Shown: positions 1-64,000 of the stretch, in pieces | How positions within the stretch are numbered: position 1 is the first letter of the stretch | Layout: the number at the start of each line of letters is the position of its first letter | NCBI RefSeq assembly: GCF_017349355.1 | Contig: NZ_JAFMPM010000008.1 | Coordinates: 744,001 to 808,000, forward strand | Length of the DNA stretch: 64,000 nucleotides | Direction: 5' to 3' | Source of the DNA: Thiothrix fructosivorans | GTDB lineage: Bacteria; Pseudomonadota; Gammaproteobacteria; Thiotrichales; Thiotrichaceae | The notes under the pieces: model-generated | Seen by the model: the letters and a program-made list of their open reading frames with translations, nothing else | The model's database searches: none | What the model was told of the DNA's origin: nothing | Position numbers and translations under genes: made by a program

Positions 1-537
1 GGTATTGATAAGACCCGTTTTAATATTGATACATTGACCAGTGCGGTAACAGGCATCCATTGGGTTAACCATTCACGCGTGGATGCTCCTGTGGAAAGCC
101 CTGATGCCGATTACCTGTCTTTCGGCTTACTGTATAGCGGTGGCAAACCCCCGCCCTTCGATTGGCAAGCCGGTAAAGAAAAGCGGATTTTTTCGTTCAA
201 AAGCGCTGTGGGGTGTGTGGCGGGGGTTACCTTGATTGATAACCATGACCCTTTCAGTCAATTGCCCAATTCTGCCAATACGAATCCGGGGAATGAGTTT
301 TCCAATATCGGTTGGTTAGGCGGGAATAGTTATACCGGTAATTACGGCAAGCCCATAACGTGCGGCAATGTGCCAACGCCATCGTCCATTTGTGAAAAAA
401 ACCCTCTGCTGTTAAGTGCTATTAAGCGCGAAGTATCGGTTCTAGCGGCATTGATCAATAAAATTGGCTCTATCAGCCAACGGCAGACCCTTCAGAAAAA
501 GTTGAACGACTTGCGTAGTAGCTTGCAATGCAACTAA
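1..537 (+). CDS. C-terminal part of an unidentified, probably secreted/surface protein (5' end outside window)
   Basis: The reading frame is open from the first base of the window and stops at 535-537, so only the last 178 codons are visible. It has a compact segment with DPF, NTNPGN, NIGWLG and TGNYG motifs and a few cysteines, followed by a helical C-terminal tail. The composition (aromatic, Gly/Asn/Pro-rich, no obvious catalytic motif) looks like an extracellular beta-rich domain of the kind found near the end of large bacterial surface proteins. I cannot name the family. The nearest start-like codon is a TTG at 34, but it has no ribosome site and the frame upstream of it is open, so the true start lies to the left. 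Confidence 0.6.
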   Translation, partial: GIDKTRFNIDTLTSAVTGIHWVNHSRVDAPVESPDADYLSFGLLYSGGKPPPFDWQAGKEKRIFSFKSAVGCVAGVTLIDNHDPFSQLPNSANTNPGNEFSNIGWLGGNSYTGNYGKPITCGNVPTPSSICEKNPLLLSAIKREVSVLAALINKIGSISQRQTLQKKLNDLRSSLQCN

Positions 538-562
538 AGCTCTTAACGCACCGCAACCGACC

Positions 563-599
563 CCTATTCACCCTATGGTTGACCCCTAGGGTGAATAGG
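563..599. repeat. 13-bp perfect inverted repeat between genes
   Basis: CCTATTCACCCTA at 563-575 is repeated in inverse orientation at 587-599, with an 11-base loop. It lies 25 bases after the stop of the preceding partial gene. No T-run follows on either strand, so it is not a textbook intrinsic terminator. It could be a processing or stabilising stem-loop, or an operator just upstream of the promoter at 622. Confidence 0.55.
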
Positions 600-621
600 C
601 TTATTAAGCTGTCATACAGTA

Positions 622-650
622 TTGACACCTTGTGGCTGGATAATTAGTAT
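622..650 (+). promoter_or_regulatory. Candidate sigma-70 promoter for the winged-helix gene
   Basis: A perfect -35 box TTGACA (622-627) is followed after 17 bases by TAGTAT (645-650), a 4/6 match to the -10 consensus. The start codon is at 718. A CTGTCAT at 609-615 lies just upstream, but its partner is not at the 11-bp spacing a Pho box needs. Confidence 0.45.
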
Positions 651-717
651 CTTTCTCATTGATAAAACTCAATCATCAATAAAAAAAAACGAGTTGTCAC
701 CTGTGAGGAATACAAGA

Positions 718-1176
718 ATGCCTGTCATGTCTCCACCCTTTGGATGGCGGCAACGCTGTCCGCAAAGTGAATTAGAAGTCCACGCACTTGGGTCGCCGTA
801 CATATTTTTTCGGGATAAACCACTCCACCTCAGCCCGCGTATGCTGGAAATTCTGTGTGTTCTCGCACTCAACCCCGAAGGGCTGACTTTAGAAGCCTGT
901 CACGCGATTCTCTACGGTGATGAGCATGTCGCTACCGCTACTTTGAAAGCTGAACTTTCCCACTTGCGCACCCTGTTGGATGGACGTATCAGTGCGCGAA
1001 CTTACCGTTTGGTGGGGACGGTTTGGGTCGATTTTATCGCCTTGTGGGCAGCCATTCGCCAACATCAAGTGGCTGAAGCCCGTCACTTATACCGAGGAGA
1101 ACTTTTACCTCATTCTCAATCCCTCGAAATCAAGGAATGGCGTGCCTGCATCAATGCCGTGATGGCGAGGCAATAA
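718..1176 (+). CDS. Winged-helix (OmpR/SARP-like) C-terminal-type domain protein
   Basis: This is a 152-residue protein. The pattern LSPRMLEILCVLALNPEGL, then LYGDEHVATATLKAELSHLR and later YRGELLPHS followed by WR, matches the DNA-binding region seen at the C-terminus of GAF-domain transcriptional regulators, here standing alone. There is no sensor domain, which is unusual. I chose ATG 718 because GAGGAA at 705-710 sits 7 bases upstream; an in-frame TTG at 622 would place the start inside the -35 box. It lies directly upstream of the phosphate-starvation lipid genes on the same strand, but the Pho box at 1182 separates it from btaA. Its target is unknown. Confidence 0.6.
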   Translation: MPVMSPPFGWRQRCPQSELEVHALGSPYIFFRDKPLHLSPRMLEILCVLALNPEGLTLEACHAILYGDEHVATATLKAELSHLRTLLDGRISARTYRLVGTVWVDFIALWAAIRQHQVAEARHLYRGELLPHSQSLEIKEWRACINAVMARQ

Positions 1177-1181
1177 TAAAA

Positions 1182-1214
1182 CCATCATACAAGCGTCACG
1201 TTGCCGTCATTCCC
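1182..1214 (+). promoter_or_regulatory. Pho box (three 11-bp direct repeats) upstream of btaA
   Basis: Three consecutive 11-bp units, CCATCATACAA / GCGTCACGTTG / CCGTCATTCCC, place TCA at exactly 11-base intervals (1185, 1196, 1207). This is the architecture of a PhoB binding site (consensus CTGTCAT repeated every 11 bp). It ends 47 bases before the btaA start, suitable for PhoB activation of the btaA-btaB-plcP operon. No good -10 box is evident. Confidence 0.7.
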
Positions 1215-1261
1215 AAGCCTTAGCCTCAAGCCCACGATTCGATTTTGTTAGTGAGAGTTTC

Positions 1262-2476
1262 ATGGCAGGTATTTCCGACGCAATGCGCGATGCTGTGCAT
1301 CAACATGCCCCAACATCCTTGATGGGAATGCAGCAACGTTTATTCAGCTTTTGGTTCAATAGCTTCATCTACAACCAGATTTGGGAAGACCCAGCGGTGG
1401 ATTTGCAAGCCTTGCAACTGACAGCGGAAAGCCGCGTACTGACGATTGCCTCCGGTGGTTGCAATGTATTGAATTACCTTACTGCGCATCCGGCACATAT
1501 CACCGCTCTTGACCTGAACCCTTACCACTTGTCCTTGACGCGCCTGAAACTGGCGGCGATGAAACATTTGCCGGATCATGCCAGTTTTTACGATTTTGTT
1601 GGCTATGCCGACCGTGATAATAATGTAGCGCTTTATAACCGCTATATCCAGCCGCATCTGGAGGAAGAACTGGAGCGCTTCTGGCAGGGGCGTAACATCC
1701 TCGGTCAGAAGCGCATCCATATGTTTCGCGATGGACTGTATCGCCACACCCGCTTCGGCTATTTCATGCGCTTTTTGCATTGGATAGCGCGTCGAACGAA
1801 CTATCAGCCCGAAAAACTACTGACGGCTGCCAGCCTATACGAACAGCAAGCGATTTTTCGCCAACACATCGCCCCATTTTTCGACAATAAACTGGTGAAG
1901 TTGTTGGGTAAATTACCGATGTCGGTGTTTAGCCTCGGCATTCCACCGCAGCAATACAAAGCGATGCAAGCGCAGGGCAACCTGATTGCGCAGTACCGCG
2001 AACGGGTGGAACGGTTGGCGTGCGCTACACCGATTCAACAGAATTACTTTGCATGGCAAGGATTTAGCCACAGCTACGACCACGAGAAACGTCAAGCGCT
2101 GCCTGATTACTTGCAAGCGGAAAACTATGCCGCGATTCGTGGTCAATTGGGCAAGGTCGATACGTACCTCGGCTCAATGATCGACTTCCTCGAACAGCAA
2201 GCCCCGCACAGCTACGACCGTTTTGTGTTCCTTGATGCCCAAGATTGGATGACGGATACGGTTCTCACCCAGTTGTGGACGCAAGTTGCACGGGTCGGCA
2301 AACCGGGCACGCGCATTATTTTCCGTACCGCTGCCGCTGAATCCCCCCTAGAAACCGCCTTGCCTGCCGCGTTGCGCAGCCAGTTTGTGTATGAAGCTGA
2401 GCTTTCCTCGCAATTATTCCAGCAAGATCGTTCGGCGATTTACGGTGGTTTCCACCTCTACCGCAAGGCAGATTGA
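1262..2476 (+). CDS. btaA: S-adenosylmethionine:diacylglycerol 3-amino-3-carboxypropyltransferase (BtaA)
   Basis: BtaA moves the aminocarboxypropyl group of SAM to diacylglycerol, giving diacylglyceryl-homoserine, the first step of the phosphorus-free betaine lipid DGTS. The 404 residues show the family (DUF3419) signature: NQIWEDP at 38-44, a SAM-binding loop TIASGGCN at 61-68 and ALDLNP at 82-87, with full family length. ATG 1262 is preceded by GTGAGAG five bases upstream. The next gene encodes the methyltransferase for the second step, and a PlcP-type lipase follows; the starts are close or overlapping, so this is one operon behind a three-unit Pho box. In alphaproteobacteria the same genes are induced by phosphate starvation. 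Confidence 0.88.
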   Translation: MAGISDAMRDAVHQHAPTSLMGMQQRLFSFWFNSFIYNQIWEDPAVDLQALQLTAESRVLTIASGGCNVLNYLTAHPAHITALDLNPYHLSLTRLKLAAMKHLPDHASFYDFVGYADRDNNVALYNRYIQPHLEEELERFWQGRNILGQKRIHMFRDGLYRHTRFGYFMRFLHWIARRTNYQPEKLLTAASLYEQQAIFRQHIAPFFDNKLVKLLGKLPMSVFSLGIPPQQYKAMQAQGNLIAQYRERVERLACATPIQQNYFAWQGFSHSYDHEKRQALPDYLQAENYAAIRGQLGKVDTYLGSMIDFLEQQAPHSYDRFVFLDAQDWMTDTVLTQLWTQVARVGKPGTRIIFRTAAAESPLETALPAALRSQFVYEAELSSQLFQQDRSAIYGGFHLYRKAD

Positions 2477-2478
2477 CG

Positions 2479-3177
2479 ATGGATGCTGCACAGAAAATGG
2501 ATCAGCAGTACCGTTATCAACGGTATGTTTACGACTTGTCACGCAAGTATTACCTATTAGGGCGTGATCAGTTATTAGCTGAAATGGTGGTGACACCGGG
2601 GCAAACCGTGCTGGAAATGGGTTGTGGCACGGGGCGCAATCTAGCCAAGCTGGCGTATCGCTACCCCGCCGCCCAGTTGTATGGTATTGACGCTTCCCAG
2701 CAAATGTTGGAAACGGCGCATCTGAACCTGCGCGGCACGCTGTATGAACATAAAATTACCCTGCAACAAGGGCTGGCGGGGCAAATCAGCCCAGCCGATG
2801 TTGGGCTAAGTAAACCGTTTGATCACATCGTGTTTTCGTATGTGCTGTCGATGATTCCCAGTTGGCAAGAGGTGCTGGAACACGCGTTGAGCATCCTCAA
2901 GCCCGGTGGGTATGTGCATGTGGTGGATTTTTCCGATCAGCAAACCATGCCAGCATGGTTTCGCAAGCTCTTATTGCAATGGCTGGATTGGTTTCATGTT
3001 CACCCTGATCCTGCCGTTCCCGCGTATTTGGAACAACTGGCAGCGCGACAGCATGATCAACTGCGAATGCACCACTTGAGTGGGCGTTACGCTTTGCTTG
3101 CGCATTACCAGAAAGGGGGAAATCCCAATGACTATCAATCAGAACTGCCGAACCTATCGCAGTATCTGGATTTCTGA
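2479..3177 (+). CDS. btaB: Diacylglyceryl-homoserine N-methyltransferase (BtaB)
   Basis: A class I SAM-dependent methyltransferase of 232 residues with motif I LEMGCGTGRN at 45-54 and an acidic motif II (YGIDAS). BtaB-type enzymes methylate the homoserine nitrogen three times to make the betaine lipid DGTS. The assignment rests on the fold plus position: its ATG lies 3 bases after the btaA stop. The N-terminal MDQQYRYQRYVYDLSRKYYL region resembles BtaB more than generic methyltransferases. I preferred ATG 2479 to an in-frame TTG at 2473 that overlaps the btaA stop. Its 3' end overlaps plcP by 50 bases, implying coupled translation. Confidence 0.82.
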   Translation: MDAAQKMDQQYRYQRYVYDLSRKYYLLGRDQLLAEMVVTPGQTVLEMGCGTGRNLAKLAYRYPAAQLYGIDASQQMLETAHLNLRGTLYEHKITLQQGLAGQISPADVGLSKPFDHIVFSYVLSMIPSWQEVLEHALSILKPGGYVHVVDFSDQQTMPAWFRKLLLQWLDWFHVHPDPAVPAYLEQLAARQHDQLRMHHLSGRYALLAHYQKGGNPNDYQSELPNLSQYLDF

Positions 3178-3934
3178 CACGCACCTCGGCTCGCGTGGGT
3201 GCAAAGCCGAGTTACTCCTCGATTTTCTCCAACACAATCACGCTGAACACCTTTATTTGGTCGGCGATATTGTGGATGGTTGGGCATTGCGCAAACGCTG
3301 GTATTGGGATGCGTTCCACGACCAGATTTTGCACTTGCTGTTTGAGCGGGCGCAACACGGTACGCATGTGACCTACGTCAGTGGCAATCATGATGAATTT
3401 ATCCGTCCCTTCATTCGCCACCGCATTACCGCGATCAATTTGGAGGACGAAGTGGTGCATACCACAGCGGATGGGCGCAAGTTTTTGGTGCTGCATGGCG
3501 ACCAGTTTGATGGGGTCATGCAGTTTGCCCGCTGGTTGGCTATCGTAGGGGATTGGGCTTACGAACGCTTGCTGGTGGCTAATAACGTTTACAATCGCTT
3601 GCGCCGCCGGATGGGCTACCCGTATTGGTCGTTATCGGCGTACCTCAAACACAAAACCAAATCAGCGGTGAATTTCATTTCAGCGTTTGAGGAAACTTTG
3701 GCGAAAGAAGCCAAACGGCGTGAACTGGATGGCATTATTTGCGGGCATATTCATCATGCTGAAATCCGGGAGATTGACGGTATTTTGTATTGCAACGATG
3801 GTGATTGGGTGGAAAGTTGCACGGCGTTGGTGGAAGAGTGGGATGGTAGTTTACGTGTGGTGTACTGGACACAGTTGGATGCGGTTCGTATTGATGAATC
3901 TCCATCCGTTGCGGCAGAACCCCTGGCGGCGTAG
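3128..3934 (+). CDS. plcP: PlcP-type metallophosphoesterase (phosphate-starvation phospholipase C)
   Basis: A calcineurin-like phosphoesterase of 268 residues. The metal ligands are visible as DTHLGS (17-22), GDIVDGW (46-52), GNHDEF (86-91), HGDQFD and CGHIHHAEI, ending in GDWVES. The motif set and length match Sinorhizobium PlcP, which splits phosphatidylcholine and other phospholipids to diacylglycerol and phosphoalcohol under phosphate limitation; that diacylglycerol is the substrate of BtaA. The same family is often mislabelled as the lipid A enzyme LpxH. The position directly after btaAB behind a Pho box decides for PlcP. ATG 3128 has a strong AAAGGGGGAAA ribosome site. Transcription ends at the hairpin at 3944. 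Confidence 0.82.
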   Translation: MTINQNCRTYRSIWISDTHLGSRGCKAELLLDFLQHNHAEHLYLVGDIVDGWALRKRWYWDAFHDQILHLLFERAQHGTHVTYVSGNHDEFIRPFIRHRITAINLEDEVVHTTADGRKFLVLHGDQFDGVMQFARWLAIVGDWAYERLLVANNVYNRLRRRMGYPYWSLSAYLKHKTKSAVNFISAFEETLAKEAKRRELDGIICGHIHHAEIREIDGILYCNDGDWVESCTALVEEWDGSLRVVYWTQLDAVRIDESPSVAAEPLAA

Positions 3935-3943
3935 ATAAAAAAA

Positions 3944-3961
3944 GGGAGCATCCCTGCTCCC
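3944..3961. terminator. Bidirectional intrinsic terminator between plcP and pstS
   Basis: GGGAGCA (3944-3950) pairs with TGCTCCC (3955-3961) around a four-base loop, with an A-run on the left and a T-rich tract on the right. It can therefore terminate both plcP (plus) and the convergent pstS (minus). Confidence 0.8.
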
Positions 3962-4048
3962 TTAACATTTTTTGAATCTTTCGTTGTTGGAATCGTTAGT
4001 TATTGAATGGATTATTGTTATTCATTAGCTTTCCTGAGCTTCTTACTA

Positions 4049-5092
4049 TTATTTCAATTCGTTGATAGATACTGGCTTGAGTGCCGTTGCTGCTGCAATA
4101 GACGCGCTCTTTTCTGCCGCAGGCAGGGCAACCATGCCTTTTTCTGCCAAGTAGCCTTCTGGACTCAGGGCTGCATCGCTGGCGAATTCAGCCATGAATT
4201 CTTTGATGCCTTTTACTTGGTCAACGTGGCTGTTTTTCACGTAGAAGAACAGGGGACGTGACAGTGGGTAAGCACCGCTGGCAATGTTGTCGTAGCTGAT
4301 TTCTTTGCCATCAATCGCGGCGGCTTTCAGGGAGTCAGCGTTTTGCTCAAGGAAGCTGTAGCCAAAGATGCCGACGGCTTTATGGTTCGCTTGCAGCTTT
4401 TGCACGATCAGATTGTCGTTTTCGCCTGCTTCGATGTAATGACCGTCTTCACGCACAGTTGTGCAAGCCGCTTTGAAGGCTTTTTCGTCTTTTTTCTTCA
4501 GTTCAGGCATACCTTGGAACAGCAAGCAGCCTTTTTCTAAACCCAACTCGGCGAGTGCGTCACGCGTACCAGAGGTTGGTGGTGGCCCCATGACTTCGAT
4601 TTTGACATCCGGCATATCAGGGTTAACGTCTTTCCAAGTGGTATAGGTGTTGGCTTGCAATTCACCGTTAGGACCTGTTGGAACGTCTTTTGCTAATGCC
4701 AAATACAATTCGCGGCGTGACAGCTTGATCGGTGGCGCATCTTTCGCTTGTGCGACAGCGATACCATCGAAACCGATTTTGACTTCAGTCACGGCATCAA
4801 CACCGTTTTTCATGCAGCCTTCTAACTCGCTCTTTTTGATGCGGCGTGAAGCGTTGGTAATGTCAGGCGTTTCGATCCCATTGCCTGCACAAAACAGTTT
4901 CATACCACCGCCTGTACCGGTGGATTCCACTTTCGGTGCTGCCATGCCGGTTTTCTTAGCGAACTGTTCAGCTACTGCGGTAGAGAAAGGGTAAACGGTG
5001 GAAGAACCAACGATTTCGATATTGTCACGGGCTTGGGCTACACCGGCAGCAGCCACTAGACCCAATGCGACTGCTAGCGTGAGTTGTTTCAT
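4049..5092 (-). CDS. pstS: Phosphate ABC transporter substrate-binding protein PstS (copy 1)
   Basis: A periplasmic phosphate-binding protein of 347 residues. A Sec signal peptide covers about 1-21 (cleavage after VAQA). The mature part starts with the typical IEIVGSSTVYPFS, and later PPPTSGTRDA and the EAGENDNLIVQKL stretch form the phosphate site. AAGGAGC precedes the ATG. It belongs to the PstS subgroup with VGSSTVYPF, common in gammaproteobacteria. The permease and ATPase genes pstC, pstA and pstB do not follow, so it must work with a transporter encoded elsewhere. A three-unit Pho box sits 67 bases upstream. A second copy is at 18714. Confidence 0.9.
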   Translation of the reverse strand: MKQLTLAVALGLVAAAGVAQARDNIEIVGSSTVYPFSTAVAEQFAKKTGMAAPKVESTGTGGGMKLFCAGNGIETPDITNASRRIKKSELEGCMKNGVDAVTEVKIGFDGIAVAQAKDAPPIKLSRRELYLALAKDVPTGPNGELQANTYTTWKDVNPDMPDVKIEVMGPPPTSGTRDALAELGLEKGCLLFQGMPELKKKDEKAFKAACTTVREDGHYIEAGENDNLIVQKLQANHKAVGIFGYSFLEQNADSLKAAAIDGKEISYDNIASGAYPLSRPLFFYVKNSHVDQVKGIKEFMAEFASDAALSPEGYLAEKGMVALPAAEKSASIAAATALKPVSINELK

Positions 5093-5158
5093 TTAAAAGC
5101 TCCTTGAAAAAAACTTCGGGGTTGATGTGTGCGCATCGTAGAGCGTTTCAGTGAAGGC

Positions 5159-5191
5159 TTTATGACGGTATTGTGAAGGAATAATGACAAG
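5159..5191 (-). promoter_or_regulatory. Pho box (three 11-bp repeats) upstream of pstS copy 1
   Basis: Read on the minus strand the site is CTTGTCATTAT / TCCTTCACAAT / ACCGTCATAAA, three adjoining 11-bp units with the TCA cores at equal spacing. It lies in the divergent region between pstS and the pyruvate-kinase-like gene. A further CTGTCAT on the plus strand at 5206-5212, followed 11 bases later by the weak CTGCAAT, could serve the pyruvate-kinase-like gene. Confidence 0.75.
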
Positions 5192-5286
5192 CATGGGCGT
5201 GCATCCTGTCATCAGACTGCAATATGGCAGGCGTAGCATTCCTGTGAATAAGCTAACAGGACACGCAATCCAAAAGGACAATAAGC

Positions 5287-7113
5287 ATGGACGCGAAACA
5301 TTTACTGGATCACCTCATCTGGATTCGTCGGCAGGCAGTGGTTTTTGCCGCTCACTATCCGGGGCTTGACGGGGTGGCTGCAACCCATCAGGCATCGGCA
5401 TATAACCTGCTGCATTACCTCTCGGTACGTAGCCACGAATTGCGCGAGTTACAGCTTGGGTTGATTGAACGGGGTCTGAGTTCACTCGGTATTTTGGAAT
5501 CGCATACGTTGGCAACCCTCAATAGCGTGATTGCTGCTCTGCAATGCTTGCAAGGTGAAGCACCCTCGGAAGCACCTGCTGCCCCTGTGTCCGTTGCTGC
5601 TAGTAGCGAGTTGCTAGAGCGTTCGACGACCGCGCTGTTTGGCTTGCGCCCAGCGCACCGCGATGTTCGTATCATGGTGACAATGCCTTCGGAAGCTGCT
5701 GACAGTCAGGTATTGATTAGCAATTTGTTGGAAACAGGTATGGATGTCATGCGGATTAACTGCGCCCATGACAATGCCGATACTTGGCAGCAAATGATCG
5801 GCAATCTGCGCTTGGCAGAAGCCAGTACGGGAAAAATCGGCAAAATCCAGCTTGATCTAGCAGGACCAAAGTTGCGTACTGGCACGATTCGAGCGGTTGG
5901 GCGGATCATCAAGCTCAAGCCTTTGCGTGACTTATTTGGGCATGTGTATATGCCGGGACGCATTTGGCTAGTTCCTGAAGGCGAAGATGCGGTTGCTGAG
6001 GATTTCCCCACGTTACAAGTTAGCGGCACGGTGTTGGCTGAAACCCGTCCGGGCGATTACATCCTGCTCACGGATGCCCGCGAAGCCCGCCGCGAATTGC
6101 GTATTGTGGCAAAACACCAGCACGCCCGCTTGGTGACGACGGAGCATACCGCTTATTTGCAGGAAAACACTAAGTTGCTGTTCGAGCGTAACGACAAAAA
6201 ACTTGGCGAAGGCTTGTTAATTAATGTGCATGAAGTGACTCCTCCCCTTGTGCTGCAAGTTGGTGATCCATTGCTCCTGACCCGTGATGATGCAGCGGGG
6301 ATGCCTGCGGTGCGTGACGCAACAGGTGTGCCAATCCAACCTGCTCGCATTCACTGTACGCTGGATGAAGCCTTTAGTGCCGTACAGGTAGGTCAGCAAG
6401 TGTGGCTGGATGACGGCAAGATTGGTGGTACGGTGGAAAGCAGTGATGGCGCAATGATTGGGCTGAGGATCACCCATACCTCGCCCGGTGGTGCTAAGTT
6501 ACGGGAAGAAAAGGGCATCAATTTCCCCGATACCGTGTTCCACACGTCAGCCCTGACGGCTAAAGACATTGCCGATCTGGAAGCAATGGCGGGCAAGGTG
6601 GACATGGTGGCGTTGTCGTTTGTGCGTACCCCGCAAGATGTGGCAGACCTGCAAGCTCACCTGCAACGTCTTGGTATCCCCGACACGGGCATTATTCTCA
6701 AGATCGAAAATCGTGCTGCATTTGAGAACCTTCCCGCCATTTTGTTAACCGCACTGCGCTCTTCCACGGTTGGGGTAATGATTGCACGCGGTGATTTGGC
6801 GGTGGAAGTTGGTTTCGAGCGCCTCTCCGAAGTGCAGGAGGAAATCCTTTGGCTGTGCGAAGCCGCGCATATTCCGGTGATATGGGCAACCCAGATTCTG
6901 GAAAGCATGGCGAAAAAAGGTGCGCCTTCCCGTGCGGAAATCAGTGACGCTGCGATGAGCATCCGCGCCGAATGCGCCATGCTTAACAAAGGGCCACACA
7001 TCGTCGAAACAGTACGTTTTCTGGACGGCATCATGCAGCGCATGGAAAGCCACTACCACAAGCGCCGCTTAATGATGCGTCCTTTGAATGTGTGTCGAAA
7101 CGGCGGACTTTAG
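5287..7113 (+). CDS. Atypical pyruvate kinase-family protein with N-terminal extension
   Basis: 608 residues, with a pyruvate-kinase barrel from about residue 128 behind an N-terminal helical domain that ordinary enzymes lack. Catalytic landmarks are kept: MRINCAH (RxN motif), DLAGPKLRTG, WLDDGKIGG, ALSFVRTP, ILKIENRA with the catalytic Lys, MIARGDLAVE and WATQILESM. Lys instead of Glu in GPKLRTG is typical of potassium-independent enzymes. The usual C-terminal regulatory domain is missing: the chain ends soon after AECAMLNKGPHIVETV, where the family normally has MLSGETA. It is divergent from pstS across a Pho-box region, so it may be phosphate-regulated. It could make ATP and pyruvate from PEP, or act on another enol phosphate; the activity is inferred. 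Confidence 0.7.
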   Translation: MDAKHLLDHLIWIRRQAVVFAAHYPGLDGVAATHQASAYNLLHYLSVRSHELRELQLGLIERGLSSLGILESHTLATLNSVIAALQCLQGEAPSEAPAAPVSVAASSELLERSTTALFGLRPAHRDVRIMVTMPSEAADSQVLISNLLETGMDVMRINCAHDNADTWQQMIGNLRLAEASTGKIGKIQLDLAGPKLRTGTIRAVGRIIKLKPLRDLFGHVYMPGRIWLVPEGEDAVAEDFPTLQVSGTVLAETRPGDYILLTDAREARRELRIVAKHQHARLVTTEHTAYLQENTKLLFERNDKKLGEGLLINVHEVTPPLVLQVGDPLLLTRDDAAGMPAVRDATGVPIQPARIHCTLDEAFSAVQVGQQVWLDDGKIGGTVESSDGAMIGLRITHTSPGGAKLREEKGINFPDTVFHTSALTAKDIADLEAMAGKVDMVALSFVRTPQDVADLQAHLQRLGIPDTGIILKIENRAAFENLPAILLTALRSSTVGVMIARGDLAVEVGFERLSEVQEEILWLCEAAHIPVIWATQILESMAKKGAPSRAEISDAAMSIRAECAMLNKGPHIVETVRFLDGIMQRMESHYHKRRLMMRPLNVCRNGGL

Positions 7114-7194
7114 CTCAAATATTGCCATGAGCGGATGACCTGTTGCGAAAGGGGTGAGCTACAATGCCTATTCCGTGACTGTTTAGGAAGTGTT

Positions 7195-7581
7195 ATGTCC
7201 GCTCGTTTTACGCATGGTTTTGCCTTTGACCCCGGCTATGGCTATTCGCTGGATGATTTTTTGTCGGTAGGTGCGCCGCTTGCTCCGGCGGATTTTGCGG
7301 ATTTTTGGCAAGCGCGTTATGCCCGTGCGCTCCACGTGCAGCCGTGCCCACGTATTGAGCATACGGGAGTGGTGCGTGACGGCTTTGAGATCTACGATGT
7401 GCGTTATCTGTCGACAGATCAGTGGGTTATCGAAGGGTGGTTGCTGATTCCGCAAGGGCAGCCTGTGACCCGTGCTCTCGTGTTTGGGCATGGTTATGGC
7501 GGTTGTGATGCACCGGATTTTCGCTTGAAACTGGCAGGCACTGCTTTGCTGTTCCCGTGCTTGCGGGGCTTTTGTTGTTAG
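7195..7581 (+). pseudogene. Truncated acetyl xylan esterase / cephalosporin-C deacetylase fragment
   Basis: The first ~125 residues of an AXE1-type alpha/beta hydrolase are present: an APADFADFW N-terminus, VEGW-like VIEGWLLIP and the oxyanion-loop region FGHGYGG, then LFPCLRGF where intact proteins continue into the nucleophile segment. Here the frame ends at once (CC-stop) and no remaining two-thirds (Ser, Asp, His) appears in any frame downstream. It therefore looks like a 3' deletion, not a frameshift. ATG 7195 has AGGAAG 6 bases upstream. The intact family is about 310-320 residues; this has 128. Confidence 0.65.
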
Positions 7582-7646
7582 AAGATCGTGTTGGCATAAA
7601 GTTTGCTTGAGATTTTGTGTTCACGCTTAAGTAAAGAGATTGAGCC

Positions 7647-7946
7647 ATGTTGAAAAAGCAATACTTGAAAACCCGCGCTGTGTGCAAAGTCACGTTCCGC
7701 ATCAGTAAATCCGCCGCCCAGTCTGCCCGCGAAATTGCCTTGATAGGGGATTTCAACTATTGGCAGCGGCATCCCATGACCGCTCTAAAAAACGGTGAAT
7801 TTACCACGGTGCTGGAACTGGATACGGGAAAAACGGAATACCAGTTCCGTTACGTATATGACGATAGCCGTTGGGAAAATGACTGGGAAGCCGATGGATA
7901 CGTGAGTAACGGCATAGACGGGGAAAACGGGATTTTACGTATTTGA
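7647..7946 (+). CDS. Stand-alone CBM48 / glycogen-binding-like domain protein
   Basis: A 99-residue protein made of a single early-set beta-sandwich of the isoamylase-N/CBM48 type: ALIGDFNYWQRHPMTAL, then GEFTTVLELDTGKTEYQFRY and a WENDWEADGYVSN stretch match the glycogen-binding domains of branching enzymes and AMPK-beta. There is no catalytic domain. Small proteins of this sort are thought to bind polyglucan or to act as adaptors; the target here is unknown. ATG 7647 follows GAGATTGAGCC with only a weak ribosome site. Confidence 0.7.
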   Translation: MLKKQYLKTRAVCKVTFRISKSAAQSAREIALIGDFNYWQRHPMTALKNGEFTTVLELDTGKTEYQFRYVYDDSRWENDWEADGYVSNGIDGENGILRI

Positions 7947-7992
7947 AAGCGCTGGGATTTCCCTGAAAATAAAATTGTCTGAATAATTATTT

Positions 7993-8820
7993 TCAATAAC
8001 GCCCTTTAAAAAACAGCTCGTATAGCGTCAAGCCAATTTCAACCACGATCAAAATGGTGATATACCATTCCACCCGATGACTTTGCTGGGTTTGCAATAA
8101 ATCCAGCAAGGTTTCGGCGGTATTGGAGATCACCTCCAGTTTACGTTCCAGTGCCAGATGACGTTCGCGTAGTTCAAACTCATCTTCCAAGCGTAAATAC
8201 AAGCCTTCTAATTCGGGGCGTTCCCACAGCAAATCGGGTTTATCGGCGACTTCGGCACGCCCGACCATGCGTTGCTGGCTGAGTAAGGAGTCGCCGATAT
8301 AGGTGAGTAACACTTGCTTGGGTTGTCCTACACGCCCTTTTTTACTGAGATTTTGTGCTAGCGGTTCGATTTTCTCGAAGGTTTTGGTAAGCCGCCCTTC
8401 ATCGTCGGAGAGTACCGCACTGCGTGCCAGCATCTCTGCGACCAATTGCAGGCGTTGTATGGAGGTATCGTGTAGCCACAAGCTGCCGTCGGCATCCGCG
8501 CCTTCAAGTTTGTTAGGATCAATCCGCAAGTGTAGGGATTCTTCATCTGGGCGGTTGCGTGGCTCATGGGTTAGCGGTAACAGGCGTTGCAGGAATTGAT
8601 TTTCTTGCGCCATGGTCATGCCAAAAAACACCACGACGCCATAGCGGAATAGCACCACGCAACCGTTATCGGGGACGGCAATGGTGAGTGGGTTGATGGC
8701 AAGCGTTTCATCTGCACGGAACGGTTTGGCATCAATGCGACTGCCAATCAGCGTGGCATGAATACGAATGGTGTTATCTGATTGATGATTGAGTAGTAGA
8801 TTATTCACGTTATATTCCAT
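7993..8820 (-). CDS. RMD1/DUF155 family protein with C-terminal membrane anchor
   Basis: About 275 residues. The central GCVVLFRYGVVVFFGM and the helical LAQNLSKKGRVGQPKQVLL and DLLWERPELEGLYLRLEDEFELRERH segments are hallmarks of the DUF155/RMD1 family (yeast Rmd1, Sif2/3). A single hydrophobic helix near the C-terminus (WYITILIVVEIGLTLYELF) anchors it in the membrane after a predicted coiled coil. Mitochondrial relatives are linked to inner-membrane organisation and translation; the bacterial role is not known. I prefer ATG 8820; an upstream ATG at 8856 is in frame but lies next to the TnpB element end. Neither has a clear ribosome site. Confidence 0.7.
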   Translation of the reverse strand: MEYNVNNLLLNHQSDNTIRIHATLIGSRIDAKPFRADETLAINPLTIAVPDNGCVVLFRYGVVVFFGMTMAQENQFLQRLLPLTHEPRNRPDEESLHLRIDPNKLEGADADGSLWLHDTSIQRLQLVAEMLARSAVLSDDEGRLTKTFEKIEPLAQNLSKKGRVGQPKQVLLTYIGDSLLSQQRMVGRAEVADKPDLLWERPELEGLYLRLEDEFELRERHLALERKLEVISNTAETLLDLLQTQQSHRVEWYITILIVVEIGLTLYELFFKGRY

Positions 8821-8847
8821 TATGCCAATGTACAGTAAAAATTTTAC

Positions 8848-8990
8848 CGCAGTCATGTGAAGGATTCTTGACTTCCTCCCCTCCCTGAAGGAAGGGGATT
8901 CCTAATTCATCGAGAACCGGACGAATACACCGAAATGCACGCGCCACTGACATTCTCTCCAAAGGCTAACACCGCCCGTCCGGCGGCTAA
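8848..8990 (-). ncRNA. Predicted omega/reRNA of the TnpB element with guide at 8848-8867
   Basis: By analogy with characterised TnpB systems, the guide RNA overlaps the 3' end of tnpB and runs through the right-end hairpin (8878-8897). The first ~20 bases beyond the element end act as guide. If the element ends at GTCAA (8868), the guide would read GAATCCTTCACATGACTGCG on the minus strand. The 5' limit is a guess. Confidence 0.35.
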
Positions 8991-10190
8991 AATATTGCGA
9001 GCAGCGTTTACGTCACGGTCGTGGATTACCTTGCATTCAGGGCATTCCCAGACACGTACTGCCAATGGCAAACGATCAACTACACATCCACAACCACTGC
9101 ACCGCTTACTGGAGGGGAAGAACCTGCCGATTTCGACATATGTTCTTCCCGCCCAGTTTGCTTTGTACGCAAGCTGGCGGGTAAATTCACCCCAGCTTGC
9201 ATCGGCAATGTGCTTGGCTAATGTTGGGTTCTTAATCATGTTCTTCACGGCGAGGTTTTCAGCGCAAACCACTTGGTTCTCGTTAATCAGTTTGCGGGAC
9301 AGCTTGTGCAAGTTGTCCGAACGGCAATCGGCGATTTTCGCGTGAATACGGGCAACCTTGCGTTTGGCTTTCAGCCGGTTCTTGCTGCCGAGTTTCTTCT
9401 TGGCAAGACGACGTTGGTATTTCGCAAGTTTGGTCGCGTATTCTGCGGTATAGCGGGGATTGCCGGATTTGAAACCGTCAGAAGTGACGAACAAATCCTT
9501 GATGCCCACGTCGATGCCCACCTTGTTATCGGTAACGGGCAACAACGTGGCATCAAATTCACACAAGCAAGACACAAAATAGCGCCCTGCCTGATCTTTG
9601 GAAACGGTAATGGTGGTGGGATCGGACGGAAGCGTCTGACTCCATTTAATCGCCAAAGGCTGTTCACACTTTGCCAGTTTCAATTCACCGTTCTTAAAGG
9701 TGAACGCGCGGTAAGTGAATTCAGCCGACTGGCGGTGTTTTTTGGATTTAAAGACGGGATATTTCGCCCGACCTTCAAAGAAGTTTTTGAACGCGGTTTG
9801 CTGGTTTCGCAAGCATTGTTGCAACGGGACACTGGAGACTTCGTTCAGAAACAGCGACTCAGGCAATTTCTTGATGGCGGTCAATCGGGCATTCGCGCCC
9901 GTATAACCGATTTTTTCTTGCGTCTGATCATAGGCATCCGTGCGGTAACGCAAGATGCTGTTGTACACGTAGCGCACACAACCGAAGGTTTGCGCCAGCA
10001 GTTTTTCTTGTTGCTGGTCGGGGTAAAACCTGAACTTGTAGGCGCGTTTCGTTTGCATGGCTCTCAGTATAGTTGATGCGGTGAGTTATGCGTGTTTAAC
10101 CAAGATAGCTTAACTAAAGAGGAGCGAGAAGAGGGTCGGCTACTGCCGACGCGCTATCCCTCCCCGGCTATAAGGCCGGGGCATCTCGCG
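8868..10190 (-). mobile_element. IS200/IS605-type (IS1341-like) element carrying only tnpB
   Basis: A lone tnpB gene is flanked by the hairpin-bearing ends typical of these elements. At the right end (minus orientation) is the imperfect hairpin 8878-8897 followed by GTCAA ending at 8868. At the left end are two hairpins: GTCGGC/GCCGAC (10135-10150) and CCCCGGC/GCCGGGG (10162-10181). There is no tnpA transposase, so movement would need TnpA in trans. The outer boundaries are estimates. It sits between the divergent RMD1-like and acyltransferase genes, within about 10 bases of the latter's start codon. Confidence 0.75.
8907..10058 (-). CDS. tnpB: TnpB RNA-guided endonuclease (OrfB of IS200/IS605)
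   Basis: 383 residues, full family length. An N-terminal YKFRFYPDQQQEKLLAQTF segment is followed by the RuvC-like core with all three catalytic acids visible: GIDVGIKDL, CAENLAVKNM and the HDRDVNAARNI stretch. A zinc-finger CSGC...CPEC lies between the last two. The gene therefore looks intact and active. TnpB proteins cut DNA next to a short target-adjacent motif under guidance of an RNA read from the right end of their own element, which helps the element to be retained. The host genes on both sides are unrelated to it. Confidence 0.9.
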   Translation of the reverse strand: MQTKRAYKFRFYPDQQQEKLLAQTFGCVRYVYNSILRYRTDAYDQTQEKIGYTGANARLTAIKKLPESLFLNEVSSVPLQQCLRNQQTAFKNFFEGRAKYPVFKSKKHRQSAEFTYRAFTFKNGELKLAKCEQPLAIKWSQTLPSDPTTITVSKDQAGRYFVSCLCEFDATLLPVTDNKVGIDVGIKDLFVTSDGFKSGNPRYTAEYATKLAKYQRRLAKKKLGSKNRLKAKRKVARIHAKIADCRSDNLHKLSRKLINENQVVCAENLAVKNMIKNPTLAKHIADASWGEFTRQLAYKANWAGRTYVEIGRFFPSSKRCSGCGCVVDRLPLAVRVWECPECKVIHDRDVNAARNILAAGRAVLAFGENVSGACISVYSSGSR

Positions 10191-10198
10191 CAAGATGG

Positions 10199-10951
10199 AT
10201 GAAACAACTACGTCGTATCGTTCGGTTAAGTCGGTTTGGTTGGCATGTGCTGCAAGGCATGATTCTCACCTCAGGGTTGGGTCTGTTGCGCCAGACAGGG
10301 GATAGCGCCTTATACCAACGCATGATGCGGTGGTGGTTGGGCAAACTTGGGCGCATTCTCGCGGTACAGATGACGTGCACGGGTACACCTGCACCACAAG
10401 GTACGTTATTGGTCGCCAATCATATTTCATGGTTGGATATTCCCGTCTTAGGGGGCGTGGTTGCGCCGCGTTTTTTATCCAAGCAAGAAGTGCGTGGCTG
10501 GGCGGTGATTGGTTGGCTAGCCCAGCAAGCGGGGACATTGTTCATTACACGCGGCAAGGCGGGGGCAGCCACACAGGCATCCGCTGCGATTTTGGTAGCC
10601 TTGCAAGCGGGGCGTTCGGTATTACTGTTTCCCGAAGGCACGACCACCACTGGGGCGGATGTGGGAACGTTTCATGCGCGTTTGTTTGCCGCCGCGCTGG
10701 ATGCGGGTGTTGCGGTGCAACCGATCGCGCTGCGTTACGTGGGGAGTCAGGGTGAGCCGCATCCGATTGTACCTTTTGTTGGGCAACAATCGTTATGGGA
10801 CAACTTAACCGGCGTATTGCAAGAATCATCCATTGTGGTGCAGATACACTTTCTTGAACCGATTCCAAGCACTGCAATGAATCGCAAGGCGTTAGCGACG
10901 TTGTGCGAACAACGCATCAGGCAATCAATTCTTCATAAAACTGCCACATAA
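10199..10951 (+). CDS. 1-acylglycerol-3-phosphate acyltransferase family protein (PlsC/OlsA-like)
   Basis: A 250-residue membrane-associated acyltransferase. The NHxxxxD motif is seen as NHISWLD and the second substrate motif as FPEGTT, with an N-terminal hydrophobic stretch at about 17-35. The family transfers acyl chains to lysophosphatidic acid, or in the OlsA branch to lyso-ornithine lipid, another phosphorus-free lipid. The phosphate-starvation surroundings make the OlsA role attractive, but olsB is not nearby and the sequence alone does not decide. The start is uncertain: ATG 10199 lies about 10 bases beyond the TnpB element and has no good ribosome site, so insertion may have replaced the native leader. 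Confidence 0.72.
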   Translation: MKQLRRIVRLSRFGWHVLQGMILTSGLGLLRQTGDSALYQRMMRWWLGKLGRILAVQMTCTGTPAPQGTLLVANHISWLDIPVLGGVVAPRFLSKQEVRGWAVIGWLAQQAGTLFITRGKAGAATQASAAILVALQAGRSVLLFPEGTTTTGADVGTFHARLFAAALDAGVAVQPIALRYVGSQGEPHPIVPFVGQQSLWDNLTGVLQESSIVVQIHFLEPIPSTAMNRKALATLCEQRIRQSILHKTAT

Positions 10952-11018
10952 CGGTCAATTTTCAGCGTTACGCTCTTGCCCGTACAACAACCTTCCGAAC
11001 CCTGTTGAGGATATAGGC

Positions 11019-13277
11019 ATGAGCAATTTGGTTGATCCCGATGATATTGGTTACAACACCTCGAATAATCCGTCTTTTGAACAAATCCTCGAAGCCCGCA
11101 TGACCCGTCGGGGTTTGTTGCGGGGTAGTTTTGCGCTGATGGCAGCGTCTGTCATGGGCGCAAGTTTAAGTGGTTGCGGTAGTGATAATGCTGCCGTTGA
11201 AGGCACGGCGACTGCTACAACGACGGATACTGGTACAACGACGGATACTGGTACAAGCGGCTTGACGTTGAGCTTCAACCCTGTGGCGAAAAGTGTTGCG
11301 GATGCCTTGACTGTTCCGGCGGGTTACACCGCGACGGTGTTGATGGCAACCGGTGACCCACTCAACAATGCGACACCTGCTTACAGCAATTTAGGCACGG
11401 ATGATGCTGCCAGTTTTGAATTCCGAGTGGGCGACCACCATGACGGAATGCACTACTTCGGCTTGAATACCGCTGGTACGGGCATTGACAGCGGCAACGC
11501 TTCTAATGGCGTGCTGTGTTCTAATCACGAAGTTTCTGAAGATAAAGGTTTTATGCACGCAACGGGACAATCACGTCCTGTGGATGCTGATCTCACCAAA
11601 GGCGTGGATGCTGATGTGAATTTTGCGCGTCCAACGACTGAAATTGATAAGGAAGTTGCACTGCATGGCGTAACAGTCGTTAACGTTGTCAAAAATGGCA
11701 CTGCTTTCCAAGTTAACCGTAGTTCCGCTTTGAACCGTCGTATCAATGCCGCAACTGATATGGAATTGACCGGCCCTGCACGTAGCAGCGACCTGATGGT
11801 GACGGCTCATTCCACCGCTGGTACAAATACACGCGGCACCATCAATAACTGTGGCAACGGTTACACCCCATGGGGTACTTACCTGACCTGTGAAGAAAAC
11901 TGGGCCGGGTATTTCTACCGCCGTGAAGCCGATACGGTACGCACGGCTAAAGAAGTCGCGGCTTTCAAACGTTATGGCATGAGTAATGCGACTTCTGGGC
12001 GTTACAACTGGTCACGTCCGGGGTCAAGCGATACCACTGACTTGTACCGCCGCTGGAATGCGGGTGTAACGAGTACGACGGCTGCCAATGACTTCCGCAA
12101 TGTGGCAAACACGTTTGGTTGGATTGTGGAAATTGATCCGTTCAACCCAACCTCTATGCCGAAGAAGCGTACTGCTTTCGGGCGTTTCGGTCATGAAGGT
12201 TGCTGGCCTGCGAAGCCGGTTGTGGGTAAGCCGATTGTGTTCTACATGGGTGATGACTCGCGTAACGAATACATTTACAAATTCGTTTCCACCGCGCTGT
12301 GGAGTGCTACTGATGCGAATGCCGGAGCAGCCGCAGGCGATAAGTACATGGATTCTGGCAAGCTGTACGCTGCTAAGTTCAGTGCTGATGGCACAGGTAC
12401 ATGGGAGTTGTTGAGTCTGAGCAATACGAAGGTTGCTACTTACGCCAGCTATGCGTTTGCCAATGAAGCCGATGTCGTGATCAATGCCCGTATCGCTGCC
12501 GATGCAGTTGGCGCGACCAAGATGGATCGCCCAGAGTGGGGAGCCGTTAACCCGCTCAACGGCGAAGTTTACATGACCCTCACCAACAACGTGTCCAGCA
12601 GTGGGCGCGGTTCGGCGGCTGTACCGTTAGATGCGGCTAACCCGCGTTACTATTCCGATGCGAAAGGGACAACGACGAGCAAAGGCAACGTCAATGGTCA
12701 CATTATCCGCTGGAAAGAATCAGGTGGCGATCATGCGGCGACTGCTTTCAACTGGGATATTTACCTGTTCGGGGCGCAAGCGGATGCTGCCGCAGACGTT
12801 AACCTGTCAGGTTTGACGGCTGAAAACGACTTCTCCAGTCCTGATGGTTTGTGGTTCAGCTACGCCACACCGGGTTTATTATGGGTACAAACCGACGATG
12901 GTTATTACACCGATACCACCAACTGCATGATGTTGGCAGCCGTTCCGGGTACGGTGGGTGACGGTGCAGAAACGACGATTAACAACCAAGGTGTGCCTTC
13001 CGGTCAAACAGCGGTTAAAACCCGTGCAGGCAAAAAAGCTAGCACCACGGTATTACGTCGCTTCCTCGTTGGCCCTAAAGATTGCGAAATCACTGGGATT
13101 GCCGAAACGCCAGATGGCAAGGCGATTTTCGTCAATATCCAACATCCCGGCGAAAACAGCACATCGGCTACTGATCCAACCCAGTTCACCAGTCATTGGC
13201 CAGCGGGTGGTTCGGCGCGTCCGCGTTCTGCAACCGTGGTGATTACCCGTAACGACGGTGGCAAAGTCGGCGTTTAA
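11019..13277 (+). CDS. phoX: PhoX-type alkaline phosphatase, Tat-exported (DUF839)
   Basis: 752 residues. The twin-arginine signal TRRGLLRG (29-36) precedes a hydrophobic run and a lipobox-like LSGC (Cys53), so the enzyme is exported folded and may be lipid-anchored. A short Thr/Gly/Asp linker encoded by an 18-bp tandem repeat (11217-11252) follows. The DUF839 core shows the family marks SNHE, TCEENWAGYF, a GxFGHEGC stretch, MGDDSRNEYIYKF and SPDGLWF. PhoX enzymes use an iron-calcium centre to release phosphate from phosphomonoesters outside the cytoplasm. It lies 67 bases after the acyltransferase; a convincing Pho box was not found in that gap, so it may be read from upstream. Confidence 0.9.
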   Translation: MSNLVDPDDIGYNTSNNPSFEQILEARMTRRGLLRGSFALMAASVMGASLSGCGSDNAAVEGTATATTTDTGTTTDTGTSGLTLSFNPVAKSVADALTVPAGYTATVLMATGDPLNNATPAYSNLGTDDAASFEFRVGDHHDGMHYFGLNTAGTGIDSGNASNGVLCSNHEVSEDKGFMHATGQSRPVDADLTKGVDADVNFARPTTEIDKEVALHGVTVVNVVKNGTAFQVNRSSALNRRINAATDMELTGPARSSDLMVTAHSTAGTNTRGTINNCGNGYTPWGTYLTCEENWAGYFYRREADTVRTAKEVAAFKRYGMSNATSGRYNWSRPGSSDTTDLYRRWNAGVTSTTAANDFRNVANTFGWIVEIDPFNPTSMPKKRTAFGRFGHEGCWPAKPVVGKPIVFYMGDDSRNEYIYKFVSTALWSATDANAGAAAGDKYMDSGKLYAAKFSADGTGTWELLSLSNTKVATYASYAFANEADVVINARIAADAVGATKMDRPEWGAVNPLNGEVYMTLTNNVSSSGRGSAAVPLDAANPRYYSDAKGTTTSKGNVNGHIIRWKESGGDHAATAFNWDIYLFGAQADAAADVNLSGLTAENDFSSPDGLWFSYATPGLLWVQTDDGYYTDTTNCMMLAAVPGTVGDGAETTINNQGVPSGQTAVKTRAGKKASTTVLRRFLVGPKDCEITGIAETPDGKAIFVNIQHPGENSTSATDPTQFTSHWPAGGSARPRSATVVITRNDGGKVGV

Positions 13278-13322
13278 GTGTTTAAGGAAAGCGAGTTATA
13301 AATAAAGGTGTTTTCAGTTTTT

Positions 13323-13343
13323 AGCCCGGTTAACCGCCGGGCT
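13323..13343 (+). terminator. Intrinsic terminator after phoX
   Basis: AGCCCGG (13323-13329) pairs with CCGGGCT (13337-13343) and is followed by a run of T. It separates phoX from the regulator gene downstream. Confidence 0.85.
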
Positions 13344-13360
13344 TTTTTATTTGTGGAGTT

Positions 13361-13382
13361 TTGTCATCGAATTGACACACAA
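13361..13382 (+). promoter_or_regulatory. Probable Pho box upstream of phoB
   Basis: Two 11-bp units, TTGTCATCGAA / TTGACACACAA, lie 45 bases before the phoB start. The first matches the consensus CTGTCA with one change; the second is weaker. Autoregulation of phoB through such a site is the rule in enterobacteria and pseudomonads. Confidence 0.55.
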
Positions 13383-13427
13383 TTCGGGTTAAATCCCTGA
13401 ATAAAATGGAATTCAGACAGGTTTAAC

Positions 13428-14114
13428 ATGAGCACAATCCTGATTGTCGATGACGAGCAGCCCATCCGTAATATGGTCGGTTTTGCTTTAGGGCGAGCGG
13501 GTTTCGCACTTCGCGAAGCCGCTGATGCTGAACAGGCTTACGCTGAAATTGAGCGCCAACGCCCCGAACTGATCCTTATGGACTGGATGCTACCGGGAAC
13601 GAGCGGCTTGGACATCGTGCGGCGTTTACAACGTGACATTCACACCCAAGACATTCCGGTGATTATGCTCACCGCCCGCACGGAAGAAAACGACAAAATC
13701 AATGGCTTCAAAGCGGGTATTGATGATTACATCAGCAAACCGTTTTCACCCGCTGAATTGATTGCACGGATACAAGCGGTATTACGGCGCACTAATCACA
13801 CCCAGCCTGCTGAAACTATCGACTTTAAAGGGTTGAGTTTAGACCCACTTAGCCATCGTGTAACCGCCAATGATGTGGTACTTGACTTTGGCCCTACCGA
13901 ATTTCGCTTGCTGAAATTTTTTATGCAGCACCCCGACCGTGTGTATACCCGCGAGCAATTGTTGGATAACGCGTGGGGGCGCAATGTGTACGTGGAAGAG
14001 CGTACTGTGGATGTGCATATTCTGCGTCTACGCAAAACGTTAGCACCGCACGGTTTTGAGCAGTACATCCAAACCGTGCGCGGCGCGGGCTACCGTTTTT
14101 CGCCGCTGGCTTAA
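13428..14114 (+). CDS. phoB: Phosphate regulon response regulator PhoB
   Basis: 228 residues: a receiver domain (1-120) with the acidic pocket VDDE (8-11), phospho-acceptor Asp in LILMDWMLPG, Thr in MLTAR and Lys in YISKPF, then an OmpR/PhoB winged helix (about 130-228) with GPTEFRLLKFFM, VYTREQLLDNAWG, EERTVDVHILRLRK and VRGAGYRF. The recognition helix is of the PhoB type. Phosphorylated PhoB binds the 11-bp repeats seen around this window. The sensor kinase gene phoR, usually next door, is absent: the following gene is a glycosyltransferase with its own Pho box. The kinase must be encoded elsewhere. Confidence 0.9.
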   Translation: MSTILIVDDEQPIRNMVGFALGRAGFALREAADAEQAYAEIERQRPELILMDWMLPGTSGLDIVRRLQRDIHTQDIPVIMLTARTEENDKINGFKAGIDDYISKPFSPAELIARIQAVLRRTNHTQPAETIDFKGLSLDPLSHRVTANDVVLDFGPTEFRLLKFFMQHPDRVYTREQLLDNAWGRNVYVEERTVDVHILRLRKTLAPHGFEQYIQTVRGAGYRFSPLA

Positions 14115-14120
14115 ACACAA

Positions 14121-14142
14121 TCGTCATAAAAACGTCACGGTC
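14121..14142 (+). promoter_or_regulatory. Pho box upstream of the glycosyltransferase-ppk operon
   Basis: TCGTCATAAAA / ACGTCACGGTC are two adjacent 11-bp repeats with GTCA at 14123 and 14134. The site begins 7 bases after the phoB stop codon and 57 bases before the GTG start of the next gene. Confidence 0.7.
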
Positions 14143-14198
14143 TTGCAGTATTGACCCCGCAAAATGACGGGTATATTCACTATAGGACGTGGTTTTTT

Positions 14199-15377
14199 GT
14201 GTCTAAGCCCCCTCTGCAACTTGTTATCTCCCAGACCCGTTTGGCGGTTGTCACGGAAACGTGGCCACCGGAAATCAATGGGGTGGCGCATACCATTAGC
14301 CATTTGGTGAATGGCTTGCGGCTGCGGGGCGGTTATCACCTTCAGTTGGTGCGCCCACGTCAAGGTGGGGATGACAAAGCCTGTCGCGAAGACGGTTTTC
14401 AAGAATACCTCGTCACGGGGCTAACGTTGCCGTTTTACAAAGAAGTGCGCCTTGGGTTTCCGCAATACCACGCGCTGCAACGTTTGTGGAAAAAGCAGCG
14501 CCCCGACATCGTGCAAATCGTGACCGAAGGGCCGTTGGGGTATTCGGCGATGAAAGCAGCGAAAAAGCTCGGTATTCCCGTGATCAGCGATTTTCACACC
14601 AATTTTGATCAGTACAGCCGCTATTACCGTTTGAGCGGGTTTTTCAATCTGGCGAAACGTTATTTGCGCCATGTGCATAACCAAACGCTGGTGACGCTTG
14701 TACCGACCCGCGAATTGCAGCAGCAACTCACCGCCAGTGGTTACACCAAACTGGGCATTTTGGAACGGGGTATCGACACGGTGCAATTCAACCCCGCACG
14801 GCGTAGTCATGCGTTGCGGTCGCGTTTAGGCATTCGCCCCGAACAATTGCTGGTCACGTTGGTATCACGCATGGCGCAGGAAAAAAATCTTGATTTGGCA
14901 TTTGTGGCATTTCGTGCCATTCAACAACACGTTCCCGATGCGCGTTTTCTGCTGGTCGGCGATGGCCCCGAACGCAAACGCTTGCAGGAAGCCTACCCCG
15001 ATGGCTTATTTGTGGGGATGCAAACGGGCAGTGCCTTGGCAGAACATTACGCCAGTGGCGATGTGTTTTTGTACCCCAGCACCAGCGAAACGTTTGGCAA
15101 TGTGGTGTTGGAAGCGATGGCAAGCGGCTTGCCCGTCGTTACCTTCGATTATGCTGCCGCCCACGAATACTTGCGTTACGGGCAAAACGGTATGGCAGTG
15201 CCGTTAGATGATAACGCCGCTTTTGTGCAAGCCAGCGTGCAGTTGGCATTAGCCCCTGCTTTACGCCAAGCCCAAGGTCTGGCAGCGCGTGACACAGCGT
15301 TGACTTTGAGTTGGACGAAGGTGGTGGAACGCCTGCATCAAACGCTCCAAACCCTGTTACACGAGGTACGCCCATGA
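14199..15377 (+). CDS. GT4 family glycosyltransferase (probable glycolipid synthesis)
   Basis: 392 residues with a two-domain GT-B fold. The N-terminal ETWPPEINGVAHTISHLV and FYKEVRLGFP resemble MgtA/SQD2-type transferases that act on diacylglycerol. The C-terminal nucleotide-sugar site has SRMAQEKNLDLAF, LVGDGPERKRL and the ExxGxxxxEAMASGLPVV block (STSETFGNVVLEAMASG). With PhoB control and lipid-remodelling neighbours, I infer it makes a phosphorus-free glycolipid from diacylglycerol; the sugar donor cannot be read. I chose GTG 14199, preceded by AGGA at 14184-14187, over a TTG at 14151 lying close to the Pho box. Its stop overlaps the PAP2 gene by 4 bases. Confidence 0.75.
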   Translation: MSKPPLQLVISQTRLAVVTETWPPEINGVAHTISHLVNGLRLRGGYHLQLVRPRQGGDDKACREDGFQEYLVTGLTLPFYKEVRLGFPQYHALQRLWKKQRPDIVQIVTEGPLGYSAMKAAKKLGIPVISDFHTNFDQYSRYYRLSGFFNLAKRYLRHVHNQTLVTLVPTRELQQQLTASGYTKLGILERGIDTVQFNPARRSHALRSRLGIRPEQLLVTLVSRMAQEKNLDLAFVAFRAIQQHVPDARFLLVGDGPERKRLQEAYPDGLFVGMQTGSALAEHYASGDVFLYPSTSETFGNVVLEAMASGLPVVTFDYAAAHEYLRYGQNGMAVPLDDNAAFVQASVQLALAPALRQAQGLAARDTALTLSWTKVVERLHQTLQTLLHEVRP

Positions 15378-15907
15378 AGTTGTTACATCGCTTGAATGAC
15401 CGTGAAATTCCATTGTGCCTGCTGTTCAACCGGATCAATCACCTTAAACCGATCAGCCTATTGTTTGCGGCGGTGAGTCGCTTGGGGAATGGCGTGTTTT
15501 GGTACGTGCTCATGCTGATGTTGCCGCTGATTTATGGCGGGGCAGCGCTGCAAGTCACGTTACACATGGGTTTGGTTGGGCTGGTGGGACTATTGATCTA
15601 CAAATGGCTGAAAACATCGACGGAACGGGTACGCCCCTACAATCATAACGGCGATATTTTCCAAAACGTGGTGGCGCTCGATCAGTTTAGTTTTCCGTCG
15701 GGGCATACCTTGCACGCGGTGAGTTTTACCTTGGTATTGCTGTATTACTACCCGGAATGGGCGTTGCTGGTCGTGCCGTTTGCGGTGTTGGTGGCGTTGT
15801 CGCGGGTGATCTTGGGGCTGCATTACCCCAGTGATGTGCTGATGGGGGCGTTGCTGGGCGCGGGTTTGGCACAAGGCAGTTTTTGTATGTGGTCTTGCTT
15901 GATTTAG
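15374..15907 (+). CDS. PAP2 family membrane phosphatase
   Basis: 177 residues, about five membrane helices. The three PAP2 signature motifs are intact: KTSTERVRP, FPSGHTLH and SRVILGLHYPSD, holding the catalytic histidines. Members dephosphorylate phosphatidic acid, undecaprenyl pyrophosphate or similar lipids on the membrane surface. Translationally coupled to the preceding glycosyltransferase (ATGA overlap), it could provide diacylglycerol for glycolipid and betaine-lipid synthesis while freeing phosphate; this is inference from context. Part of the PhoB-box operon starting at 14199. Confidence 0.78.
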   Translation: MKLLHRLNDREIPLCLLFNRINHLKPISLLFAAVSRLGNGVFWYVLMLMLPLIYGGAALQVTLHMGLVGLVGLLIYKWLKTSTERVRPYNHNGDIFQNVVALDQFSFPSGHTLHAVSFTLVLLYYYPEWALLVVPFAVLVALSRVILGLHYPSDVLMGALLGAGLAQGSFCMWSCLI

Positions 15908-15918
15908 GAGGATGAGTC

Positions 15919-16587
15919 ATGACATTACAACCTGTAACACTCGAAGGGCGTTTGGTACGGCTTGAACCCCTGAGCGAAGCGCATCTGCCGGAACTATTTG
16001 ACGCTGCCCGTAACGAACACATTTGGAAATACATGTTCTACGGCGATATGCGTGAACAGGCGCAGATGGAGGCGTTCGTGACGCAGGCGATTCGGTTGCG
16101 CGAAGCCGGTACGGATCTGCCGTTCGCGGTGATCGACAAAGCGTCTGGGCGCACGATTGGCAGCACCCGTTTCCGCGATATTTGCATGAAACACATGAAG
16201 CTAGAGATTGGCGGTACGTGGTATGCGCCCGAATACCAACGCAGCGGCGTTAATCTCGAAAGCAAATACTTGCTGTTGCGCCATGCGTTTGAAACCTTCG
16301 GGATTTTGCGAGTGCAGTTCAAGACAGACATTCGCAATGCGCGTTCGCGTCAATCCTTAGAAAAAATGGGTGCGACTCAGGAAGGTATTTTGCGCCGCAG
16401 TGCGATCATGCCGGATGGAGTCATCCGCGATACAGCTATCTACAGTATCCTTGACACGGAGTGGGGCATGGTTAAACAAGGCATTGAAACTCGCCTGCAA
16501 CGTCACGCCCCGCATCACCTACACGCTTTATTGGAATCAGGACATTATCGCTCGCATGACACGACACATTCCCACAACAAGCACTGA
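15919..16587 (+). CDS. GNAT acetyltransferase, RimJ/RimL type
   Basis: 222 residues with the RimJ/RimL-like N-terminus (VTLEGRLVRLEPLSEAHLPEL) and the acetyl-CoA-binding region GGTWYAPEYQRSGVNLESKYLLL followed by VQFKTDIRNARSRQSLEKMGATQEG. Such enzymes acetylate protein or small-molecule amino groups; the substrate is unknown. AGGAGG precedes the ATG. It lies in the operon between the PAP2 phosphatase and ppk, and its last 32 bases overlap the ppk start. Confidence 0.75.
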   Translation: MTLQPVTLEGRLVRLEPLSEAHLPELFDAARNEHIWKYMFYGDMREQAQMEAFVTQAIRLREAGTDLPFAVIDKASGRTIGSTRFRDICMKHMKLEIGGTWYAPEYQRSGVNLESKYLLLRHAFETFGILRVQFKTDIRNARSRQSLEKMGATQEGILRRSAIMPDGVIRDTAIYSILDTEWGMVKQGIETRLQRHAPHHLHALLESGHYRSHDTTHSHNKH

Positions 16588-18652
16588 CATTGTGCTGGAC
16601 AACCCAGACTATTACATCAACCGTGAATTGAGCTTGTTGGCATTTAATTGCCGCGTGTTGGAACTGGCGAGTGACCCGACCACGCCGTTGTTGGAACGCC
16701 TGAAATTCTTGTGCATTTCCAGTTCCAACCTCGATGAATTTTTTGAAGTGCGCGTCGGGCGGCTTAAACAGCAGTTGAGCTTGGATATTGCGGCGATGGG
16801 GGCGGATAAGCTGTCGCCGCCTGCCGTGTTGCGCCAGATTGAACAGCACGTCCGCGATTTGGTGGAACGCCAATACAAACTGCTGAATGATGCGTTGATT
16901 CCGGCATTGCGTCAGGAAGGCATTTACTTCGTGCGTCGTACCCATTGGGATGAGCGCCAGCACGCGTGGTTGTCGGATTATTTTGACCGCGAATTGATGC
17001 CCTTGCTTAGCCCATTAGGGTTAGACCCTGCGCACCCGTTCCCGAATATTCTCAACAAAAGCCTGAACTTTATCGTTAGTTTGCAAGGCACGGATGCGTT
17101 CGGGCGTGAAATCGACACCGCAATTGTGCAAGCGCCGCGTACCTTGCCGCGCATTATTCGCTTGCCCGTCGATATGGCAGCGAGTGCCAACAGTTTCGTG
17201 TTTCTGTCATCAATTTTGCACGCGTTTATTGGGCGCTTGTTTCCCGGCATGGAAGTGCTGGGTAGTTACCAATTCCGCTTGACCCGCAATAGCAATATGT
17301 TCCTCGATGAAGAGGAAACCGATGATTTATTGCAAGCGATGCAGGGTGAATTGCCGCAGCGCAATTACGGTGCAGTGGTGCGGTTGGAGGTTTCCGATCA
17401 TTGCCCGCAAGATAATATCGACTACTTGAGCGAACAGTTCGATTTGCAAGCCAACGATGTTTATAACGTGAATGGTCCGGTTAACCTCAACCGTTTAATG
17501 GCGATCAGCGATTTGGTGGAGCGGGCGGATTTGCGGTTTCTGCCGTTTCGCCCCGCACCCGCGCTGACGGAACGTTACCCTGATTTGTTTGAGCGCATTC
17601 GTGCGACCGATGTATTGCTGCATCACCCCTACCAAAGTTTCCAGACGCTGATTGATTTTATTGGGCAAGCTGCCAGTGACCCGAATGTATTGGCAGTGAA
17701 AATGACTTTGTACCGCACGGGCAAACAATCGGCGATTGTTGAGCATTTGGTGCGGGCGGCACGGGCAGGTAAGGAAGTGACGGTGGTGGTGGAACTCCGC
17801 GCCCGTTTTGATGAAGAAGCGAATATCAGCCTGACAACGCAGTTGCAACGCGCCGGAGCGCATGTGGTGTACGGGGTAGTCGGCTACAAAACCCACGCGA
17901 AATTGTGCATGGTGGTGCGCCGCGAAGGGCAGCAATTACGCCGTTACGCGCATTTAGGCACGGGCAATTACCACCCCGGTACAGCACGGTTGTACACCGA
18001 TTTTGGCTTGTTGACTTGCCACCCCGACATTACCGAAGACGTACACAAGGTGTTTTTGATGTTGACGGGGCTGGGCAGCATTCAGGGGATGAACTACCTG
18101 CTGGTTGCACCGTTTACGTTGTATAACAGTATCTTGCAAAAGATTTCGCGGGAAATAAACCATGCGCGTGACGGCAAACCCGCGTTGATTCGGGCGCGGA
18201 TGAATTCCTTGATTGAGCCGCAAACGATCCACGCTTTGTATCAGGCATCGCAAGCGGGGGTGCGGGTGGAGCTGGTGGTACGCGGTACGTGCTGTTTGCG
18301 CCCCGGCATTGCGGGGGTTTCGGACAATATTCATGTGCGCTCAGTGATGGGGCGATTTTTGGAACATCCGCGTGTGTTCTATTTCCAGAATGACGGGGAT
18401 GAGGAATTGTATTGCTCCAGTGCGGATTGGATGCCCCGCAATTTTTTCCGGCGTGTCGAAGTGGCGTTCCCGATCTTGGATAGCAAGCTGCGCCAGCGGG
18501 TGATACGCGAAGCCTTTGAGCTGCACTTGCAGGACAATACCCAAGCGTGGGAATTGCAGGCGGATGGGGCTTATCTGCGTTGCCAGCCGGAAGCGGGGGA
18601 GGCGGTGGTGAGTGCGCAAAGCCGTTTGCTGGCGATGTTGACGGGGAAGTAA
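16556..18652 (+). CDS. ppk: Polyphosphate kinase 1
   Basis: PPK1 polymerises the terminal phosphate of ATP into polyphosphate. The 698 residues match the family: an N-terminal helical domain with YINRELSLLAFNCRVLELA and SSSNLDEFFEVRVGRL, then phospholipase-D-like domains with AVKMTLYRTGKQSAIV, the phospho-acceptor His in YKTHAKLCMVVRREG, HLGTGNYHPGTARLYTDFG and NDGDEELYCSSADWM. The start ATG 16556 gives the usual length; it overlaps the GNAT gene by 32 bases. It is the last gene of the Pho-box operon, so storage of phosphate is coupled to lipid remodelling. Confidence 0.93.
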   Translation: MTRHIPTTSTDIVLDNPDYYINRELSLLAFNCRVLELASDPTTPLLERLKFLCISSSNLDEFFEVRVGRLKQQLSLDIAAMGADKLSPPAVLRQIEQHVRDLVERQYKLLNDALIPALRQEGIYFVRRTHWDERQHAWLSDYFDRELMPLLSPLGLDPAHPFPNILNKSLNFIVSLQGTDAFGREIDTAIVQAPRTLPRIIRLPVDMAASANSFVFLSSILHAFIGRLFPGMEVLGSYQFRLTRNSNMFLDEEETDDLLQAMQGELPQRNYGAVVRLEVSDHCPQDNIDYLSEQFDLQANDVYNVNGPVNLNRLMAISDLVERADLRFLPFRPAPALTERYPDLFERIRATDVLLHHPYQSFQTLIDFIGQAASDPNVLAVKMTLYRTGKQSAIVEHLVRAARAGKEVTVVVELRARFDEEANISLTTQLQRAGAHVVYGVVGYKTHAKLCMVVRREGQQLRRYAHLGTGNYHPGTARLYTDFGLLTCHPDITEDVHKVFLMLTGLGSIQGMNYLLVAPFTLYNSILQKISREINHARDGKPALIRARMNSLIEPQTIHALYQASQAGVRVELVVRGTCCLRPGIAGVSDNIHVRSVMGRFLEHPRVFYFQNDGDEELYCSSADWMPRNFFRRVEVAFPILDSKLRQRVIREAFELHLQDNTQAWELQADGAYLRCQPEAGEAVVSAQSRLLAMLTGK

Positions 18653-18659
18653 CAAAAAA

Positions 18660-18678
18660 GGGAGCGACTGGCGCTCCC
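18660..18678. terminator. Bidirectional intrinsic terminator between ppk and pstS copy 2
   Basis: GGGAGCG (18660-18666) and CGCTCCC (18672-18678) form a seven-pair stem with a five-base loop and an A-run on the left. It resembles the hairpin at 3944 and lies between convergent genes. Confidence 0.7.
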
Positions 18679-18713
18679 TAATAGTAGACGATGATAGTGT
18701 TGTTAGAAGGCAG

Positions 18714-19799
18714 TTACTTCAGCGCATCCGCCGCTAATGGCTTGAGTTCAGCCGCTGTTGCCGCCACGTCTTTGCGCATGGCATCTGGCATAGGGATTAA
18801 GCCTTTGTCAGCCAAATAGCCATCATTGCCCCACGCATCTTCACTGGTGAATTCAGTGACGAATTCTTTGATGCCTTTTACTTGGTCAACGTGTGCGTTT
18901 TTCACGTACATGAACAGTGGGCGCGAGACAGGGTAGCTAGCGTCAGAAATGCTTTCAAAGGTTGGCGCAATGCCGCCCACTTTTGAGCCTTTCACCTTGT
19001 CGTTGTTTTGTTCCAAGAAGCTGAAACCGAAGATACCCAGCGCATTCGTGTTGGCTTCCAGCTTTTGCACGATCAGGTTATCGTTTTCACCGGCTTCGAT
19101 GTAAACGCCGTCTTCACGCATGGTGGTGCAAGCCGCTTTGTGCTCTTTTTCCTTGGCTTTAGCGTCGTCTTCTTTGCCCGCTTCTTTCAGTTTTTTGGCT
19201 TCATCCTTCATCGCATCCAATGGTGCTACGCCTTTACAGCCGCCTTCCATGACCATTTCGGCGAACGCATCACGCGTACCGGAGGTAGGCGGTGGGCCCA
19301 GTACTTCGATCTTTGTGTCTGGCAGGGCAGGGTTGATGGCTTTCCATGTTTTGTAAGGATTCGCGACCATTTCGCCTTTGTCATTCGGCACAGTTTTTGC
19401 CAATGCCATGAACATGTCTTTCAGGCTCAGGTCATAATCAGCCGCGCTTTTGGCGTTAGCAATCGCAATGCCGTCGAAGCCAACTTGAACTTCAGTGACT
19501 TTATCAACGCCATTTTTGATGCAATCATCCAATTCGCTTTTTTTCATGCGGCGTGAAGCGTTGGTGACATCGGGCGTGTCAATGCCTGCACCGGAGCAAA
19601 ACAGTTTGAAACCGCCACCTGTGCCCGTCGCTTCGACTTTTGGCGCAGCATTGCCGGTTTTTTTGGCAAATGTTTCAGCAACGCTGGTGGAGAAGGGGTA
19701 TACGGTGGAAGAACCCACGATTTCGATATTGTCGCGGGCGTGCGCAGCAGTCGCAGACAGTGCCAGAGCAGCCGCCATCGCGAGGGTAAGTTTCTTCAT
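18714..19799 (-). CDS. pstS: Phosphate ABC transporter substrate-binding protein PstS (copy 2)
   Basis: 361 residues, a paralogue of the protein at 4049: signal peptide 1-21 (cleavage at AHA), IEIVGSSTVYPFS, PPPTSGTRDA and EAGENDNLIVQKL are shared. It differs by a Lys/Glu/Asp/Ala-rich insertion before HKAACTTMREDG that looks like a charged helical hairpin; copy 1 has only a short loop there. The start is ATG 19799, with GGAGAC upstream; an in-frame upstream ATG at 19865 would run through the Pho box and lack a signal peptide at the N-terminus. No pstCAB genes accompany it. Confidence 0.9.
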   Translation of the reverse strand: MKKLTLAMAAALALSATAAHARDNIEIVGSSTVYPFSTSVAETFAKKTGNAAPKVEATGTGGGFKLFCSGAGIDTPDVTNASRRMKKSELDDCIKNGVDKVTEVQVGFDGIAIANAKSAADYDLSLKDMFMALAKTVPNDKGEMVANPYKTWKAINPALPDTKIEVLGPPPTSGTRDAFAEMVMEGGCKGVAPLDAMKDEAKKLKEAGKEDDAKAKEKEHKAACTTMREDGVYIEAGENDNLIVQKLEANTNALGIFGFSFLEQNNDKVKGSKVGGIAPTFESISDASYPVSRPLFMYVKNAHVDQVKGIKEFVTEFTSEDAWGNDGYLADKGLIPMPDAMRKDVAATAAELKPLAADALK

Positions 19800-19843
19800 T
19801 TGCTTGTCTCCAAAGGGTTTAACTGCTGCGTACTGTAGAGGTG

Positions 19844-19865
19844 CAATATGACAACTGTGTGACAC
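19844..19865 (-). promoter_or_regulatory. Pho box upstream of pstS copy 2
   Basis: On the minus strand GTGTCACACAG / TTGTCATATTG are two adjoining 11-bp units, each a close match to CTGTCAT, ending 45 bases before the start codon. The site overlaps the last base of the rapZ stop codon. Confidence 0.75.
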
Positions 19866-20728
19866 TAACGCACGTAATTAAGTTCGCGATGCCGCAAAAT
19901 CACGTTTTCACCCAGTGTTTGGTGGAAATGCTGATAAAGCTGTTCAGCAAGGTACACCGAACGATGCCGCCCGCCGGTACAGCCGATGGATACCGTCAAG
20001 TAAGCGCGTTGGCAATTACTGTCATGGCTGGGTAGCCAATTGCTGAGGAAATCGCGGATGTCGCGGTACATGCGCTGGACTTCTTCGTGCTTTTCCAGCC
20101 ATTCGATAATGCCTTTATCGCGCCCAGTCTGGGTGCGTAAGTCCGATTCCCAATAAGGGTTGGGCAAGCAACGCACGTCAAACAGGAAGTCAGAATCGGT
20201 CGGCGGGTTGTGTTTGAAGCCGAAGGATTGAATCATCAGTGACAAATGCTGCTGTTCGGTTTGACAAACTCGTGCTTTGAGCATTCGCCCCAATTCGTAC
20301 ACGCCAATGTGTGACGTGTCTAGGCGCAAATCAGCATCGATCGCCAAGGGTTCGAGCAAGGTGGCTTCTAAAGCAATGGCTTTGTCGAGTTCTTGTGCTT
20401 CGCTGGTCAAGGGATGCCGACGGCGGGTTTCGTTGTAACGCTTGCGCAAAACTTCGGGGTTGGCATACAGGTAAATCACTTGCGTACTAGGGACACGCTG
20501 CCGGACACGTTTGATAATGGCAGGGGTATCCAGCAAGCTGTCACGCCCGCCGCGTATGTCGATCCCGACCGCCAAATACGGTTGTTTGGCAATCTGTGGT
20601 GTGCCGAGCAAGGCTTCCAACAATTGCGAGGGCAGGTTGTCAATGCAGTAATAACCGTTGTCTTCGAGCGTGTGCAGGGCGTAACTTTTGCCCGCACCTG
20701 ACATGCCACTAATAATGACTAAGTGCAT
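19865..20728 (-). CDS. rapZ: RNase adapter protein / P-loop protein RapZ
   Basis: 287 residues. Walker A is GMSGAGKS (8-15), and the C-terminal domain has SIGCTGGRHRSVYLAEQL, the nucleotide/metabolite pocket of the YvcJ/RapZ family. In enterobacteria RapZ senses glucosamine-6-phosphate and guides RNase E to the sRNA GlmZ, adjusting glmS expression. It lies 4 bases after ptsN, in the conserved rpoN-hpf-ptsN-rapZ order. There is no ptsO (NPr) gene after it as in E. coli; the phosphate-binding gene follows instead. Confidence 0.93.
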   Translation of the reverse strand: MHLVIISGMSGAGKSYALHTLEDNGYYCIDNLPSQLLEALLGTPQIAKQPYLAVGIDIRGGRDSLLDTPAIIKRVRQRVPSTQVIYLYANPEVLRKRYNETRRRHPLTSEAQELDKAIALEATLLEPLAIDADLRLDTSHIGVYELGRMLKARVCQTEQQHLSLMIQSFGFKHNPPTDSDFLFDVRCLPNPYWESDLRTQTGRDKGIIEWLEKHEEVQRMYRDIRDFLSNWLPSHDSNCQRAYLTVSIGCTGGRHRSVYLAEQLYQHFHQTLGENVILRHRELNYVR

Positions 20729-20732
20729 AAGA

Positions 20733-21221
20733 TTACGCTGCTAATGCACCCTTAAAGGGGTGACTGGGTGGGTTGAAGAGGCTAATGAAGTGATCCAGCA
20801 GGGTTTGTTGGTCGTGTTGACTGCAAATTTGCTCAATCAACGCTTTTTGGATGAGCGTGCTGGTCAGTTGGGTAATGAGTTCGGAATAATCGGGGGCTTG
20901 GTTGGCTGGCACAAGAATAGCCATAAACAGTTGCACGGGTTTTTTATCCGGTGCATCCATTTTGACGCCATCTTCCAGTAACAACAAAGCCCCACACGGT
21001 TTTAATACAGACATACACGCATGGGGAATAGCTACGCCATTCCCGATGGTGGTACTACCCAGCTTCTCCCGACTGGTCAGGGCGTCGAAAATCGCCGCTG
21101 CACTTAATGCCTGTTGCCCGATGGCAAGCATTTCTGCCAATTGTTCAAAGGCGCGTTTCTTGCTGGAAACGTCGGGTTTACAAGCAATGCGTTCGGCAGA
21201 CAGCAGGGTAGTGATGTCCAT
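20733..21221 (-). CDS. ptsN: Nitrogen PTS enzyme IIA (PtsN)
   Basis: 162 residues, a single EIIA-Ntr domain with the phosphorylatable His in GVAIPHA and the preceding TSREKLGSTTIGN. PtsN is a regulatory phosphocarrier, not a sugar transporter component; it controls potassium transport and other targets in relatives. It sits between hpf (6 bases upstream) and rapZ. Confidence 0.92.
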   Translation of the reverse strand: MDITTLLSAERIACKPDVSSKKRAFEQLAEMLAIGQQALSAAAIFDALTSREKLGSTTIGNGVAIPHACMSVLKPCGALLLLEDGVKMDAPDKKPVQLFMAILVPANQAPDYSELITQLTSTLIQKALIEQICSQHDQQTLLDHFISLFNPPSHPFKGALAA

Positions 21222-21227
21222 TGGGGG

Positions 21228-21563
21228 TTAGTCCGTTTCTTCAGCAGCAGCAACCAATTGCGCCGCTTCCTGACGATGATGGTCTTTGGTTTTTTCCTTG
21301 TGCTTGACAATCTGTCTATCCAGCTTGTCAGTCAGGGCATCAATGGCTGCATACATATCCTCTGCAACCGCTTCGGCGAACATGTGGTTGCCGTTAACGT
21401 GGAAGGTGGCTTCTGCCTTGTGCTGTTGCTTGTTAACTTCCAGGATGAAGTGGATTTTCATTACTTGGTCAAAATGGCGCTTCAGGCGGTCTGCCTTTTC
21501 ACGCACGTAGTTGCTCATGGAGTCGGTCACTTCTAGATGATGCCCAGTGATTTCTAATTGCAT
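21228..21563 (-). CDS. hpf: Short ribosome hibernation promoting factor
   Basis: 111 residues, the short HPF/YfiA type: MQLEITGHHLEVTDSM, then YVREKADRLKRHFDQV and the conserved AEAVAEDMYAAIDALTDKL helix. A basic/acidic tail ends the protein. It binds the 30S decoding site and promotes 100S dimers in stationary phase. AAGGAGC precedes the ATG. Gene order rpoN-hpf-ptsN is as in other gammaproteobacteria. Confidence 0.92.
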   Translation of the reverse strand: MQLEITGHHLEVTDSMSNYVREKADRLKRHFDQVMKIHFILEVNKQQHKAEATFHVNGNHMFAEAVAEDMYAAIDALTDKLDRQIVKHKEKTKDHHRQEAAQLVAAAEETD

Positions 21564-21622
21564 AATGCAAGCTCCTTGTTCAAGGTCATGAAAGAAACGG
21601 TGCTAGTCGTTACACACACCGT

Positions 21623-23107
21623 TTAGGTCGAAACCAACGCCTTCCGGTCATGCGATGACGGGATGGACATGGCTTCACGGTACTTGGCAACGGTTCGCCG
21701 TGCCACGTTGATACCCTGCTCGTTAAGCAGGTTAGTCAATTGGTTGTCACTCAGGGGTGAGTGTTGATTTTCCTCGTTAATCAGCTTTTTGAGCATGGCG
21801 CGGATAGCGGTAGAGGAACAGCTAGAACCTGTATCGGTATCGACTTGGCTGGAGAAAAAGTATTTGAATTCAAAAATACCGCGTGGGGTATACAGGTATT
21901 TGTTGGTGGTGACGCGGGAAATGGTGGACTCGTGCATTTCAAGTTCTTCAGCTATATCCCTGAGAATCAGCGGCTTCATCGCCTGTTCACCGTATTGCAT
22001 GAAAGCGCTTTGGCGCTCAACGATGGCTTTGGCAACACTGAGCATGGTTGAATTGCGGCTTTCAACACTGCGGATCAACCAACGCGCCTGTTGCAGGTTG
22101 GCTTTGAAGTAACTGGCATCGTGTTCACTTTTTACTTGCCCCAACATCTCTGCATAGTATTGGTTAACTTGCAGGCTTGGTGTGACTTGCGCATTGAGTG
22201 AAACCACCCACTCTCCTTTGATCTTACGGACATAGGCATCAGGGACAATGTAATCCGCCTTGGTGGCTGAATAAGCACTGCCGGGGCGCGGTTGAAGACT
22301 GCGCAATAACAGGATGATCTCTTCCAATTCGCCCTGTTCTATTTTCAACCGCTTGCTGATTTCTTTATAATCCCGCCGCTCCATCAAGTCCAGATTTTTT
22401 TCGACGAGCTGGCGTGCTTTGAACAAAATTCGGCTTTCGGGCAAGTGTGCCAGTTGGATTAACAAGCATTCGCGCAAATCCCGTGCACCTACGCCAAGGG
22501 GGTCAAGCTGCTGAATAAATGTGAGTACAACTTCCACATCTTCAATGTCGATGGGCAGTTCGTCGCTGAGTGAGGCAAAAATTTCATCCAGAGGGTCACA
22601 CAAATAACCAGCATCGTCGAGTGAGCCAATCAGGGTTTCAGCAATCTGTTTGTCAATGTTGGTGAGGTTGCTCATGCGGATTTGCCAGAGCAAATGTTCC
22701 TGCAAGCCGCTATCGGCGGTGTCGCCTTGGTTTTCGAGGAAGCCGGAGGCATCGCCACCACTATCGCTGTTGCTGCTGCGGGTGTCGTAGATGTCTTCCC
22801 ATTCCGCATCCATGTGCATTTCGTCAGGAATTTCGGTGTCAAGGTGCGATTGTTCGACAGGGGCATCGGCGGGTGGGTCGTAATCGCTGGCTTCAACATC
22901 GAGTTCGGCAGGCGACTCGCTGGGGATTTCTGGGCGCGAGTCATCGCTTTCATCAGCGAGTTGCAGCAAGGGATTGTCTTCCAGCGCTTGCTGAATTTCG
23001 TTCTGAAGTTCCAGTGAAGACAATTGCAACAGGCGAATGGCTTGCTGTAATTGCGGGGTCATGGAAAGTGTCTGACCCAGTTTGAGATCAAATCCCTGTT
23101 TAAGCAT
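21623..23107 (-). CDS. rpoN: RNA polymerase sigma-54 factor
   Basis: 494 residues. Region I begins LKQGFDLKLGQTLSMTPQLQQAIRLLQLS with the glutamine-rich activator-interacting helix. An acidic linker (about 55-120) follows, then the core-binding domain (QLDPLGVGARDLRECLL), the HTH (MHESTISRVTTNKYLYTPRGIFEFK) and the RpoN box ARRTVAKYREAM near the C-terminus. It directs activator-dependent promoters of the -24/-12 type. It lies 81 bases downstream of lptB. Confidence 0.95.
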   Translation of the reverse strand: MLKQGFDLKLGQTLSMTPQLQQAIRLLQLSSLELQNEIQQALEDNPLLQLADESDDSRPEIPSESPAELDVEASDYDPPADAPVEQSHLDTEIPDEMHMDAEWEDIYDTRSSNSDSGGDASGFLENQGDTADSGLQEHLLWQIRMSNLTNIDKQIAETLIGSLDDAGYLCDPLDEIFASLSDELPIDIEDVEVVLTFIQQLDPLGVGARDLRECLLIQLAHLPESRILFKARQLVEKNLDLMERRDYKEISKRLKIEQGELEEIILLLRSLQPRPGSAYSATKADYIVPDAYVRKIKGEWVVSLNAQVTPSLQVNQYYAEMLGQVKSEHDASYFKANLQQARWLIRSVESRNSTMLSVAKAIVERQSAFMQYGEQAMKPLILRDIAEELEMHESTISRVTTNKYLYTPRGIFEFKYFFSSQVDTDTGSSCSSTAIRAMLKKLINEENQHSPLSDNQLTNLLNEQGINVARRTVAKYREAMSIPSSHDRKALVST

Positions 23108-23188
23108 TGTTCTTGTTATTCCTTTGTCCTATGACGCTTATGAAGCCAGTGTTTCATGAGTCTCATACTACGCTAATCGGGTAAAATT

Positions 23189-23914
23189 TCACAGTTTGAA
23201 GTTTTCGCCCAGATAAACGCGACGGGCTTGTTCGTCTTGCAAGATGGCTTCGGGTGTACCTTCCACCAGAATTTTACCTTCGCTAAGGATGTACGCACGG
23301 TGGCAAATGCCCAAGGTTTCGCGCACGTTATGGTCAGTAATCAGTACGCCAATATCACGTTCCACCAGATGGCGGATAATTTTTTGAATTTCCAGCACTG
23401 AAATGGGGTCAACCCCCGCAAACGGTTCATCCAGCAGGATAAACGCTGGGTCGCTGGCAAGCGCACGCGCAATTTCCGCACGGCGGCGTTCCCCACCTGA
23501 CAGGCTGATGCCATGGCTATCACGCAAATGGGTCAGTTGGAATTCATCCAGCAGGCTATCCACTTTGGCTTGGCGTTGTTGGCGGTTCAAATCTTTACGC
23601 AATTCCAGCACTGCCATAATGTTTTGCGCGACCGTGAGGCTGCGGAAAATGCTGGCTTCTTGGGCAAGGTAGCCGATGCCTTCACGGGCGCGTTCGTGCA
23701 TGGCTTGCGCGGTAATGTCTTTGTCGTTGAGCAAGACTTGCCCCGCATCCGCCCCAACCAAGCCGACAATCATGTAGAAGCAAGTGGTTTTGCCCGCGCC
23801 ATTGGGTCCTAGCAAACCAACCACTTCGGCATTATTGACGTGCAAATCCACGCCTTTGAGGATTTGGCGTTTCTTGTAACTTTTTTGCAAGTTACGTGCC
23901 GCTAAGGTATTCAT
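23189..23914 (-). CDS. lptB: Lipopolysaccharide export ATPase LptB
   Basis: 241-residue ABC ATPase: Walker [10 protein letters not shown], signature LSGGERRR, Walker [15 protein letters not shown] and the switch His in VLITDHNV. With LptFG and LptC it extracts LPS from the inner membrane and pushes it onto the LptA bridge. Its start overlaps lptA by 4 bases. Confidence 0.95.
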
Positions 23915-24444
23915 TCGGCGGCTTTATTGGTTGGGTAAAACACGGCAGACACCCGCCCTGATTTGCCTTTGCCACCTGTGCCACCGGCTTTGAGTTGCCC
24001 TGTACCCGTCAGGTATTCGATGTGGTTGCTGGTGAAGCGGTCTTGGTCTTGCAAGAGTTCCGCGTCGCCATCGAGGATCAGGCGCTTTTCCTTCACCCAA
24101 TACTGCATCGTCCGCGCTTTGCCGCTGGCGCGTTTGCCGTTGTCCATTGTTTGCTTGAGACTGACGGGTGCGCCTGTCGCCATAATGCTGGTGATTTCAT
24201 TGTTGGGGGCGTTGATTTCAATGTGTGCAGCAAGGATTTCTAATGTGCCTTGGCGGATAATGACATTGCCATCGTAGCTGGCTGTGCCTGCCATTTTGTC
24301 AAATACGGCGGAGTTGGCTTCAATTTGTACGGGTGCTTCTACGTCGGCTTTGAGGGCGTGCGCCGTCGTGGCTACAACGCTCAGTAGCAAGCATAATAGC
24401 CCTGTAGTTAACCTTTTATTTGACTTGGTAGGTTGAGCGCACAT
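23911..24444 (-). CDS. lptA: Lipopolysaccharide transport periplasmic protein LptA
   Basis: 177 residues with a signal peptide (about 1-31, [15 protein letters not shown]) and an OstA-like beta-jellyroll: [32 protein letters not shown] and [11 protein letters not shown]. LptA forms the periplasmic bridge between LptC and LptD. The gene overlaps the end of lptC by 29 bases and lptB by 4. Confidence 0.9.
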
Positions 24445-24856
24445 TGGAATCCAATCTCAGTAAATGATCATCAAGTTTAGCGGTAAGTCCGGTGGATTGC
24501 ATCGTGCCTGAAGGTGAAGTCATGAACACTTCCGCATCCGTGGAAATTTCCCGTGTGGCTTGATCATACAACAAATGGTCTGACTGTAGCTTGAATCCTG
24601 CACTGGTGTTAATTTCCGGTGCAATAATGCGGCTTTGGCGTTTGCCTTGCCAATGCGACAAATGCTTGCCGGACAGTTGGTAGCTGACTTTGCCATCGGA
24701 TTCTACTGCCATGATGGAAAAATCCGACAGGTAGTAGTCGATCTGGTCTTTTTCCATCGTTAATTGGCGGATGTTGGTTTTGCCAAAATAATCTTCTGCC
24801 TGCGTAATCAGCAGGATCAGCATCAGCGCAACCACCAGCGCAATGACGTGTTTCAT
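24416..24856 (-). CDS. lptC: LPS export protein LptC
   Basis: 146 residues: one N-terminal membrane helix (VIALVVALMLILLITQA) and a short LptA-like periplasmic jellyroll (YYLSDFSIMAVESDGKVSYQLSGKHL...). It receives LPS from LptBFG and hands it to LptA. It is shorter than the E. coli protein (191 residues) but within the family range. The start overlaps the kdsC stop by 4 bases. Confidence 0.88.
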   Translation of the reverse strand: MKHVIALVVALMLILLITQAEDYFGKTNIRQLTMEKDQIDYYLSDFSIMAVESDGKVSYQLSGKHLSHWQGKRQSRIIAPEINTSAGFKLQSDHLLYDQATREISTDAEVFMTSPSGTMQSTGLTAKLDDHLLRLDSNVRSTYQVK

Positions 24857-25407
24857 GTCAAATAGCTTGCCAGTTTGGCTTGCAGCTTGCCGTGGGCGTG
24901 CAGTAACAGCTCGCAGACTTCACGCCCTGCACCGCGCCCGCCATGCGTTTGTGTGACCCAATGCGCGTGTTGCTTGACGTAGTAGTGCGCGTCACCGACC
25001 GCAATCGCAAAACCGACTTGCGCCATCACGGGTAAATCCACCACATCGTCACCGACATAGGCGATGTTTTCCGGTTTTAAGCCGGTTCGGGTGAGCAGTT
25101 CGGTGAAGGCGGGGCGTTTGTCACGATAGCCTTGCCAGATGCGGTCACGTGGAATTTTCAGGTTGTCAGCACGGTGCAATACCAGTTCGGATTGCCGCCC
25201 GGTGATTAGTGCCATTTCCAAGCCGCTTTCCAGCAACATGCGGATGCCGTGTCCGTCTTTGGAGTTGAAGGCTTTGTATTCCTGCCCATGATTGTCGAAG
25301 AACAGGCTGCCATCGGTCAGCACGCCGTCAATGTCGAAAATAACCAGACGGGTGTTGCGGGCGCGTTCCAGCACCGCAGCGGGGAGTGTGTCAAAAGTGT
25401 CTAACAT
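24853..25407 (-). CDS. kdsC: 3-deoxy-D-manno-octulosonate 8-phosphate phosphatase KdsC
   Basis: 184-residue HAD phosphatase of the C0 type: the nucleophile motif FDIDGVLTDG, the TGR of motif II (ALITGRQSE) and motif III/IV AYVGDDVVDLPVM. It removes phosphate from KDO-8-phosphate in inner-core LPS synthesis. It overlaps kdsD by one base (TGATG) and lptC by 4, forming one operon. Confidence 0.93.
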   Translation of the reverse strand: MLDTFDTLPAAVLERARNTRLVIFDIDGVLTDGSLFFDNHGQEYKAFNSKDGHGIRMLLESGLEMALITGRQSELVLHRADNLKIPRDRIWQGYRDKRPAFTELLTRTGLKPENIAYVGDDVVDLPVMAQVGFAIAVGDAHYYVKQHAHWVTQTHGGRGAGREVCELLLHAHGKLQAKLASYLT

Positions 25408-26381
25408 CAGGCGATTCCAGCGCGTAAAAGATCATGCATGTGGATAATACCGATAACGCGCTCATCCTGCACGACTGGCAGTACGGTAATCGCGTGTGCT
25501 TGCATCAAGTTGAGCGCTTCGACGGCGAGGCTGTGGCTGTCAATGCTGCGAAATGGCGCGGTCATGAGCGCAGCAATCGGTTGGGCGTGTAAGTTTTCGC
25601 CTTTCTCGAAGGAGCGGCGTAAATCGCCGTCGGTAAAAATGCCCAACAATTTGCCATCGGCAGTGGTGATCGCGGTCATGCCGAGTTTTTTGCGGGTCAT
25701 TTCTAGGATGGCTTGTTGCAAGGGTGCGTCAGGGCTGACTTGGGGGATGTCTGTGCCCGTGTGCATGATGTCGTGTACATGTACCAATAGGCGCTTGCCT
25801 AAACGTCCACCTGGATGAGAGCGGGCGAAATCTTCGGCGGTAAAGCCGCGTGCTTCCAACAAGGCTACGGCGAGGGCATCGCCCATCACCAAGGTGGCGG
25901 TGGTGCTGGAGGTGGGCGCGAGTCCTAATGGGCAGGCTTCTTTGTCGACCCCGATGTTAATGTGGAAATCAGCGGCTTCTGCCATCGGGGAATGCGGATT
26001 GCCGGTCATGGCGATCACACGCACGTCGAGGCGACGAATCACAGGCAAAATCGCGAGAATTTCGGCGCTTGTGCCAGAATTAGAAAGCGCAATGATCACA
26101 TCGCCGTTGACGATCATACCGAGGTCACCGTGGCTGGCTTCACCGGGGTGCAGGAAGAACGCGGGTGTACCCGTGCTGGCAAGGGTGGCGGCGATTTTGT
26201 TGCCGATGTGACCAGATTTACCCATACCGGTGACAATGACGCGACCTTTGCAGGCGAGAATGGCTTCACATGCGTGTAGGAATTCATCGTCTAAGCGTGA
26301 GGGTAGGGCAGCGAGGGCAGCAATTTCGGTGTCGATGACCGCTTTCGCGAGCGCGAGTAAGTCTTTGGCGTGGTGTGACAT
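25407..26381 (-). CDS. kdsD: D-arabinose 5-phosphate isomerase KdsD
   Basis: 324 residues: a SIS sugar-isomerase domain (GKSGHIGNKIAATLASTGTP, HPGEASHGDLGMI) followed by two CBS domains. It makes arabinose-5-phosphate from ribulose-5-phosphate, the entry step to KDO. I chose ATG 26381 (SHHAKDLLALAKAV) rather than an upstream in-frame codon because the family starts there. Confidence 0.92.
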   Translation of the reverse strand: MSHHAKDLLALAKAVIDTEIAALAALPSRLDDEFLHACEAILACKGRVIVTGMGKSGHIGNKIAATLASTGTPAFFLHPGEASHGDLGMIVNGDVIIALSNSGTSAEILAILPVIRRLDVRVIAMTGNPHSPMAEAADFHINIGVDKEACPLGLAPTSSTTATLVMGDALAVALLEARGFTAEDFARSHPGGRLGKRLLVHVHDIMHTGTDIPQVSPDAPLQQAILEMTRKKLGMTAITTADGKLLGIFTDGDLRRSFEKGENLHAQPIAALMTAPFRSIDSHSLAVEALNLMQAHAITVLPVVQDERVIGIIHMHDLLRAGIA

Positions 26382-26425
26382 GATGGTAAGCCCCTTATTG
26401 AATCTGCCGGAGGCGGGCACAAAAA

Positions 26426-26443
26426 AACCCGCTTTGGCGGGTT
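26426..26443 (-). terminator. Intrinsic terminator after tRNA-Leu
   Basis: On the minus strand AACCCGC/GCGGGTT forms a seven-pair stem with a four-base loop and is followed by a run of seven T. It lies 34 bases downstream of the tRNA 3' end and upstream of kdsD. Confidence 0.8.
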
Positions 26444-26476
26444 AGTTGTTCTCACTTATGTTTAGTTCACAATAAG

Positions 26477-26563
26477 TGGTGCCGAGAGCGAGACTCGAAC
26501 TCGCACAATGTTACCATCGGCGGATTTTGAATCCGCTGCGTCTACCAATTCCGCCATCCCGGC
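26477..26563 (-). tRNA. tRNA-Leu (anticodon CAA)
   Basis: The minus-strand sequence starts GCCGGGA and ends TCTCGGC-ACCA, giving a closed acceptor stem with CCA encoded. The anticodon stem GCGGA/TCCGC holds the loop TTCAAAA, so the anticodon is CAA (reads UUG). A long variable arm (GATGGTAACATT region) and the TTCGAGT T-loop confirm the class II leucine type. It has its own terminator. Confidence 0.95.
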
Positions 26564-26671
26564 TAAGATGTGAAGGCGTGCATTATACCTAACTTTTTCT
26601 ATTTGTCGAAAGAAATTTTACAAACTGCTATGATTTCTTGCCATCAACTGCCAAGACTGTGATCGAACCCC

Positions 26672-27724
26672 ATGCAACTGACTGATTTCCATTATGATCT
26701 CCCCCCTGAGCTGATTGCGTTTCAGCCCCTCGCCGAGCGTACTGCTAGCCGTTTATTGATTCTGGATAGCGCAAACGACACCTGTAGCACTAATAATGGC
26801 TGCCGTGATGGACATTTTACCGACGTGCTGGCGCTGATTCAGCCCGAAGATTTGCTGGTGTTCAACAATACCCGTGTGATTCCGGCGCGGTTGCACGGTG
26901 AAAAAGCCACGGGTGGCAAGGTCGAAGTGCTAGTGGAACGCTTGATCGACACCCACAATGCGCTGGCTCACATCCGTGCTAGCAAATCCCCCAAGCCGGG
27001 TATGCGCCTACGTTTGGAAAACGCGATTGATGCCGAAGTCACGGGGCGGCAAGGTGATTTGTTTGAGGTGCGTTTTCTACATACGGAATCGGCGCTGAGT
27101 TTGTTGGAGCAATACGGGCATATTCCCTTGCCGCCGTATATTGAGCGCGAAGATACGCTGGCGGATCGGGAACGTTACCAGACGGTATTTGCGCAGCAAC
27201 CGGGGGCAGTGGCTGCACCTACCGCCGGTTTGCATTTCGATCAAGCGTTGTTGGATGCGTTGCAGCGTAAAGGCGTACAAACCGCAGCAGTGACGCTGCA
27301 TGTGGGGGCGGGGACGTTTCAGCCAGTGCGCGTGCAAGATTTGTCGAAGCACATTATGCACGCCGAATACGTCGAGGTTTCTCAAGCCGTGTGTGATGCG
27401 GTGGCAGCTTGCCGTGCGCGTGGTGGACGTGTGGTGGCGGTGGGAACAACTTCGGTACGCAGTCTTGAAAGTGCGGCGCAAGACGGTGAGCTAAAACCGT
27501 TCCAAGGTGATACGCGTTTGTTCATCACGCCGGGTTACACGTTCCGTGCGGTGGATGTGATGATCACCAACTTTCATTTGCCCGAATCCACGCTATTAAT
27601 GCTGGTTTCGGCGTTTGCTGGTTATGAAAACATCAAGCAAGCCTACCAACATGCCGTTCGTCAGCAATATCGCTTCTTTAGTTATGGTGACGCCATGTAT
27701 CTGTCCTATAAACAAAATAAATAG
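26672..27724 (+). CDS. queA: S-adenosylmethionine:tRNA ribosyltransferase-isomerase QueA
   Basis: 350 residues. QueA transfers and isomerises the ribose of SAM onto preQ1-modified tRNA to form epoxyqueuosine. Seen: the N-terminal [36 protein letters not shown], the [20 protein letters not shown] block, [12 protein letters not shown] and [15 protein letters not shown]. Length and motifs are complete. No tgt or yajC follows; an IS-disrupted gene comes next. Confidence 0.95.
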
Positions 27725-28062
27725 CCATTTCGTCTGTGAAGGTTGTGACTTTTTTGCAACTGTAAGATCATAATCACGTAACGTAAATCTATGTTTATCA
27801 AAGATTAATCAAATCTATGCTTGATTGGTTTTAGATCAAGCTGGCAGGTTGTTTTATCCCCAAACCCTGCTGTGCTTTTTAACTTGCGAGATGACGCACC
27901 CGTTGTCAGTCGGGAAGCTGTCGGAGAGTGATTATGAAGAAAAAGAGTGTCTTGAAGAAAACGTCCCTGTCATGGCTGGGCGGTGTGGTGTTGCTGGCTG
28001 TACCGCTGTTGAGTGTTGCCGCCTTGTCGATGCCTGCCGATACGTCACTGGTGTACCGTGTG

Positions 28063-29648
28063 GTAAGCGTTCACGCCGTCTGTAGCGGGTTAGAAGCTAA
28101 CGGTTGAGCCAAAGGGAAGCGCACCGAGACAGACTTATGAGCCAAGCCTTGTGAGCAAATGTCCCGCATCAATATCGCCATATTCATCCCCAATTGACGT
28201 GCCGTCCCCAGCACGGTCATCACCGTTGGACGGAATCTGTCACCTTGTGCCGACTGGCTGGCAAAGCTGGTTTTCCGCCATTGCACATACGGCCTGATCA
28301 CCCGCTCGGCACGGTTATTGGTGAGGGGAATGCGACTATCCTTGAGGAAAGTCCAACACATCGCCTCATCCTTGAGCAAATGCTTGCATTGGTTGGTGGT
28401 GCGTTTGCAATTCTCCAATGCCAAGCCTTTGTTGAGCGTGGCTTGGAAGCTGCGGCGCAAGCGGAGTATCCGCCGTTGGTAGCGAGCGGCTTCATCGGGT
28501 TGTTGTTGCCAGCGGTGATGGGTGCGGACGGTGGTATAGGCGAGTAACAACAGGCGTTTGCCCACGCTTCCCCCTTCGCCGCAACGCCCCGCCATTTTGC
28601 GGAAGTGGCGGATCAAATGCGCCCAACACAGTTGCCGCCGTTCGGGTGGGACGTTGCCGTAACCACTGAAGTGGTCGGTGACCAGATAGCCAGTAAAGCT
28701 GCCCAACAAGGCATCGGCGGCGGCCTTGCCGCGTGAGTAATGGGTCATGAAGTAACTCACGCTATGGTCAGCCAATGCCCATAACCAGTAAGTGTTCGTA
28801 CCGCGATAATGGCGGGTTTCATCGGCGTGGCATACCGCTTGTCCGCGTACATACTGACCTACTTGACGGTATAGCGGCCCCATCCACGGAATGGCTTTGC
28901 CTTGCGCCTTGCTGATAGCCCCAGTGCTAAAACGCACGTGGCACATTTCCCACAACAGAACCTGGATCTGGCGCATGGATAGGCGGAACTGACCACTCAA
29001 AATCACCACCCAGGCGATCACGCCTGCACCCATTTGACCGCTCGGCACCCAATCCGGCCACTGGCTGTGGTGCTTGATGCCGCAGGATTGGCAAACACCC
29101 TGATAAAACTGGTGTTCCGTCACGTCCGGTGGCGGCGGTGGAGCAATATCCGTGACCTGATGGCGGTAAGGGTTTCCCCAATCAATCGCCACTGCCCCAC
29201 CACAGGAACAGGTGCTTTCAGGGAAATACTGTTCGGTACGGGTCACTTGTTCGGGAGGATATAACGCCCGTTCGTGACGCGGATGCCCCGGTTGCCCACC
29301 GTGTGGGCGGCTACTCCCCTTGCGTTTGGGACGCAACGCCCGTTGTTCCGGGCTGTCGGAGGACGGCGCTTTGGAACTGTTACGCGAACTGCTGCCGAAT
29401 TTGGCAACCAGTTCTTCCAGTTGTTTTTGCAGCATTTCGACTTGTTGCTCCAGCACCGCCACCCGTGCCACTTGCTTCTCCAACTCAGTTATCCGTTCCT
29501 GTTGGCGCACGATCACCTGATGCGCTTCATCCAGTGTCGTGGGTAAGGTAGGAACGGCGGCTAACAAGGGGTAAATGACTCGCTGTTGGGATGGGGTGAA
29601 TTTACTACAAGTTCGCTGGAATGCCTAATAGAGGGCGTGAACGCTTAC
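28063..29648 (-). mobile_element. Single-ORF IS66 family insertion sequence
   Basis: 1586 bp with terminal inverted repeats beginning GTAAGCGTTCACGCC at both ends (15 identical bases, then partly matching). The GTAA end is usual for IS66. The element is bounded by an exact 11-bp direct repeat, TGTACCGTGTG at 28052-28062 and 29649-29659. It contains only the transposase gene, with no tnpA/tnpB accessory ORFs, as in the ISBst12-like subgroup. IS66 elements usually give an 8-bp duplication, so 11 is notable. Confidence 0.88.
28071..29567 (-). CDS. IS66 family transposase (TnpC-type)
   Basis: 498 residues. An N-terminal leucine-zipper-like helix (IVRQQERITELEKQVARVAVLEQQ pattern) is followed by the SSRNSSKAPSSDSPEQ and GGQPGHPRHER linker, a cysteine pair region (CSCGG...CQSCG), then the DDE core: CHADETRHY (first Asp), TDHFSGYGN (second Asp), and NNRAERVIRP (Glu) with LTNNRAE typical of IS66. 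The frame is uninterrupted, so the transposase looks functional. Its stop codon lies inside the terminal repeat. Confidence 0.92.
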   Translation of the reverse strand: MLAAVPTLPTTLDEAHQVIVRQQERITELEKQVARVAVLEQQVEMLQKQLEELVAKFGSSSRNSSKAPSSDSPEQRALRPKRKGSSRPHGGQPGHPRHERALYPPEQVTRTEQYFPESTCSCGGAVAIDWGNPYRHQVTDIAPPPPPDVTEHQFYQGVCQSCGIKHHSQWPDWVPSGQMGAGVIAWVVILSGQFRLSMRQIQVLLWEMCHVRFSTGAISKAQGKAIPWMGPLYRQVGQYVRGQAVCHADETRHYRGTNTYWLWALADHSVSYFMTHYSRGKAAADALLGSFTGYLVTDHFSGYGNVPPERRQLCWAHLIRHFRKMAGRCGEGGSVGKRLLLLAYTTVRTHHRWQQQPDEAARYQRRILRLRRSFQATLNKGLALENCKRTTNQCKHLLKDEAMCWTFLKDSRIPLTNNRAERVIRPYVQWRKTSFASQSAQGDRFRPTVMTVLGTARQLGMNMAILMRDICSQGLAHKSVSVRFPLAQPLASNPLQTA

Positions 29649-30376
29649 TGTACCGTGTGCAGGGTATGGATGCAGGCAGTGTCCTGAAAATGTACAAAGA
29701 ACCGGGCAAAGAGGTGTTGGTCAATCTCCCCCATAATGCCACGTGGATTGCACGGCGTAATGCGCAGATGACGGTGGGCGACAAGGTGTGGGAAAAAGTC
29801 AGTTGGGATGATCAAACCGGCTGGGTTTTGTCCGATGCGTTGGAAGAAGATCCCAAGGCGACCGAAGCAGCGAATATGCGTCGCCAATGTTTAGCCGACC
29901 CTGCTGTTGCAGACAAAGAATGCTGCGGCTACCCAGAAGGGGCGAAAGGCGGTTTATTCAAATCCATCCCCGTCTACGAAGTGCAAGGTTTGTCAGCTGG
30001 TGAAAGCCTGATGATGTACGTTGACCACGGTGATAACGCGATTGCGGTCGAAATTCCGCACAGTGGCAGCAGCATTGTGAAGCTGGGGCAGCGTGCGGAA
30101 GCAGGCGCATTCGCGATGGAACGGGTGCGCTGGGCGGGTCAAAATGGCTGGGTTGATGCGTCTAAAATGACTTACGACGAAGAGCGCACCAAAGCAGGCG
30201 ATGCGAAACGCCAGAAATGTGGTGGTGTGTCTGGCGGGGTGGATTTCCGTGCTTCGGAAGTCGTCTGCTTGCCCGCTCCCGTCATCCGCCGTTTACAAGA
30301 GTCCGGCGCATTGGATGCTGAAACCGTCAAAAAGTTGCTAGAACAAGCAGGCAACAAATAACACATTCCGGTTACT

Positions 30377-30414
30377 CCCTTCGCCCCTTGTGGGGGAAGG
30401 GTTGGGGATGGGGG
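30377..30414. repeat. Dispersed GC-rich palindromic (REP-like) repeat
   Basis: This 38-bp sequence (CCCTTCGCCCCTT ... GGGGATGGGGG) is closely similar to the one at 54949-54989 and, inverted, to 54861-54898. It lies between the SH3-repeat gene and convergent folD. A diverged relative appears between ccoP and ccoG (42297-42335). Confidence 0.65.
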
Positions 30415-30416
30415 TC

Positions 30417-31274
30417 TTAAAACGAATGCTTTGCACACGCTTCCAATGTGTTTTTCATTAGCATAGCAACCGTCATTGGCCCCACACCACCCGGCACAGG
30501 CGTAATCCACGCTGCCCGTTCAGCCGCTGCCGCAAATTCCACATCGCCCGCCAGTTTGCCATTTTCCAATCGGTTAATACCGACATCAATCACGGTTGCG
30601 CCCGGTTTGATCCAATCACCTTTGACCAGCCCCGGTTTACCAGCGGCTGCGATCACAATGTCGGCTTGGCGCACAAGATCAGGGGTCATGCTACCGCTGA
30701 AGCGGTGGGTGACAGTGACGGTTGCACCAGCCAGCAATAATTCCAGCGCCATTGGGCGACCGACGATGTTGGATGCGCCGACGATCACCGCATGACGACC
30801 TTTGTAAACTTCACCCGTGCTATCCAGCAAACGCATCACGCCATAAGGCGTGCAAGGGCGCAGGCTAGGAATGCGCAATGTCAATCGGCCGACGTTGGTG
30901 GGGTGGAAACCGTCCACGTCTTTGCTGGGGGTGATTTGCTCGATGATCAGTGAGGCATCCAGATGCGCAGGTAGCGGCAGTTGTACCAGAATACCGTCAA
31001 TCAGCGGGTCGCGGTTGAGTTCATCGATCAGTTCGATTAGCTCGTGCTGGGTGGTTTGCGGGGGCAGATCGTAAGAACGCGAGAGGATGCCGACTTCTTC
31101 GCAGGCTTTGCGCTTGTGGCTAACGTAGACTTGTGAAGCAGGATCTGAGCCGATCAGGATGACCGCCAGACCGGGGCGGCGTTTGCCGAGTTGCAGGCGT
31201 GCTTCGACGCCTTGTTTGACTTCGATGCGAACTTCGGCGGCGATTTTCTTTCCATCAATGAGTTGAGCTGTCAT
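30417..31274 (-). CDS. folD: Bifunctional methylenetetrahydrofolate dehydrogenase/cyclohydrolase FolD
   Basis: 285 residues. Marks are [13 protein letters not shown] with the catalytic Lys, [27 protein letters not shown] and the NADP site [18 protein letters not shown], with the C-terminal [19 protein letters not shown]. It interconverts 5,10-methylene-, methenyl- and 10-formyl-tetrahydrofolate. I placed the start at ATG 31274 ([11 protein letters not shown]), where the family begins, rather than at an in-frame codon at 31292. Confidence 0.95.
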
Positions 31275-31319
31275 GGCGTTTCCGTGGGGCAAAGAAAAGT
31301 GCGTATTGTCGCACTTGAC

Positions 31320-32165
31320 TTACTCCCCGTACAACTGCCGTTTCAAGCCGCTGCGGTTGAGAATGATGGTTGCCATTTCCTCAATCGACGTTGCGGTGGT
31401 GTCGATGAACGGAATCCTTTCACGCCGATACAAACTTTCCTGCCACTGAAGTTCCTGCTGGCATTGGCTCAACGAAGAATAGCGGCTATTCGGTTTGCGT
31501 TCTTGGCGAATCTTATGAAGCTGTTCTGCCGTAATCGTCAGACCAAACAGTTTGTCTTTGAAAGGCTTGATGATGGAAGGCAGGGAGGATGAATCCATGT
31601 CCTCTTCAGTTAACGGGTAGTTAGCCGCGTAGATACCGTATTGCAGCGCTAAATACAAACACGTTGGGGTTTTGCCGGAACGCGATACGCCCACCAAAAT
31701 AATGTCGGCTTCTGCAAAACTTTTCGCACTGATGCCGTCATCATTGGTTTGCGCAAAGTTAACTGCCGCGATGCGCTTGGTGTACGAGGCATTGTTATTG
31801 ACCCCGTGTGATCGCCCGACGGCGTGGGAGGATTGTTGTCCCAACTCTTTTTCCATCGAGTCAATGAAACTCTCGAAAAAGTCGTAGATGGCGCAGTCCG
31901 CCTGTTCAATCCACGCCCGTACAGCAGGATTGATCAAGGTACTAAATACCAATGGACGGCAACCGTCTTGTTGTGCAGTGAGGTTAATCTGCTCGGCAGC
32001 CGCTCTGGCTTTTTCTTCGGAATCCAAAAACGGGATGCCGATTTTGCGCCATTTAATCCCATCGAACTGGGTTAGCAAGCTGTGTCCCAGTGTTTCGACG
32101 GTAATGCCGGTACGGTCGGACAGGTAGAAGACTGTCCGCCGATTTTGACAATTGCCTGTAGTCAT
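31320..32165 (-). CDS. ppsR: PEP synthase regulatory kinase/pyrophosphorylase PpsR
   Basis: 281 residues of the PSRP (DUF299) family. [19 protein letters not shown] begins the protein and the P-loop-like [15 protein letters not shown] lies near 155. It switches PEP synthase off by ADP-dependent phosphorylation of its catalytic-loop Thr and on again by phosphate-dependent removal. It overlaps ppsA by 4 bases (ATGA), the usual pairing. Confidence 0.93.
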
Positions 32166-34549
32166 GCCTTGGCGTCATCAAGGCTGGCAAGGTGCAACCA
32201 CGTATCCACCACGGTATCCGGGTTCAACGACAAGCTGCTAATGCCTTGCTCATGCAACCACACCGCGAAATCGGGGTAGTCCGATGGCCCTTGCCCGCAA
32301 ATGCCGATGTATTTACCTTGCTTGTGGCAAGCATCAATCGCCATTTTCAGCAGCTTTTTCACCGCAGGGTTACGCTCATCAAACAGGTGCGCAATCAAGC
32401 CGGAATCGCGATCCAGACCCAGCGTCAACTGCGTCATGTCGTTGGAGCCGATGGAGAAGCCGTCGAAGTATTCGAGGAATTCTTCTGCCAGCACTGCGTT
32501 GGAGGGAATTTCGCACATCATAATCAGGCGCAAACCGTTTTCACCACGCTGAATACCTTGGGTTGCCAGCAAGTCGGTGACTTGCTGCGCTTCTTCCAAA
32601 GTACGGCAGAACGGGATCATGATTTCGACGTTGGTTAAACCCATTTCATTGCGGACTTTGCGCAGCGCACGGCATTCCAGCTCGAAACAATCGCGGAAAT
32701 TGGCAGACAAATAGCGTGAAACGCCACGGTAGCCGATCATCGGGTTTTCTTCGTGCGGCTCGTAACGGTCGCCTGCTATCAGGTTGGCGTATTCGTTCGA
32801 CTTAAAGTCGGACATGCGCACGATGACCTTGTTAGGTGCGTAGGCAGCGGCGAGGGTGGCGATGCCTTCGACCAGTTTTTCCACGTAGAAATCGACCGGG
32901 CTGGCATAACCGGCAATCTTCGCGCCGATTTTAGCTTTCAGATCCGCAGGCAGGTTATCGAATTCCAGCAGAGCTTTCGGGTGAATGCCGATGGTATTGT
33001 TAATGATGAATTCCAGTCGTGCCAAGCCTACACCCGCATTCGGCAGGCGCGAGAAGGCGAAGGCGCGGGACGGATTGCCCACGTTCATCATGATTTTCAC
33101 TGACAAATCAGGCAGGTTGCCCGTGTCCGCAGTACGGATTTCAAACGGCAGCAAGCCACTGTAGATGAAGCCGGTGTCACCTTCCGCACAGGAAACGGTG
33201 ATTTCGTCGCCAGCATTGATGCGCTGGGTGGCATCGCCACAGCCGACGACGGCGGGGATGCCCATTTCACGCGCAATGATTGCCGCGTGGCAGGTACGTC
33301 CGCCGCGATTGGTGACGATGGCGGAAGCGCGTTTCATGATCGGTTCCCAGTCGGGGTCGGTCATGTCTGTTACCAATACGTCGCCTTCTTTTACCTCGTT
33401 CATCTGGCTGATGCTCATGATGATGCGAGCAGGGCCTTGACCAATTTTTTGACCAATGGCGCGACCTTCGGCAACGATAGTGCCTTTTTCTTTGAGCTGG
33501 TAGCGTTCGATGATAGTGGCGGAAGCGCGGCTTTCGACGGTTTCAGGGCGGGCTTGCACGATATAAAGCTTGCCATCGCCACCATCCAATGCCCATTCAA
33601 TGTCCATCGGGCGCTGGTAGTGCTTTTCGATGATCATGGCTTGGCGGGCGAGGGATTCAACCTGTGCTTCGCTCAGGCAGAAACGTTCGCGGCGGGCAGC
33701 ATCGACTTCGCGGGTCAAGGTGGCTTTGTTGTGTGCGTCACCTGCGGTGGCAGCGTAGACCATTTCAATGGCTTTTGTACCCAAACGGCGTGATAGGATC
33801 GCAGGGCGACCGGCTTCGATATTGGGTTTGTAGACGTAGAATTCGTCGGGGTTGACTGCACCTTGTACCACGGTTTCGCCCAAGCCATACGCGCCAGTGA
33901 CGAAGACTGCATCGCGGAAGCCTGATTCTGTGTCGAGGGTGAACAATACGCCGCTTGCGCCGATGTCGCTGCGTACCATTTTTTGTACGCCAGCCGACAA
34001 GAACACTTTGTCATGTTCAAAATGCTGGTGGACGCGGTAGGCAATCGCACGGTCGTTGTACAACGAGGCGAATACTTCCTTGATGGCGGCGATAACATTA
34101 TCCAAGCCGCGCACGTTGAGGAAGGTTTCTTGCTGACCGGCGAAGGACGCATCGGGTAAGTCTTCAGCCGTGGCGGAAGAACGTACTGCGAAGGATGCTG
34201 TATCGCCCGAACCTTCTGCCAAGGTGAGGTAGGCTTCACGCACGGTTTCTAGCAATTTTTCGGGCAATGGCGTGTCCATGACCCAACCACGAATGGTTTT
34301 GCCAGCATTGGTGAGCGCGTGGATGTCGTCTACGTCGAGGGAATTTAGGAGCGCGTTGATGCGATCAGCCAGACCATCAGCGCGAATAAAATCTTGGTAG
34401 GCTTCTGTGGTAGTGGCAAAACCGTTTGGGACGCTAACGCCTGCATTGGCTAAGTTGCTGATCATTTCCCCAAGGGAGGCGTTTTTGCCGCCGACGATGT
34501 TGACATCGTGCATCCCCAACTGATCAAACCAAAGAATGTAATCTGCCAT
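32162..34549 (-). CDS. ppsA: Phosphoenolpyruvate synthase
   Basis: 795 residues: an N-terminal ATP-binding domain ([22 protein letters not shown]), the phosphohistidine domain with [21 protein letters not shown] (catalytic His and regulated Thr), and the PEP/pyruvate barrel with [19 protein letters not shown] and [14 protein letters not shown]. It forms PEP from pyruvate, ATP and water for gluconeogenesis. CGGAGA precedes the ATG. A TATAAT on the minus strand at 34587-34592 may be its -10 box; further upstream is the structured region at 34625-34701. Confidence 0.95.
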
Positions 34550-34624
34550 CGTGAGATCTCCGTTTTAGTCGAAGTGGGAAGTATTAATTATAGGTGATTG
34601 TTGGATAAGGAGGGAGGAAAAAGA

Positions 34625-34701
34625 GCGGCGTCAATTCGTGACGCCGCAAGCACCACAGTTAGCATAGATAAGCACTCGTAATGGGTGCTTAGCTGCGGCG
34701 T
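34625..34701 (-). promoter_or_regulatory. Structured RNA leader or sRNA upstream of ppsA with competing hairpins
   Basis: On the minus strand, GCGGCGTCA/TGACGCCGC (34639-34647 with 34625-34633) makes a nine-pair terminator stem followed by CTCTTTTT. The same GCGGCGT can instead pair with ACGCCGC at 34695-34701, extended by AAGCACC (34684-34690) with GGTGCTT (34648-34654). A third hairpin, TAAGCAC/GTGCTTA (34669-34691), lies between. This mutually exclusive layout is that of a transcription attenuator or riboswitch ahead of ppsA (start 34549), or else of a free small RNA if ppsA uses the TATAAT at 34587. I recognise no known riboswitch class. Confidence 0.5.
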
Positions 34702-34796
34702 AAGATACCGAAAATATGTCGTACTCAAAAATCAATTGTTTCAATTATTACTATTGTATTGCACAATAATCGCCTAATGAATGAGGAGTTACCACG

Positions 34797-35714
34797 TTGG
34801 CAATGCACTATTACAAGCAGACACGCTATAAGCTGCTGCGGACTTTTTGTGTGGTCGCACAGAAAGAAAATATCACTCACGCTGCCGATCAGTTACACAT
34901 TAGTCAACCAACAGTTTCTTTGCAAATTCAAGCGCTTGAGCGTGAGATGGGCGAGAAGTTGTTGGAGCGGCGCGGCCCTAGTGTACGCCTCACGCCTGAA
35001 GGTAAAATCCTGTATCAACTGGTGCAACCGATTGCGGCAGGCATTGATTCCCTCAAAGAAACGTTCGCGGCAAGCCTCGGTAAAATGGAGCAGGGCGAAC
35101 TAAATATTGCTGCGGGTCAGTCGACGGCATTGTATGTATTGCCGAAATACCTTGAACGTTTTTACGCAGCTTACCCCGGCATTCGCATCAACCTGCACAA
35201 TGTCGAAGGGCAAAGCGGCATGAAAAAGCTGCTGGAAGACCAAGTGGATTTGGCTATCGGTCCGTTATTACAGATTCCTGATACGATTGTATACAAGCCG
35301 TTTGCATCGTTTGGCTCGATTCTGATCACACCCGAAACTCACCCCTTAGCAGCATTGCAGCGTCCGATTACGTTGGAAGACATTGGTCCGTATGGCTTGA
35401 TTTTGCCACCGCGCAATATGAGTACGTGGCGTATGGTCGATACCGTGTTCCGTCAACATGAAGTGCCGTATTCGGTGGCGATGGAAGCGGGTGGTTGGGA
35501 AATCGTCAAGCGTTACGTCGAAATGGGCTTGGGTGTCTCCATCGTGACCGAAGTGTGTTTGACTGGCAATGAAAAAATTGTGGCGATTCCACTCAAGGAT
35601 TATTTTCCATCACGCAGTTACGGCTTGATTGCACGGCGCGGCAAGTTTTTCACCCCGCAAGCCAAGCGTTTCATTGAGATGTTTGACGAAAGCTTTTTTA
35701 TGGATGACATGTAG
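34797..35714 (+). CDS. LysR family transcriptional regulator
   Basis: 305 residues: N-terminal winged helix (YKLLRTFCVVAQKENITHAADQLHISQPTVSLQIQ pattern) and a type 2 periplasmic-binding-like effector domain (about 90-300). The TTG start is favoured because AGGAG at 34784-34788 is 8 bases from TTG 34797 but 14 from the ATG at 34803. It is divergent from ppsA across the structured region; the effector and targets are unknown. The effector domain (QSTALYVLPKYLERF, LPPRNMSTWRMVD) is reminiscent of CysB/CbbR-type regulators but I would not name it. Confidence 0.85.
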   Translation: MAMHYYKQTRYKLLRTFCVVAQKENITHAADQLHISQPTVSLQIQALEREMGEKLLERRGPSVRLTPEGKILYQLVQPIAAGIDSLKETFAASLGKMEQGELNIAAGQSTALYVLPKYLERFYAAYPGIRINLHNVEGQSGMKKLLEDQVDLAIGPLLQIPDTIVYKPFASFGSILITPETHPLAALQRPITLEDIGPYGLILPPRNMSTWRMVDTVFRQHEVPYSVAMEAGGWEIVKRYVEMGLGVSIVTEVCLTGNEKIVAIPLKDYFPSRSYGLIARRGKFFTPQAKRFIEMFDESFFMDDM

Positions 35715-36043
35715 TGCGAGTCTTGCGTCACTAAGCCGCTAAAGTCTGCCGCATTGGGATGCTTTGTGTGTACCATGCTTGAACTGCCCAATCCCGTAAA
35801 CAAGTGCGCAGCCATCAACGCCACGACCAAGGATGAGCTAATCCCATTCAGCAATGCGCCCACCGGAACATCCGCCTGCCGATGTTGCTGGATGACGTGA
35901 TTGAGACGTTTTTCTAGCGTATTGGCGTAGTTGTTTTTGCCCGTAAAGAGGCTGCTTAACGAGCGCGTTTGACGGTTACTGGGTGACGTTTCGACCGAAT
36001 TGCGCTTGCTGGAGAGGGAATAAAACCCCGTCAGTCCGCCCAT
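35715..36043 (-). pseudogene. Decayed remnant of an asparagine synthase (AsnB-type) gene
   Basis: The frame starting at 36043 reads MGGLTGFYSL, matching the MCGLTGFY start of glutamine-dependent asparagine synthases but with the catalytic Cys2 replaced by Gly. About 30 residues on it jumps to LEKRLNHVIQQHRQADVPVGALL and LVVALMA, normally ~200 residues further into the protein, with the ATP motif SGGIDSS degraded to NGISSS. Most of both domains is deleted. Such amidotransferases are common in polysaccharide clusters, fitting the glycosyltransferase that overlaps it upstream. Confidence 0.65.
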
Positions 36044-37199
36044 GATGTACTAACTCCTTGTAAATCGTTTGGTACTGCTGCGTCACGTCTTGGATATTGT
36101 AATGTTGTTGAATGCGTTGCATGGCGCGTACTCCCAGTTCTTTACGCCAGACTTCGCCTGCATGAATCCATTCCAACCAAGCGAAAGCGAGTGCTGAGGG
36201 GGTAGCTTCTTGGTACTGAAGGGTGCGCCCTGTATTGCCGATGATGCGTGGCAAATCGCCTACGTCTGTCGTGAGACAGGGGATACCGCACGCCATTGCT
36301 TCACCCACGCTATGCGAAAAACCGTCATCGTGTGAGGCAGTCAGTGAAAATATATCTAGCGCGTTCAGTAAGTTGGGAATGTCTTTGCGCTCACCGAGCA
36401 AGTGCAGGTGGTGGGGTATTGCTATGCGTTGCAACAGTGGTGCGAGGTGGGGGTTGTCAGCAGTGATGCCTTGTCCCGCGAGAATAAAGTGTACATTTTT
36501 TTGGTGTTGTAAGAGTAAATGCGCCGCCTCGATAAACAAGGCGTGATTCTTGAGCGGGTGATGGTGCGCAACCATGCCGATAACGATGGCATCCTCAGGA
36601 ATACCGAGTCTTTGACGCATATTGGCGTGGTTGTAAGCATTGGGTGAGAACAATTGGGTATCAATGCCGTTAGGGACAACGTGCGTGTGTTGCGTATCAT
36701 AGCCAATGGCGGCGTGTTGTTCAGCGCTCAGGTAGGTGTTGTACAGTATTCGCACGGGGGTATTCGAGCGTTTGACCGTTAATTCAATCACCCAGCGGGT
36801 AGTGCGTGGCTCTTGCTTAATGTCGTACAGGGTATTGTGAATATTCCAGAGGATTGGCAGGCGATTGCCGAGGGAAAGGTTTGCCAGCGATGCGGCGAGG
36901 TTGCCATGATACATCCAGCCTTGAATCACCTCCGGTTTCAGGGTGCGTAGCAATTGGGTCAGTTTGAAAATTTGCCAGCCCACGACAAGATTTGTGCTCA
37001 TTTCCAACGCATGTACGCTAATGCCGTGTGCTCTAATACGTTGACAGAGTTCGGTTTCTGTCCCCAAGGAAATGACCACAGGCTCGAATTGGTGACGATC
37101 GGTGTGAGCCAGCAGTTTATACAGCATTAACGCTGTGCCGGTGCTTTCTAGGTTGGTAATAATGTGCACTACACCTATCTGTTGAACTTTTCTTGCCAT
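35976..37199 (-). CDS. GT4 family glycosyltransferase (polysaccharide type)
   Basis: 407 residues with the GT-B fold: an N-terminal VVHIITNLESTGTALMLYKLL, PNGIDTQLFSP, GMVAHHHPLKNHALFIEAA, LAGQGITAD and the EX7E-like region SHDDGFSHSVGEAMACGIPC. It probably adds a sugar to an exopolysaccharide or glycan precursor. ATG 37199 is preferred over a TTG at 37214. The last ~20 residues (GVLFPLQQAQFGRNVTQ) are read out of frame through the asparagine synthase remnant, so the native C-terminus was probably near HHG. Confidence 0.8.
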   Translation of the reverse strand: MARKVQQIGVVHIITNLESTGTALMLYKLLAHTDRHQFEPVVISLGTETELCQRIRAHGISVHALEMSTNLVVGWQIFKLTQLLRTLKPEVIQGWMYHGNLAASLANLSLGNRLPILWNIHNTLYDIKQEPRTTRWVIELTVKRSNTPVRILYNTYLSAEQHAAIGYDTQHTHVVPNGIDTQLFSPNAYNHANMRQRLGIPEDAIVIGMVAHHHPLKNHALFIEAAHLLLQHQKNVHFILAGQGITADNPHLAPLLQRIAIPHHLHLLGERKDIPNLLNALDIFSLTASHDDGFSHSVGEAMACGIPCLTTDVGDLPRIIGNTGRTLQYQEATPSALAFAWLEWIHAGEVWRKELGVRAMQRIQQHYNIQDVTQQYQTIYKELVHHGRTDGVLFPLQQAQFGRNVTQ

Positions 37200-37317
37200 C
37201 CCAATGATCCCCAACCCGTGTTTATGTAAGGCCGATGCTGTTACAGATGTCGGGTGGCAGGAAGAGGAGGCAGGATGGAAATGGGTATTTGTCGGATGAG
37301 TGTGGTTAGCTGTGCAG

Positions 37318-38730
37318 TTAAGGGGACACTTTGGTTTTTTGTTGGGCTATTTGTTTGTCGTCACTAGGTGTCAGGCTAAAAATCCATTCTTCGATATTGG
37401 TGTAGCCATTGACGTTGAAATCTTGGGCGGCATCTTCTTTGTCGGGTAATAGTGAGTGTGTTTCTTCCCACGCGTCGGGAATACCATCGTTATCCTTGTC
37501 AGGCAAGCTTGAACCGCTGGCGTAATCTGTCGGGCTAGCAGGGTGTGTCGTACAGTCGGGTGGTGATGGACACGTCGGTATAGTGCCTTGCTGTTCCCGC
37601 GCTTCACTAATCAGGTTTTTGTCGATGGCATCGCGGTGCGGAAGTGTTGCGCCGACGGTGGGGAAGATTTTTTTCGGCAAGGTGGGGGACTTGAACGTGG
37701 TAATCGGGGGCGCGGGGAAGCGTTCATTGGCTTCCCAGTCGGCAGTCGGCCAACCAATCAAGCCGAGGTTTATGGGCAGTGGTTCAGCTTGTTCGGGATC
37801 ACGAATACTGAGGTTTTCTTCAAGAAACAGTTGGTAGTCTTTGCCTGCATTGTTGGCGACTAATTCCGGTGCTGCGCGGTTGGAATTTTTACCCATGATA
37901 TAAAGATTGTGCACCAGATTAATCTGCATTTTGCCATGTTCGCTGATCAGGTTAGCGCCGTTTTGCTCCCAGTTGTAAACGAGGTTGTTAACGATGTCGA
38001 TAACCCCTGTGCCTGTGTTGATGCCGGGATTATCACTTTGATTATGCGCAATCAGGTTGTGGTGCAGGCTGAGGGAGTGCGTCTTTGCGGAGTTAAACAA
38101 AAGTCCGGTGTAACCAGTGTCTACGTCGGTTTTATTGGGTGTATAGCTACGCCCTGGACCCAGAATGTTATGGCTGAAAGTAGCCTGATGGATGTCATCC
38201 GTATTCGCGATAATGCCTGTTGAACCACCGGACAGGGTGCAATGGTCGATAACAATATTGGCAGTGGTTTCTGTGGCGTTGGCTTTGCTTAGGGTGAGTG
38301 CATGGCTGCAACAGTCTGTGGCATTGCCAAGGTTGGGGTGGATACGGAGATGCTGAATAACGACATCGTGGGTAGCAATGGTCAGCAAGGCTTGTTGGAT
38401 GCCTGCCACACCCGTGATTAAGATGCCGTTGTTGGGAGCGGTTTGCCCGAAGATGGAAATATAAGGGTGTTGGATGGTGAGGTTGCTTTCGAGTCGAATA
38501 ATGCCGCCAACGCTAAAAATAACGATGCGCGGGTCAGGGGAGTCAATACAGTGGCGTAAACTCCCTTCTCCGTCATCATTGACATTGGTCACTTTACAGA
38601 CGCTTCCGCCACGTCCACCACTGGTTTGCGTACCAAAGCCTTCCGCTCCCGGAAACACCGGCAGGGCTTGGACACTGGTTATGCCTATCAGAAAGCTGAA
38701 TAAGACTCTTAGCACTGCTCTACCTATCAT
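37318..38730 (-). CDS. Secreted pectate-lyase-like polysaccharide lyase (right-handed beta-helix)
   Basis: 470 residues. A signal peptide (1-22, FSFLIGITSVQA) is followed by LPVFPGAEGFGTQTSGGRGG, the usual start of PL1-type pectate lyases. Beta-helix rungs follow with VIDHCTLSGG, FSHNILGPGRSY, LSLHHNLIAHNQSDNPG and DIVNNLVYNW. The C-terminus has a calcium-binding-like DKDNDGIPDAWE and DFNVNGYTNIEEW (dockerin/thrombospondin-type) tail. Substrate could be pectate or the cell's own acidic exopolysaccharide; the neighbouring glycosyltransferase suggests the latter. Confidence 0.75.
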   Translation of the reverse strand: MIGRAVLRVLFSFLIGITSVQALPVFPGAEGFGTQTSGGRGGSVCKVTNVNDDGEGSLRHCIDSPDPRIVIFSVGGIIRLESNLTIQHPYISIFGQTAPNNGILITGVAGIQQALLTIATHDVVIQHLRIHPNLGNATDCCSHALTLSKANATETTANIVIDHCTLSGGSTGIIANTDDIHQATFSHNILGPGRSYTPNKTDVDTGYTGLLFNSAKTHSLSLHHNLIAHNQSDNPGINTGTGVIDIVNNLVYNWEQNGANLISEHGKMQINLVHNLYIMGKNSNRAAPELVANNAGKDYQLFLEENLSIRDPEQAEPLPINLGLIGWPTADWEANERFPAPPITTFKSPTLPKKIFPTVGATLPHRDAIDKNLISEAREQQGTIPTCPSPPDCTTHPASPTDYASGSSLPDKDNDGIPDAWEETHSLLPDKEDAAQDFNVNGYTNIEEWIFSLTPSDDKQIAQQKTKVSP

Positions 38731-38782
38731 GGGTTTTAGGTATAGCCTAGTACAAAAGTTAGGCTTATGTCTATGATTCTTA

Positions 38783-38872
38783 CTATTTATTCGTGCGGCT
38801 CACATACCAGACAACAGCTGCTGCAAAAATAGCGAATAAAAATGTGGGGAACAATACAAATAAGCCCTGCAT
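38783..38872 (-). CDS. 29-residue single-helix membrane peptide, divergent from ccoN
   Basis: Too short for normal gene calling, but it has a good ribosome site (AAGGAA, 6-7 bases before ATG 38872) and codes for MQGLFVLFPTFLFAIFAAAV followed by VWYVSRTNK, a single membrane helix with a positive C-terminus. An FNR box lies 77 bases upstream. Size and form recall small oxidase-associated subunits such as CcoM, CcoS or CydX, but no homology can be claimed by eye. Confidence 0.5.
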   Translation of the reverse strand: MQGLFVLFPTFLFAIFAAAVVWYVSRTNK

Positions 38873-38948
38873 GTTTTTTCCTTCAATTTATCTGTGATTT
38901 TAGTATTGGTTAAGTGGCTATAATTTATCCCAATGTCCTCGAAGATAC

Positions 38949-38962
38949 TTGATCTATATCAA
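38949..38962. promoter_or_regulatory. FNR/ANR box upstream of ccoN and the small membrane peptide
   Basis: TTGATCTATATCAA is a perfect TTGAT-N4-ATCAA palindrome. It lies between the divergent ccoN operon (start 39139) and the 29-residue ORF (start 38872). The fnr-type gene at 45908 supplies the likely regulator. Confidence 0.8.
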
Positions 38963-39138
38963 CAAGTCTATAGTTCGTCACTTTTTGTGCCGCTCTCCAC
39001 CCTAGGAAGTTGATTTTAGTCAAACATGGATACCCATCCCTGATGGATGCTTCAAAAGCCGAGTGTGTGATTTCACACGTTTCTGTGTGTTTTATCACGC
39101 TCGCTTCGGTGAGGTGTTTAATTGTTTCGGAGGGACTT

Positions 39139-40575
39139 ATGCAAAACCAGCAGACCTACAATTACAAGGTCGTGCGGCAGTTTGCCATTATGACGGTGAT
39201 CTGGGGGATCGTCGGCATGTTGGTGGGCGTGCTTATCGCTGCACAATTGCGTTGGCCAGAACTCAATTTTGATGTTCCGTGGTTAACGTATAGCCGTTTA
39301 CGTCCATTGCATACTAATGCGGTTATTTTCGCCTTTGGCGGCTCCGCGTTGTTTGCGACTTCGCTGTATGTTGTACAGCGTACCTGCCACACACGACTGA
39401 TTTCTGACAAGCTGGCTGCATTGGTTTTCTGGGGTTGGCAATTGGTGATTCTATTAGCCGCACTGAGCTTACCGTTGGGATTTACCAGTGGTAAAGAGTA
39501 TGCAGAATTGGAATGGCCGATTGATTTGCTGATTACCGTGGTGTGGGTGGCTTACGCAATCCTGTTCTTCGGCACGATCATGAAGCGTCAAACACCGCAT
39601 ATTTACGTGGCAAACTGGTTTTATGGTGCGTTCATTTTGACCATTGCCGTGTTGCATTTGGTGAATAGTGCAGCGTTGCCAACGGCGTTGTTCGGTGGGG
39701 CGGATTGGATGAAATCGTACTCCGCTTACCCTGGAGCGATTGATGCAATGGTGCAGTGGTGGTACGGGCATAACGCGGTAGGTTTCTTCCTAACAGCAGG
39801 CTTCCTCGGCATGATGTACTACTTTGTACCGAAGCAAGCAGGGCGTCCGGTGTATTCTTACCGTTTGTCCGTGGTGCATTTCTGGGCGTTGATTTCCACG
39901 TATATGTGGGCAGGCCCGCACCATTTGCACTACACCGCACTGCCAGACTGGACTCAATCCTTGGGCATGGTGTTCTCGTTGATCCTGTTAGCGCCAAGCT
40001 GGGGTGGGATGATCAACGGGATCATGACGCTTTCCGGCGCATGGCATAAATTGCGCACTGACCCCATCCTGCGTTTCCTGATTGTTTCCCTGTCGTTCTA
40101 CGGTATGTCGACGTTTGAAGGGCCGATGATGGCAATCAAAACCGTCAACGAACTTTCGCACTACACAGACTGGACAGTGGGTCACGTTCACTCCGGCGCT
40201 TTGGGCTGGGTAGCGATGATTTCCATTGGCTCGATGTATGCGCTGATTCCGACACTGTTTGGGCGTGAAAAAATGTACAGCACCAAGCTGATCGAAATGC
40301 ATTTCTGGATCATGACCGTCGGTGTGGTGCTGTACATTGCTTCTATGTGGATCTCTGGTGTGATGCAAGGTTTGATGTGGCGTGCCGTTAATCCTGATGG
40401 AACGCTGACCTACAGCTTCGTTGAATCGCTGGAAGCCACTTATCCGTTCTACTTGGTGCGCTTTGTTGGTGGGGTGCTGGTGCTGAGTGGCATGTTCATG
40501 ATGCTTTATAACGTGTTGAAGACCATCGCGGGTGCAAAACCTGCCGAAGATCTGATTCCCGCAGCGGCTCACTAA
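39139..40575 (+). CDS. ccoN: cbb3-type cytochrome c oxidase subunit I (CcoN)
   Basis: 478 residues, about twelve membrane helices. Heme and CuB histidine motifs are visible: [53 protein letters not shown] and [14 protein letters not shown]. This is the oxygen-reducing subunit of the high-affinity oxidase used at low oxygen. The start ATG 39139 follows GGAGGGA; an upstream in-frame extension to 39010 has no family match. First gene of ccoNOQP. Confidence 0.95.
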
Positions 40576-40587
40576 GGAGGAAGTGTC

Positions 40588-41202
40588 ATGAGTAATGGTC
40601 ATGCAGTGGTTGAAAAAAATGTGGGTCTGATGGCTCTGTTGATTGTGATTGTGATCAGCTTCGGGGGCTTGGCGGAAATCGTGCCGCTGTTCTTCCTGAA
40701 AGACACCACCGAGCCAGTGGCGGGTTTGAAGCCTTATAGCGCTTTGCAGTTGGAAGGACGGGACATTTATCTGCGTGAAGGTTGTTACAACTGCCATTCA
40801 CAGATGATTCGTCCGTTCCGTGCTGAAACCGAGCGTTATGGGCACTATTCGGTTGCTGGCGAATTTGTCTACGACCACCCGTTCCAATGGGGTTCTAAGC
40901 GGACTGGCCCTGATTTGGCACGGGTTGGTGGGCGTTATAGCGATGATTGGCATCGCGTTCATTTGAATAATCCGCGTGATGTTGTACCGGAATCCAATAT
41001 GCCCGGTTTCCCTTGGCTGAATGAAAACGTGTTGGATGGCACGGATACGGTTGCCAAGATGAAGACCATGCAAACCTTGGGTGTGCCGTATACCGATGAG
41101 GAAGTGGCTAAAGGTGCAGAGGAAGTTAAAGGTAAAACCGAAATGGTTGCTTTGATTGCCTATTTGCAGAATTTAGGCACTGCCATCAAGACGCAACGTT
41201 GA
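40588..41202 (+). CDS. ccoO: cbb3-type cytochrome c oxidase subunit II (CcoO)
   Basis: 204 residues: one N-terminal membrane anchor ([23 protein letters not shown]) and a periplasmic monoheme cytochrome c domain with [15 protein letters not shown] (CxxCH) and distal Met in SNMPGFPWL. It passes electrons from CcoP to CcoN. AAGGAGG precedes the ATG, 12 bases after ccoN. Confidence 0.95.
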
Positions 41203-41212
41203 GGGTTGAGTC

Positions 41213-41392
41213 ATGGACTACAACGATTTCCGTGGTATTTCGACGCTACTGGTGCTGATTGCCTTTCTTGCCGTGGTGGTGTGGGCGTATAGCCGTAAGC
41301 GTACTCAACGCTTCGATGCGGCTGCCAATTCCATTTTCGATAAGGATGAGGAACAAGTACACGCAGCGTCCATGAAGGAGGTAGACAAATGA
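41213..41392 (+). CDS. ccoQ: cbb3-type oxidase subunit CcoQ
   Basis: 59 residues: a single membrane helix (ISTLLVLIAFLAVVVWAYS) followed by RKRTQRFDAAANSIFDKDEE and a short charged tail, the standard CcoQ/FixQ form. It stabilises the oxidase complex. It overlaps ccoP by 4 bases (ATGA). Confidence 0.9.
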   Translation: MDYNDFRGISTLLVLIAFLAVVVWAYSRKRTQRFDAAANSIFDKDEEQVHAASMKEVDK

Positions 41393-42288
41393 GTGGTTTC
41401 TGGAGTGGTTGGATCATCCTGATCACATTGGGCAATATTTTTGCCTGTTACTGGCTGGTTCGCTGGACAACGAAAAAGCGTCCGGGTGAAGCAGCGTCGG
41501 GCGATGTCACGGGGCATCGCTGGGACGGTCTTGAAGAGTACAATAACCCGTTGCCACGTTGGTGGCTGTGGTTGTTTTACATCACCATCGTGTTTTCACT
41601 GGCGTATCTGGTGTTGTTCCCCGGTTTGGGAACATTCAAAGGCGTATTGAACTGGGGGTCGCAAGACAGCCAGTACCAAGGCGAAATGCAGCAGGCGGGG
41701 GAAACGTTTGACCCGATTTTCAAAAAGTATGCCGCTATGCCGATTGAGCAGGTCGCGAAGGATGCTGATGCACAAGGCATGGGTCGCCGTTTGTTCCTGA
41801 ACTATTGTGCTCAGTGTCACGGTTCGGATGCGGGTGGTGCGGCAGGCTTCCCGAATCTGGCAGATAATGATTGGTTGTACGGTGGTACGCCGGATCAGAT
41901 CAAGCAAACGATTCTGCTGGGTCGTCAAGGTGCAATGCCTGCGCACAAAGATCGGGTGGATGCGGCTGGGGTCGAAGCACTGGCGCATTACGTGATGAGC
42001 TTGAGCGGACGTAAGGAAGCGGATGCTGCGAAGGTTTCGCAAGGTCAGCAGTTGTTCACGGCGAATGCGTGCATGGCTTGCCATGGTATGGATGGTAAGG
42101 GCAATCAGGCAATGGGCGCACCGAACCTGACCGATAATACGTGGTTGTATGGCTCTTCGTTGGATACAATCAAAGAGACGATTACCAATGGGCGTAACGG
42201 CAAAATGCCTGCACACGCTGACTTCCTTGGGGAAGACAAAGTGCATTTGCTGGCCGCCTATGTATATGGCTTGTCACAAAAGCCATAA
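41389..42288 (+). CDS. ccoP: cbb3-type cytochrome c oxidase diheme subunit III (CcoP)
   Basis: 299 residues. An N-terminal part with two membrane helices (WSGWIILITLGNIFACYWLVRW and WWLWLFYITIVFSLAYLV patterns) flanks the conserved HRWDGLEEYNNPLPRWW. Two cytochrome c domains follow with CAQCH and CMACH and their distal methionines. It accepts electrons from soluble cytochromes. Confidence 0.95.
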   Translation: MSGFWSGWIILITLGNIFACYWLVRWTTKKRPGEAASGDVTGHRWDGLEEYNNPLPRWWLWLFYITIVFSLAYLVLFPGLGTFKGVLNWGSQDSQYQGEMQQAGETFDPIFKKYAAMPIEQVAKDADAQGMGRRLFLNYCAQCHGSDAGGAAGFPNLADNDWLYGGTPDQIKQTILLGRQGAMPAHKDRVDAAGVEALAHYVMSLSGRKEADAAKVSQGQQLFTANACMACHGMDGKGNQAMGAPNLTDNTWLYGSSLDTIKETITNGRNGKMPAHADFLGEDKVHLLAAYVYGLSQKP

Positions 42289-42353
42289 ACGCGGCAAACC
42301 TCTCACCCAATCCTCTCCCAATCAGGGGGGGGATTTTGCTACAGGGTCTTACT

Positions 42354-43724
42354 ATGTCTGCAAATAACGATAGCGGTTTCTACCAAAAGCACCAAACCAT
42401 TTACCCACGCCAAACCAAAGGTTTATTCACCAATCTACGCAAGTGGAGTGTGTGGGCGTTATTGGGTCTGTATTACATCTTGCCGTGGGTAAAAATGAAT
42501 GGGCAACAAATTGTGTTGTTTGATTTGCCTGCACGTAAATTCCATATTCTGGGGCAGACCTTTTGGCCGCAGGATTTTTTCTATTTAGCGGTGTTGCTGA
42601 TTCTGGCGGCACTAACCTTATTTTTCGTGACCGCCCTCGCAGGGCGGGTGTGGTGTGGCTACGCTTGCCCGCAAACGGTATGGAGCGAAGTCTTTATCTG
42701 GATTGAGCAGTGGGTAGAAGGCGACCGCCCGCAGCAAATCAAGCTCGACAATGCGCCGTGGGATCGTGCCAAGATCGGCAAAAAGACCATCAAGCATGTG
42801 TTGTGGCTAATCTTTTCATTGCTGACCGGCTTTACCTTTGTGGGCTACTTTGTGCCAATGGAAACGCTATGGTTTGAAACGACCAGCGGTATTTTGAGCG
42901 GTTGGGCATTGTTCTGGGTGGTGTTTTACGGCTTTGCCACTTACGGCAATGCGGGCTTTTTGCGTGAACAAATTTGCTTGTATATGTGCCCTTATGCGCG
43001 TTTCCAAAGTGCCATGTTTGATAAAGACACGCTGATTATTTCGTATGATGAAGTGCGGGGTGAACCGCGTGGTTCGCGTAAACGCAGTGCGGCAAAGCCT
43101 AGCGATAAGGGGGATTGCGTCGATTGCACTTTGTGTGTGCAGGTGTGTCCGACAGGAATCGACATCCGTGATGGTTTGCAATACCAGTGCATTGGCTGTG
43201 CTGCGTGTATTGATGCGTGCGATAGCATTATGGATAAAATGGGCTACGAACGTGGCTTAGTGCGTTACACCACCGAACATGCGCTGAAAGGTGGTAAAAC
43301 GCAGGTTCTGCGCTTACGTACCCTGATTTATGCGGCATTGCTAACGGTGATTACCGGTGCATTGCTGTATTCGGTCATGCAGCGTGTGCCATTGGAGATG
43401 GATATTATCCGTGACCGCAATGCGCTGTTTCGTGATACGGGCGATGGTAATATCGAAAATATTTATACGTTGAAAGTCATCAATATGAGCGATAAAGCGC
43501 ACCCGTTTACCATTACCGTCTCTGGTGTAGAAGGCATGGCTTTGGTAGGCGCGGAAAAGGTGCAGGTTGGCGCAGGCAAGGTGGCAGAAGTACCGGTTAA
43601 AGTGATGCTCAACCCTGACTTGCTGACGGCACGTAGTCAGGAAATTATGTTCCATATCGTGGCAGCCGACGATCCGAGTTTGACACAAACCCAGAAAGCC
43701 CGCTTCCTTGGCCCAGATAAATAG
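42354..43724 (+). CDS. ccoG: cbb3 oxidase accessory protein CcoG (FixG-like ferredoxin)
   Basis: 456 residues: membrane helices, a CGYACPQTVWSEVF motif, a bacterial 2[4Fe-4S] ferredoxin domain (CVDCTLCVQVCPTGIDIRDG and CIGCAACIDACD) and a C-terminal Ig-like domain (DUF4405/FixG type). CcoG reduces copper for cbb3 assembly. I use ATG 42354; the 65-base gap after ccoP contains a diverged palindromic GC-rich repeat (42297-42335). Confidence 0.92.
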   Translation: MSANNDSGFYQKHQTIYPRQTKGLFTNLRKWSVWALLGLYYILPWVKMNGQQIVLFDLPARKFHILGQTFWPQDFFYLAVLLILAALTLFFVTALAGRVWCGYACPQTVWSEVFIWIEQWVEGDRPQQIKLDNAPWDRAKIGKKTIKHVLWLIFSLLTGFTFVGYFVPMETLWFETTSGILSGWALFWVVFYGFATYGNAGFLREQICLYMCPYARFQSAMFDKDTLIISYDEVRGEPRGSRKRSAAKPSDKGDCVDCTLCVQVCPTGIDIRDGLQYQCIGCAACIDACDSIMDKMGYERGLVRYTTEHALKGGKTQVLRLRTLIYAALLTVITGALLYSVMQRVPLEMDIIRDRNALFRDTGDGNIENIYTLKVINMSDKAHPFTITVSGVEGMALVGAEKVQVGAGKVAEVPVKVMLNPDLLTARSQEIMFHIVAADDPSLTQTQKARFLGPDK

Positions 43725-43735
43725 GAGAATAAGTG

Positions 43736-44233
43736 ATGCAAGTGGAAGATACAAAACCGTGGTATCAGCAATTTTGGCCGTGGGCGGTGATGTCCTTGCC
43801 TGCTACCGCCGTGGTGGCTGGTTTGTATACCTATTCCATCGCCGCAGCGGGCAGCAGTGGTCTGGTGGTGGGGGATTATTATAACGTGGGCAAGGCGATT
43901 AATGTCTCGCTTGCCAAAGGTCAACGGGCTGTTGCGATGGGATTAATGGGCAATGTGTCGATTAATGGCAAGGCGGTACGGCTGTTATTGGATAACGCTG
44001 AGGTGGAAGAGCAACAGCAGTTAACACTGAACTTTTACCATGCCACGATGCCGAATCACGATCAAGTCGTGACCTTGCAGCAAACTGGCTCAGGCGTGTG
44101 GGACGGGCAGTTGCAAGTCTTAGCGGCGGGTAAATGGCAGGTGGATGTTGTGCCGACCGATGGGAGTTGGCGTTTAACGGGAACATTGCCGAATGCGGCG
44201 GCAACCATGCTAACAGTGCAACCCGCGTTGTAA
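43736..44233 (+). CDS. ccoH: FixH/CcoH family cbb3 assembly protein
   Basis: 165 residues: one N-terminal helix (FWPWAVMSLPATAVVAGLYTYSIAA) then a periplasmic beta domain with VVGDYYNVGKAIN (the family's DYY motif) and LTLNFYHATMPNHDQ. FixH/CcoH proteins take part in cbb3 maturation. TAGGAGAAT lies just upstream; GTG 43733 is an alternative start one codon earlier. Confidence 0.82.
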   Translation: MQVEDTKPWYQQFWPWAVMSLPATAVVAGLYTYSIAAAGSSGLVVGDYYNVGKAINVSLAKGQRAVAMGLMGNVSINGKAVRLLLDNAEVEEQQQLTLNFYHATMPNHDQVVTLQQTGSGVWDGQLQVLAAGKWQVDVVPTDGSWRLTGTLPNAAATMLTVQPAL

Positions 44234-44261
44234 TGTTGTAGATTTGCATCACCACAAAAAA

Positions 44262-44386
44262 ATAAGGCTCTCCAAAGGTGGAGAGCCAAGTGCTTTAGGG
44301 TATGTAGAGCGTTGAAGTTTGCTGATGCAGAGGAGGTAACGAACATCGGTCTCAGCAACCTTCGGAAGTTATTACACCTGTTTTCT
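44262..44386 (-). ncRNA. Candidate FNR-activated small RNA with anti-Shine-Dalgarno loop
   Basis: On the minus strand a strong intrinsic terminator (GGCTCTCC/GGAGAGCC, 44266-44287, then TTATTTTTTT) has no gene upstream of it. About 40 bases behind the predicted start lies an FNR box (44419-44432) at class II spacing, with a TGTAAA -10 box at 44393-44398. The transcript would be about 120-125 nt. A 7-bp stem TTGCTGA/TCAGCAA (44319-44325 with 44352-44358) presents CCTCCT (44331-44336), complementary to ribosome binding sites, in its loop. Layout, size and control resemble E. coli FnrS, with no sequence similarity claimed. Confidence 0.6.
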
Positions 44387-44418
44387 GTAGGGTTTACAAT
44401 GCACCCGCTGGCGGTTTC

Positions 44419-44432
44419 TTGATACAAGTCAA
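44419..44432. promoter_or_regulatory. FNR box between the sRNA candidate and hemN
   Basis: TTGATACAAGTCAA matches TTGAT-N4-ATCAA with one change. Toward the minus strand it is centred about 40 bases from the predicted sRNA start; toward hemN (start 44526) no comparably good -10 box is seen at the required place. Confidence 0.65.
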
Positions 44433-44525
44433 CGATGTTTAATGTTTTGTTTCAAGTGCTTGTATTTATGGGTGTGATACGGCATTTATGTTTACTGCTT
44501 TGGTTTCGGGCACGATAGAGGTGTT

Positions 44526-45911
44526 ATGAGTACAGTACAGTTCGATGCAGATTTAATTCGTCGCTATGACACAGCGGGGCCGCGTTATACGTCTTACCCT
44601 ACAGCGGTTGCATTCGGGTCGTTTACTGAGGATGAGTACAAAGCGCACGCTTACATGAGCAACGAAGACCCGATTCCGTTGCCATTGTCCTTGTATTTCC
44701 ATGTACCGTTTTGCGATACGGTGTGCTTCTATTGCGCCTGCAACAAGATTGTGACCAAAGACCATTCCAAAGCTGCCACGTATCTGCAATACCTGTTCCG
44801 CGAAATCGAGATGCAGTCTACGTTGTATGACCGCGACCGTACTGTCGAGCAGTTGCATTGGGGCGGTGGCACGCCAACTTTCCTCAATCATGATGAAATG
44901 CGGGCGTTGATGGAAAAAACTCGCGAACATTTTTCGTTGCACATTACCGATGAGGGTGATTATTCCATCGAGATTGATCCGCGTTCGGTCACGCCAGAAA
45001 CCATTGGCGTATTGCGCGAAATCGGTTTCAACCGCTTTAGTTTGGGCGTGCAGGATGTGGACGAGCGCGTGCAGATTGCGGTAAATCGTATTCAGCCGAT
45101 TGAACAAACCTTGGCGATTATCGAAGCCTGCCGTGTGCAGGGGGCGAAATCCATTAGCGTGGATTTGATTTACGGGCTGCCGTTCCAAACCGTAGAAAGC
45201 TTCCGCCAGACCTTGGATACCATTATTACGTTGTCGCCAGATCGTATTTCGGTGTTTAACTACGCGCACATGCCGAATTTGTTTAAGCCGCAACGTCGTA
45301 TCAATGATGCCGATTTGCCATCACCCGATGTCAAGCTGCAAATCATGCAGTTGGCAGTGGAACACCTGACTTCCGCCGGTTACGAATATATTGGAATGGA
45401 TCATTTCGCCAAGCCCGACGATGAATTGGCGATTGCCCAGCATAACGGTACCTTGCACCGCAATTTCCAAGGTTACACTACCCATGCGGATTGTGATTTG
45501 GTGGCGATGGGCGTGAGTTCAATCAGCAGCGTGGCGGAATCGTATAGCCAGAACGCAAAAACCTTGGAAGAGTATTACGCGGCAATTGATGCGGGGCATT
45601 TGCCCGTGATCAAGGGCTTGACCTTGGATGATGATGATGTGTTGCGGCGCTTCATTATTCAGCAATTGGCTTGCCAGTTTGCACTGGATTTCACTCAGGT
45701 CGAACGCTTATTTAATCTGGCGTTTGCGGATTATTTCAGCCGCGAATTGGCGTTGTTGCAAACCATGACGGCGGATGATTTATTGCGGTTTACCGCCTCT
45801 GGTTTGGAGGTAACGCCGCGTGGGCGTTTCTTGATCCGCAATATTTGCATGGTATTTGATGTCAGCTTACGCAAACAAGGTGTGCAGCAACGTTTCTCGC
45901 GAGTGATTTAG
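44526..45911 (+). CDS. hemN: Oxygen-independent coproporphyrinogen III dehydrogenase (HemN)
   Basis: 461-residue radical SAM enzyme: the cluster motif FHVPFCDTVCFYCACNKI (CxxxCxxCxC), GGGTPTFL, then EIDPRSVTPETI and GVQDVDERVQ. It converts coproporphyrinogen III to protoporphyrinogen IX without oxygen, feeding heme to cbb3 under low oxygen. The N-terminal YDTAGPRYTSYPTA is diagnostic of true HemN rather than HemW. It converges with the fnr gene, overlapping by 4 bases. Confidence 0.95.
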   Translation: MSTVQFDADLIRRYDTAGPRYTSYPTAVAFGSFTEDEYKAHAYMSNEDPIPLPLSLYFHVPFCDTVCFYCACNKIVTKDHSKAATYLQYLFREIEMQSTLYDRDRTVEQLHWGGGTPTFLNHDEMRALMEKTREHFSLHITDEGDYSIEIDPRSVTPETIGVLREIGFNRFSLGVQDVDERVQIAVNRIQPIEQTLAIIEACRVQGAKSISVDLIYGLPFQTVESFRQTLDTIITLSPDRISVFNYAHMPNLFKPQRRINDADLPSPDVKLQIMQLAVEHLTSAGYEYIGMDHFAKPDDELAIAQHNGTLHRNFQGYTTHADCDLVAMGVSSISSVAESYSQNAKTLEEYYAAIDAGHLPVIKGLTLDDDDVLRRFIIQQLACQFALDFTQVERLFNLAFADYFSRELALLQTMTADDLLRFTASGLEVTPRGRFLIRNICMVFDVSLRKQGVQQRFSRVI

Positions 45912-46669
45912 GCAGAGGGTAGTACATCACTGGCGGGGCGGCAGGTGTGATGCGCTAGCTGTTTGAGGCGGTTCATATCTGAAATTTTGACCAAGCGGTG
46001 TTGCACGGCAATGATATTTTCTTCCTGTAAGCGCGAGAACATGCGGCTGAGGGTTTCAACCGCCATGCCGAGGTAGTTGGCGAGATCGTGACGCGCCATC
46101 GGCAGGTTGAATTCAGCCGGTGAAAAGCCGCGTTCCCGATTACGTTCTGACAAACTGGAGAGGAAGGTAGCAAGGCGTTCTTCGGTACGCATTTGCCCTA
46201 AGGTCAGCAGCAGCATTTGTTCACGTTCAATTTCTACACCGATTTGGCGCATCATTTGCCCGCGCATAATGGGTAATTTGCCGCATAGCTCTTGGAAATT
46301 TTCCATGCTGAGTTCGCAGACTAGCGTATCGTCGAGTGCTTGTGCATCACAGGTATGGCGATCTCGCGCAAACGCATCAAACCCTAATAAGTCGCCTGGT
46401 AGGTAAAAACCAAGGATTTGCTCTTCGCCATCGGGAGTGGATAGAGAGGTTTTGATTGCGCCCGCTTTCACGGCGAAAATGGACTGTTGGGCGTCATCAC
46501 GGTGGAACAGGTAATCTTTCTTTTTGATTTTAACCGTTTTGTTGATGGAGTTTTCGAGCAGTTCCAATTCGTCACGATTCAGACCACGCGGTAAGCAGAG
46601 TTCACTCAGGCTACAATTGTGGCAAGCTACGGCATTCTTTTTGGCACTGTGTAACTGAACTGTCTTCAT
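45908..46669 (-). CDS. fnr: FNR/ANR family oxygen-responsive regulator
   Basis: 253 residues: an N-terminal CHNCSLSELC (Cys16, Cys19, Cys25) plus a later Cys in DTLVCELS give the four ligands for the oxygen-sensitive [4Fe-4S] cluster. A cyclic-nucleotide-type beta roll follows, then the HTH with MARHDLANYLGMAVETLSRMFSRLQ (E--SR recognition motif). It should activate genes with TTGAT-N4-ATCAA sites, three of which are seen nearby. Its own promoter has such a box centred ~42 bases upstream of a TAGAAT -10 element (46727-46732), implying autoregulation. Confidence 0.93.
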   Translation of the reverse strand: MKTVQLHSAKKNAVACHNCSLSELCLPRGLNRDELELLENSINKTVKIKKKDYLFHRDDAQQSIFAVKAGAIKTSLSTPDGEEQILGFYLPGDLLGFDAFARDRHTCDAQALDDTLVCELSMENFQELCGKLPIMRGQMMRQIGVEIEREQMLLLTLGQMRTEERLATFLSSLSERNRERGFSPAEFNLPMARHDLANYLGMAVETLSRMFSRLQEENIIAVQHRLVKISDMNRLKQLAHHTCRPASDVLPSA

Positions 46670-46755
46670 GCTTTATTCCGATACTGTGATGATTGTCAAA
46701 GGATTGCTGGGTTTCTGTTTGGCAACATTCTAGGACGGCCTTAATGTCAAGTTTT

Positions 46756-46769
46756 TTGATGTAAATCAA
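46756..46769. promoter_or_regulatory. Perfect FNR box between fnr and the DUF3149 gene
   Basis: TTGATGTAAATCAA fits TTGAT-N4-ATCAA exactly. A -10-like TAGAAT lies at 46727-46732 on the minus strand (fnr) and TAGACT at 46791-46796 on the plus strand (DUF3149 gene), each at class II spacing. Confidence 0.8.
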
Positions 46770-46843
46770 AACAATGCAAGCATTTTTGCCTAGACTTAGG
46801 ATTGTACACGTTTATTGTGTTTCGTATAGGAGAATAGGCTACC

Positions 46844-46960
46844 ATGACTGAGCTATTGTTTGGAAGTTGGATGGGTGTATTAACCATCGCGGTTATCGCA
46901 TTCATGTTGGTAATGATGTCTTATCTTGGGTGGGTGTTCGTAAAAAAATCCAAGGAGTGA
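46844..46960 (+). CDS. DUF3149 small membrane protein
   Basis: 38 residues: MTELLFGSWMGVLTIAVIAF then a helix ending GWVFVKKSKE. LFGSxxGxLxxxVIxFML with a short positive tail is the DUF3149 pattern of gammaproteobacteria. TAGGAG at 46828-46833 is its ribosome site. The function is unknown; the FNR box upstream suggests induction at low oxygen. Confidence 0.75.
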   Translation: MTELLFGSWMGVLTIAVIAFMLVMMSYLGWVFVKKSKE

Positions 46961-47038
46961 GCATTTCGATTAAAAGACATTTCACTTTGTCGGAATGCTG
47001 GCTACTATGCACCTACACCAGTAAACGGGACGAGATAA

Positions 47039-47815
47039 GTGGAAGACCAACCAACAGAACCTAAAGCCCAACCTAGTAAGGGCATCTATTTATTACCTAA
47101 CCTTTTGACCACTGGCGCGATGTTCGGTGGTTTCTATGCGGTTGTCGCCGCCATGCAAGGAAAGTTCGAAGCGGCGGCAATCGCCGTCTTCATTGCCATG
47201 ATTTTGGATGGGCTGGATGGGCGTGTGGCGCGTATGACCAATACCCAGACGGAGTTTGGGGCGCAATACGATAGCTTATCTGATTTAATTTCCTTCGGCG
47301 TTGCACCGGGTTTGGTCATGTACCAATGGGCGTTGGTGAATTTGCAGTCGTTGGGCGTGGCGTGGGGTAAAGCGGGCTGGCTAGCGGCGTTTGTGTATGT
47401 GGCGTGTGCTGCTTTGCGGCTGGCACGTTTTAATACGCAGATTGGTAAGGTCGATAAACGCTTTTTCGTCGGTTTGCCGAGTCCTGCTGCTGCTGCCGTG
47501 ATGGTGGGGATGGTGTGGGTGTTCCATGATCTGGAAGTGACTGGGCGTAATGTGCAAATTCCGGCGTTTATGCTGACGCTCGCGGTGGGTTTGCTGATGG
47601 TGAGTAATGTCAGTTTCTATAGTTTTAAAGATTTTGACCTGCGCAATCGTGTGCCGTTTGTGGCGGTATTGGTGGTGTTGCTGGTGTTTGCGTTGACGAC
47701 GATTGACCCGCCGAAAGTGTTGTTCGGGGTGTTTTTGTTGTATGCGTTGTCGGGGCCGCTGATGTGGGCTTGGCGGCGCTGGCGACGTTTGAAACGCCGC
47801 AAGTTAGGGGAATAG
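47039..47815 (+). CDS. pssA: CDP-diacylglycerol-serine O-phosphatidyltransferase
   Basis: 258 residues, several membrane helices. The CDP-alcohol phosphotransferase signature DGLDGRVARMTNTQTEFGAQYDSLSD (DGx2ARx8Gx3Dx3D) is intact, and the N-terminal YLLPNLLTTGAMFGGFYAVV is that of the PssA2 branch. It makes phosphatidylserine, precursor of phosphatidylethanolamine. The start is GTG 47039; the ribosome site is weak. Confidence 0.9.
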   Translation: MEDQPTEPKAQPSKGIYLLPNLLTTGAMFGGFYAVVAAMQGKFEAAAIAVFIAMILDGLDGRVARMTNTQTEFGAQYDSLSDLISFGVAPGLVMYQWALVNLQSLGVAWGKAGWLAAFVYVACAALRLARFNTQIGKVDKRFFVGLPSPAAAAVMVGMVWVFHDLEVTGRNVQIPAFMLTLAVGLLMVSNVSFYSFKDFDLRNRVPFVAVLVVLLVFALTTIDPPKVLFGVFLLYALSGPLMWAWRRWRRLKRRKLGE

Positions 47816-47909
47816 TATAGTAGCCTTGTCCTAACTCAATCTGGGCAGGAGGCGTTAGTTGTTGTGCAGAAGACGCCCTCTGTTGAATTGGCAGAAGTTT
47901 GATGCTGTT

Positions 47910-48680
47910 TCAGAAAGGCGGAGTGTAGCCAACGTAACTCCATGATTGTATGGCATGGTGGCTGTTGTCCTGTAACATTTCCAGAGATTGAGAATTTTTG
48001 GTGTATTGTAAAAAGGCTGTTTCAGTAAGCTGATCTTTAAGCAATGTTTTATTTTCTGCTTGTAAGTTGGAGTGTTGGTCAATTTGAGAAAAAATATCTT
48101 TCCATAACTCAACAAATTGAATGAGTGGATTATTTATCTGAGTAGTTTTGGAGCTGATAGGCACGTTGTATATTTGGGGTAGAAATAATTCGTTGTCTTT
48201 GTGATCGGTTGATGATTCTGTATCGGTATTTTTACCATCCAGTAAGGTTTTGGTATGTTGGGTGAAATTTTCTTCTTCATCTGCTCTGTGCATAAGTGCG
48301 GGAGCTTCTTCCAGCAAAAAGTCTTTAGCATATTTTGGGGTTTGCAAGTGCGTTAAGTCTGGAGTTGGCTGGTCTTTTGGGCAATCTATTTTTACAAAGC
48401 AGGTGTCTGGCAGAGACTTTTCTTTGCTAGTTTTTGAGGTAATATCAGTGAGAGAGGGGGTAATGTCTATCGCTTTTTCCTGTTTGATTTGTGCGAGATC
48501 CAGCATATTATTCAGATTTTTGTTGGAAACAGCATAGCTATTTTGTTTCAGACTGCTGACAGTGGTTGTTTTAGGTGCTATTAGGTCACTGGTTGTGGTG
48601 CAGGCGGTTGTTCCGGTAAACAGAGGCAGCAACAGCGCCAGCGGATGCGCTATCACGCTGAATTTAGTGTTCAAAGCCAT
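47910..48680 (-). CDS. Putative lipoprotein of the curli-like locus, unknown function
   Basis: 256 residues. A signal peptide with a lipobox-like TGTTAC near residue 27 suggests lipid anchoring. The rest is hydrophilic, rich in Lys, Asp, Thr and Gln, with low complexity, and has no recognisable domain; a Cys pair (DTCFVKIDCP) sits mid-protein. AAGGAG precedes the ATG. AT-rich codons are shared with the four genes upstream on the same strand and differ from the flanking housekeeping genes. Last gene of the CsgG-like cluster, 106 bases after the preceding gene. Confidence 0.55.
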   Translation of the reverse strand: MALNTKFSVIAHPLALLLPLFTGTTACTTTSDLIAPKTTTVSSLKQNSYAVSNKNLNNMLDLAQIKQEKAIDITPSLTDITSKTSKEKSLPDTCFVKIDCPKDQPTPDLTHLQTPKYAKDFLLEEAPALMHRADEEENFTQHTKTLLDGKNTDTESSTDHKDNELFLPQIYNVPISSKTTQINNPLIQFVELWKDIFSQIDQHSNLQAENKTLLKDQLTETAFLQYTKNSQSLEMLQDNSHHAIQSWSYVGYTPPF

Positions 48681-48786
48681 TTTTCTTCTCCTTGAGCTGT
48701 TTGGCTAAAATATTTTATTGTGGCTGTAATAGAATGAACCAAGCTTAATGGCTCAACGCTTAGGGAAAAGGAGGTTAAAACCCCGT

Positions 48787-49428
48787 TTATGGTGAGTTGG
48801 ATGGGGTGCTTTTTGTGCCATTCAAGTCAAGGTAATTACCTGCTTGGAGCTGTGTGCTCATAGTGCTTGAGCCATTAACAGAAATCGAGACAGTGGGAGC
48901 AATGAATTTTTGATTTAATGTTCCGCTGTTGGCGCCATTGATAATAGTGGCATTGCCAGCTTGAATATTGGTATTGAAGTCAGTACCTATTTTGTTGAAG
49001 CTGGCGGTATTAGTGGATAATAACTGTGAATAATTACCAGTGGCATTAGTGCCAATTTCCAATAGGTTACCGGCTTGCAAGTTATTTTTGCCAGATTGAT
49101 TCAAGTTGAAAGCCCCTGTGTTTATAACCGCTTGATCACTTTTGGTGATGGCAGCCGTTGCAGAAATATAGTTGGCTGCCTGCTTGTTATTTTGTCCACC
49201 TGTTTGGTTCAACGTAAGATTACTGGATGTAGTTGTTTGCTGGGCTTCATCGATTACGTTGCTCAAAGCAATTTGGTTGATTGTTTGTACACTGCTTTCA
49301 GCGTTTGTCTGAGTTAATTCAGTATTACCTAGCGTTGCATTTTGGATGATTGTCCAGCCGTTGCCAGAACCAGTGGCTGGTATTAAAACCAGCCAGCCTG
49401 CTATATAAGTGAACCATTTGGCGTTCAT
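48787..49428 (-). CDS. Secreted Q/N-rich repeat protein, putative amyloid subunit (minor)
   Basis: 213 residues. A signal-like N-terminus (about 1-23) is followed by WTIIQNATLGNTELTQTNAE and then four repeats anchored by QAAN (83-86), QAGN (118-121), QAGN (156-159) and QAGN (195-198), 35-39 residues apart. Each unit has LxxNQxGxxN before the anchor, similar in style to curlin repeats (QxGxxN). It is a paralogue of the protein at 50812, sharing the repeat period and the short NP/SP tail. AAGGAA precedes the ATG, which lies 3 bases after the CsgG-like gene. Likely secreted through that channel. Confidence 0.6.
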   Translation of the reverse strand: MNAKWFTYIAGWLVLIPATGSGNGWTIIQNATLGNTELTQTNAESSVQTINQIALSNVIDEAQQTTTSSNLTLNQTGGQNNKQAANYISATAAITKSDQAVINTGAFNLNQSGKNNLQAGNLLEIGTNATGNYSQLLSTNTASFNKIGTDFNTNIQAGNATIINGANSGTLNQKFIAPTVSISVNGSSTMSTQLQAGNYLDLNGTKSTPSNSP

Positions 49429-49431
49429 ATA

Positions 49432-50391
49432 TTATTTCCTTCCAACAGTCACTCGCTGTTGGGGGGTCAGGCAGGAAGAAAAGTCGATTTCATCACCATA
49501 GGCTTTGTCTACAACCCACATGGCGGCTGCATCCAGCAGGGTTTGTTGGGCGCTATGCAACCCTTCTACCATGACTTCGCTGTAGGAATAACCATAGAAA
49601 CCGTCACCCAAGGCTACACGGAAACGTTTCTTGTCGTTGGTGCGGCTAAATGTAAGGTCAAATGAGCGCGAACTTACCACCAAATTAGTGCGTGGATCAA
49701 TTAGGTTAACTGCCAAGGTAAGAGATCGGGCAGAGTTGGTTTTACCGAAGTCGATTTGCCCACTTTTTTCTTCGTCAGTATCACTTTTACTACCAGCATT
49801 GTGTCCGTCGCCTTCCTGATAGAAGTTGTCACCGTCCATACGGGTAAATGAACCATCTACAACAAGTGGAATGATACTATCGGCAGGAGGAAGCTGTTTT
49901 GTTGATCTAGAAGCATCGACAATGCTGCGAAAAATAGAGGTAAACGCATGGACGTTTTTGGAAGAGGGTAGACCAAAACGGTTGAGACCCGTGTCATCCT
50001 CTTTTGTCAGTTGCTGGAAGATAGTTGGATATTTGTCTGTGACTAAACCAACGTGTGGGTGAATCTGCTCACTTAACGTGTTGATAAACTGAACTCTTCC
50101 CGCATCTGACAGTGCGCCGTTTTGGTATGGACCTTCTTTAACTGTGCCATCTGGCAGATCACGTACCAAGAAAATGTAGGCACGGGATGAGGTTGAGGCA
50201 GCCAGTCCATTGCCCATACACTGGATGGCTTGGGTGATGTTGGTACGGCTGGGTGTGGGTGTTTGAGCTAACATGGGTTCAATGTGAGTGACGCTATATG
50301 CCCCGCAGCCAGACAGTGCTAGCAGCGTAGCGGAAACAAACGTTAGCCCTATTTTTTTTCTGAAGCCAGTCTTATTATTGACAGTTTTCAA
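49432..50391 (-). CDS. CsgG/HfaB-like outer-membrane secretion lipoprotein
   Basis: 319 residues. A lipoprotein signal peptide ends LALSGC (Cys29), as in CsgG. The body fits the CsgG family: SRTNITQAIQCMGNGL, a central VGLVTDKYPTIFQQL, PLVVDGSFTRMDGDNF and then SLTLAVNLIDPRTNLVVSS with the C-terminal AAMWVVDKAYG. CsgG forms a nonameric pore that exports curli subunits; HfaB is the Caulobacter holdfast counterpart, closer in length to this one. The start is TTG 50391, with GAGGAA 7 bases upstream, inside the end of the preceding gene (17-base overlap). Assignment is by pattern and context. Confidence 0.65.
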   Translation of the reverse strand: MKTVNNKTGFRKKIGLTFVSATLLALSGCGAYSVTHIEPMLAQTPTPSRTNITQAIQCMGNGLAASTSSRAYIFLVRDLPDGTVKEGPYQNGALSDAGRVQFINTLSEQIHPHVGLVTDKYPTIFQQLTKEDDTGLNRFGLPSSKNVHAFTSIFRSIVDASRSTKQLPPADSIIPLVVDGSFTRMDGDNFYQEGDGHNAGSKSDTDEEKSGQIDFGKTNSARSLTLAVNLIDPRTNLVVSSRSFDLTFSRTNDKKRFRVALGDGFYGYSYSEVMVEGLHSAQQTLLDAAAMWVVDKAYGDEIDFSSCLTPQQRVTVGRK

Positions 50392-50752
50392 AATTCACTT
50401 CCTCAATATAAACATTACTAAAAACTTCCAGTCCACCGGCAGGAATGGGATTATCACCTTCACTATTGCTTACATACGTGCCATAAAATGCACATGATGG
50501 TTTGTCAATATTATCTACATAAAAGGTATTACCATCAGGAGATGTCACTTTATAACCATCTGTATTTTCTACTATTGGTTCAAAACCGAAATTGACCATT
50601 GATTCGTGGAGTAATGTGCCTGCATCAAGTGACTCATATTCAGCGGGTATATTTGGATAAGTTGGATACAATGGATCATCTATTGCCATGGTATTTTGCG
50701 TTGGCAACCATGACACGAAAATAATAAATCGCATGTGAGCAATTATGTTCAC
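50375..50752 (-). CDS. Small exported protein of the curli-like locus, unknown
   Basis: 125 residues: a short hydrophobic N-terminus (FIIFVSWL) with possible cleavage near TMA, then an acidic, Tyr/Pro/Asn-rich mature part with two cysteines (KPSCAFYG and the terminal ENCQ) that could form a disulfide. The N-terminal part looks like a pilin-like tail (LPTYPNIPAEYESLDAGTLL) but no family is recognised. GTG 50752 is chosen because GGGAG lies 7 bases upstream. It is coupled to the CsgG-like gene; by position it could be a CsgE/CsgF or HfaA analogue. Confidence 0.5.
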   Translation of the reverse strand: MNIIAHMRFIIFVSWLPTQNTMAIDDPLYPTYPNIPAEYESLDAGTLLHESMVNFGFEPIVENTDGYKVTSPDGNTFYVDNIDKPSCAFYGTYVSNSEGDNPIPAGGLEVFSNVYIEEVNFENCQ

Positions 50753-50776
50753 ACTATTACTCCCTGCTTTAAAGTC

Positions 50777-50801
50777 AGGAAGCCCTGCTTTAGGGCTTCC
50801 T
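50777..50801 (-). repeat. 10-bp perfect hairpin after the major amyloid-like gene
   Basis: AGGAAGCCCT (50777-50786) and AGGGCTTCCT (50792-50801) form a ten-pair stem with a five-base loop, starting 11 bases after the stop codon of the gene at 50812. No T-run follows on the minus strand. Partial termination or mRNA stabilisation would let the first gene be made in excess, as in pilus and curli operons. Confidence 0.65.
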
Positions 50802-50811
50802 AGCTTTTCTG

Positions 50812-51603
50812 TTATGGATTGGTTTTTACGCCTGCATAGTTGGCTGATTGATAAGAGCTTGTTGTTCCATCTTGAGTCATCGCCAATGTACTAGCGGTTG
50901 TGTATTTTTGGTTGAGTGAACCACCACTTACTGCTGAACCATCACCAATTAACATGGCATTGCCACTTTGGAAAGCAGAGGTTGTTGATTTTTGATCCAT
51001 TGTAACATCTTTAACGGTAATTGTCTGGTTGACACCTGAAGTAGCTGTTGAGACGCCGACCGATAACAAATTGCCCACTTGTGTATTTTGGGTAGAAGCG
51101 CCCTCTTGATTCATGTCCAGTGTTGTGCCAGTGGAAGTGATTTTCTGTTCTAATTTGGTTATTACTTCACCATTGACTTCATTAACGGCTTGCGTATTAG
51201 TGGCTAGGGTTGCAGCGTTTTGGTCTAATTTGATTGTACCCGCAGTCATTTGAACATCTTGTGTGAGATCTGTAACTGTTTGAGCAACTGCTCGGTTCGC
51301 TGCCTGCTTTGAGGTATCTGTACTCGCCGCTTGTATCAAATTAAGCGTGTTAGCACCCGCTTTGACAGTTTGAGTTGAGCCTGTGTCAATAATACCGTCA
51401 GTTGTGTCTAAGTTTATATTGTTTAAACTTTGAACTGAACCGCTGGTGCCAGCCGCCGCTGTATTTGTTTGTGTCAGAGTGGTATTTGCACCAACAGCAG
51501 ATACATCAACATCTTGTGTTACTTTCCAGCTATCAGCCATAGCAGAAGTAGAGAGGATTGCAGTTGAGATAGCAACTGCTAACGAGAATTTTATAATTTT
51601 CAT
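50812..51603 (-). CDS. Secreted Q/N-rich repeat protein, putative amyloid subunit (major)
   Basis: 263 residues, signal peptide 1-23 (cleavage after AMA), no cysteine. The mature chain is Thr/Gln/Asn/Ser/Ala-rich and built of ~38-residue repeats anchored by QAAN (100-103), QAVN (138-141), QVGN (175-178), QSGN (212-215) and QSAN (252-255). Each unit alternates hydrophobic and Thr/Gln positions (TLNLIQ, TIKLDQ, TLDMNQ, VTMDQ, LAMTQ), as expected for a stacked beta-solenoid or curlin-like amyloid. Being first in the cluster and followed by a hairpin, it is probably the abundant subunit. Amyloid formation is an inference. Confidence 0.6.
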   Translation of the reverse strand: MKIIKFSLAVAISTAILSTSAMADSWKVTQDVDVSAVGANTTLTQTNTAAAGTSGSVQSLNNINLDTTDGIIDTGSTQTVKAGANTLNLIQAASTDTSKQAANRAVAQTVTDLTQDVQMTAGTIKLDQNAATLATNTQAVNEVNGEVITKLEQKITSTGTTLDMNQEGASTQNTQVGNLLSVGVSTATSGVNQTITVKDVTMDQKSTTSAFQSGNAMLIGDGSAVSGGSLNQKYTTASTLAMTQDGTTSSYQSANYAGVKTNP

Positions 51604-52179
51604 AATATTAAGTCCTTGGTCAAAAAATCAAGTAAAAAGCGAAAAATTACTTAAAATCCTTTTTCCCCAAAAACAAGCACAAAATCCCTCTGTGCAGGAG
51701 CAATGCCGCTTTATCCTGTTTGCCAAAAATTACTGAAAAATAATGAATGAACTTACTTGATAAAGTTCTGTTCATGCCCCAGTAATACCATTTTTTAAGA
51801 TTAAATTTTCTTAACTTATATGCGTGATTTGTTTTTGTAAAAATATTATTTTTATGGTTAAAAACACCTGCAATTAGTTGATGGTTATTAAATAATTAAT
51901 AACGTAGACGCTTTAAATTGAACTGTGTATCAATACAAGTGGAGTCAATAGATTACAAAATTCTTTTATTCATAATAGGCTCTATTTTTTGTTAATTTAT
52001 TGGAATTATGTTTAGTTTGCATAGAGTTCAAGTTTATTGCCCCATGAACTGAGTGTATAGTATACAGATTGTGTCCGTTTGACTAGACTTGTGATAATAT
52101 TTTTTTATCATTTATTTGTTTAATAAATAGACAGTTGGCTAGCTAAAAATGATCAAAAATAATGCATCCGAGGACTACC
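51604..52179. other. AT-rich intergenic region between the amyloid-like cluster and the flotillin-like gene
   Basis: About 575 bases with no credible coding sequence and many A/T tracts. It must hold the divergent promoters for the minus-strand cluster (start 51603) and the plus-strand gene at 52180. No clear -35/-10 pair, FNR box or Pho box stands out. The base composition suggests foreign origin or binding by a nucleoid protein such as H-NS. Confidence 0.6.
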
Positions 52180-53106
52180 ATGTTGATTAGTAATTTTTAT
52201 TATGAGTTCTTGCTATTGGGGTTAGTAAGCACGCTCTTGTTATTGCTGTATGTGTTGTATGTCCGCATTCCAGTAGATGCCGCTTATTTGCGCACGGGCT
52301 TGGGTAAGCCTAAAGTCTTGCTGGGTAGTGGTGGCTTTGTGATTCCATTCTTGCACACACTGACGCCAGTCAGTTTGCAAACCTATAGCCTTGAATTGCA
52401 CTTGCAGGGCGCAAATTCCTTGATCACCAAAGATTTGTTGCGTGTCGATGCTCTAATCGTTTTCAGTGTTAGGGTAGCGGCTCAACCTAACAGCATCCAA
52501 ATGGCGGCAAGGGTACTCGGTGAAGTCAATTTGCAACGTGGCACGATCCAATCCTTGCTAGAAGCAGAGGGGACAGCCGTATTACGTGGTACGGCGGCAG
52601 TGATGTCGTTTAACACCGTGCACCAGCAACGCCATGACTTTACTGAAACGGTTAATCGGCGTCTCAATTTGCAACTGCAAAAATATGGGTTGGAAGTGGT
52701 CTCAACAGCCCTAATGAAGGTAGAACAAACGCCGAAAGACTACTATGACCCCCAACAAGTGTTGGATGCACAAGGGTTGATGTTGTTGGAAAAAGCCCAA
52801 TTTGCCTATGCTAAACAGCGTCAAATCCAACGTTGGAATGCCGAATCATCTGCCCGACGGTATGAATTTGAAACAGCCGTGCAGCGTATGGTGTGGGAAC
52901 GTGATGAATTCACGGCTCGCTTACAACACATTCGTTTCAAAGCCGAAGCCGATGCTAAAGCGGAACAAGAATTGGATGAAATTCATTTGGCGAAAGAGTT
53001 GGCATTTGAGATGGCACAGCGGGATGTGCAACTGATTCGCCTGCAAACCGAACAAGAGTTGATGACGGCGCAAACAGTTGTCCCGTTAAAATTAGTCAGT
53101 GCATAA
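52180..53106 (+). CDS. Flotillin-like SPFH domain membrane protein
   Basis: 308 residues: an N-terminal membrane helix (LLGLVSTLLLLLYVLYV) followed by RIPVDAAYLRTGLGKPKVLLGSGGFVIPFLHTLTPV, the classic start of the flotillin SPFH domain. A charged, Ala/Glu-rich helical region (about 185-290) completes it. It lacks the long Glu-Ala repeat of FloT, so it is a short form. Flotillins organise membrane microdomains. I prefer ATG 52180 (GAGGA five bases upstream) to ATG 52162. It is divergent from the amyloid-like cluster. Confidence 0.75.
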   Translation: MLISNFYYEFLLLGLVSTLLLLLYVLYVRIPVDAAYLRTGLGKPKVLLGSGGFVIPFLHTLTPVSLQTYSLELHLQGANSLITKDLLRVDALIVFSVRVAAQPNSIQMAARVLGEVNLQRGTIQSLLEAEGTAVLRGTAAVMSFNTVHQQRHDFTETVNRRLNLQLQKYGLEVVSTALMKVEQTPKDYYDPQQVLDAQGLMLLEKAQFAYAKQRQIQRWNAESSARRYEFETAVQRMVWERDEFTARLQHIRFKAEADAKAEQELDEIHLAKELAFEMAQRDVQLIRLQTEQELMTAQTVVPLKLVSA

Positions 53107-53214
53107 ATTCCTACGCCCGGTGGGGCAACACGCGCTATCATTAGCCCCACTTTCAGATTGATACAACGGTTGCCAGCCACACACACAATGCAGCCGTGTT
53201 TTAGGAGCAGGAAT

Positions 53215-54765
53215 ATGTCTAAAGACCGTTTGATTATTTTTGATACCACGTTGCGCGATGGTGAACAAAGCCCCGGCGCATCCATGACGCAGGAAGAAAA
53301 AATCCGCATCGCCTTGATGCTGGAAAAAATGCGCGTGGATGTTATCGAAGGCGGTTTCCCGATTGCCAGCCCCGGTGACTTTGAGTCGGTCAAAGCGATT
53401 GCGCAACTCGTCAAAGACAGCACCATCTGCGGGCTGGCGCGGGCGTTAGAAAAAGACATTGACCGTGCCGCAGAAGCGATTAAGCCCGCTAACTCTGGGC
53501 GTATCCACACTTTCATCGCGACCTCGCCGATTCACATGCAAAACAAATTGCGCATGACCCCAGACCAGGTGCTGGAGCAAGCCGTATTCGCCGTGAAACG
53601 CGCCCGGAATTATACCGATGACGTGGAATTTTCGTGCGAAGACGCGGGGCGTTCCGAATTCGATTTCCTGTGTCGCGTGATTGAAGCCGCGATTGCCGCA
53701 GGGGCACGTACCATCAATATCCCCGACACGGTGGGCTATCAGATTCCGGCGGTGTTTGGCGATATGGTCGGGCGTTTGATTACCACCATTCCGAATGCGG
53801 ATCAGGCGGTATTCTCCGTGCATTGCCACAATGACCTCGGTTTGGCGGTCGGCAATTCCTTGGCAGCCGTCATGCAGGGCGCACGTCAGGTGGAATGCAC
53901 CATCAATGGCTTAGGTGAACGCGCCGGTAACGCATCATTGGAAGAAGTGGTGATGGCGATTCGCGTGCGCCCCGACGTATTCCCTGTCGAAACACGCATC
54001 GACGCGACCCACATCGTGCCAACCTCACGCCTCGTTTCCAGTGTCACCGGCTTCCCCGTACAGCCGAATAAAGCCATCGTGGGTGCTAATGCGTTTGCGC
54101 ACGAATCCGGCATTCACCAAGATGGCGTATTGAAACACCGCGAAACTTACGAAATCATGCGGGCGCAAGACGTGGGCTGGTCAGCCAACAAAATCGTGCT
54201 GGGCAAGCATTCTGGGCGTAATGCCTTCAAAACGCGCTTGCAAGAACTCGACATTGAATTGAAGTCTGAAGAAGAACTCAATGCCGCCTTTTCCCGCTTC
54301 AAAGACTTAGCAGACCGCAAACACGACATCTTCGACGAAGACTTGATGGTGTTAATGATGGATGCACGTTCCGCCCAAGAAAATGTGGTGTACGAACTCA
54401 TTGCATCGCATGTTTGCTCAACCACGGGTGAATCGCCCGAAGCACGCGTCACGTTGAAAGCGCATGGCGTAGAACGCACCGCAAGCGCTATCGGCGGCGG
54501 CCCCGTGGATGCGGTTTACAAAGCGATTGAAAGCATTGTGGGTGAATCGGCGAATCTTGCGCTGTATTCCGTCAATAACATCACCAGCGGCACAGATGCA
54601 CAAGGTGAAGTCACGGTGCGGCTGGAAAAAGCGGGGCGCATTATTCACGGGCATGGCGCAGATACTGACATCGTAATCGCCTCCGCCAAGGCTTACGTGG
54701 AAGCGTTGAACAAGCTTGCCAGCCAAGCCCTACGCGAACATCCGCAGCACCATCAGGGAGTGTAA
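53215..54765 (+). CDS. leuA: 2-isopropylmalate synthase
   Basis: 516 residues: [15 protein letters not shown] near the N-terminus, then [36 protein letters not shown] and [20 protein letters not shown], with a C-terminal regulatory LeuA dimer domain binding leucine. It condenses acetyl-CoA with 2-oxoisovalerate, the first step of leucine synthesis. The start ATG 53215 has AGGAGCAGG just upstream; upstream in-frame codons do not match the family. Confidence 0.95.
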
Positions 54766-54771
54766 ACACGG

Positions 54772-55554
54772 GTGGATTTGCAGGTACGCCAGCGCTACAT
54801 GCAGGCAATGGGGATTCCGGTGTGGATGCCTAAAGAAGTACGCGCCTTTGTCGCCGAAGATACCCCCCATCCTAACCTTCCCCCGCAGGGGGGGAAGGAA
54901 CAAGAAGTGGTGCTTACGACGATTCCTTCTTTTTCTCCTTCCTCGCTCCCTTCACCCCTTGCGGGGGAAGGGCTGGGGATGGGGGGGTATTCATGGCAAG
55001 AGCTACGCGCCGCCGTCCAGTCTTGCACCCGTTGTGAGATCAGCAAAGCGCGTACCCACACGGTATTCGGTACGGGCAATCAGCAAGCGGCGTGGATGGT
55101 GATCGGCGAAGCGCCCGGCGCAGAAGAAGATCGCCAAGGCGAACCGTTTGTGGGCAAAGCAGGGCAATTGCTCAACAATATGCTGCTCGCGATTGGGATG
55201 CCGCGTGAAACGGTCTACATTGCCAACATCCTTAAATGCCGTCCACCCAATAATCGCGATCCGAAACCGGATGAAGCCGCCCATTGCCGAGGTTATTTGG
55301 AACGCCAAATCGCGCTGGTGAACCCCGCGTTGATTTTGGTGGTTGGGCGGATTGCGGCGCAAAACCTGTTGCAAACCGATGCACCATTGGCACGTTTGCG
55401 TGGTAAAGAACACCGCGCACCCCTAAACGGTATTCCCGTGGTGGTTACGTATCACCCCGCCTACCTGTTGCGCCAACCCGCTGACAAGCGCAAGGCATGG
55501 CAGGATTTATTGTTTGCTCGTGAAGTATTTGCCCGCCATGCCCCAGCACCTTGA
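54772..55554 (+). CDS. Family 4 uracil-DNA glycosylase with repeat-derived insert
   Basis: 260 residues. The catalytic part (about 75-255) is typical: four Fe-S cysteines (CTRC, CRPP and others), GEAPGAEEDRQGEPFVGKAGQLL, ANILKCRPPNNRDP and the HPAYLLR motif. It removes uracil from DNA. Residues 31-72 are unusual: TPHPNLPPQGG and LPSPLAGEGLGMGGY are translations of the two inverted copies of a genomic palindromic repeat (see 54861-54989), inserted in frame in the linker before the catalytic domain. The start is GTG 54772, 6 bases after leuA. It overlaps rimI by 17 bases. Confidence 0.85.
   Translation: MDLQVRQRYMQAMGIPVWMPKEVRAFVAEDTPHPNLPPQGGKEQEVVLTTIPSFSPSSLPSPLAGEGLGMGGYSWQELRAAVQSCTRCEISKARTHTVFGTGNQQAAWMVIGEAPGAEEDRQGEPFVGKAGQLLNNMLLAIGMPRETVYIANILKCRPPNNRDPKPDEAAHCRGYLERQIALVNPALILVVGRIAAQNLLQTDAPLARLRGKEHRAPLNGIPVVVTYHPAYLLRQPADKRKAWQDLLFAREVFARHAPAP
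54861..54989. repeat. REPIN-like inverted repeat pair inside the uracil-DNA glycosylase gene
   Basis: A GC-rich palindromic repeat (54861-54898) and its inverted copy (54949-54989) flank a 50-bp T/C-rich spacer. A third copy, in the orientation of the second, is at 30377-30414. Total length is 129 bp, exactly 43 codons, so the reading frame passes through. Two REPs facing each other is the REPIN arrangement mobilised by RAYT transposases. Confidence 0.7.
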
Positions 55555-56005
55555 ACCTGATTTTCTGCCGCTACGCCCGATGACCTTGGATGATGTATCG
55601 GCAGTCATGGCGATTGAAAAACGCGCCTATCCGTTCCCGTGGACAGCCACGCTGTTCGTGGATTGCCTGAGACACGGCTATTCCGGCTGGTTGTATGAAC
55701 ACGACGGCAAACTCGCGGGTTACGCGATGATGATGTTGGTGTTGGATGAAATGCACCTGCTGAATATTTGCATCGACCCCGCTTTACAGGGCAAAGGTTT
55801 AGGCAGTCGCTTGCTGAAAACGCTGCAACGCATTGCTCGCGCCGCTCACGCGGAAACCTGTTTTTTGGAGGTGCGTCAGTCCAATTTTGCGGCTATCCAC
55901 TTGTATTTAAACGCAGGTTTCAACGAAGTCGGTATCCGCAAAGGCTACTACCCCGCCGAGTTTGGGCGTGAAAATGCCATGGTCATGGCGAAAACCTTGT
56001 GCTAA
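55538..56005 (+). CDS. rimI: Ribosomal protein S18 N-acetyltransferase RimI
   Basis: 155-residue GNAT: RPMTLDDVSAVMAIEKRAYPFPWTATLF, LLNICIDPALQGKGLGSRLL (acetyl-CoA loop QGKGLG) and LEVRQSNFAAIHLYLNAGFNEVGIRKGYYP with the NAMVM end are diagnostic. It acetylates the N-terminal Ala of S18. ATG 55538 overlaps the preceding gene's end. Upstream in-frame codons at 55514 would lie deeper inside that gene. Confidence 0.88.
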   Translation: MPQHLEPDFLPLRPMTLDDVSAVMAIEKRAYPFPWTATLFVDCLRHGYSGWLYEHDGKLAGYAMMMLVLDEMHLLNICIDPALQGKGLGSRLLKTLQRIARAAHAETCFLEVRQSNFAAIHLYLNAGFNEVGIRKGYYPAEFGRENAMVMAKTLC

Positions 56006-56103
56006 GGATAGGTATTAATGTCGGCTAGTAGTATTATTACCACTTTTGTGGTGGGAGTTTCAGCGAAAGTGTGTGTAAAACGGAATTTGCAAGGTCAATC
56101 GAG

Positions 56104-57429
56104 ATGCTAAGTCACGAGGATGCTGCTGCGCACGTACCTTCCACCGTGCATCATATACCCCCTGATAAAGTCTGCGGTCGTGCTAAAGATGTGATCCGGC
56201 GTTTGCAAAAAGCAGGTTATGAAGCCTACCTCGTTGGGGGTTGTGTCCGCGATTTGTTGCTGGGGCTCGTCCCGAAAGATTTTGATATTGCTACCAGCGC
56301 TCGTCCTGAAGAAATTCGCCGCTTGTTCAATTCTTGTCGCTTGATTGGGCGACGTTTCCGCTTGGCGCACATTTATTACGGGCGTGATTATTTAGAAGTG
56401 GCAACATTCCGCGCTCCGCATGATGACAGCGATGACGGTGGCAAGGTCAACGACGCAGGGCGCATTATTCACGACAACGTTTACGGGACACTTGATGAAG
56501 ATGTGTGGCGGCGTGATTTCACTATTAACGCGTTGTTTTACAACCCGATTAGCGGTGAATTGCTAGATTTTGTGGGTGGTTTGGAAGATTTGCGCCACGG
56601 TAAAATTCGCTTGATTGGCGACCCCGAACAGCGTTTCCGTGAAGACCCGGTGCGTTTGCTACGTGCGATTCGTTTTGCCGCGAAACTGGGTTTTGAGATT
56701 GAAGAATATACGCGCCAGCCGATGACTTCACTGGCAATCTTGTTGGAAGGTGTTTCATCCGCGCGTTTGTTCGACGAAATCATTAAGTTACTGCACAGCG
56801 GCGATGGTTTGAATACCTTCCGTTTGTTGCGTGAATACGATTTGCTGCAACACCTGCTGCCTTTGACGGCGGAGAGTATTGAGGAAGATACCAGCGGCAA
56901 CTTCGAGCGCATGGTGGAAATGTCGTTGGGTAATACCGATCAGCGTCTGCGTGAAGGTAAATCGGTTATGCCCGGTTTCTTGTACGCAGTGCTGCTATGG
57001 CACAAGGTGTATCTGGCAGCGCATAACTTAGAAGCCGATGGGATGCCGGAAATTCAAGCGTTGAATGTAGCGGCTACCGATGCCTTGCGTGATCAGGTTG
57101 ATTTCACTGCTGTACCGCGTCGTTTCAGCAACATTACCCGTGAAATTTGGGCGTTACAGTCGCGTTTCCATTACCGTGATTTGCGCCGTGCCAGTGCGTT
57201 GCTGGGGAATCCGCGTTTTCGGGCGGCTTACGATTTTCTGTGCTTGCGTGCTGAATCGGGCGAACCGGTGCAAGAGGAAGCGGAATGGTGGACAGCATTT
57301 CAAGCGGCTCCGCACGAAGAACGTGAAGCCCTTTGCAAAGGTGTCACCGATAAAAAAGGCGGTCTACGTCGCCGTAAAAAGCGGCGGAAAACCAGCAGTA
57401 ATGCCAAGTCTGCGTCTTCTGCCGAATGA
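56104..57429 (+). CDS. pcnB: Poly(A) polymerase I
   Basis: 441 residues. The nucleotidyltransferase site LVGGCVRDLLLGLVPKDFDIATSA carries the catalytic DFD, followed by the RRFRLAHI and DEDVWRRDFTINALFYNP motifs and RFREDPVRLLRAIRFAAKLGF. The very basic C-terminus (LRRRKKRRKTSS) is typical of PcnB and separates it from CCA-adding enzymes. It adds 3' poly(A) tails that promote RNA decay. ATG 56104 is favoured; a GTG at 56071 is an alternative. It overlaps folK by 4 bases, the usual pcnB-folK pair. Confidence 0.92.
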   Translation: MLSHEDAAAHVPSTVHHIPPDKVCGRAKDVIRRLQKAGYEAYLVGGCVRDLLLGLVPKDFDIATSARPEEIRRLFNSCRLIGRRFRLAHIYYGRDYLEVATFRAPHDDSDDGGKVNDAGRIIHDNVYGTLDEDVWRRDFTINALFYNPISGELLDFVGGLEDLRHGKIRLIGDPEQRFREDPVRLLRAIRFAAKLGFEIEEYTRQPMTSLAILLEGVSSARLFDEIIKLLHSGDGLNTFRLLREYDLLQHLLPLTAESIEEDTSGNFERMVEMSLGNTDQRLREGKSVMPGFLYAVLLWHKVYLAAHNLEADGMPEIQALNVAATDALRDQVDFTAVPRRFSNITREIWALQSRFHYRDLRRASALLGNPRFRAAYDFLCLRAESGEPVQEEAEWWTAFQAAPHEEREALCKGVTDKKGGLRRRKKRRKTSSNAKSASSAE

Positions 57430-57917
57430 GTGCCATCACTGCATATATTGGTTTGGGCAGTAATTTAGGTGATCCTGCGGCCAACCTGCATTCGGCGATT
57501 GCCCAATTGGCGGGTGCGGATGGTGTTGCATTGCGTGGTGTTTCGCGTTTTTACGTCAGCAAACCGATGGGACCGCAAGACCAGCCTGATTACGTGAATG
57601 CGGTGATTTGTGTACAAACACGGCTTGATGCGCACGCTTTGCTGCAAACCTTATTTGCGGTAGAACGGGCGCATGGGCGGGTACGCGATGCCAGCCAACG
57701 CTGGGGCGCACGCACGTTGGATCTCGATTTGCTGCTGTACGGCGATCAAGTGATTGCCACGCCGGATTTGCACGTTCCGCATACCGGCATCGGTGAACGG
57801 TCGTTCGTGTTATTGCCCTTGGCTGATCTTGCGCCGCGTCAGGTGTTTCCCGACGGGCGCACGTTGCACGCTTGCCTACAAGCCTTGGCGTGTGATGATC
57901 TTCAGCCGCTGAGTTGA
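57426..57917 (+). CDS. folK: 2-amino-4-hydroxy-6-hydroxymethyldihydropteridine pyrophosphokinase
   Basis: 163 residues: AYIGLGSNLGDPAANL, SRFYVSKPMGPQDQPDYVNAV, the ERAHGRVRDASQRWGARTLDLDLLLYG core with its metal-binding Asp pair and LHVPHTGIGERSFVLLPL. It pyrophosphorylates the pterin in folate synthesis. It overlaps both pcnB and, convergently, the RND gene. Confidence 0.93.
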   Translation: MSAITAYIGLGSNLGDPAANLHSAIAQLAGADGVALRGVSRFYVSKPMGPQDQPDYVNAVICVQTRLDAHALLQTLFAVERAHGRVRDASQRWGARTLDLDLLLYGDQVIATPDLHVPHTGIGERSFVLLPLADLAPRQVFPDGRTLHACLQALACDDLQPLS

Positions 57918-60900
57918 GCGTCACCCGTAAAGGTTTTCCGCCCTTTTGCCAGCTTAAACCACACCGTATACAACGCAGGTAAGAACAGCAGCGTCAACAA
58001 CGTTGCCACCAATAAACCGCCCATAATCGCAATCGCCATTGGTCCAAAAAACACACTTTTCGATAACGGAATCATCGCCAAAATGGCGGCGAGTGCCGTC
58101 AGCATAATGGGGCGGAAACGCCGTACTGCCGCTTCAATGACCGCCTCACGCGGCACTTGTCCCTCGTCAATATTGCGCTCAATCTGATCCAATAGAATCA
58201 CCGAGTTGCGCATAATCATGCCCGATAGTGCAATCGTGCCTAGCATAGCAACGAACCCAAACGGGCGGTTAAACAACAGCAAAAACAGCGAAACGCCAAT
58301 CAAGCCAAACGGTGCAGTCAACACCACCATAATAACGCGCTGAAAACTCTGCAATTGAATCATCAGCAAGGTCAACACCACCACGATGAACAACGGGAAA
58401 CCCGCGCCGATGGATTCATTGCCCTTGGCACTTTCTTCCACTGCCCCACCTGTTGCCAATGTGTAGCCAAGCGGTAATTTGGCGCGAATGTCGGTGAGGC
58501 GCTTTTCAACTTCGGCGGTGACAGTTGGTGCTTGAATCTTGGTGTAAATATCACCACGTACTGTGATGGTGCGAGTACGGTTGCGATGCCACAGAATACC
58601 TTCTTCTTGCACATAGTCGATGCTGGCTAACTGCGACAAGGGCACGGTCTTGCCTGTCGACGTGGGCACATTCAACCCTGCCAGCCGCGAAATCATGTCA
58701 CGTTCGCCTTCGACCCCGCGCAACAGAATGGGGATGGTTTGATCTTGTTCGCGGAATTCGCCAATCGCTGTGCCGCTTAAGGTGCTTTGCAATACCTGCG
58801 AGAGGGCCGTTTGAGTCACGCCAAGGCTGATGGCTTTCGCGGTATCCAGTTTGAGGCGAATCGCTTTGCTGCGTTCATTCCAATCCAGATGCACGTTGAC
58901 CAGATGTGGGTTGGCTCGCATTACGTTCGCGACTTGTTCGCCGAGGTCACGCAATGTCCACAAATCCTCGCCGGAAACGCGAAACTGCACCGGATAACCG
59001 ACTGGGGGGCCATTTTCCAAGCGAATCACCCGCCCACGCGCATGGGCAAATTGCCCGCTGTTATCCAGCAATTCAATCAATTGACTGCGTAAGGTTTCGC
59101 GGTCGGCAATGCTTTTTGTGGTAATCACGAATTGCGCAAAACTCGCGGCAGGCAATTGCTGATCCAGCGGCAAGTAAAAGCGCGGCGAACCGTTGCCGAC
59201 ATACGCTACAAAATTCTCGACGTGGGCTTGCTGGGTGTTCAGGTAAGTTTCCAGCTTATTCACTTCGGCTTGAGTCGCGTCTAGCGATGAACCTTCGGGC
59301 AATTTCAGGTCAACGATCAACTCCAAGCGCGTCGCATCAGGGAAAAACTGCTGTTGCACAAATTGGAACATGAAAATCGAACCGGCAAACGTCGCCACCG
59401 TTAGCACGATGACGGTTAGCGGGTATTGCACACAGCCACGAATCAAGCCGCGAAACCAGCGGTAAAATCCTTCGGCAATGTGATGTTGGGCATCAAGAAA
59501 CGGTTTAAACACGCGCCCCATTGCGCTGGTTTTTTTTGTGCTAGGGTCATGCGGCACATGCTCCGGTAATAATTTGTACCCCAAATACGGGATAACAATG
59601 ACCGCTGCAAACCATGAAATCACCAGCGCAATCGTCACGACTTGGAAGATGGAGCGGGTAAATTCCCCCACCGACGATTGCGCCGTGGCAATCGGCAAAA
59701 AGCCCGCTGCGGTGACTAATGTTCCCGTCAGCATCGGAATCGCGGTGGTGGTGTAGGCGAAACTGGCGGCACGAATCCGATCCCAGCCGTCTTCCATTTT
59801 CACCACCATCATTTCAATCGCGATAATGGCATCGTCCACCAGCAGCCCCAGTGCGAGCACCAATGAGCCTAATGAAATCTTGTGCAAGCCAATACCGAAC
59901 AGGTGCATGACGAAAAATGTGCCCGCCAATACCAGCGGAATGGATAGTGCGACGACCGTCCCCGCTCGCATTCCCAAGCTGATAAAACTCACCGCCAACA
60001 CGATAATGATGGCTTCAACCACCACTTGCAGGAATTCATTGATGGAACGTTTGACGGCGGAAGGTTGATCGTTGACGCGATGCAATGCCATGCCGATAGG
60101 AAGCTGGCTTTCGATGCGTAGCAGTGCAGCATCCAGCGATTTGCCCAGCGCGATCACATCGCCACCTTTGCGCATCGACACACCAATACCCAACGCGGCT
60201 TGCCCTTGATAGCGGAACGTGGAGTGTGGCGGATCGGCATAACCGCGTTTCACTTCGGCGACTTCGCGCAAGCGCAGGGTACGGTTGCCGATATTGATCG
60301 GCAGATTGCGAATATCTTCCAACGTGCTGAAAGCACCTTCGGGGCGCACGTAAATCCGGTCGGATGCAGTGTTATATGCGCCCACGGCGGCAATGCCGTT
60401 TTGCGCTTGCAGGACATCCACTAATTGCTGGACGCTGAAGCCGAGATTTGCCAGTTTGCTGTTGGAAAGCTCGATGGTGACGCGCTCATCTTGCTCGCCA
60501 ATACTGAGGATTTTGGCAACATCTTTGACCAGCAGCAGCTCTTTGCGGATATTATCGGCGGCATCACGCAATTGGGCGAAGTTGAAGCCATCTCCCGTCA
60601 GCGCGAAAATATTGCCGTAAGTTTCACCGAATTCGTCGTTGAAGGTCGGGCCAATCACACCTTGCGGCAAGGTATGACGCATATCGCCAACACGCTTGCG
60701 GATGTCGTAAAACATATCCGGCATGGCGGAGGAGGGCGCACCGTCTTTGGCTATCACGAAAATATTGGCTTCACCAGGGCGCGAAAAGCTGCGTACCACG
60801 TCGATGTAAGCAGTTTCGAGGATGGTTTTTTCAATACGCTCGGTGACTTGCGATTCCATTTCCTGCGCGGTCGCACCTGCCCAATAGGCTTGCACCAGCA

Positions 60901-61042
60901 TGACTTTGAAGGTGAACGGCGGGTCTTCGGATTGCCCCAATTTGTTGTAGCCGAAAATCCCTAAACCCAGCGTCAATATCATCAAATACAGCACAAAATT
61001 GCGGTGGTGTAGCGCCCATTCGGACAGGTTGAAATGGCTCAT
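57902..61042 (-). CDS. RND efflux transporter (AcrB-type inner-membrane pump)
   Basis: 1046 residues, complete. It has twelve membrane helices in two halves with large periplasmic loops. The proton relay Asp pair in helix 4 is visible in LGLLVDDAIIAIEMMV. The pump runs with the MFP lipoprotein encoded just upstream; an outer-membrane TolC-like partner is not in the operon. The N-terminal FNLSEWALHHRNFVLYLM and QSEDPPFTFKVMLVQAYWAGA place it in the branch often annotated as multidrug/acriflavine efflux. Substrate unknown. Its start overlaps the MFP stop by 4 bases. Confidence 0.9.
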   Translation of the reverse strand: MSHFNLSEWALHHRNFVLYLMILTLGLGIFGYNKLGQSEDPPFTFKVMLVQAYWAGATAQEMESQVTERIEKTILETAYIDVVRSFSRPGEANIFVIAKDGAPSSAMPDMFYDIRKRVGDMRHTLPQGVIGPTFNDEFGETYGNIFALTGDGFNFAQLRDAADNIRKELLLVKDVAKILSIGEQDERVTIELSNSKLANLGFSVQQLVDVLQAQNGIAAVGAYNTASDRIYVRPEGAFSTLEDIRNLPINIGNRTLRLREVAEVKRGYADPPHSTFRYQGQAALGIGVSMRKGGDVIALGKSLDAALLRIESQLPIGMALHRVNDQPSAVKRSINEFLQVVVEAIIIVLAVSFISLGMRAGTVVALSIPLVLAGTFFVMHLFGIGLHKISLGSLVLALGLLVDDAIIAIEMMVVKMEDGWDRIRAASFAYTTTAIPMLTGTLVTAAGFLPIATAQSSVGEFTRSIFQVVTIALVISWFAAVIVIPYLGYKLLPEHVPHDPSTKKTSAMGRVFKPFLDAQHHIAEGFYRWFRGLIRGCVQYPLTVIVLTVATFAGSIFMFQFVQQQFFPDATRLELIVDLKLPEGSSLDATQAEVNKLETYLNTQQAHVENFVAYVGNGSPRFYLPLDQQLPAASFAQFVITTKSIADRETLRSQLIELLDNSGQFAHARGRVIRLENGPPVGYPVQFRVSGEDLWTLRDLGEQVANVMRANPHLVNVHLDWNERSKAIRLKLDTAKAISLGVTQTALSQVLQSTLSGTAIGEFREQDQTIPILLRGVEGERDMISRLAGLNVPTSTGKTVPLSQLASIDYVQEEGILWHRNRTRTITVRGDIYTKIQAPTVTAEVEKRLTDIRAKLPLGYTLATGGAVEESAKGNESIGAGFPLFIVVVLTLLMIQLQSFQRVIMVVLTAPFGLIGVSLFLLLFNRPFGFVAMLGTIALSGMIMRNSVILLDQIERNIDEGQVPREAVIEAAVRRFRPIMLTALAAILAMIPLSKSVFFGPMAIAIMGGLLVATLLTLLFLPALYTVWFKLAKGRKTFTGDAQLSG

Positions 61043-62118
61043 ACGCCCGCCTTACCGTCATACGGAATGGGGTTGATGGTTTGCCCGTTGCTTAGTTTGT
61101 GGACTCCGGCAGCAATCACTTTTGTGCCTGTTGGTAAGCCTGTCACGGTCACACCTGCTTCGTGGAAAGTGCTGATGGTGACGGGTTGTAATTGCACCTT
61201 ATTGTCGTCATTCACTACCCAAACAGCGGTTTGCTGCCCTTGCTGGAATAAAGCGGAAGCAGGCAACCAACGGCTGGCGGCGTTATTAATATTGGCGAAG
61301 CTCACATCCGCTGTCACGCCGAGGCGCAATTCAGCGGGTGGATTCAGCACGCTGATTTTGACTAAAAAGCTGCGGGTTGCGTCGGTCGTCGGGGAAATTT
61401 CGCGTACCTTACCTTGAAATAGCTTGTCCGGTTGTGACCAGAGTTTGATGTCGGTGAGTGCGCCCGTTTGCAGTGTTTGTGCGGTGGTTTCACCCACGCG
61501 AATGTGGATTTCGCGTGCACCTTCATAAGCGATGCGAGCAACAGGTGTTCCAGCAGCGACAACTTGCCCCGCTTCGATGTTCACTTGTGTCATGATGCCC
61601 GCTTGTTCGGCGCGTAATTCGGTATAGCCTGCTTGATTGCCGCTCAGTTTGAGCTGCGCTTTGGCTGCGGCAACCTTGGCGGCGGTGGCATCGTGCGCGG
61701 CTTGGGCGTTATCTAATGCGGCTTGTCCGATGAATTGCTGGCGGTGCAAGGTGTTGACGCGTGCCAATTCGGTTTTAGCATGGCTGAAATCGGCTTCAGC
61801 AGCGGCAAGGCTGGCGCGGGCGCTACTGGTGTTGAGGTTTAAATCGGTGGTATCAAGGCTGGCAAGCACTTGCCCAGCGGTGACGGTATCACCTACCTCG
61901 ACATTGCGGGCGATCACTTTGCCGCCGACGCGGAAAGCGAGATCAGCTTCCACGCGTGCTTTGGTTTCGCCGGAGTAGGTGATGTTGCTGCTGCCGCTGG
62001 CGTGGTCGCTGACCGTCCATACTTGCGCTGGGCGGATGACAACAGCGGGTGTTTCGGGTTCTTTACACGCACTGAGTGCGAGTAAGCAGAGCAAAGGAAG
62101 AAAAGTGAGGTTCTTCAT
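61039..62118 (-). CDS. RND efflux periplasmic adaptor (membrane fusion lipoprotein)
   Basis: 359 residues. A lipoprotein signal ends LALSAC. A split lipoyl/barrel-sandwich (VGGKVIARNVEVGDTV and AEQAGIMTQVNIEAGQVV), a helical hairpin rich in Ala (about 90-150) and the beta-barrel domain form the HlyD/AcrA architecture. I chose ATG 62118, giving a proper lipobox N-terminus; this overlaps the tetR stop (ATGA). It links the RND pump to an outer-membrane channel. Confidence 0.9.
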   Translation of the reverse strand: MKNLTFLPLLCLLALSACKEPETPAVVIRPAQVWTVSDHASGSSNITYSGETKARVEADLAFRVGGKVIARNVEVGDTVTAGQVLASLDTTDLNLNTSSARASLAAAEADFSHAKTELARVNTLHRQQFIGQAALDNAQAAHDATAAKVAAAKAQLKLSGNQAGYTELRAEQAGIMTQVNIEAGQVVAAGTPVARIAYEGAREIHIRVGETTAQTLQTGALTDIKLWSQPDKLFQGKVREISPTTDATRSFLVKISVLNPPAELRLGVTADVSFANINNAASRWLPASALFQQGQQTAVWVVNDDNKVQLQPVTISTFHEAGVTVTGLPTGTKVIAAGVHKLSNGQTINPIPYDGKAGV

Positions 62119-62753
62119 GAAGTCTCCGGTGTCAGTGCGCCGCGCCACAGGGCGTTTAAGGCGGTGTCCAACATAAACAGGTAGTCGTTGTTACACGCAC
62201 AAATCAGCGAGCGTTCTTGCATCAATTCTTTGAGTGGGGTAGGGCGCATCAATTGCCATAACCCTAAAATGAGTGCGTAGCTTTGCAGCATTAAGGCTTG
62301 ATTGACCAGCGGGAAATGGCGTTGTAACGCGGTGACGGCGGTATTGAGGCGCACATAGGTACGTTCCTCGAAGGCATAACCGACTTCCAGCGGAATATGG
62401 CGTTCCATCATGCCGTGGCATTGCGTGGCAATAGGCAGGAATGCGTTGGTAGCGGCGAGAAACTGTCGTGTGAGTGCGAACACATCTTTCATCTGCATGG
62501 GCGTATCTTGTTCAGCGCGGGTGATCATGCTCTTGAAAAAATTTTCAACGTGCCGTTCGTGGATGGCGAGGAATAATTCTTCTTTACTGCGAAAATACAA
62601 ATACACCGTGCCTTTGGCTAAACCAGCGGCGGCGGCAATCTCGGCAACGTTCGCCATACGCTCAGGCTGGGCAAGCCATTGCTGTTCAGCAGCATCGAGA
62701 ATGGCTTCGCGGCGTTGTTCTTTGTCTTCAGGGTTGGTGGCACGGATTTGCAT
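62115..62753 (-). CDS. TetR family regulator of the efflux operon
   Basis: 212 residues: an N-terminal HTH (RREAILDAAEQQW, VAEIAAAAGLAKGTVYLYFRSKEELFLAI) and a helical ligand domain. First gene of the tetR-MFP-RND operon, with overlapping stop and start codons. Two tandem copies of an operator-like palindrome lie directly upstream (62759-62811), so it probably represses its own operon and is released by a pump substrate. Confidence 0.88.
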   Translation of the reverse strand: MQIRATNPEDKEQRREAILDAAEQQWLAQPERMANVAEIAAAAGLAKGTVYLYFRSKEELFLAIHERHVENFFKSMITRAEQDTPMQMKDVFALTRQFLAATNAFLPIATQCHGMMERHIPLEVGYAFEERTYVRLNTAVTALQRHFPLVNQALMLQSYALILGLWQLMRPTPLKELMQERSLICACNNDYLFMLDTALNALWRGALTPETS

Positions 62754-62758
62754 ATAAA

Positions 62759-62811
62759 TGACTGCTGGTCAGTTGTGTATAGGGCAAGTCTAAATGACTC
62801 GCGGTCAGTTG
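62759..62811 (-). promoter_or_regulatory. Tandem TetR operators (two TGAC-N5-GTCA palindromes)
   Basis: TGACTGCTGGTCAGTTG at 62759-62775 and TGACTCGCGGTCAGTTG at 62795-62811 are direct repeats 36 bases apart, each with a TGAC/GTCA dyad. The first lies 6 bases before the tetR start. They are also close to the divergent HNH gene (start 62872). Confidence 0.65.
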
Positions 62812-62871
62812 TCGAGATTGTATGTAAAAATCGTATACAATACCCTGATCATTATTCGTTAGAGGAACATC

Positions 62872-63222
62872 ATGACACCGGAACAAGCCAAAATTGTCCA
62901 AGCGGCTCGCAAAAATGCCGATGAACGCGCCAAAGGCTACCGCGAACAAGCCTTGAAACTGTATCCGTGGATTTGCGGACGCTGTACTCGCGAATTCTCG
63001 CACGCCAATTTGCGCGAATTAACCGTGCACCACCGTGACCACAACCACGACAATAATCCGCAAGATGGCAGCAACTGGGAGTTGCTGTGCTTGTATTGCC
63101 ACGACAACGAGCACCAAAAGCAGATTGAAGCAGTATACGGCGGCTCAGCCGGTACAAAAGGCCCCGCTGCGGCTACACATAACCCCTTTGCTGATCTCAA
63201 AGCGAAAATGCAGAAGAAGTGA
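62872..63222 (+). CDS. yajD: YajD-type HNH nuclease family protein
   Basis: 116 residues: CGRCTREF and CLYCHDNEH supply zinc-binding cysteines around the HNH core LTVHHRDHNHDNNPQDGSNWELL. Full YajD length and the conserved ADLKAKM-like C-terminus. GAGGAAC lies upstream of the ATG. Function in the cell is not established. It is divergent from tetR and could be affected by its operators. Confidence 0.87.
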   Translation: MTPEQAKIVQAARKNADERAKGYREQALKLYPWICGRCTREFSHANLRELTVHHRDHNHDNNPQDGSNWELLCLYCHDNEHQKQIEAVYGGSAGTKGPAAATHNPFADLKAKMQKK

Positions 63223-63237
63223 ATACGTGAGGTGTGG

Positions 63238-63255
63238 GTCGGGCTTCAGCCCGAC
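63238..63255. repeat. Hairpin between convergent yajD and RND genes
   Basis: GTCGGGC (63238-63244) pairs with GCCCGAC (63249-63255) around TTCA. It covers the stop codon of the minus-strand RND gene and lies 16 bases after the yajD stop. No T-run follows, so termination would be weak. Confidence 0.5.
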
Positions 63256-64000
63256 AAACCCTCCGTTCGCGCTTTTCCAAACAAACGTCGTATCCCTTTC
63301 AACACATCATCCACAAACGTAAACACCACCGGCACGACCAGTAAGCTCAAAAACGTCGAAGCAATCAAGCCGCCAATCAACACAATCGCCATCGGTGCAC
63401 GGAAACTGGGGTCTGCCCCCAAGCCCAACGCCGTCGGCATCATCCCCGCCCCCATCGCAATCGTAGTCATCACAATCGGGCGTGCGCGTTTGTGGCACGC
63501 ATCGACCAGCGCATCAAACCGCCCCAGCCCGTGTTCATGCAGCCCTAACATCGCGTAATCCACCAGCAGAATCGAGTTTTTGGTCACAATCCCCATCAGC
63601 ATCAGCAAGCCAATCACCGACGGCATCGACAGGCTATTGCCCGTTACCAATAACGCCAGCAATGCGCCGCCCAGTGACAATGGCAATGCCGCCAGAATCG
63701 TGATGGGTTGTAAGAAATCGTGTAGCAGCAACACCAGCACAATGTAGATACACATAATCCCGATCAGCATTGCCGTGCCGAAACTGCCAAACAATTCCGC
63801 CATCGTTTCTGCATCACCGATATTCTGGCGTTTTACCCCAGCGGGTAGGGTTTGTAAGGATGGCAAGTTGTCCGCTTCCGCAATCACTTCGCCGAGGTTG
63901 CGCCCATTGAGTTCCACATCCAGCGTCACGTTTTGCTTGCGGTCGAAACGGTCGATTTGGGCGGGACCGCTGCCCATGCGTACTTCGGCAACATTGGCGA
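63246..64000 (-). CDS. C-terminal part of a second RND efflux transporter (5' end outside window)
   Basis: The frame is open to the right window edge (NVAEVRMGSGP precedes the first Met), so about the last 250 residues are seen. These are the final periplasmic segment, then ELFGSFGTAMLIGIMCIYIVLVLL, PLSLGGALLALLVTG, GLLMLMGIVTKNSILLVDYA and ATFLSLLVVPV-like helices 8-12 of an AcrB/HAE-type pump. It differs in sequence from the transporter at 57902 and belongs to another operon whose start is off the window. Confidence 0.9.
   Translation of the reverse strand, partial: ANVAEVRMGSGPAQIDRFDRKQNVTLDVELNGRNLGEVIAEADNLPSLQTLPAGVKRQNIGDAETMAELFGSFGTAMLIGIMCIYIVLVLLLHDFLQPITILAALPLSLGGALLALLVTGNSLSMPSVIGLLMLMGIVTKNSILLVDYAMLGLHEHGLGRFDALVDACHKRARPIVMTTIAMGAGMMPTALGLGADPSFRAPMAIVLIGGLIASTFLSLLVVPVVFTFVDDVLKGIRRLFGKARTEGLSG

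Follow-up and report, generated by a model that had tools for sequence, protein, structure and literature searches.

A conserved gene set of Thiothrix fructosivorans for a candidate surface-fibre system with 35-42-residue Gln/Asn repeats

Do five neighbouring genes of Thiothrix fructosivorans encode an undescribed system that exports and assembles fibres at the cell surface, and how does it relate to curli and holdfast? Few systems for the export of functional amyloids are known in detail, and the bacteria hosting this locus are known for rosettes and for surface fouling. A sequence-only reading of the stretch of 64,000 nucleotides analysed here (the window) had proposed a curli/holdfast-like amyloid secretion locus with a CsgG/HfaB-type pore. 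The five same-strand genes, the lipobox, the Q-x-x-N anchors and the gene couplings on which this proposal was based were all re-found in the sequence. The five open reading frames lie on the minus strand at 47910..51603, at the coordinates given before, and the locus has the following features:

51604..52161, no strand assigned: AT-rich gap of 558 bases 5' of gene A, presumed promoter region
50812..51603, minus strand: repeat protein A of 263 aa with a signal peptide (by eye), six Q-x-x-N anchors spaced 37-42 residues apart and NYxG close to the C-terminus
51514..51534, minus strand: codons for DSWKVTQ, mature N-terminus of protein A with the W-x3-Q motif, putative functional signal
50777..50801, no strand assigned: inverted repeat separating gene A from the small gene, 10 bp perfect (11 pairs with one G-T), possibly attenuating or mRNA-stabilising
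50375..50752, minus strand: small exported protein, 125 aa, two family-conserved Cys
49432..50391, minus strand: lipoprotein of 319 aa with an LSGC lipobox, C58 and C307 being invariant; candidate CsgG-like export pore
48787..49428, minus strand: repeat protein B, 213 aa, five Q-x-x-N anchors every 35-39 residues
49342..49359, minus strand: codons for GWTIIQ, mature N-terminus of protein B with the W-x3-Q motif, putative functional signal
47910..48680, minus strand: lipoprotein C, candidate cell-surface anchor or nucleator, 256 aa, diverged relative of the L011/L013 lipoproteins

The small open reading frame overlaps the start of the lipoprotein gene by 17 nt, and gene B starts 3 bases after the lipoprotein gene. 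The genes are AT-rich as claimed, with a GC content of 0.39-0.46 compared to mostly 0.47-0.58 in the flanks, and the GC content falls to 0.30 in the gap upstream of gene A, where promoter-like sites showed no excess (13 versus 10.6 in shuffles). The 10-bp hairpin reported 3' of gene A is present as a perfect inverted repeat; in a scan it appeared terminator-like on the opposite strand, and no long T-run follows it in the coding direction. Judged by eye, all five proteins carry signal peptides for export by the Sec pathway.

The gene set recurs in other genomes, as the sequence-only reading had suggested checking. We found 16 lipoprotein loci in 14 genomes from two phyla, the carriers including a Cycloclasticus symbiont, a Desulfobulbaceae metagenome-assembled genome and four genomes from another order of the same class. 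The small exported protein adjoins the lipoprotein in 15 of the 16 loci, and the order repeat protein A, small protein, lipoprotein, repeat protein B is kept in 11 of them, with 24-70% identity among the lipoprotein homologues. The distribution is patchy (8/63 genomes of the order), and searches of phages, plasmids and viral contigs returned no relatives of the lipoprotein. The locus is a conserved system, and the proposed grouping, in which secreted Gln/Asn repeat proteins accompany a lipoprotein and its small exported partner, is borne out as a coherent, operon-like and conserved unit. A gene for a regulator that adjoins the system in two genomes (G008 and G003) was rejected as a component for lack of specificity, relatives of it being present in 14 of the 16 genomes of the genus.

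All the Q-x-x-N anchors listed by the sequence-only reading were found, plus one more in each protein (at position 58 in A and 48 in B). The anchors lie at 58, 100, 138, 175, 212 and 252 in protein A (50812) and at 48, 83, 118, 156 and 195 in protein B (48787), with a spacing of 35-42 residues across the two proteins. Both counts exceed those in composition shuffles (6 versus 0.80, p<=0.0005, for A; 5 versus 1.05, p<=0.003, for B), and A and B are the only ones among the 278 window ORFs of 60 aa or more with at least four anchors. Over the whole family, the repeat statistics gave p<=0.035 in 25 of 28 proteins, the exceptions being the three C lipoproteins, and a repeat alignment was built from 170 anchors. 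In addition, 25 repeat proteins of types A, B and D begin their mature part with a shared W-x3-Q motif (found by pattern in 22 and by inspection in three); it is missing from three short repeat proteins of loci L021/L022. Protein A is the most variable in length (208-504 aa, compared to 213-293 aa for B). Lipoprotein C has no Q-x-x-N anchors; its relatives are lipoproteins of loci L011 and L013, whose repeats are degenerate (E=0.00047 for the match among the 278 window ORFs).

Are these repeats curlins? The Pfam curlin model PF07012 did not match any of nine family repeat proteins or the three window proteins, and our own curlin model scored the repeat proteins at shuffle level; in a control, PF07012 matched a protein encoded beside a csgG at 2.6e-16. 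The NCBIfam CsgA model listed protein B only at E=3, and conversely the model built from the new repeats does not see curlins. The curlin-type pattern Q-x-[GN]-x-x-N was not enriched in protein A (0 versus 0.29) or protein B (2 versus 0.67, p 0.13); it was enriched in one relative (5 versus 0.50). As judged from their sequences, the repeats form a separate family, distinct from curlin. The small exported protein has conserved cysteines at C83 (11/11 alignment rows) and C120 (at least 90%). A look-alike N-terminus had suggested CsgF or CsgE, and both identities were rejected in hhalign comparisons, where 66 of 100 shuffles scored as well for CsgF and 4/100, over 7 columns, for CsgE. The earlier statement that no csgD, csgE, csgF or hfaD homologue can be recognised holds, for CsgE and CsgF by profile comparison and for csgD and hfaD as judged by eye.

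The assignment of the lipoprotein to the CsgG/HfaB type was not established. Its LALSGC lipobox is present as read by eye, with a Cys that is invariant in the 11 rows of alignment A6. The Pfam CsgG model (PF03783) had no match in the window genome (G000) or in 11 family members, while it matched in 4 of 14 control genomes; the NCBIfam CsgG and HfaB models did not match the window lipoprotein, with E up to 10 for HfaB (NF037935), and neither did a PDB profile search. More generally, Pfam, NCBIfam and PDB sequence searches named no component of the system. The HfaB model does work in the same bacterial family, where it matched an HfaB-like protein (L051) at E=9.5e-57, below the equivalog cut-off. 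Early profile matches of the lipoprotein to HfaB-like proteins (E 1.6e-4 to 6e-4, over the first 70-79 positions) were rejected as signs of homology because they were confined to the N-terminal part and were lost once the signal peptide and lipobox were taken away. The following shuffle comparisons used the mature lipoprotein. When HfaB was the only reference, 37 of 120 shuffles did as well. In profile-profile comparison with six CsgG sequences none of 120 shuffles was as good; the result was barely over shuffles for a deep CsgG set of 84 sequences (3/60) and for the related lipoprotein group (1/120). Against the pooled CsgG superfamily (47 sequences), the score over 201 columns was 28.7 versus at most 25.0 in 198 shuffles (0/60 and 0/198 shuffles as good), with a probability of only 9%; for all CsgG comparisons of the mature part, the probability was at most 11%. 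The pooled score exceeds those of eight unrelated families (top 19.6) and drops to 19.6-22.9 once part of the superfamily is omitted. An amphipathic beta-hairpin signal was not in excess (top segment KKRFRVALG at 0.80 versus a 95% null of 0.85). The profile comparisons are only suggestive of a resemblance to CsgG-type pores.

We lean towards an undescribed surface-fibre system for outer-membrane export and assembly of solenoid-like repeat proteins, which would be curli-like in its logic, though no established member of the curli or holdfast families. In such a system, all five proteins would leave the cytoplasm by Sec, and the lipoprotein, in the outer membrane, would pass unfolded A and B to the surface together with its small, probably disulfide-bonded partner. 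The W-x3-Q N-terminus would probably be a recognition signal or cap the first coil. Through stacking of the repeats (a strand L-x-L-x-Q, a turn and [SN]-x-Q-A-x-N), Gln and Asn would hold together a beta-solenoid, and A and B would polymerise outside, probably into an amyloid-like fibre. Since its length varies most, we read A as the main subunit; B would be a minor or nucleating subunit and C a lipid-anchored tether. Experiments on members of the family are not known to us.

Curli and HfaABD are reported to bring comparable subunits to the surface via a CsgG-type lipoprotein (PMC3521004, PMC6707917). As in curli, the genes for a lipoprotein and its small exported partner lie here with those for Gln/Asn repeat proteins that are exported too and of which one, A, is very variable in length. 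The new system differs from curli in its 35-42-residue repeats with Q-A-x-N, in having no CsgE or CsgF by sequence and a lipoprotein that Pfam CsgG does not match, in its W-x3-Q mature N-termini and, in three loci, in lipoprotein C. With HfaABD of Caulobacter and the HfaB-like loci of Thiotrichaceae it shares the compact order small protein, lipoprotein, repeat protein and possibly a role in attachment, whereas its lipoprotein is not recognised as HfaB, and the repeat proteins adjoining the HfaB-like genes carry VTAVGNN repeats (by eye). The repeats of the Fap amyloid of Pseudomonas are similar in length to the new ones. Fap is described as having imperfect repeats in which Asn and Gln are conserved, as in the new system, and is set apart by secretion via FapF and FapD (PMC12822426). 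Pfam names none of the five window genes.

Other explanations have to be weighed against this reading. The lipoprotein may be no pore and instead a periplasmic factor for outer-membrane assembly or anchoring, the repeats forming a periplasmic or surface scaffold (e.g. sheath-linked) with another route to the surface. We consider this unlikely. It would agree with the failure of family profiles to recognise CsgG, with the weak CsgG comparison and with the L,D-transpeptidase gene adjoining the Desulfobulbaceae locus (YkuD, E=3.3e-06, over its cut-off). At the C-terminus, some lipoprotein homologues also match SH3 (E=2.9e-5) or peptidoglycan-binding domains (E=0.005-0.05), in every case under the curated cut-off. 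These matches count for the favoured reading too, as they would fit a lipoprotein of the outer membrane whose C-terminus is periplasmic; however, the CsgG-superfamily protein L065 has a C-terminal extension as well (by eye), and gene content offers no other channel candidate in the conserved set.

Still less probable, in our view, is a divergent true member of curli or HfaABD missed by profile methods. The curlin and repeat models are blind to each other's proteins, the small protein is neither CsgF nor CsgE, and the same bacterial family has HfaB-like loci and canonical curli loci as separate entities, one genome (G083) carrying canonical curli plus the new system. These points outweigh for us the shared parts list, the pooled CsgG alignment above shuffles and the C58/C307 pair, which by eye coincides in position with Cys of the HfaB-like proteins. 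Chance, with AT-rich ORFs of low complexity that share no function, might account for the low GC, the biased composition and the patchy distribution. It is hardly credible because the gene set is conserved, with its order, the identity among its lipoproteins and anchor counts far over shuffles all speaking against it.

A bolder version of the favoured reading, which we put forward tentatively, is that outer-membrane export driven by lipoproteins has a third, independent branch in this locus, in which a new pore-plus-adaptor pair would recognise W-x3-Q at the mature N-terminus and assemble Gln/Asn beta-solenoid fibres of a new class, with repeats of 35-42 residues, with which filamentous sulfur bacteria would hold surfaces and one another. 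The new repeat sequence comes with many natural length variants that may serve fibre design and structural work. If the favoured reading is true, the system would allow the requirements of an amyloid exporter to be tested anew, and a gene set with the logic of amyloid export and new parts would be a candidate for the attachment of these bacteria.

The lipoprotein that was proposed as the export pore of the locus belongs to a set of five minus-strand genes, which are listed below in transcription order with the inverted repeat behind the first of them.

Features of the locus (window coordinates)
50812-51603, minus strand: repeat protein A, 263 aa, first in transcription order
50777-50801, between A and the small gene: 10-bp perfect inverted repeat (11 pairs including one G-T)
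50375-50752, minus strand: small exported protein, 125 aa, second
49432-50391, minus strand: lipoprotein, 319 aa, third
48787-49428, minus strand: repeat protein B, 213 aa, fourth
47910-48680, minus strand: second lipoprotein C, 256 aa, fifth

The common strand of the five genes, their AT-richness, their coupling and the 10-bp hairpin after the first subunit gene, all described in the sequence-only reading, were confirmed: the small gene and the lipoprotein gene overlap by 17 nt, 3 bases separate the latter from gene B, and the GC content is 0.39-0.46 within the genes and falls to 0.30 in the gap upstream, compared to mostly 0.47-0.58 in the flanks. The set is flanked by what look like unrelated chromosomal genes: going by family resemblance, pssA, a Crp/Fnr regulator and hemN lie on one flank, and a Band-7 protein and leuA on the opposite one; Crp and Band 7 were confirmed by Pfam. 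Two close relatives differ at this pssA/Band-7 site (window 47816-52161), where surface systems may be exchanged. At the same place, genome G006 (L187:4684-10592) has a different set of six genes for exported proteins, whose weak matches are of WxL-interacting-like and other beta-sandwich types, and G015 (L188:4486-5269) has, by eye, only a short remnant of it.

The repeats were assessed by counting the anchor Q-[AVSTLIGM]-[AGVSLMIT]-N against shuffled sequence. Repeat protein A contains 6 anchors compared to 0.80 expected (p<=0.0005) and B contains 5 compared to 1.05 (p<=0.003), spaced by 35-42 residues, so that the regular Q-x-x-N anchors claimed for two secreted proteins were recovered; among 278 window ORFs of at least 60 aa, no other ORF has four. 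With the relatives included, 25 of 28 repeat or repeat-derived proteins reached p<=0.035; the three C-type lipoproteins (0 anchors in the window, 2 in L011 and 0 in L013) did not. The 170 anchors of the 28 proteins, a count that includes some second matches within a single repeat, fit a single pattern, in which x-[LIV]-x-[LM]-x-Q is followed by a turn of 5-9 and then by [SN]-x-Q-A-x-N. A two-sequence profile related window C to the corresponding lipoproteins of L011 and L013 (E=0.00047), and a single-sequence search in the opposite direction gave no match; C joins these counterparts by ancestry, not by motif count.

The repeat proteins of classes A, B and D also share an N-terminus. W-x2,3-Q occurs within 75 residues, directly after the likely signal-peptidase site, in 22 of 25 proteins (L089, L090 and L209 are near-alike and not independent), each time as W-x3-Q; two of the other three carry W-x3-Q in frame upstream of the ORF-finder start and one just past residue 75. 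This set leaves out the C lipoproteins and also three short repeat proteins from L021 and L022, which do not have the motif. Tryptophan is scarce elsewhere, with 28 of 35 residues (7,618 residues in total) within the first 75. The N-terminal segment of CsgA is a secretion signal; W-x3-Q may be one as well, or cap the first coil.

A curlin model built from 59 canonical units of csg loci fetched in this analysis gave 15-125 bits for ten canonical proteins; none of the 28 new proteins exceeded 5.1 bits, compared to 6.2 for the best of 140 shuffles, and Pfam curlin matched none of nine relatives' and none of three window repeat proteins. We therefore rejected the repeats as curlin. A new-unit model, trained on the same 28 proteins that were scored, gave 24.9-161.5 bits for 24 of them, with 18.5 for the best of 140 shuffles; L013 C (17.5), the Desulfobulbaceae pair (6.9 and 1.8) and window C (2.0) fell below this maximum, and canonical curlins scored at most 2.6. 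The small protein was rejected both as CsgF, where 66/100 shuffles were as good, and as CsgE, where the alignment spans 7 columns and 4/100 shuffles were as good (the control genes for both were named by eye), in line with the reported lack of csgE and csgF homologues.

Whether the lipoprotein is a CsgG/HfaB-type pore, as had been proposed, depends on the set-up of the profile-profile comparison. Direct profile searches gave no match: Pfam CsgG matched neither the window genome nor 11 lipoprotein family members, and NCBIfam and PDB profile searches left the lipoprotein without a match. With signal peptides included, profile-profile comparison gave E-values of 9.5e-05 to HfaB, the lipoprotein of the Caulobacter holdfast anchor HfaABD, and 1.2e-05 to CsgG. 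Mature parts, tested against column shuffles, scored 15.6 with HfaB (37/120 shuffles equally good), 26.9 with six CsgG (0/120), 20.8 with eight related lipoproteins (1/120) and 21.1 with 84 CsgG (3/60). The pool of CsgG, HfaB-like proteins and related lipoproteins gave a score of 28.7 that no shuffle reached (0/60 and 0/198), at a probability of only 9% and with partial pools at 19.6-22.9. For scale, eight unrelated families scored up to 19.6, and the mature parts of HfaB against CsgG 83. In the pooled alignment, which is 201 columns long, DGSFTR, LAVNLIDPRTNLVVSS and EGLHSAQQTLLDAA line up with matching stretches of the CsgG superfamily. On these similarities we lean, at roughly even chances, towards the lipoprotein being a distant CsgG relative.

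HfaB-like proteins occur in Thiotrichaceae genera (L046-L054, L032-L034, L037), outside the Caulobacter setting of the HfaABD studies; L051, the only one scanned, matched NCBIfam HfaB at E=9.5e-57, below the equivalog cut-off. By eye, their genes adjoin HfaA-like and VTAVGNN-repeat HfaD-like genes. Canonical csg-type curli loci are present in other Thiotrichaceae (L201, L202), with csgG identified by Pfam and the remaining genes by eye, and in G083 canonical curli occur together with the new system.

A search for the gene set in other genomes, as suggested by the sequence-only reading, yielded 16 loci in 14 genomes after removal of overlaps. The lipoprotein was found in 6/57 genomes including its own, in 8/63 of the order with three weak N-terminal-only genomes set aside (11/63 at nominal threshold), in two further genomes among 369 of the class, in no new genome of a 398-genome phylum sample, in 4/109 from the order to which G701 belongs, including two new ones, and at 7 loci in a named-genome collection. 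Named hosts are Leucothrix pacifica, Thiotrichaceae MAG S015_18 (two loci), an uncultured Thiotrichaceae MAG, Thiothrix sp. UBA5583, a Cycloclasticus symbiont of Poecilosclerida and Desulfobulbaceae UBA5173. Since only 4/16 genomes of the genus carry it, the system is accessory. The most divergent lipoprotein pair (L014, L023) matches the remaining eleven at 99%. The small protein adjoins the lipoprotein in 15/16 loci, the sixteenth beginning at a contig end, and the order A, small protein, lipoprotein, B holds in 11/16 (10 satisfy a four-anchor rule, and the eleventh, L089, has a B with three anchors). Two other loci have short repeat proteins on the upstream side only, and in the second locus of G003 and in G014, of the same genus as the window genome, a convergent gene encodes a different repeat protein.

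In the first G003 locus (L013:6477-7591) the lipoprotein gene is broken across two frames with open neighbours, by decay or sequencing error. Another repeat protein, which looks unrelated and has NVNG / VVGxQV repeats (L014:6882-7415, L015:8893-9426), is encoded convergently to a divergent lipoprotein copy with a weak C-terminal resemblance to a peptidoglycan-binding domain, and an L,D-transpeptidase (YkuD) gene follows the Desulfobulbaceae copy (L022:7168-7974).

As read from sequence, the system comprises repeat proteins that begin with a signal peptide (by eye) and share an N-terminal motif, together with a dedicated lipoprotein and a conserved partner, all in tight linkage. By the logic of curli and HfaABD, as outlined in passages of PMC3521004 and PMC6707917, the repeat proteins would pass the outer membrane through the lipoprotein and polymerise outside. 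Hydrogen bonds of conserved Gln and Asn stabilise CsgA and FapC (PMC12822426), and the invariant Q and N of the present repeats agree with this. None of the components is named by Pfam or NCBIfam, and full-text searches on Thiothrix holdfast or amyloid, Thiotrichaceae curli, CsgG-like secretion and CsgG with HfaB, largely outside subscription journals, showed no such system in the titles and abstract openings of the papers listed. In our analysis, the logic appears to be the already known one of exported fibre subunits, with component parts that are unassigned. Rosettes are formed by Thiothrix nivea, whose sheath is of unknown structure (PMC3368414), and the genus lives attached (PMC9455678); a link of the locus to the rosettes, the sheath or the attached life of Thiothrix is conjectural.
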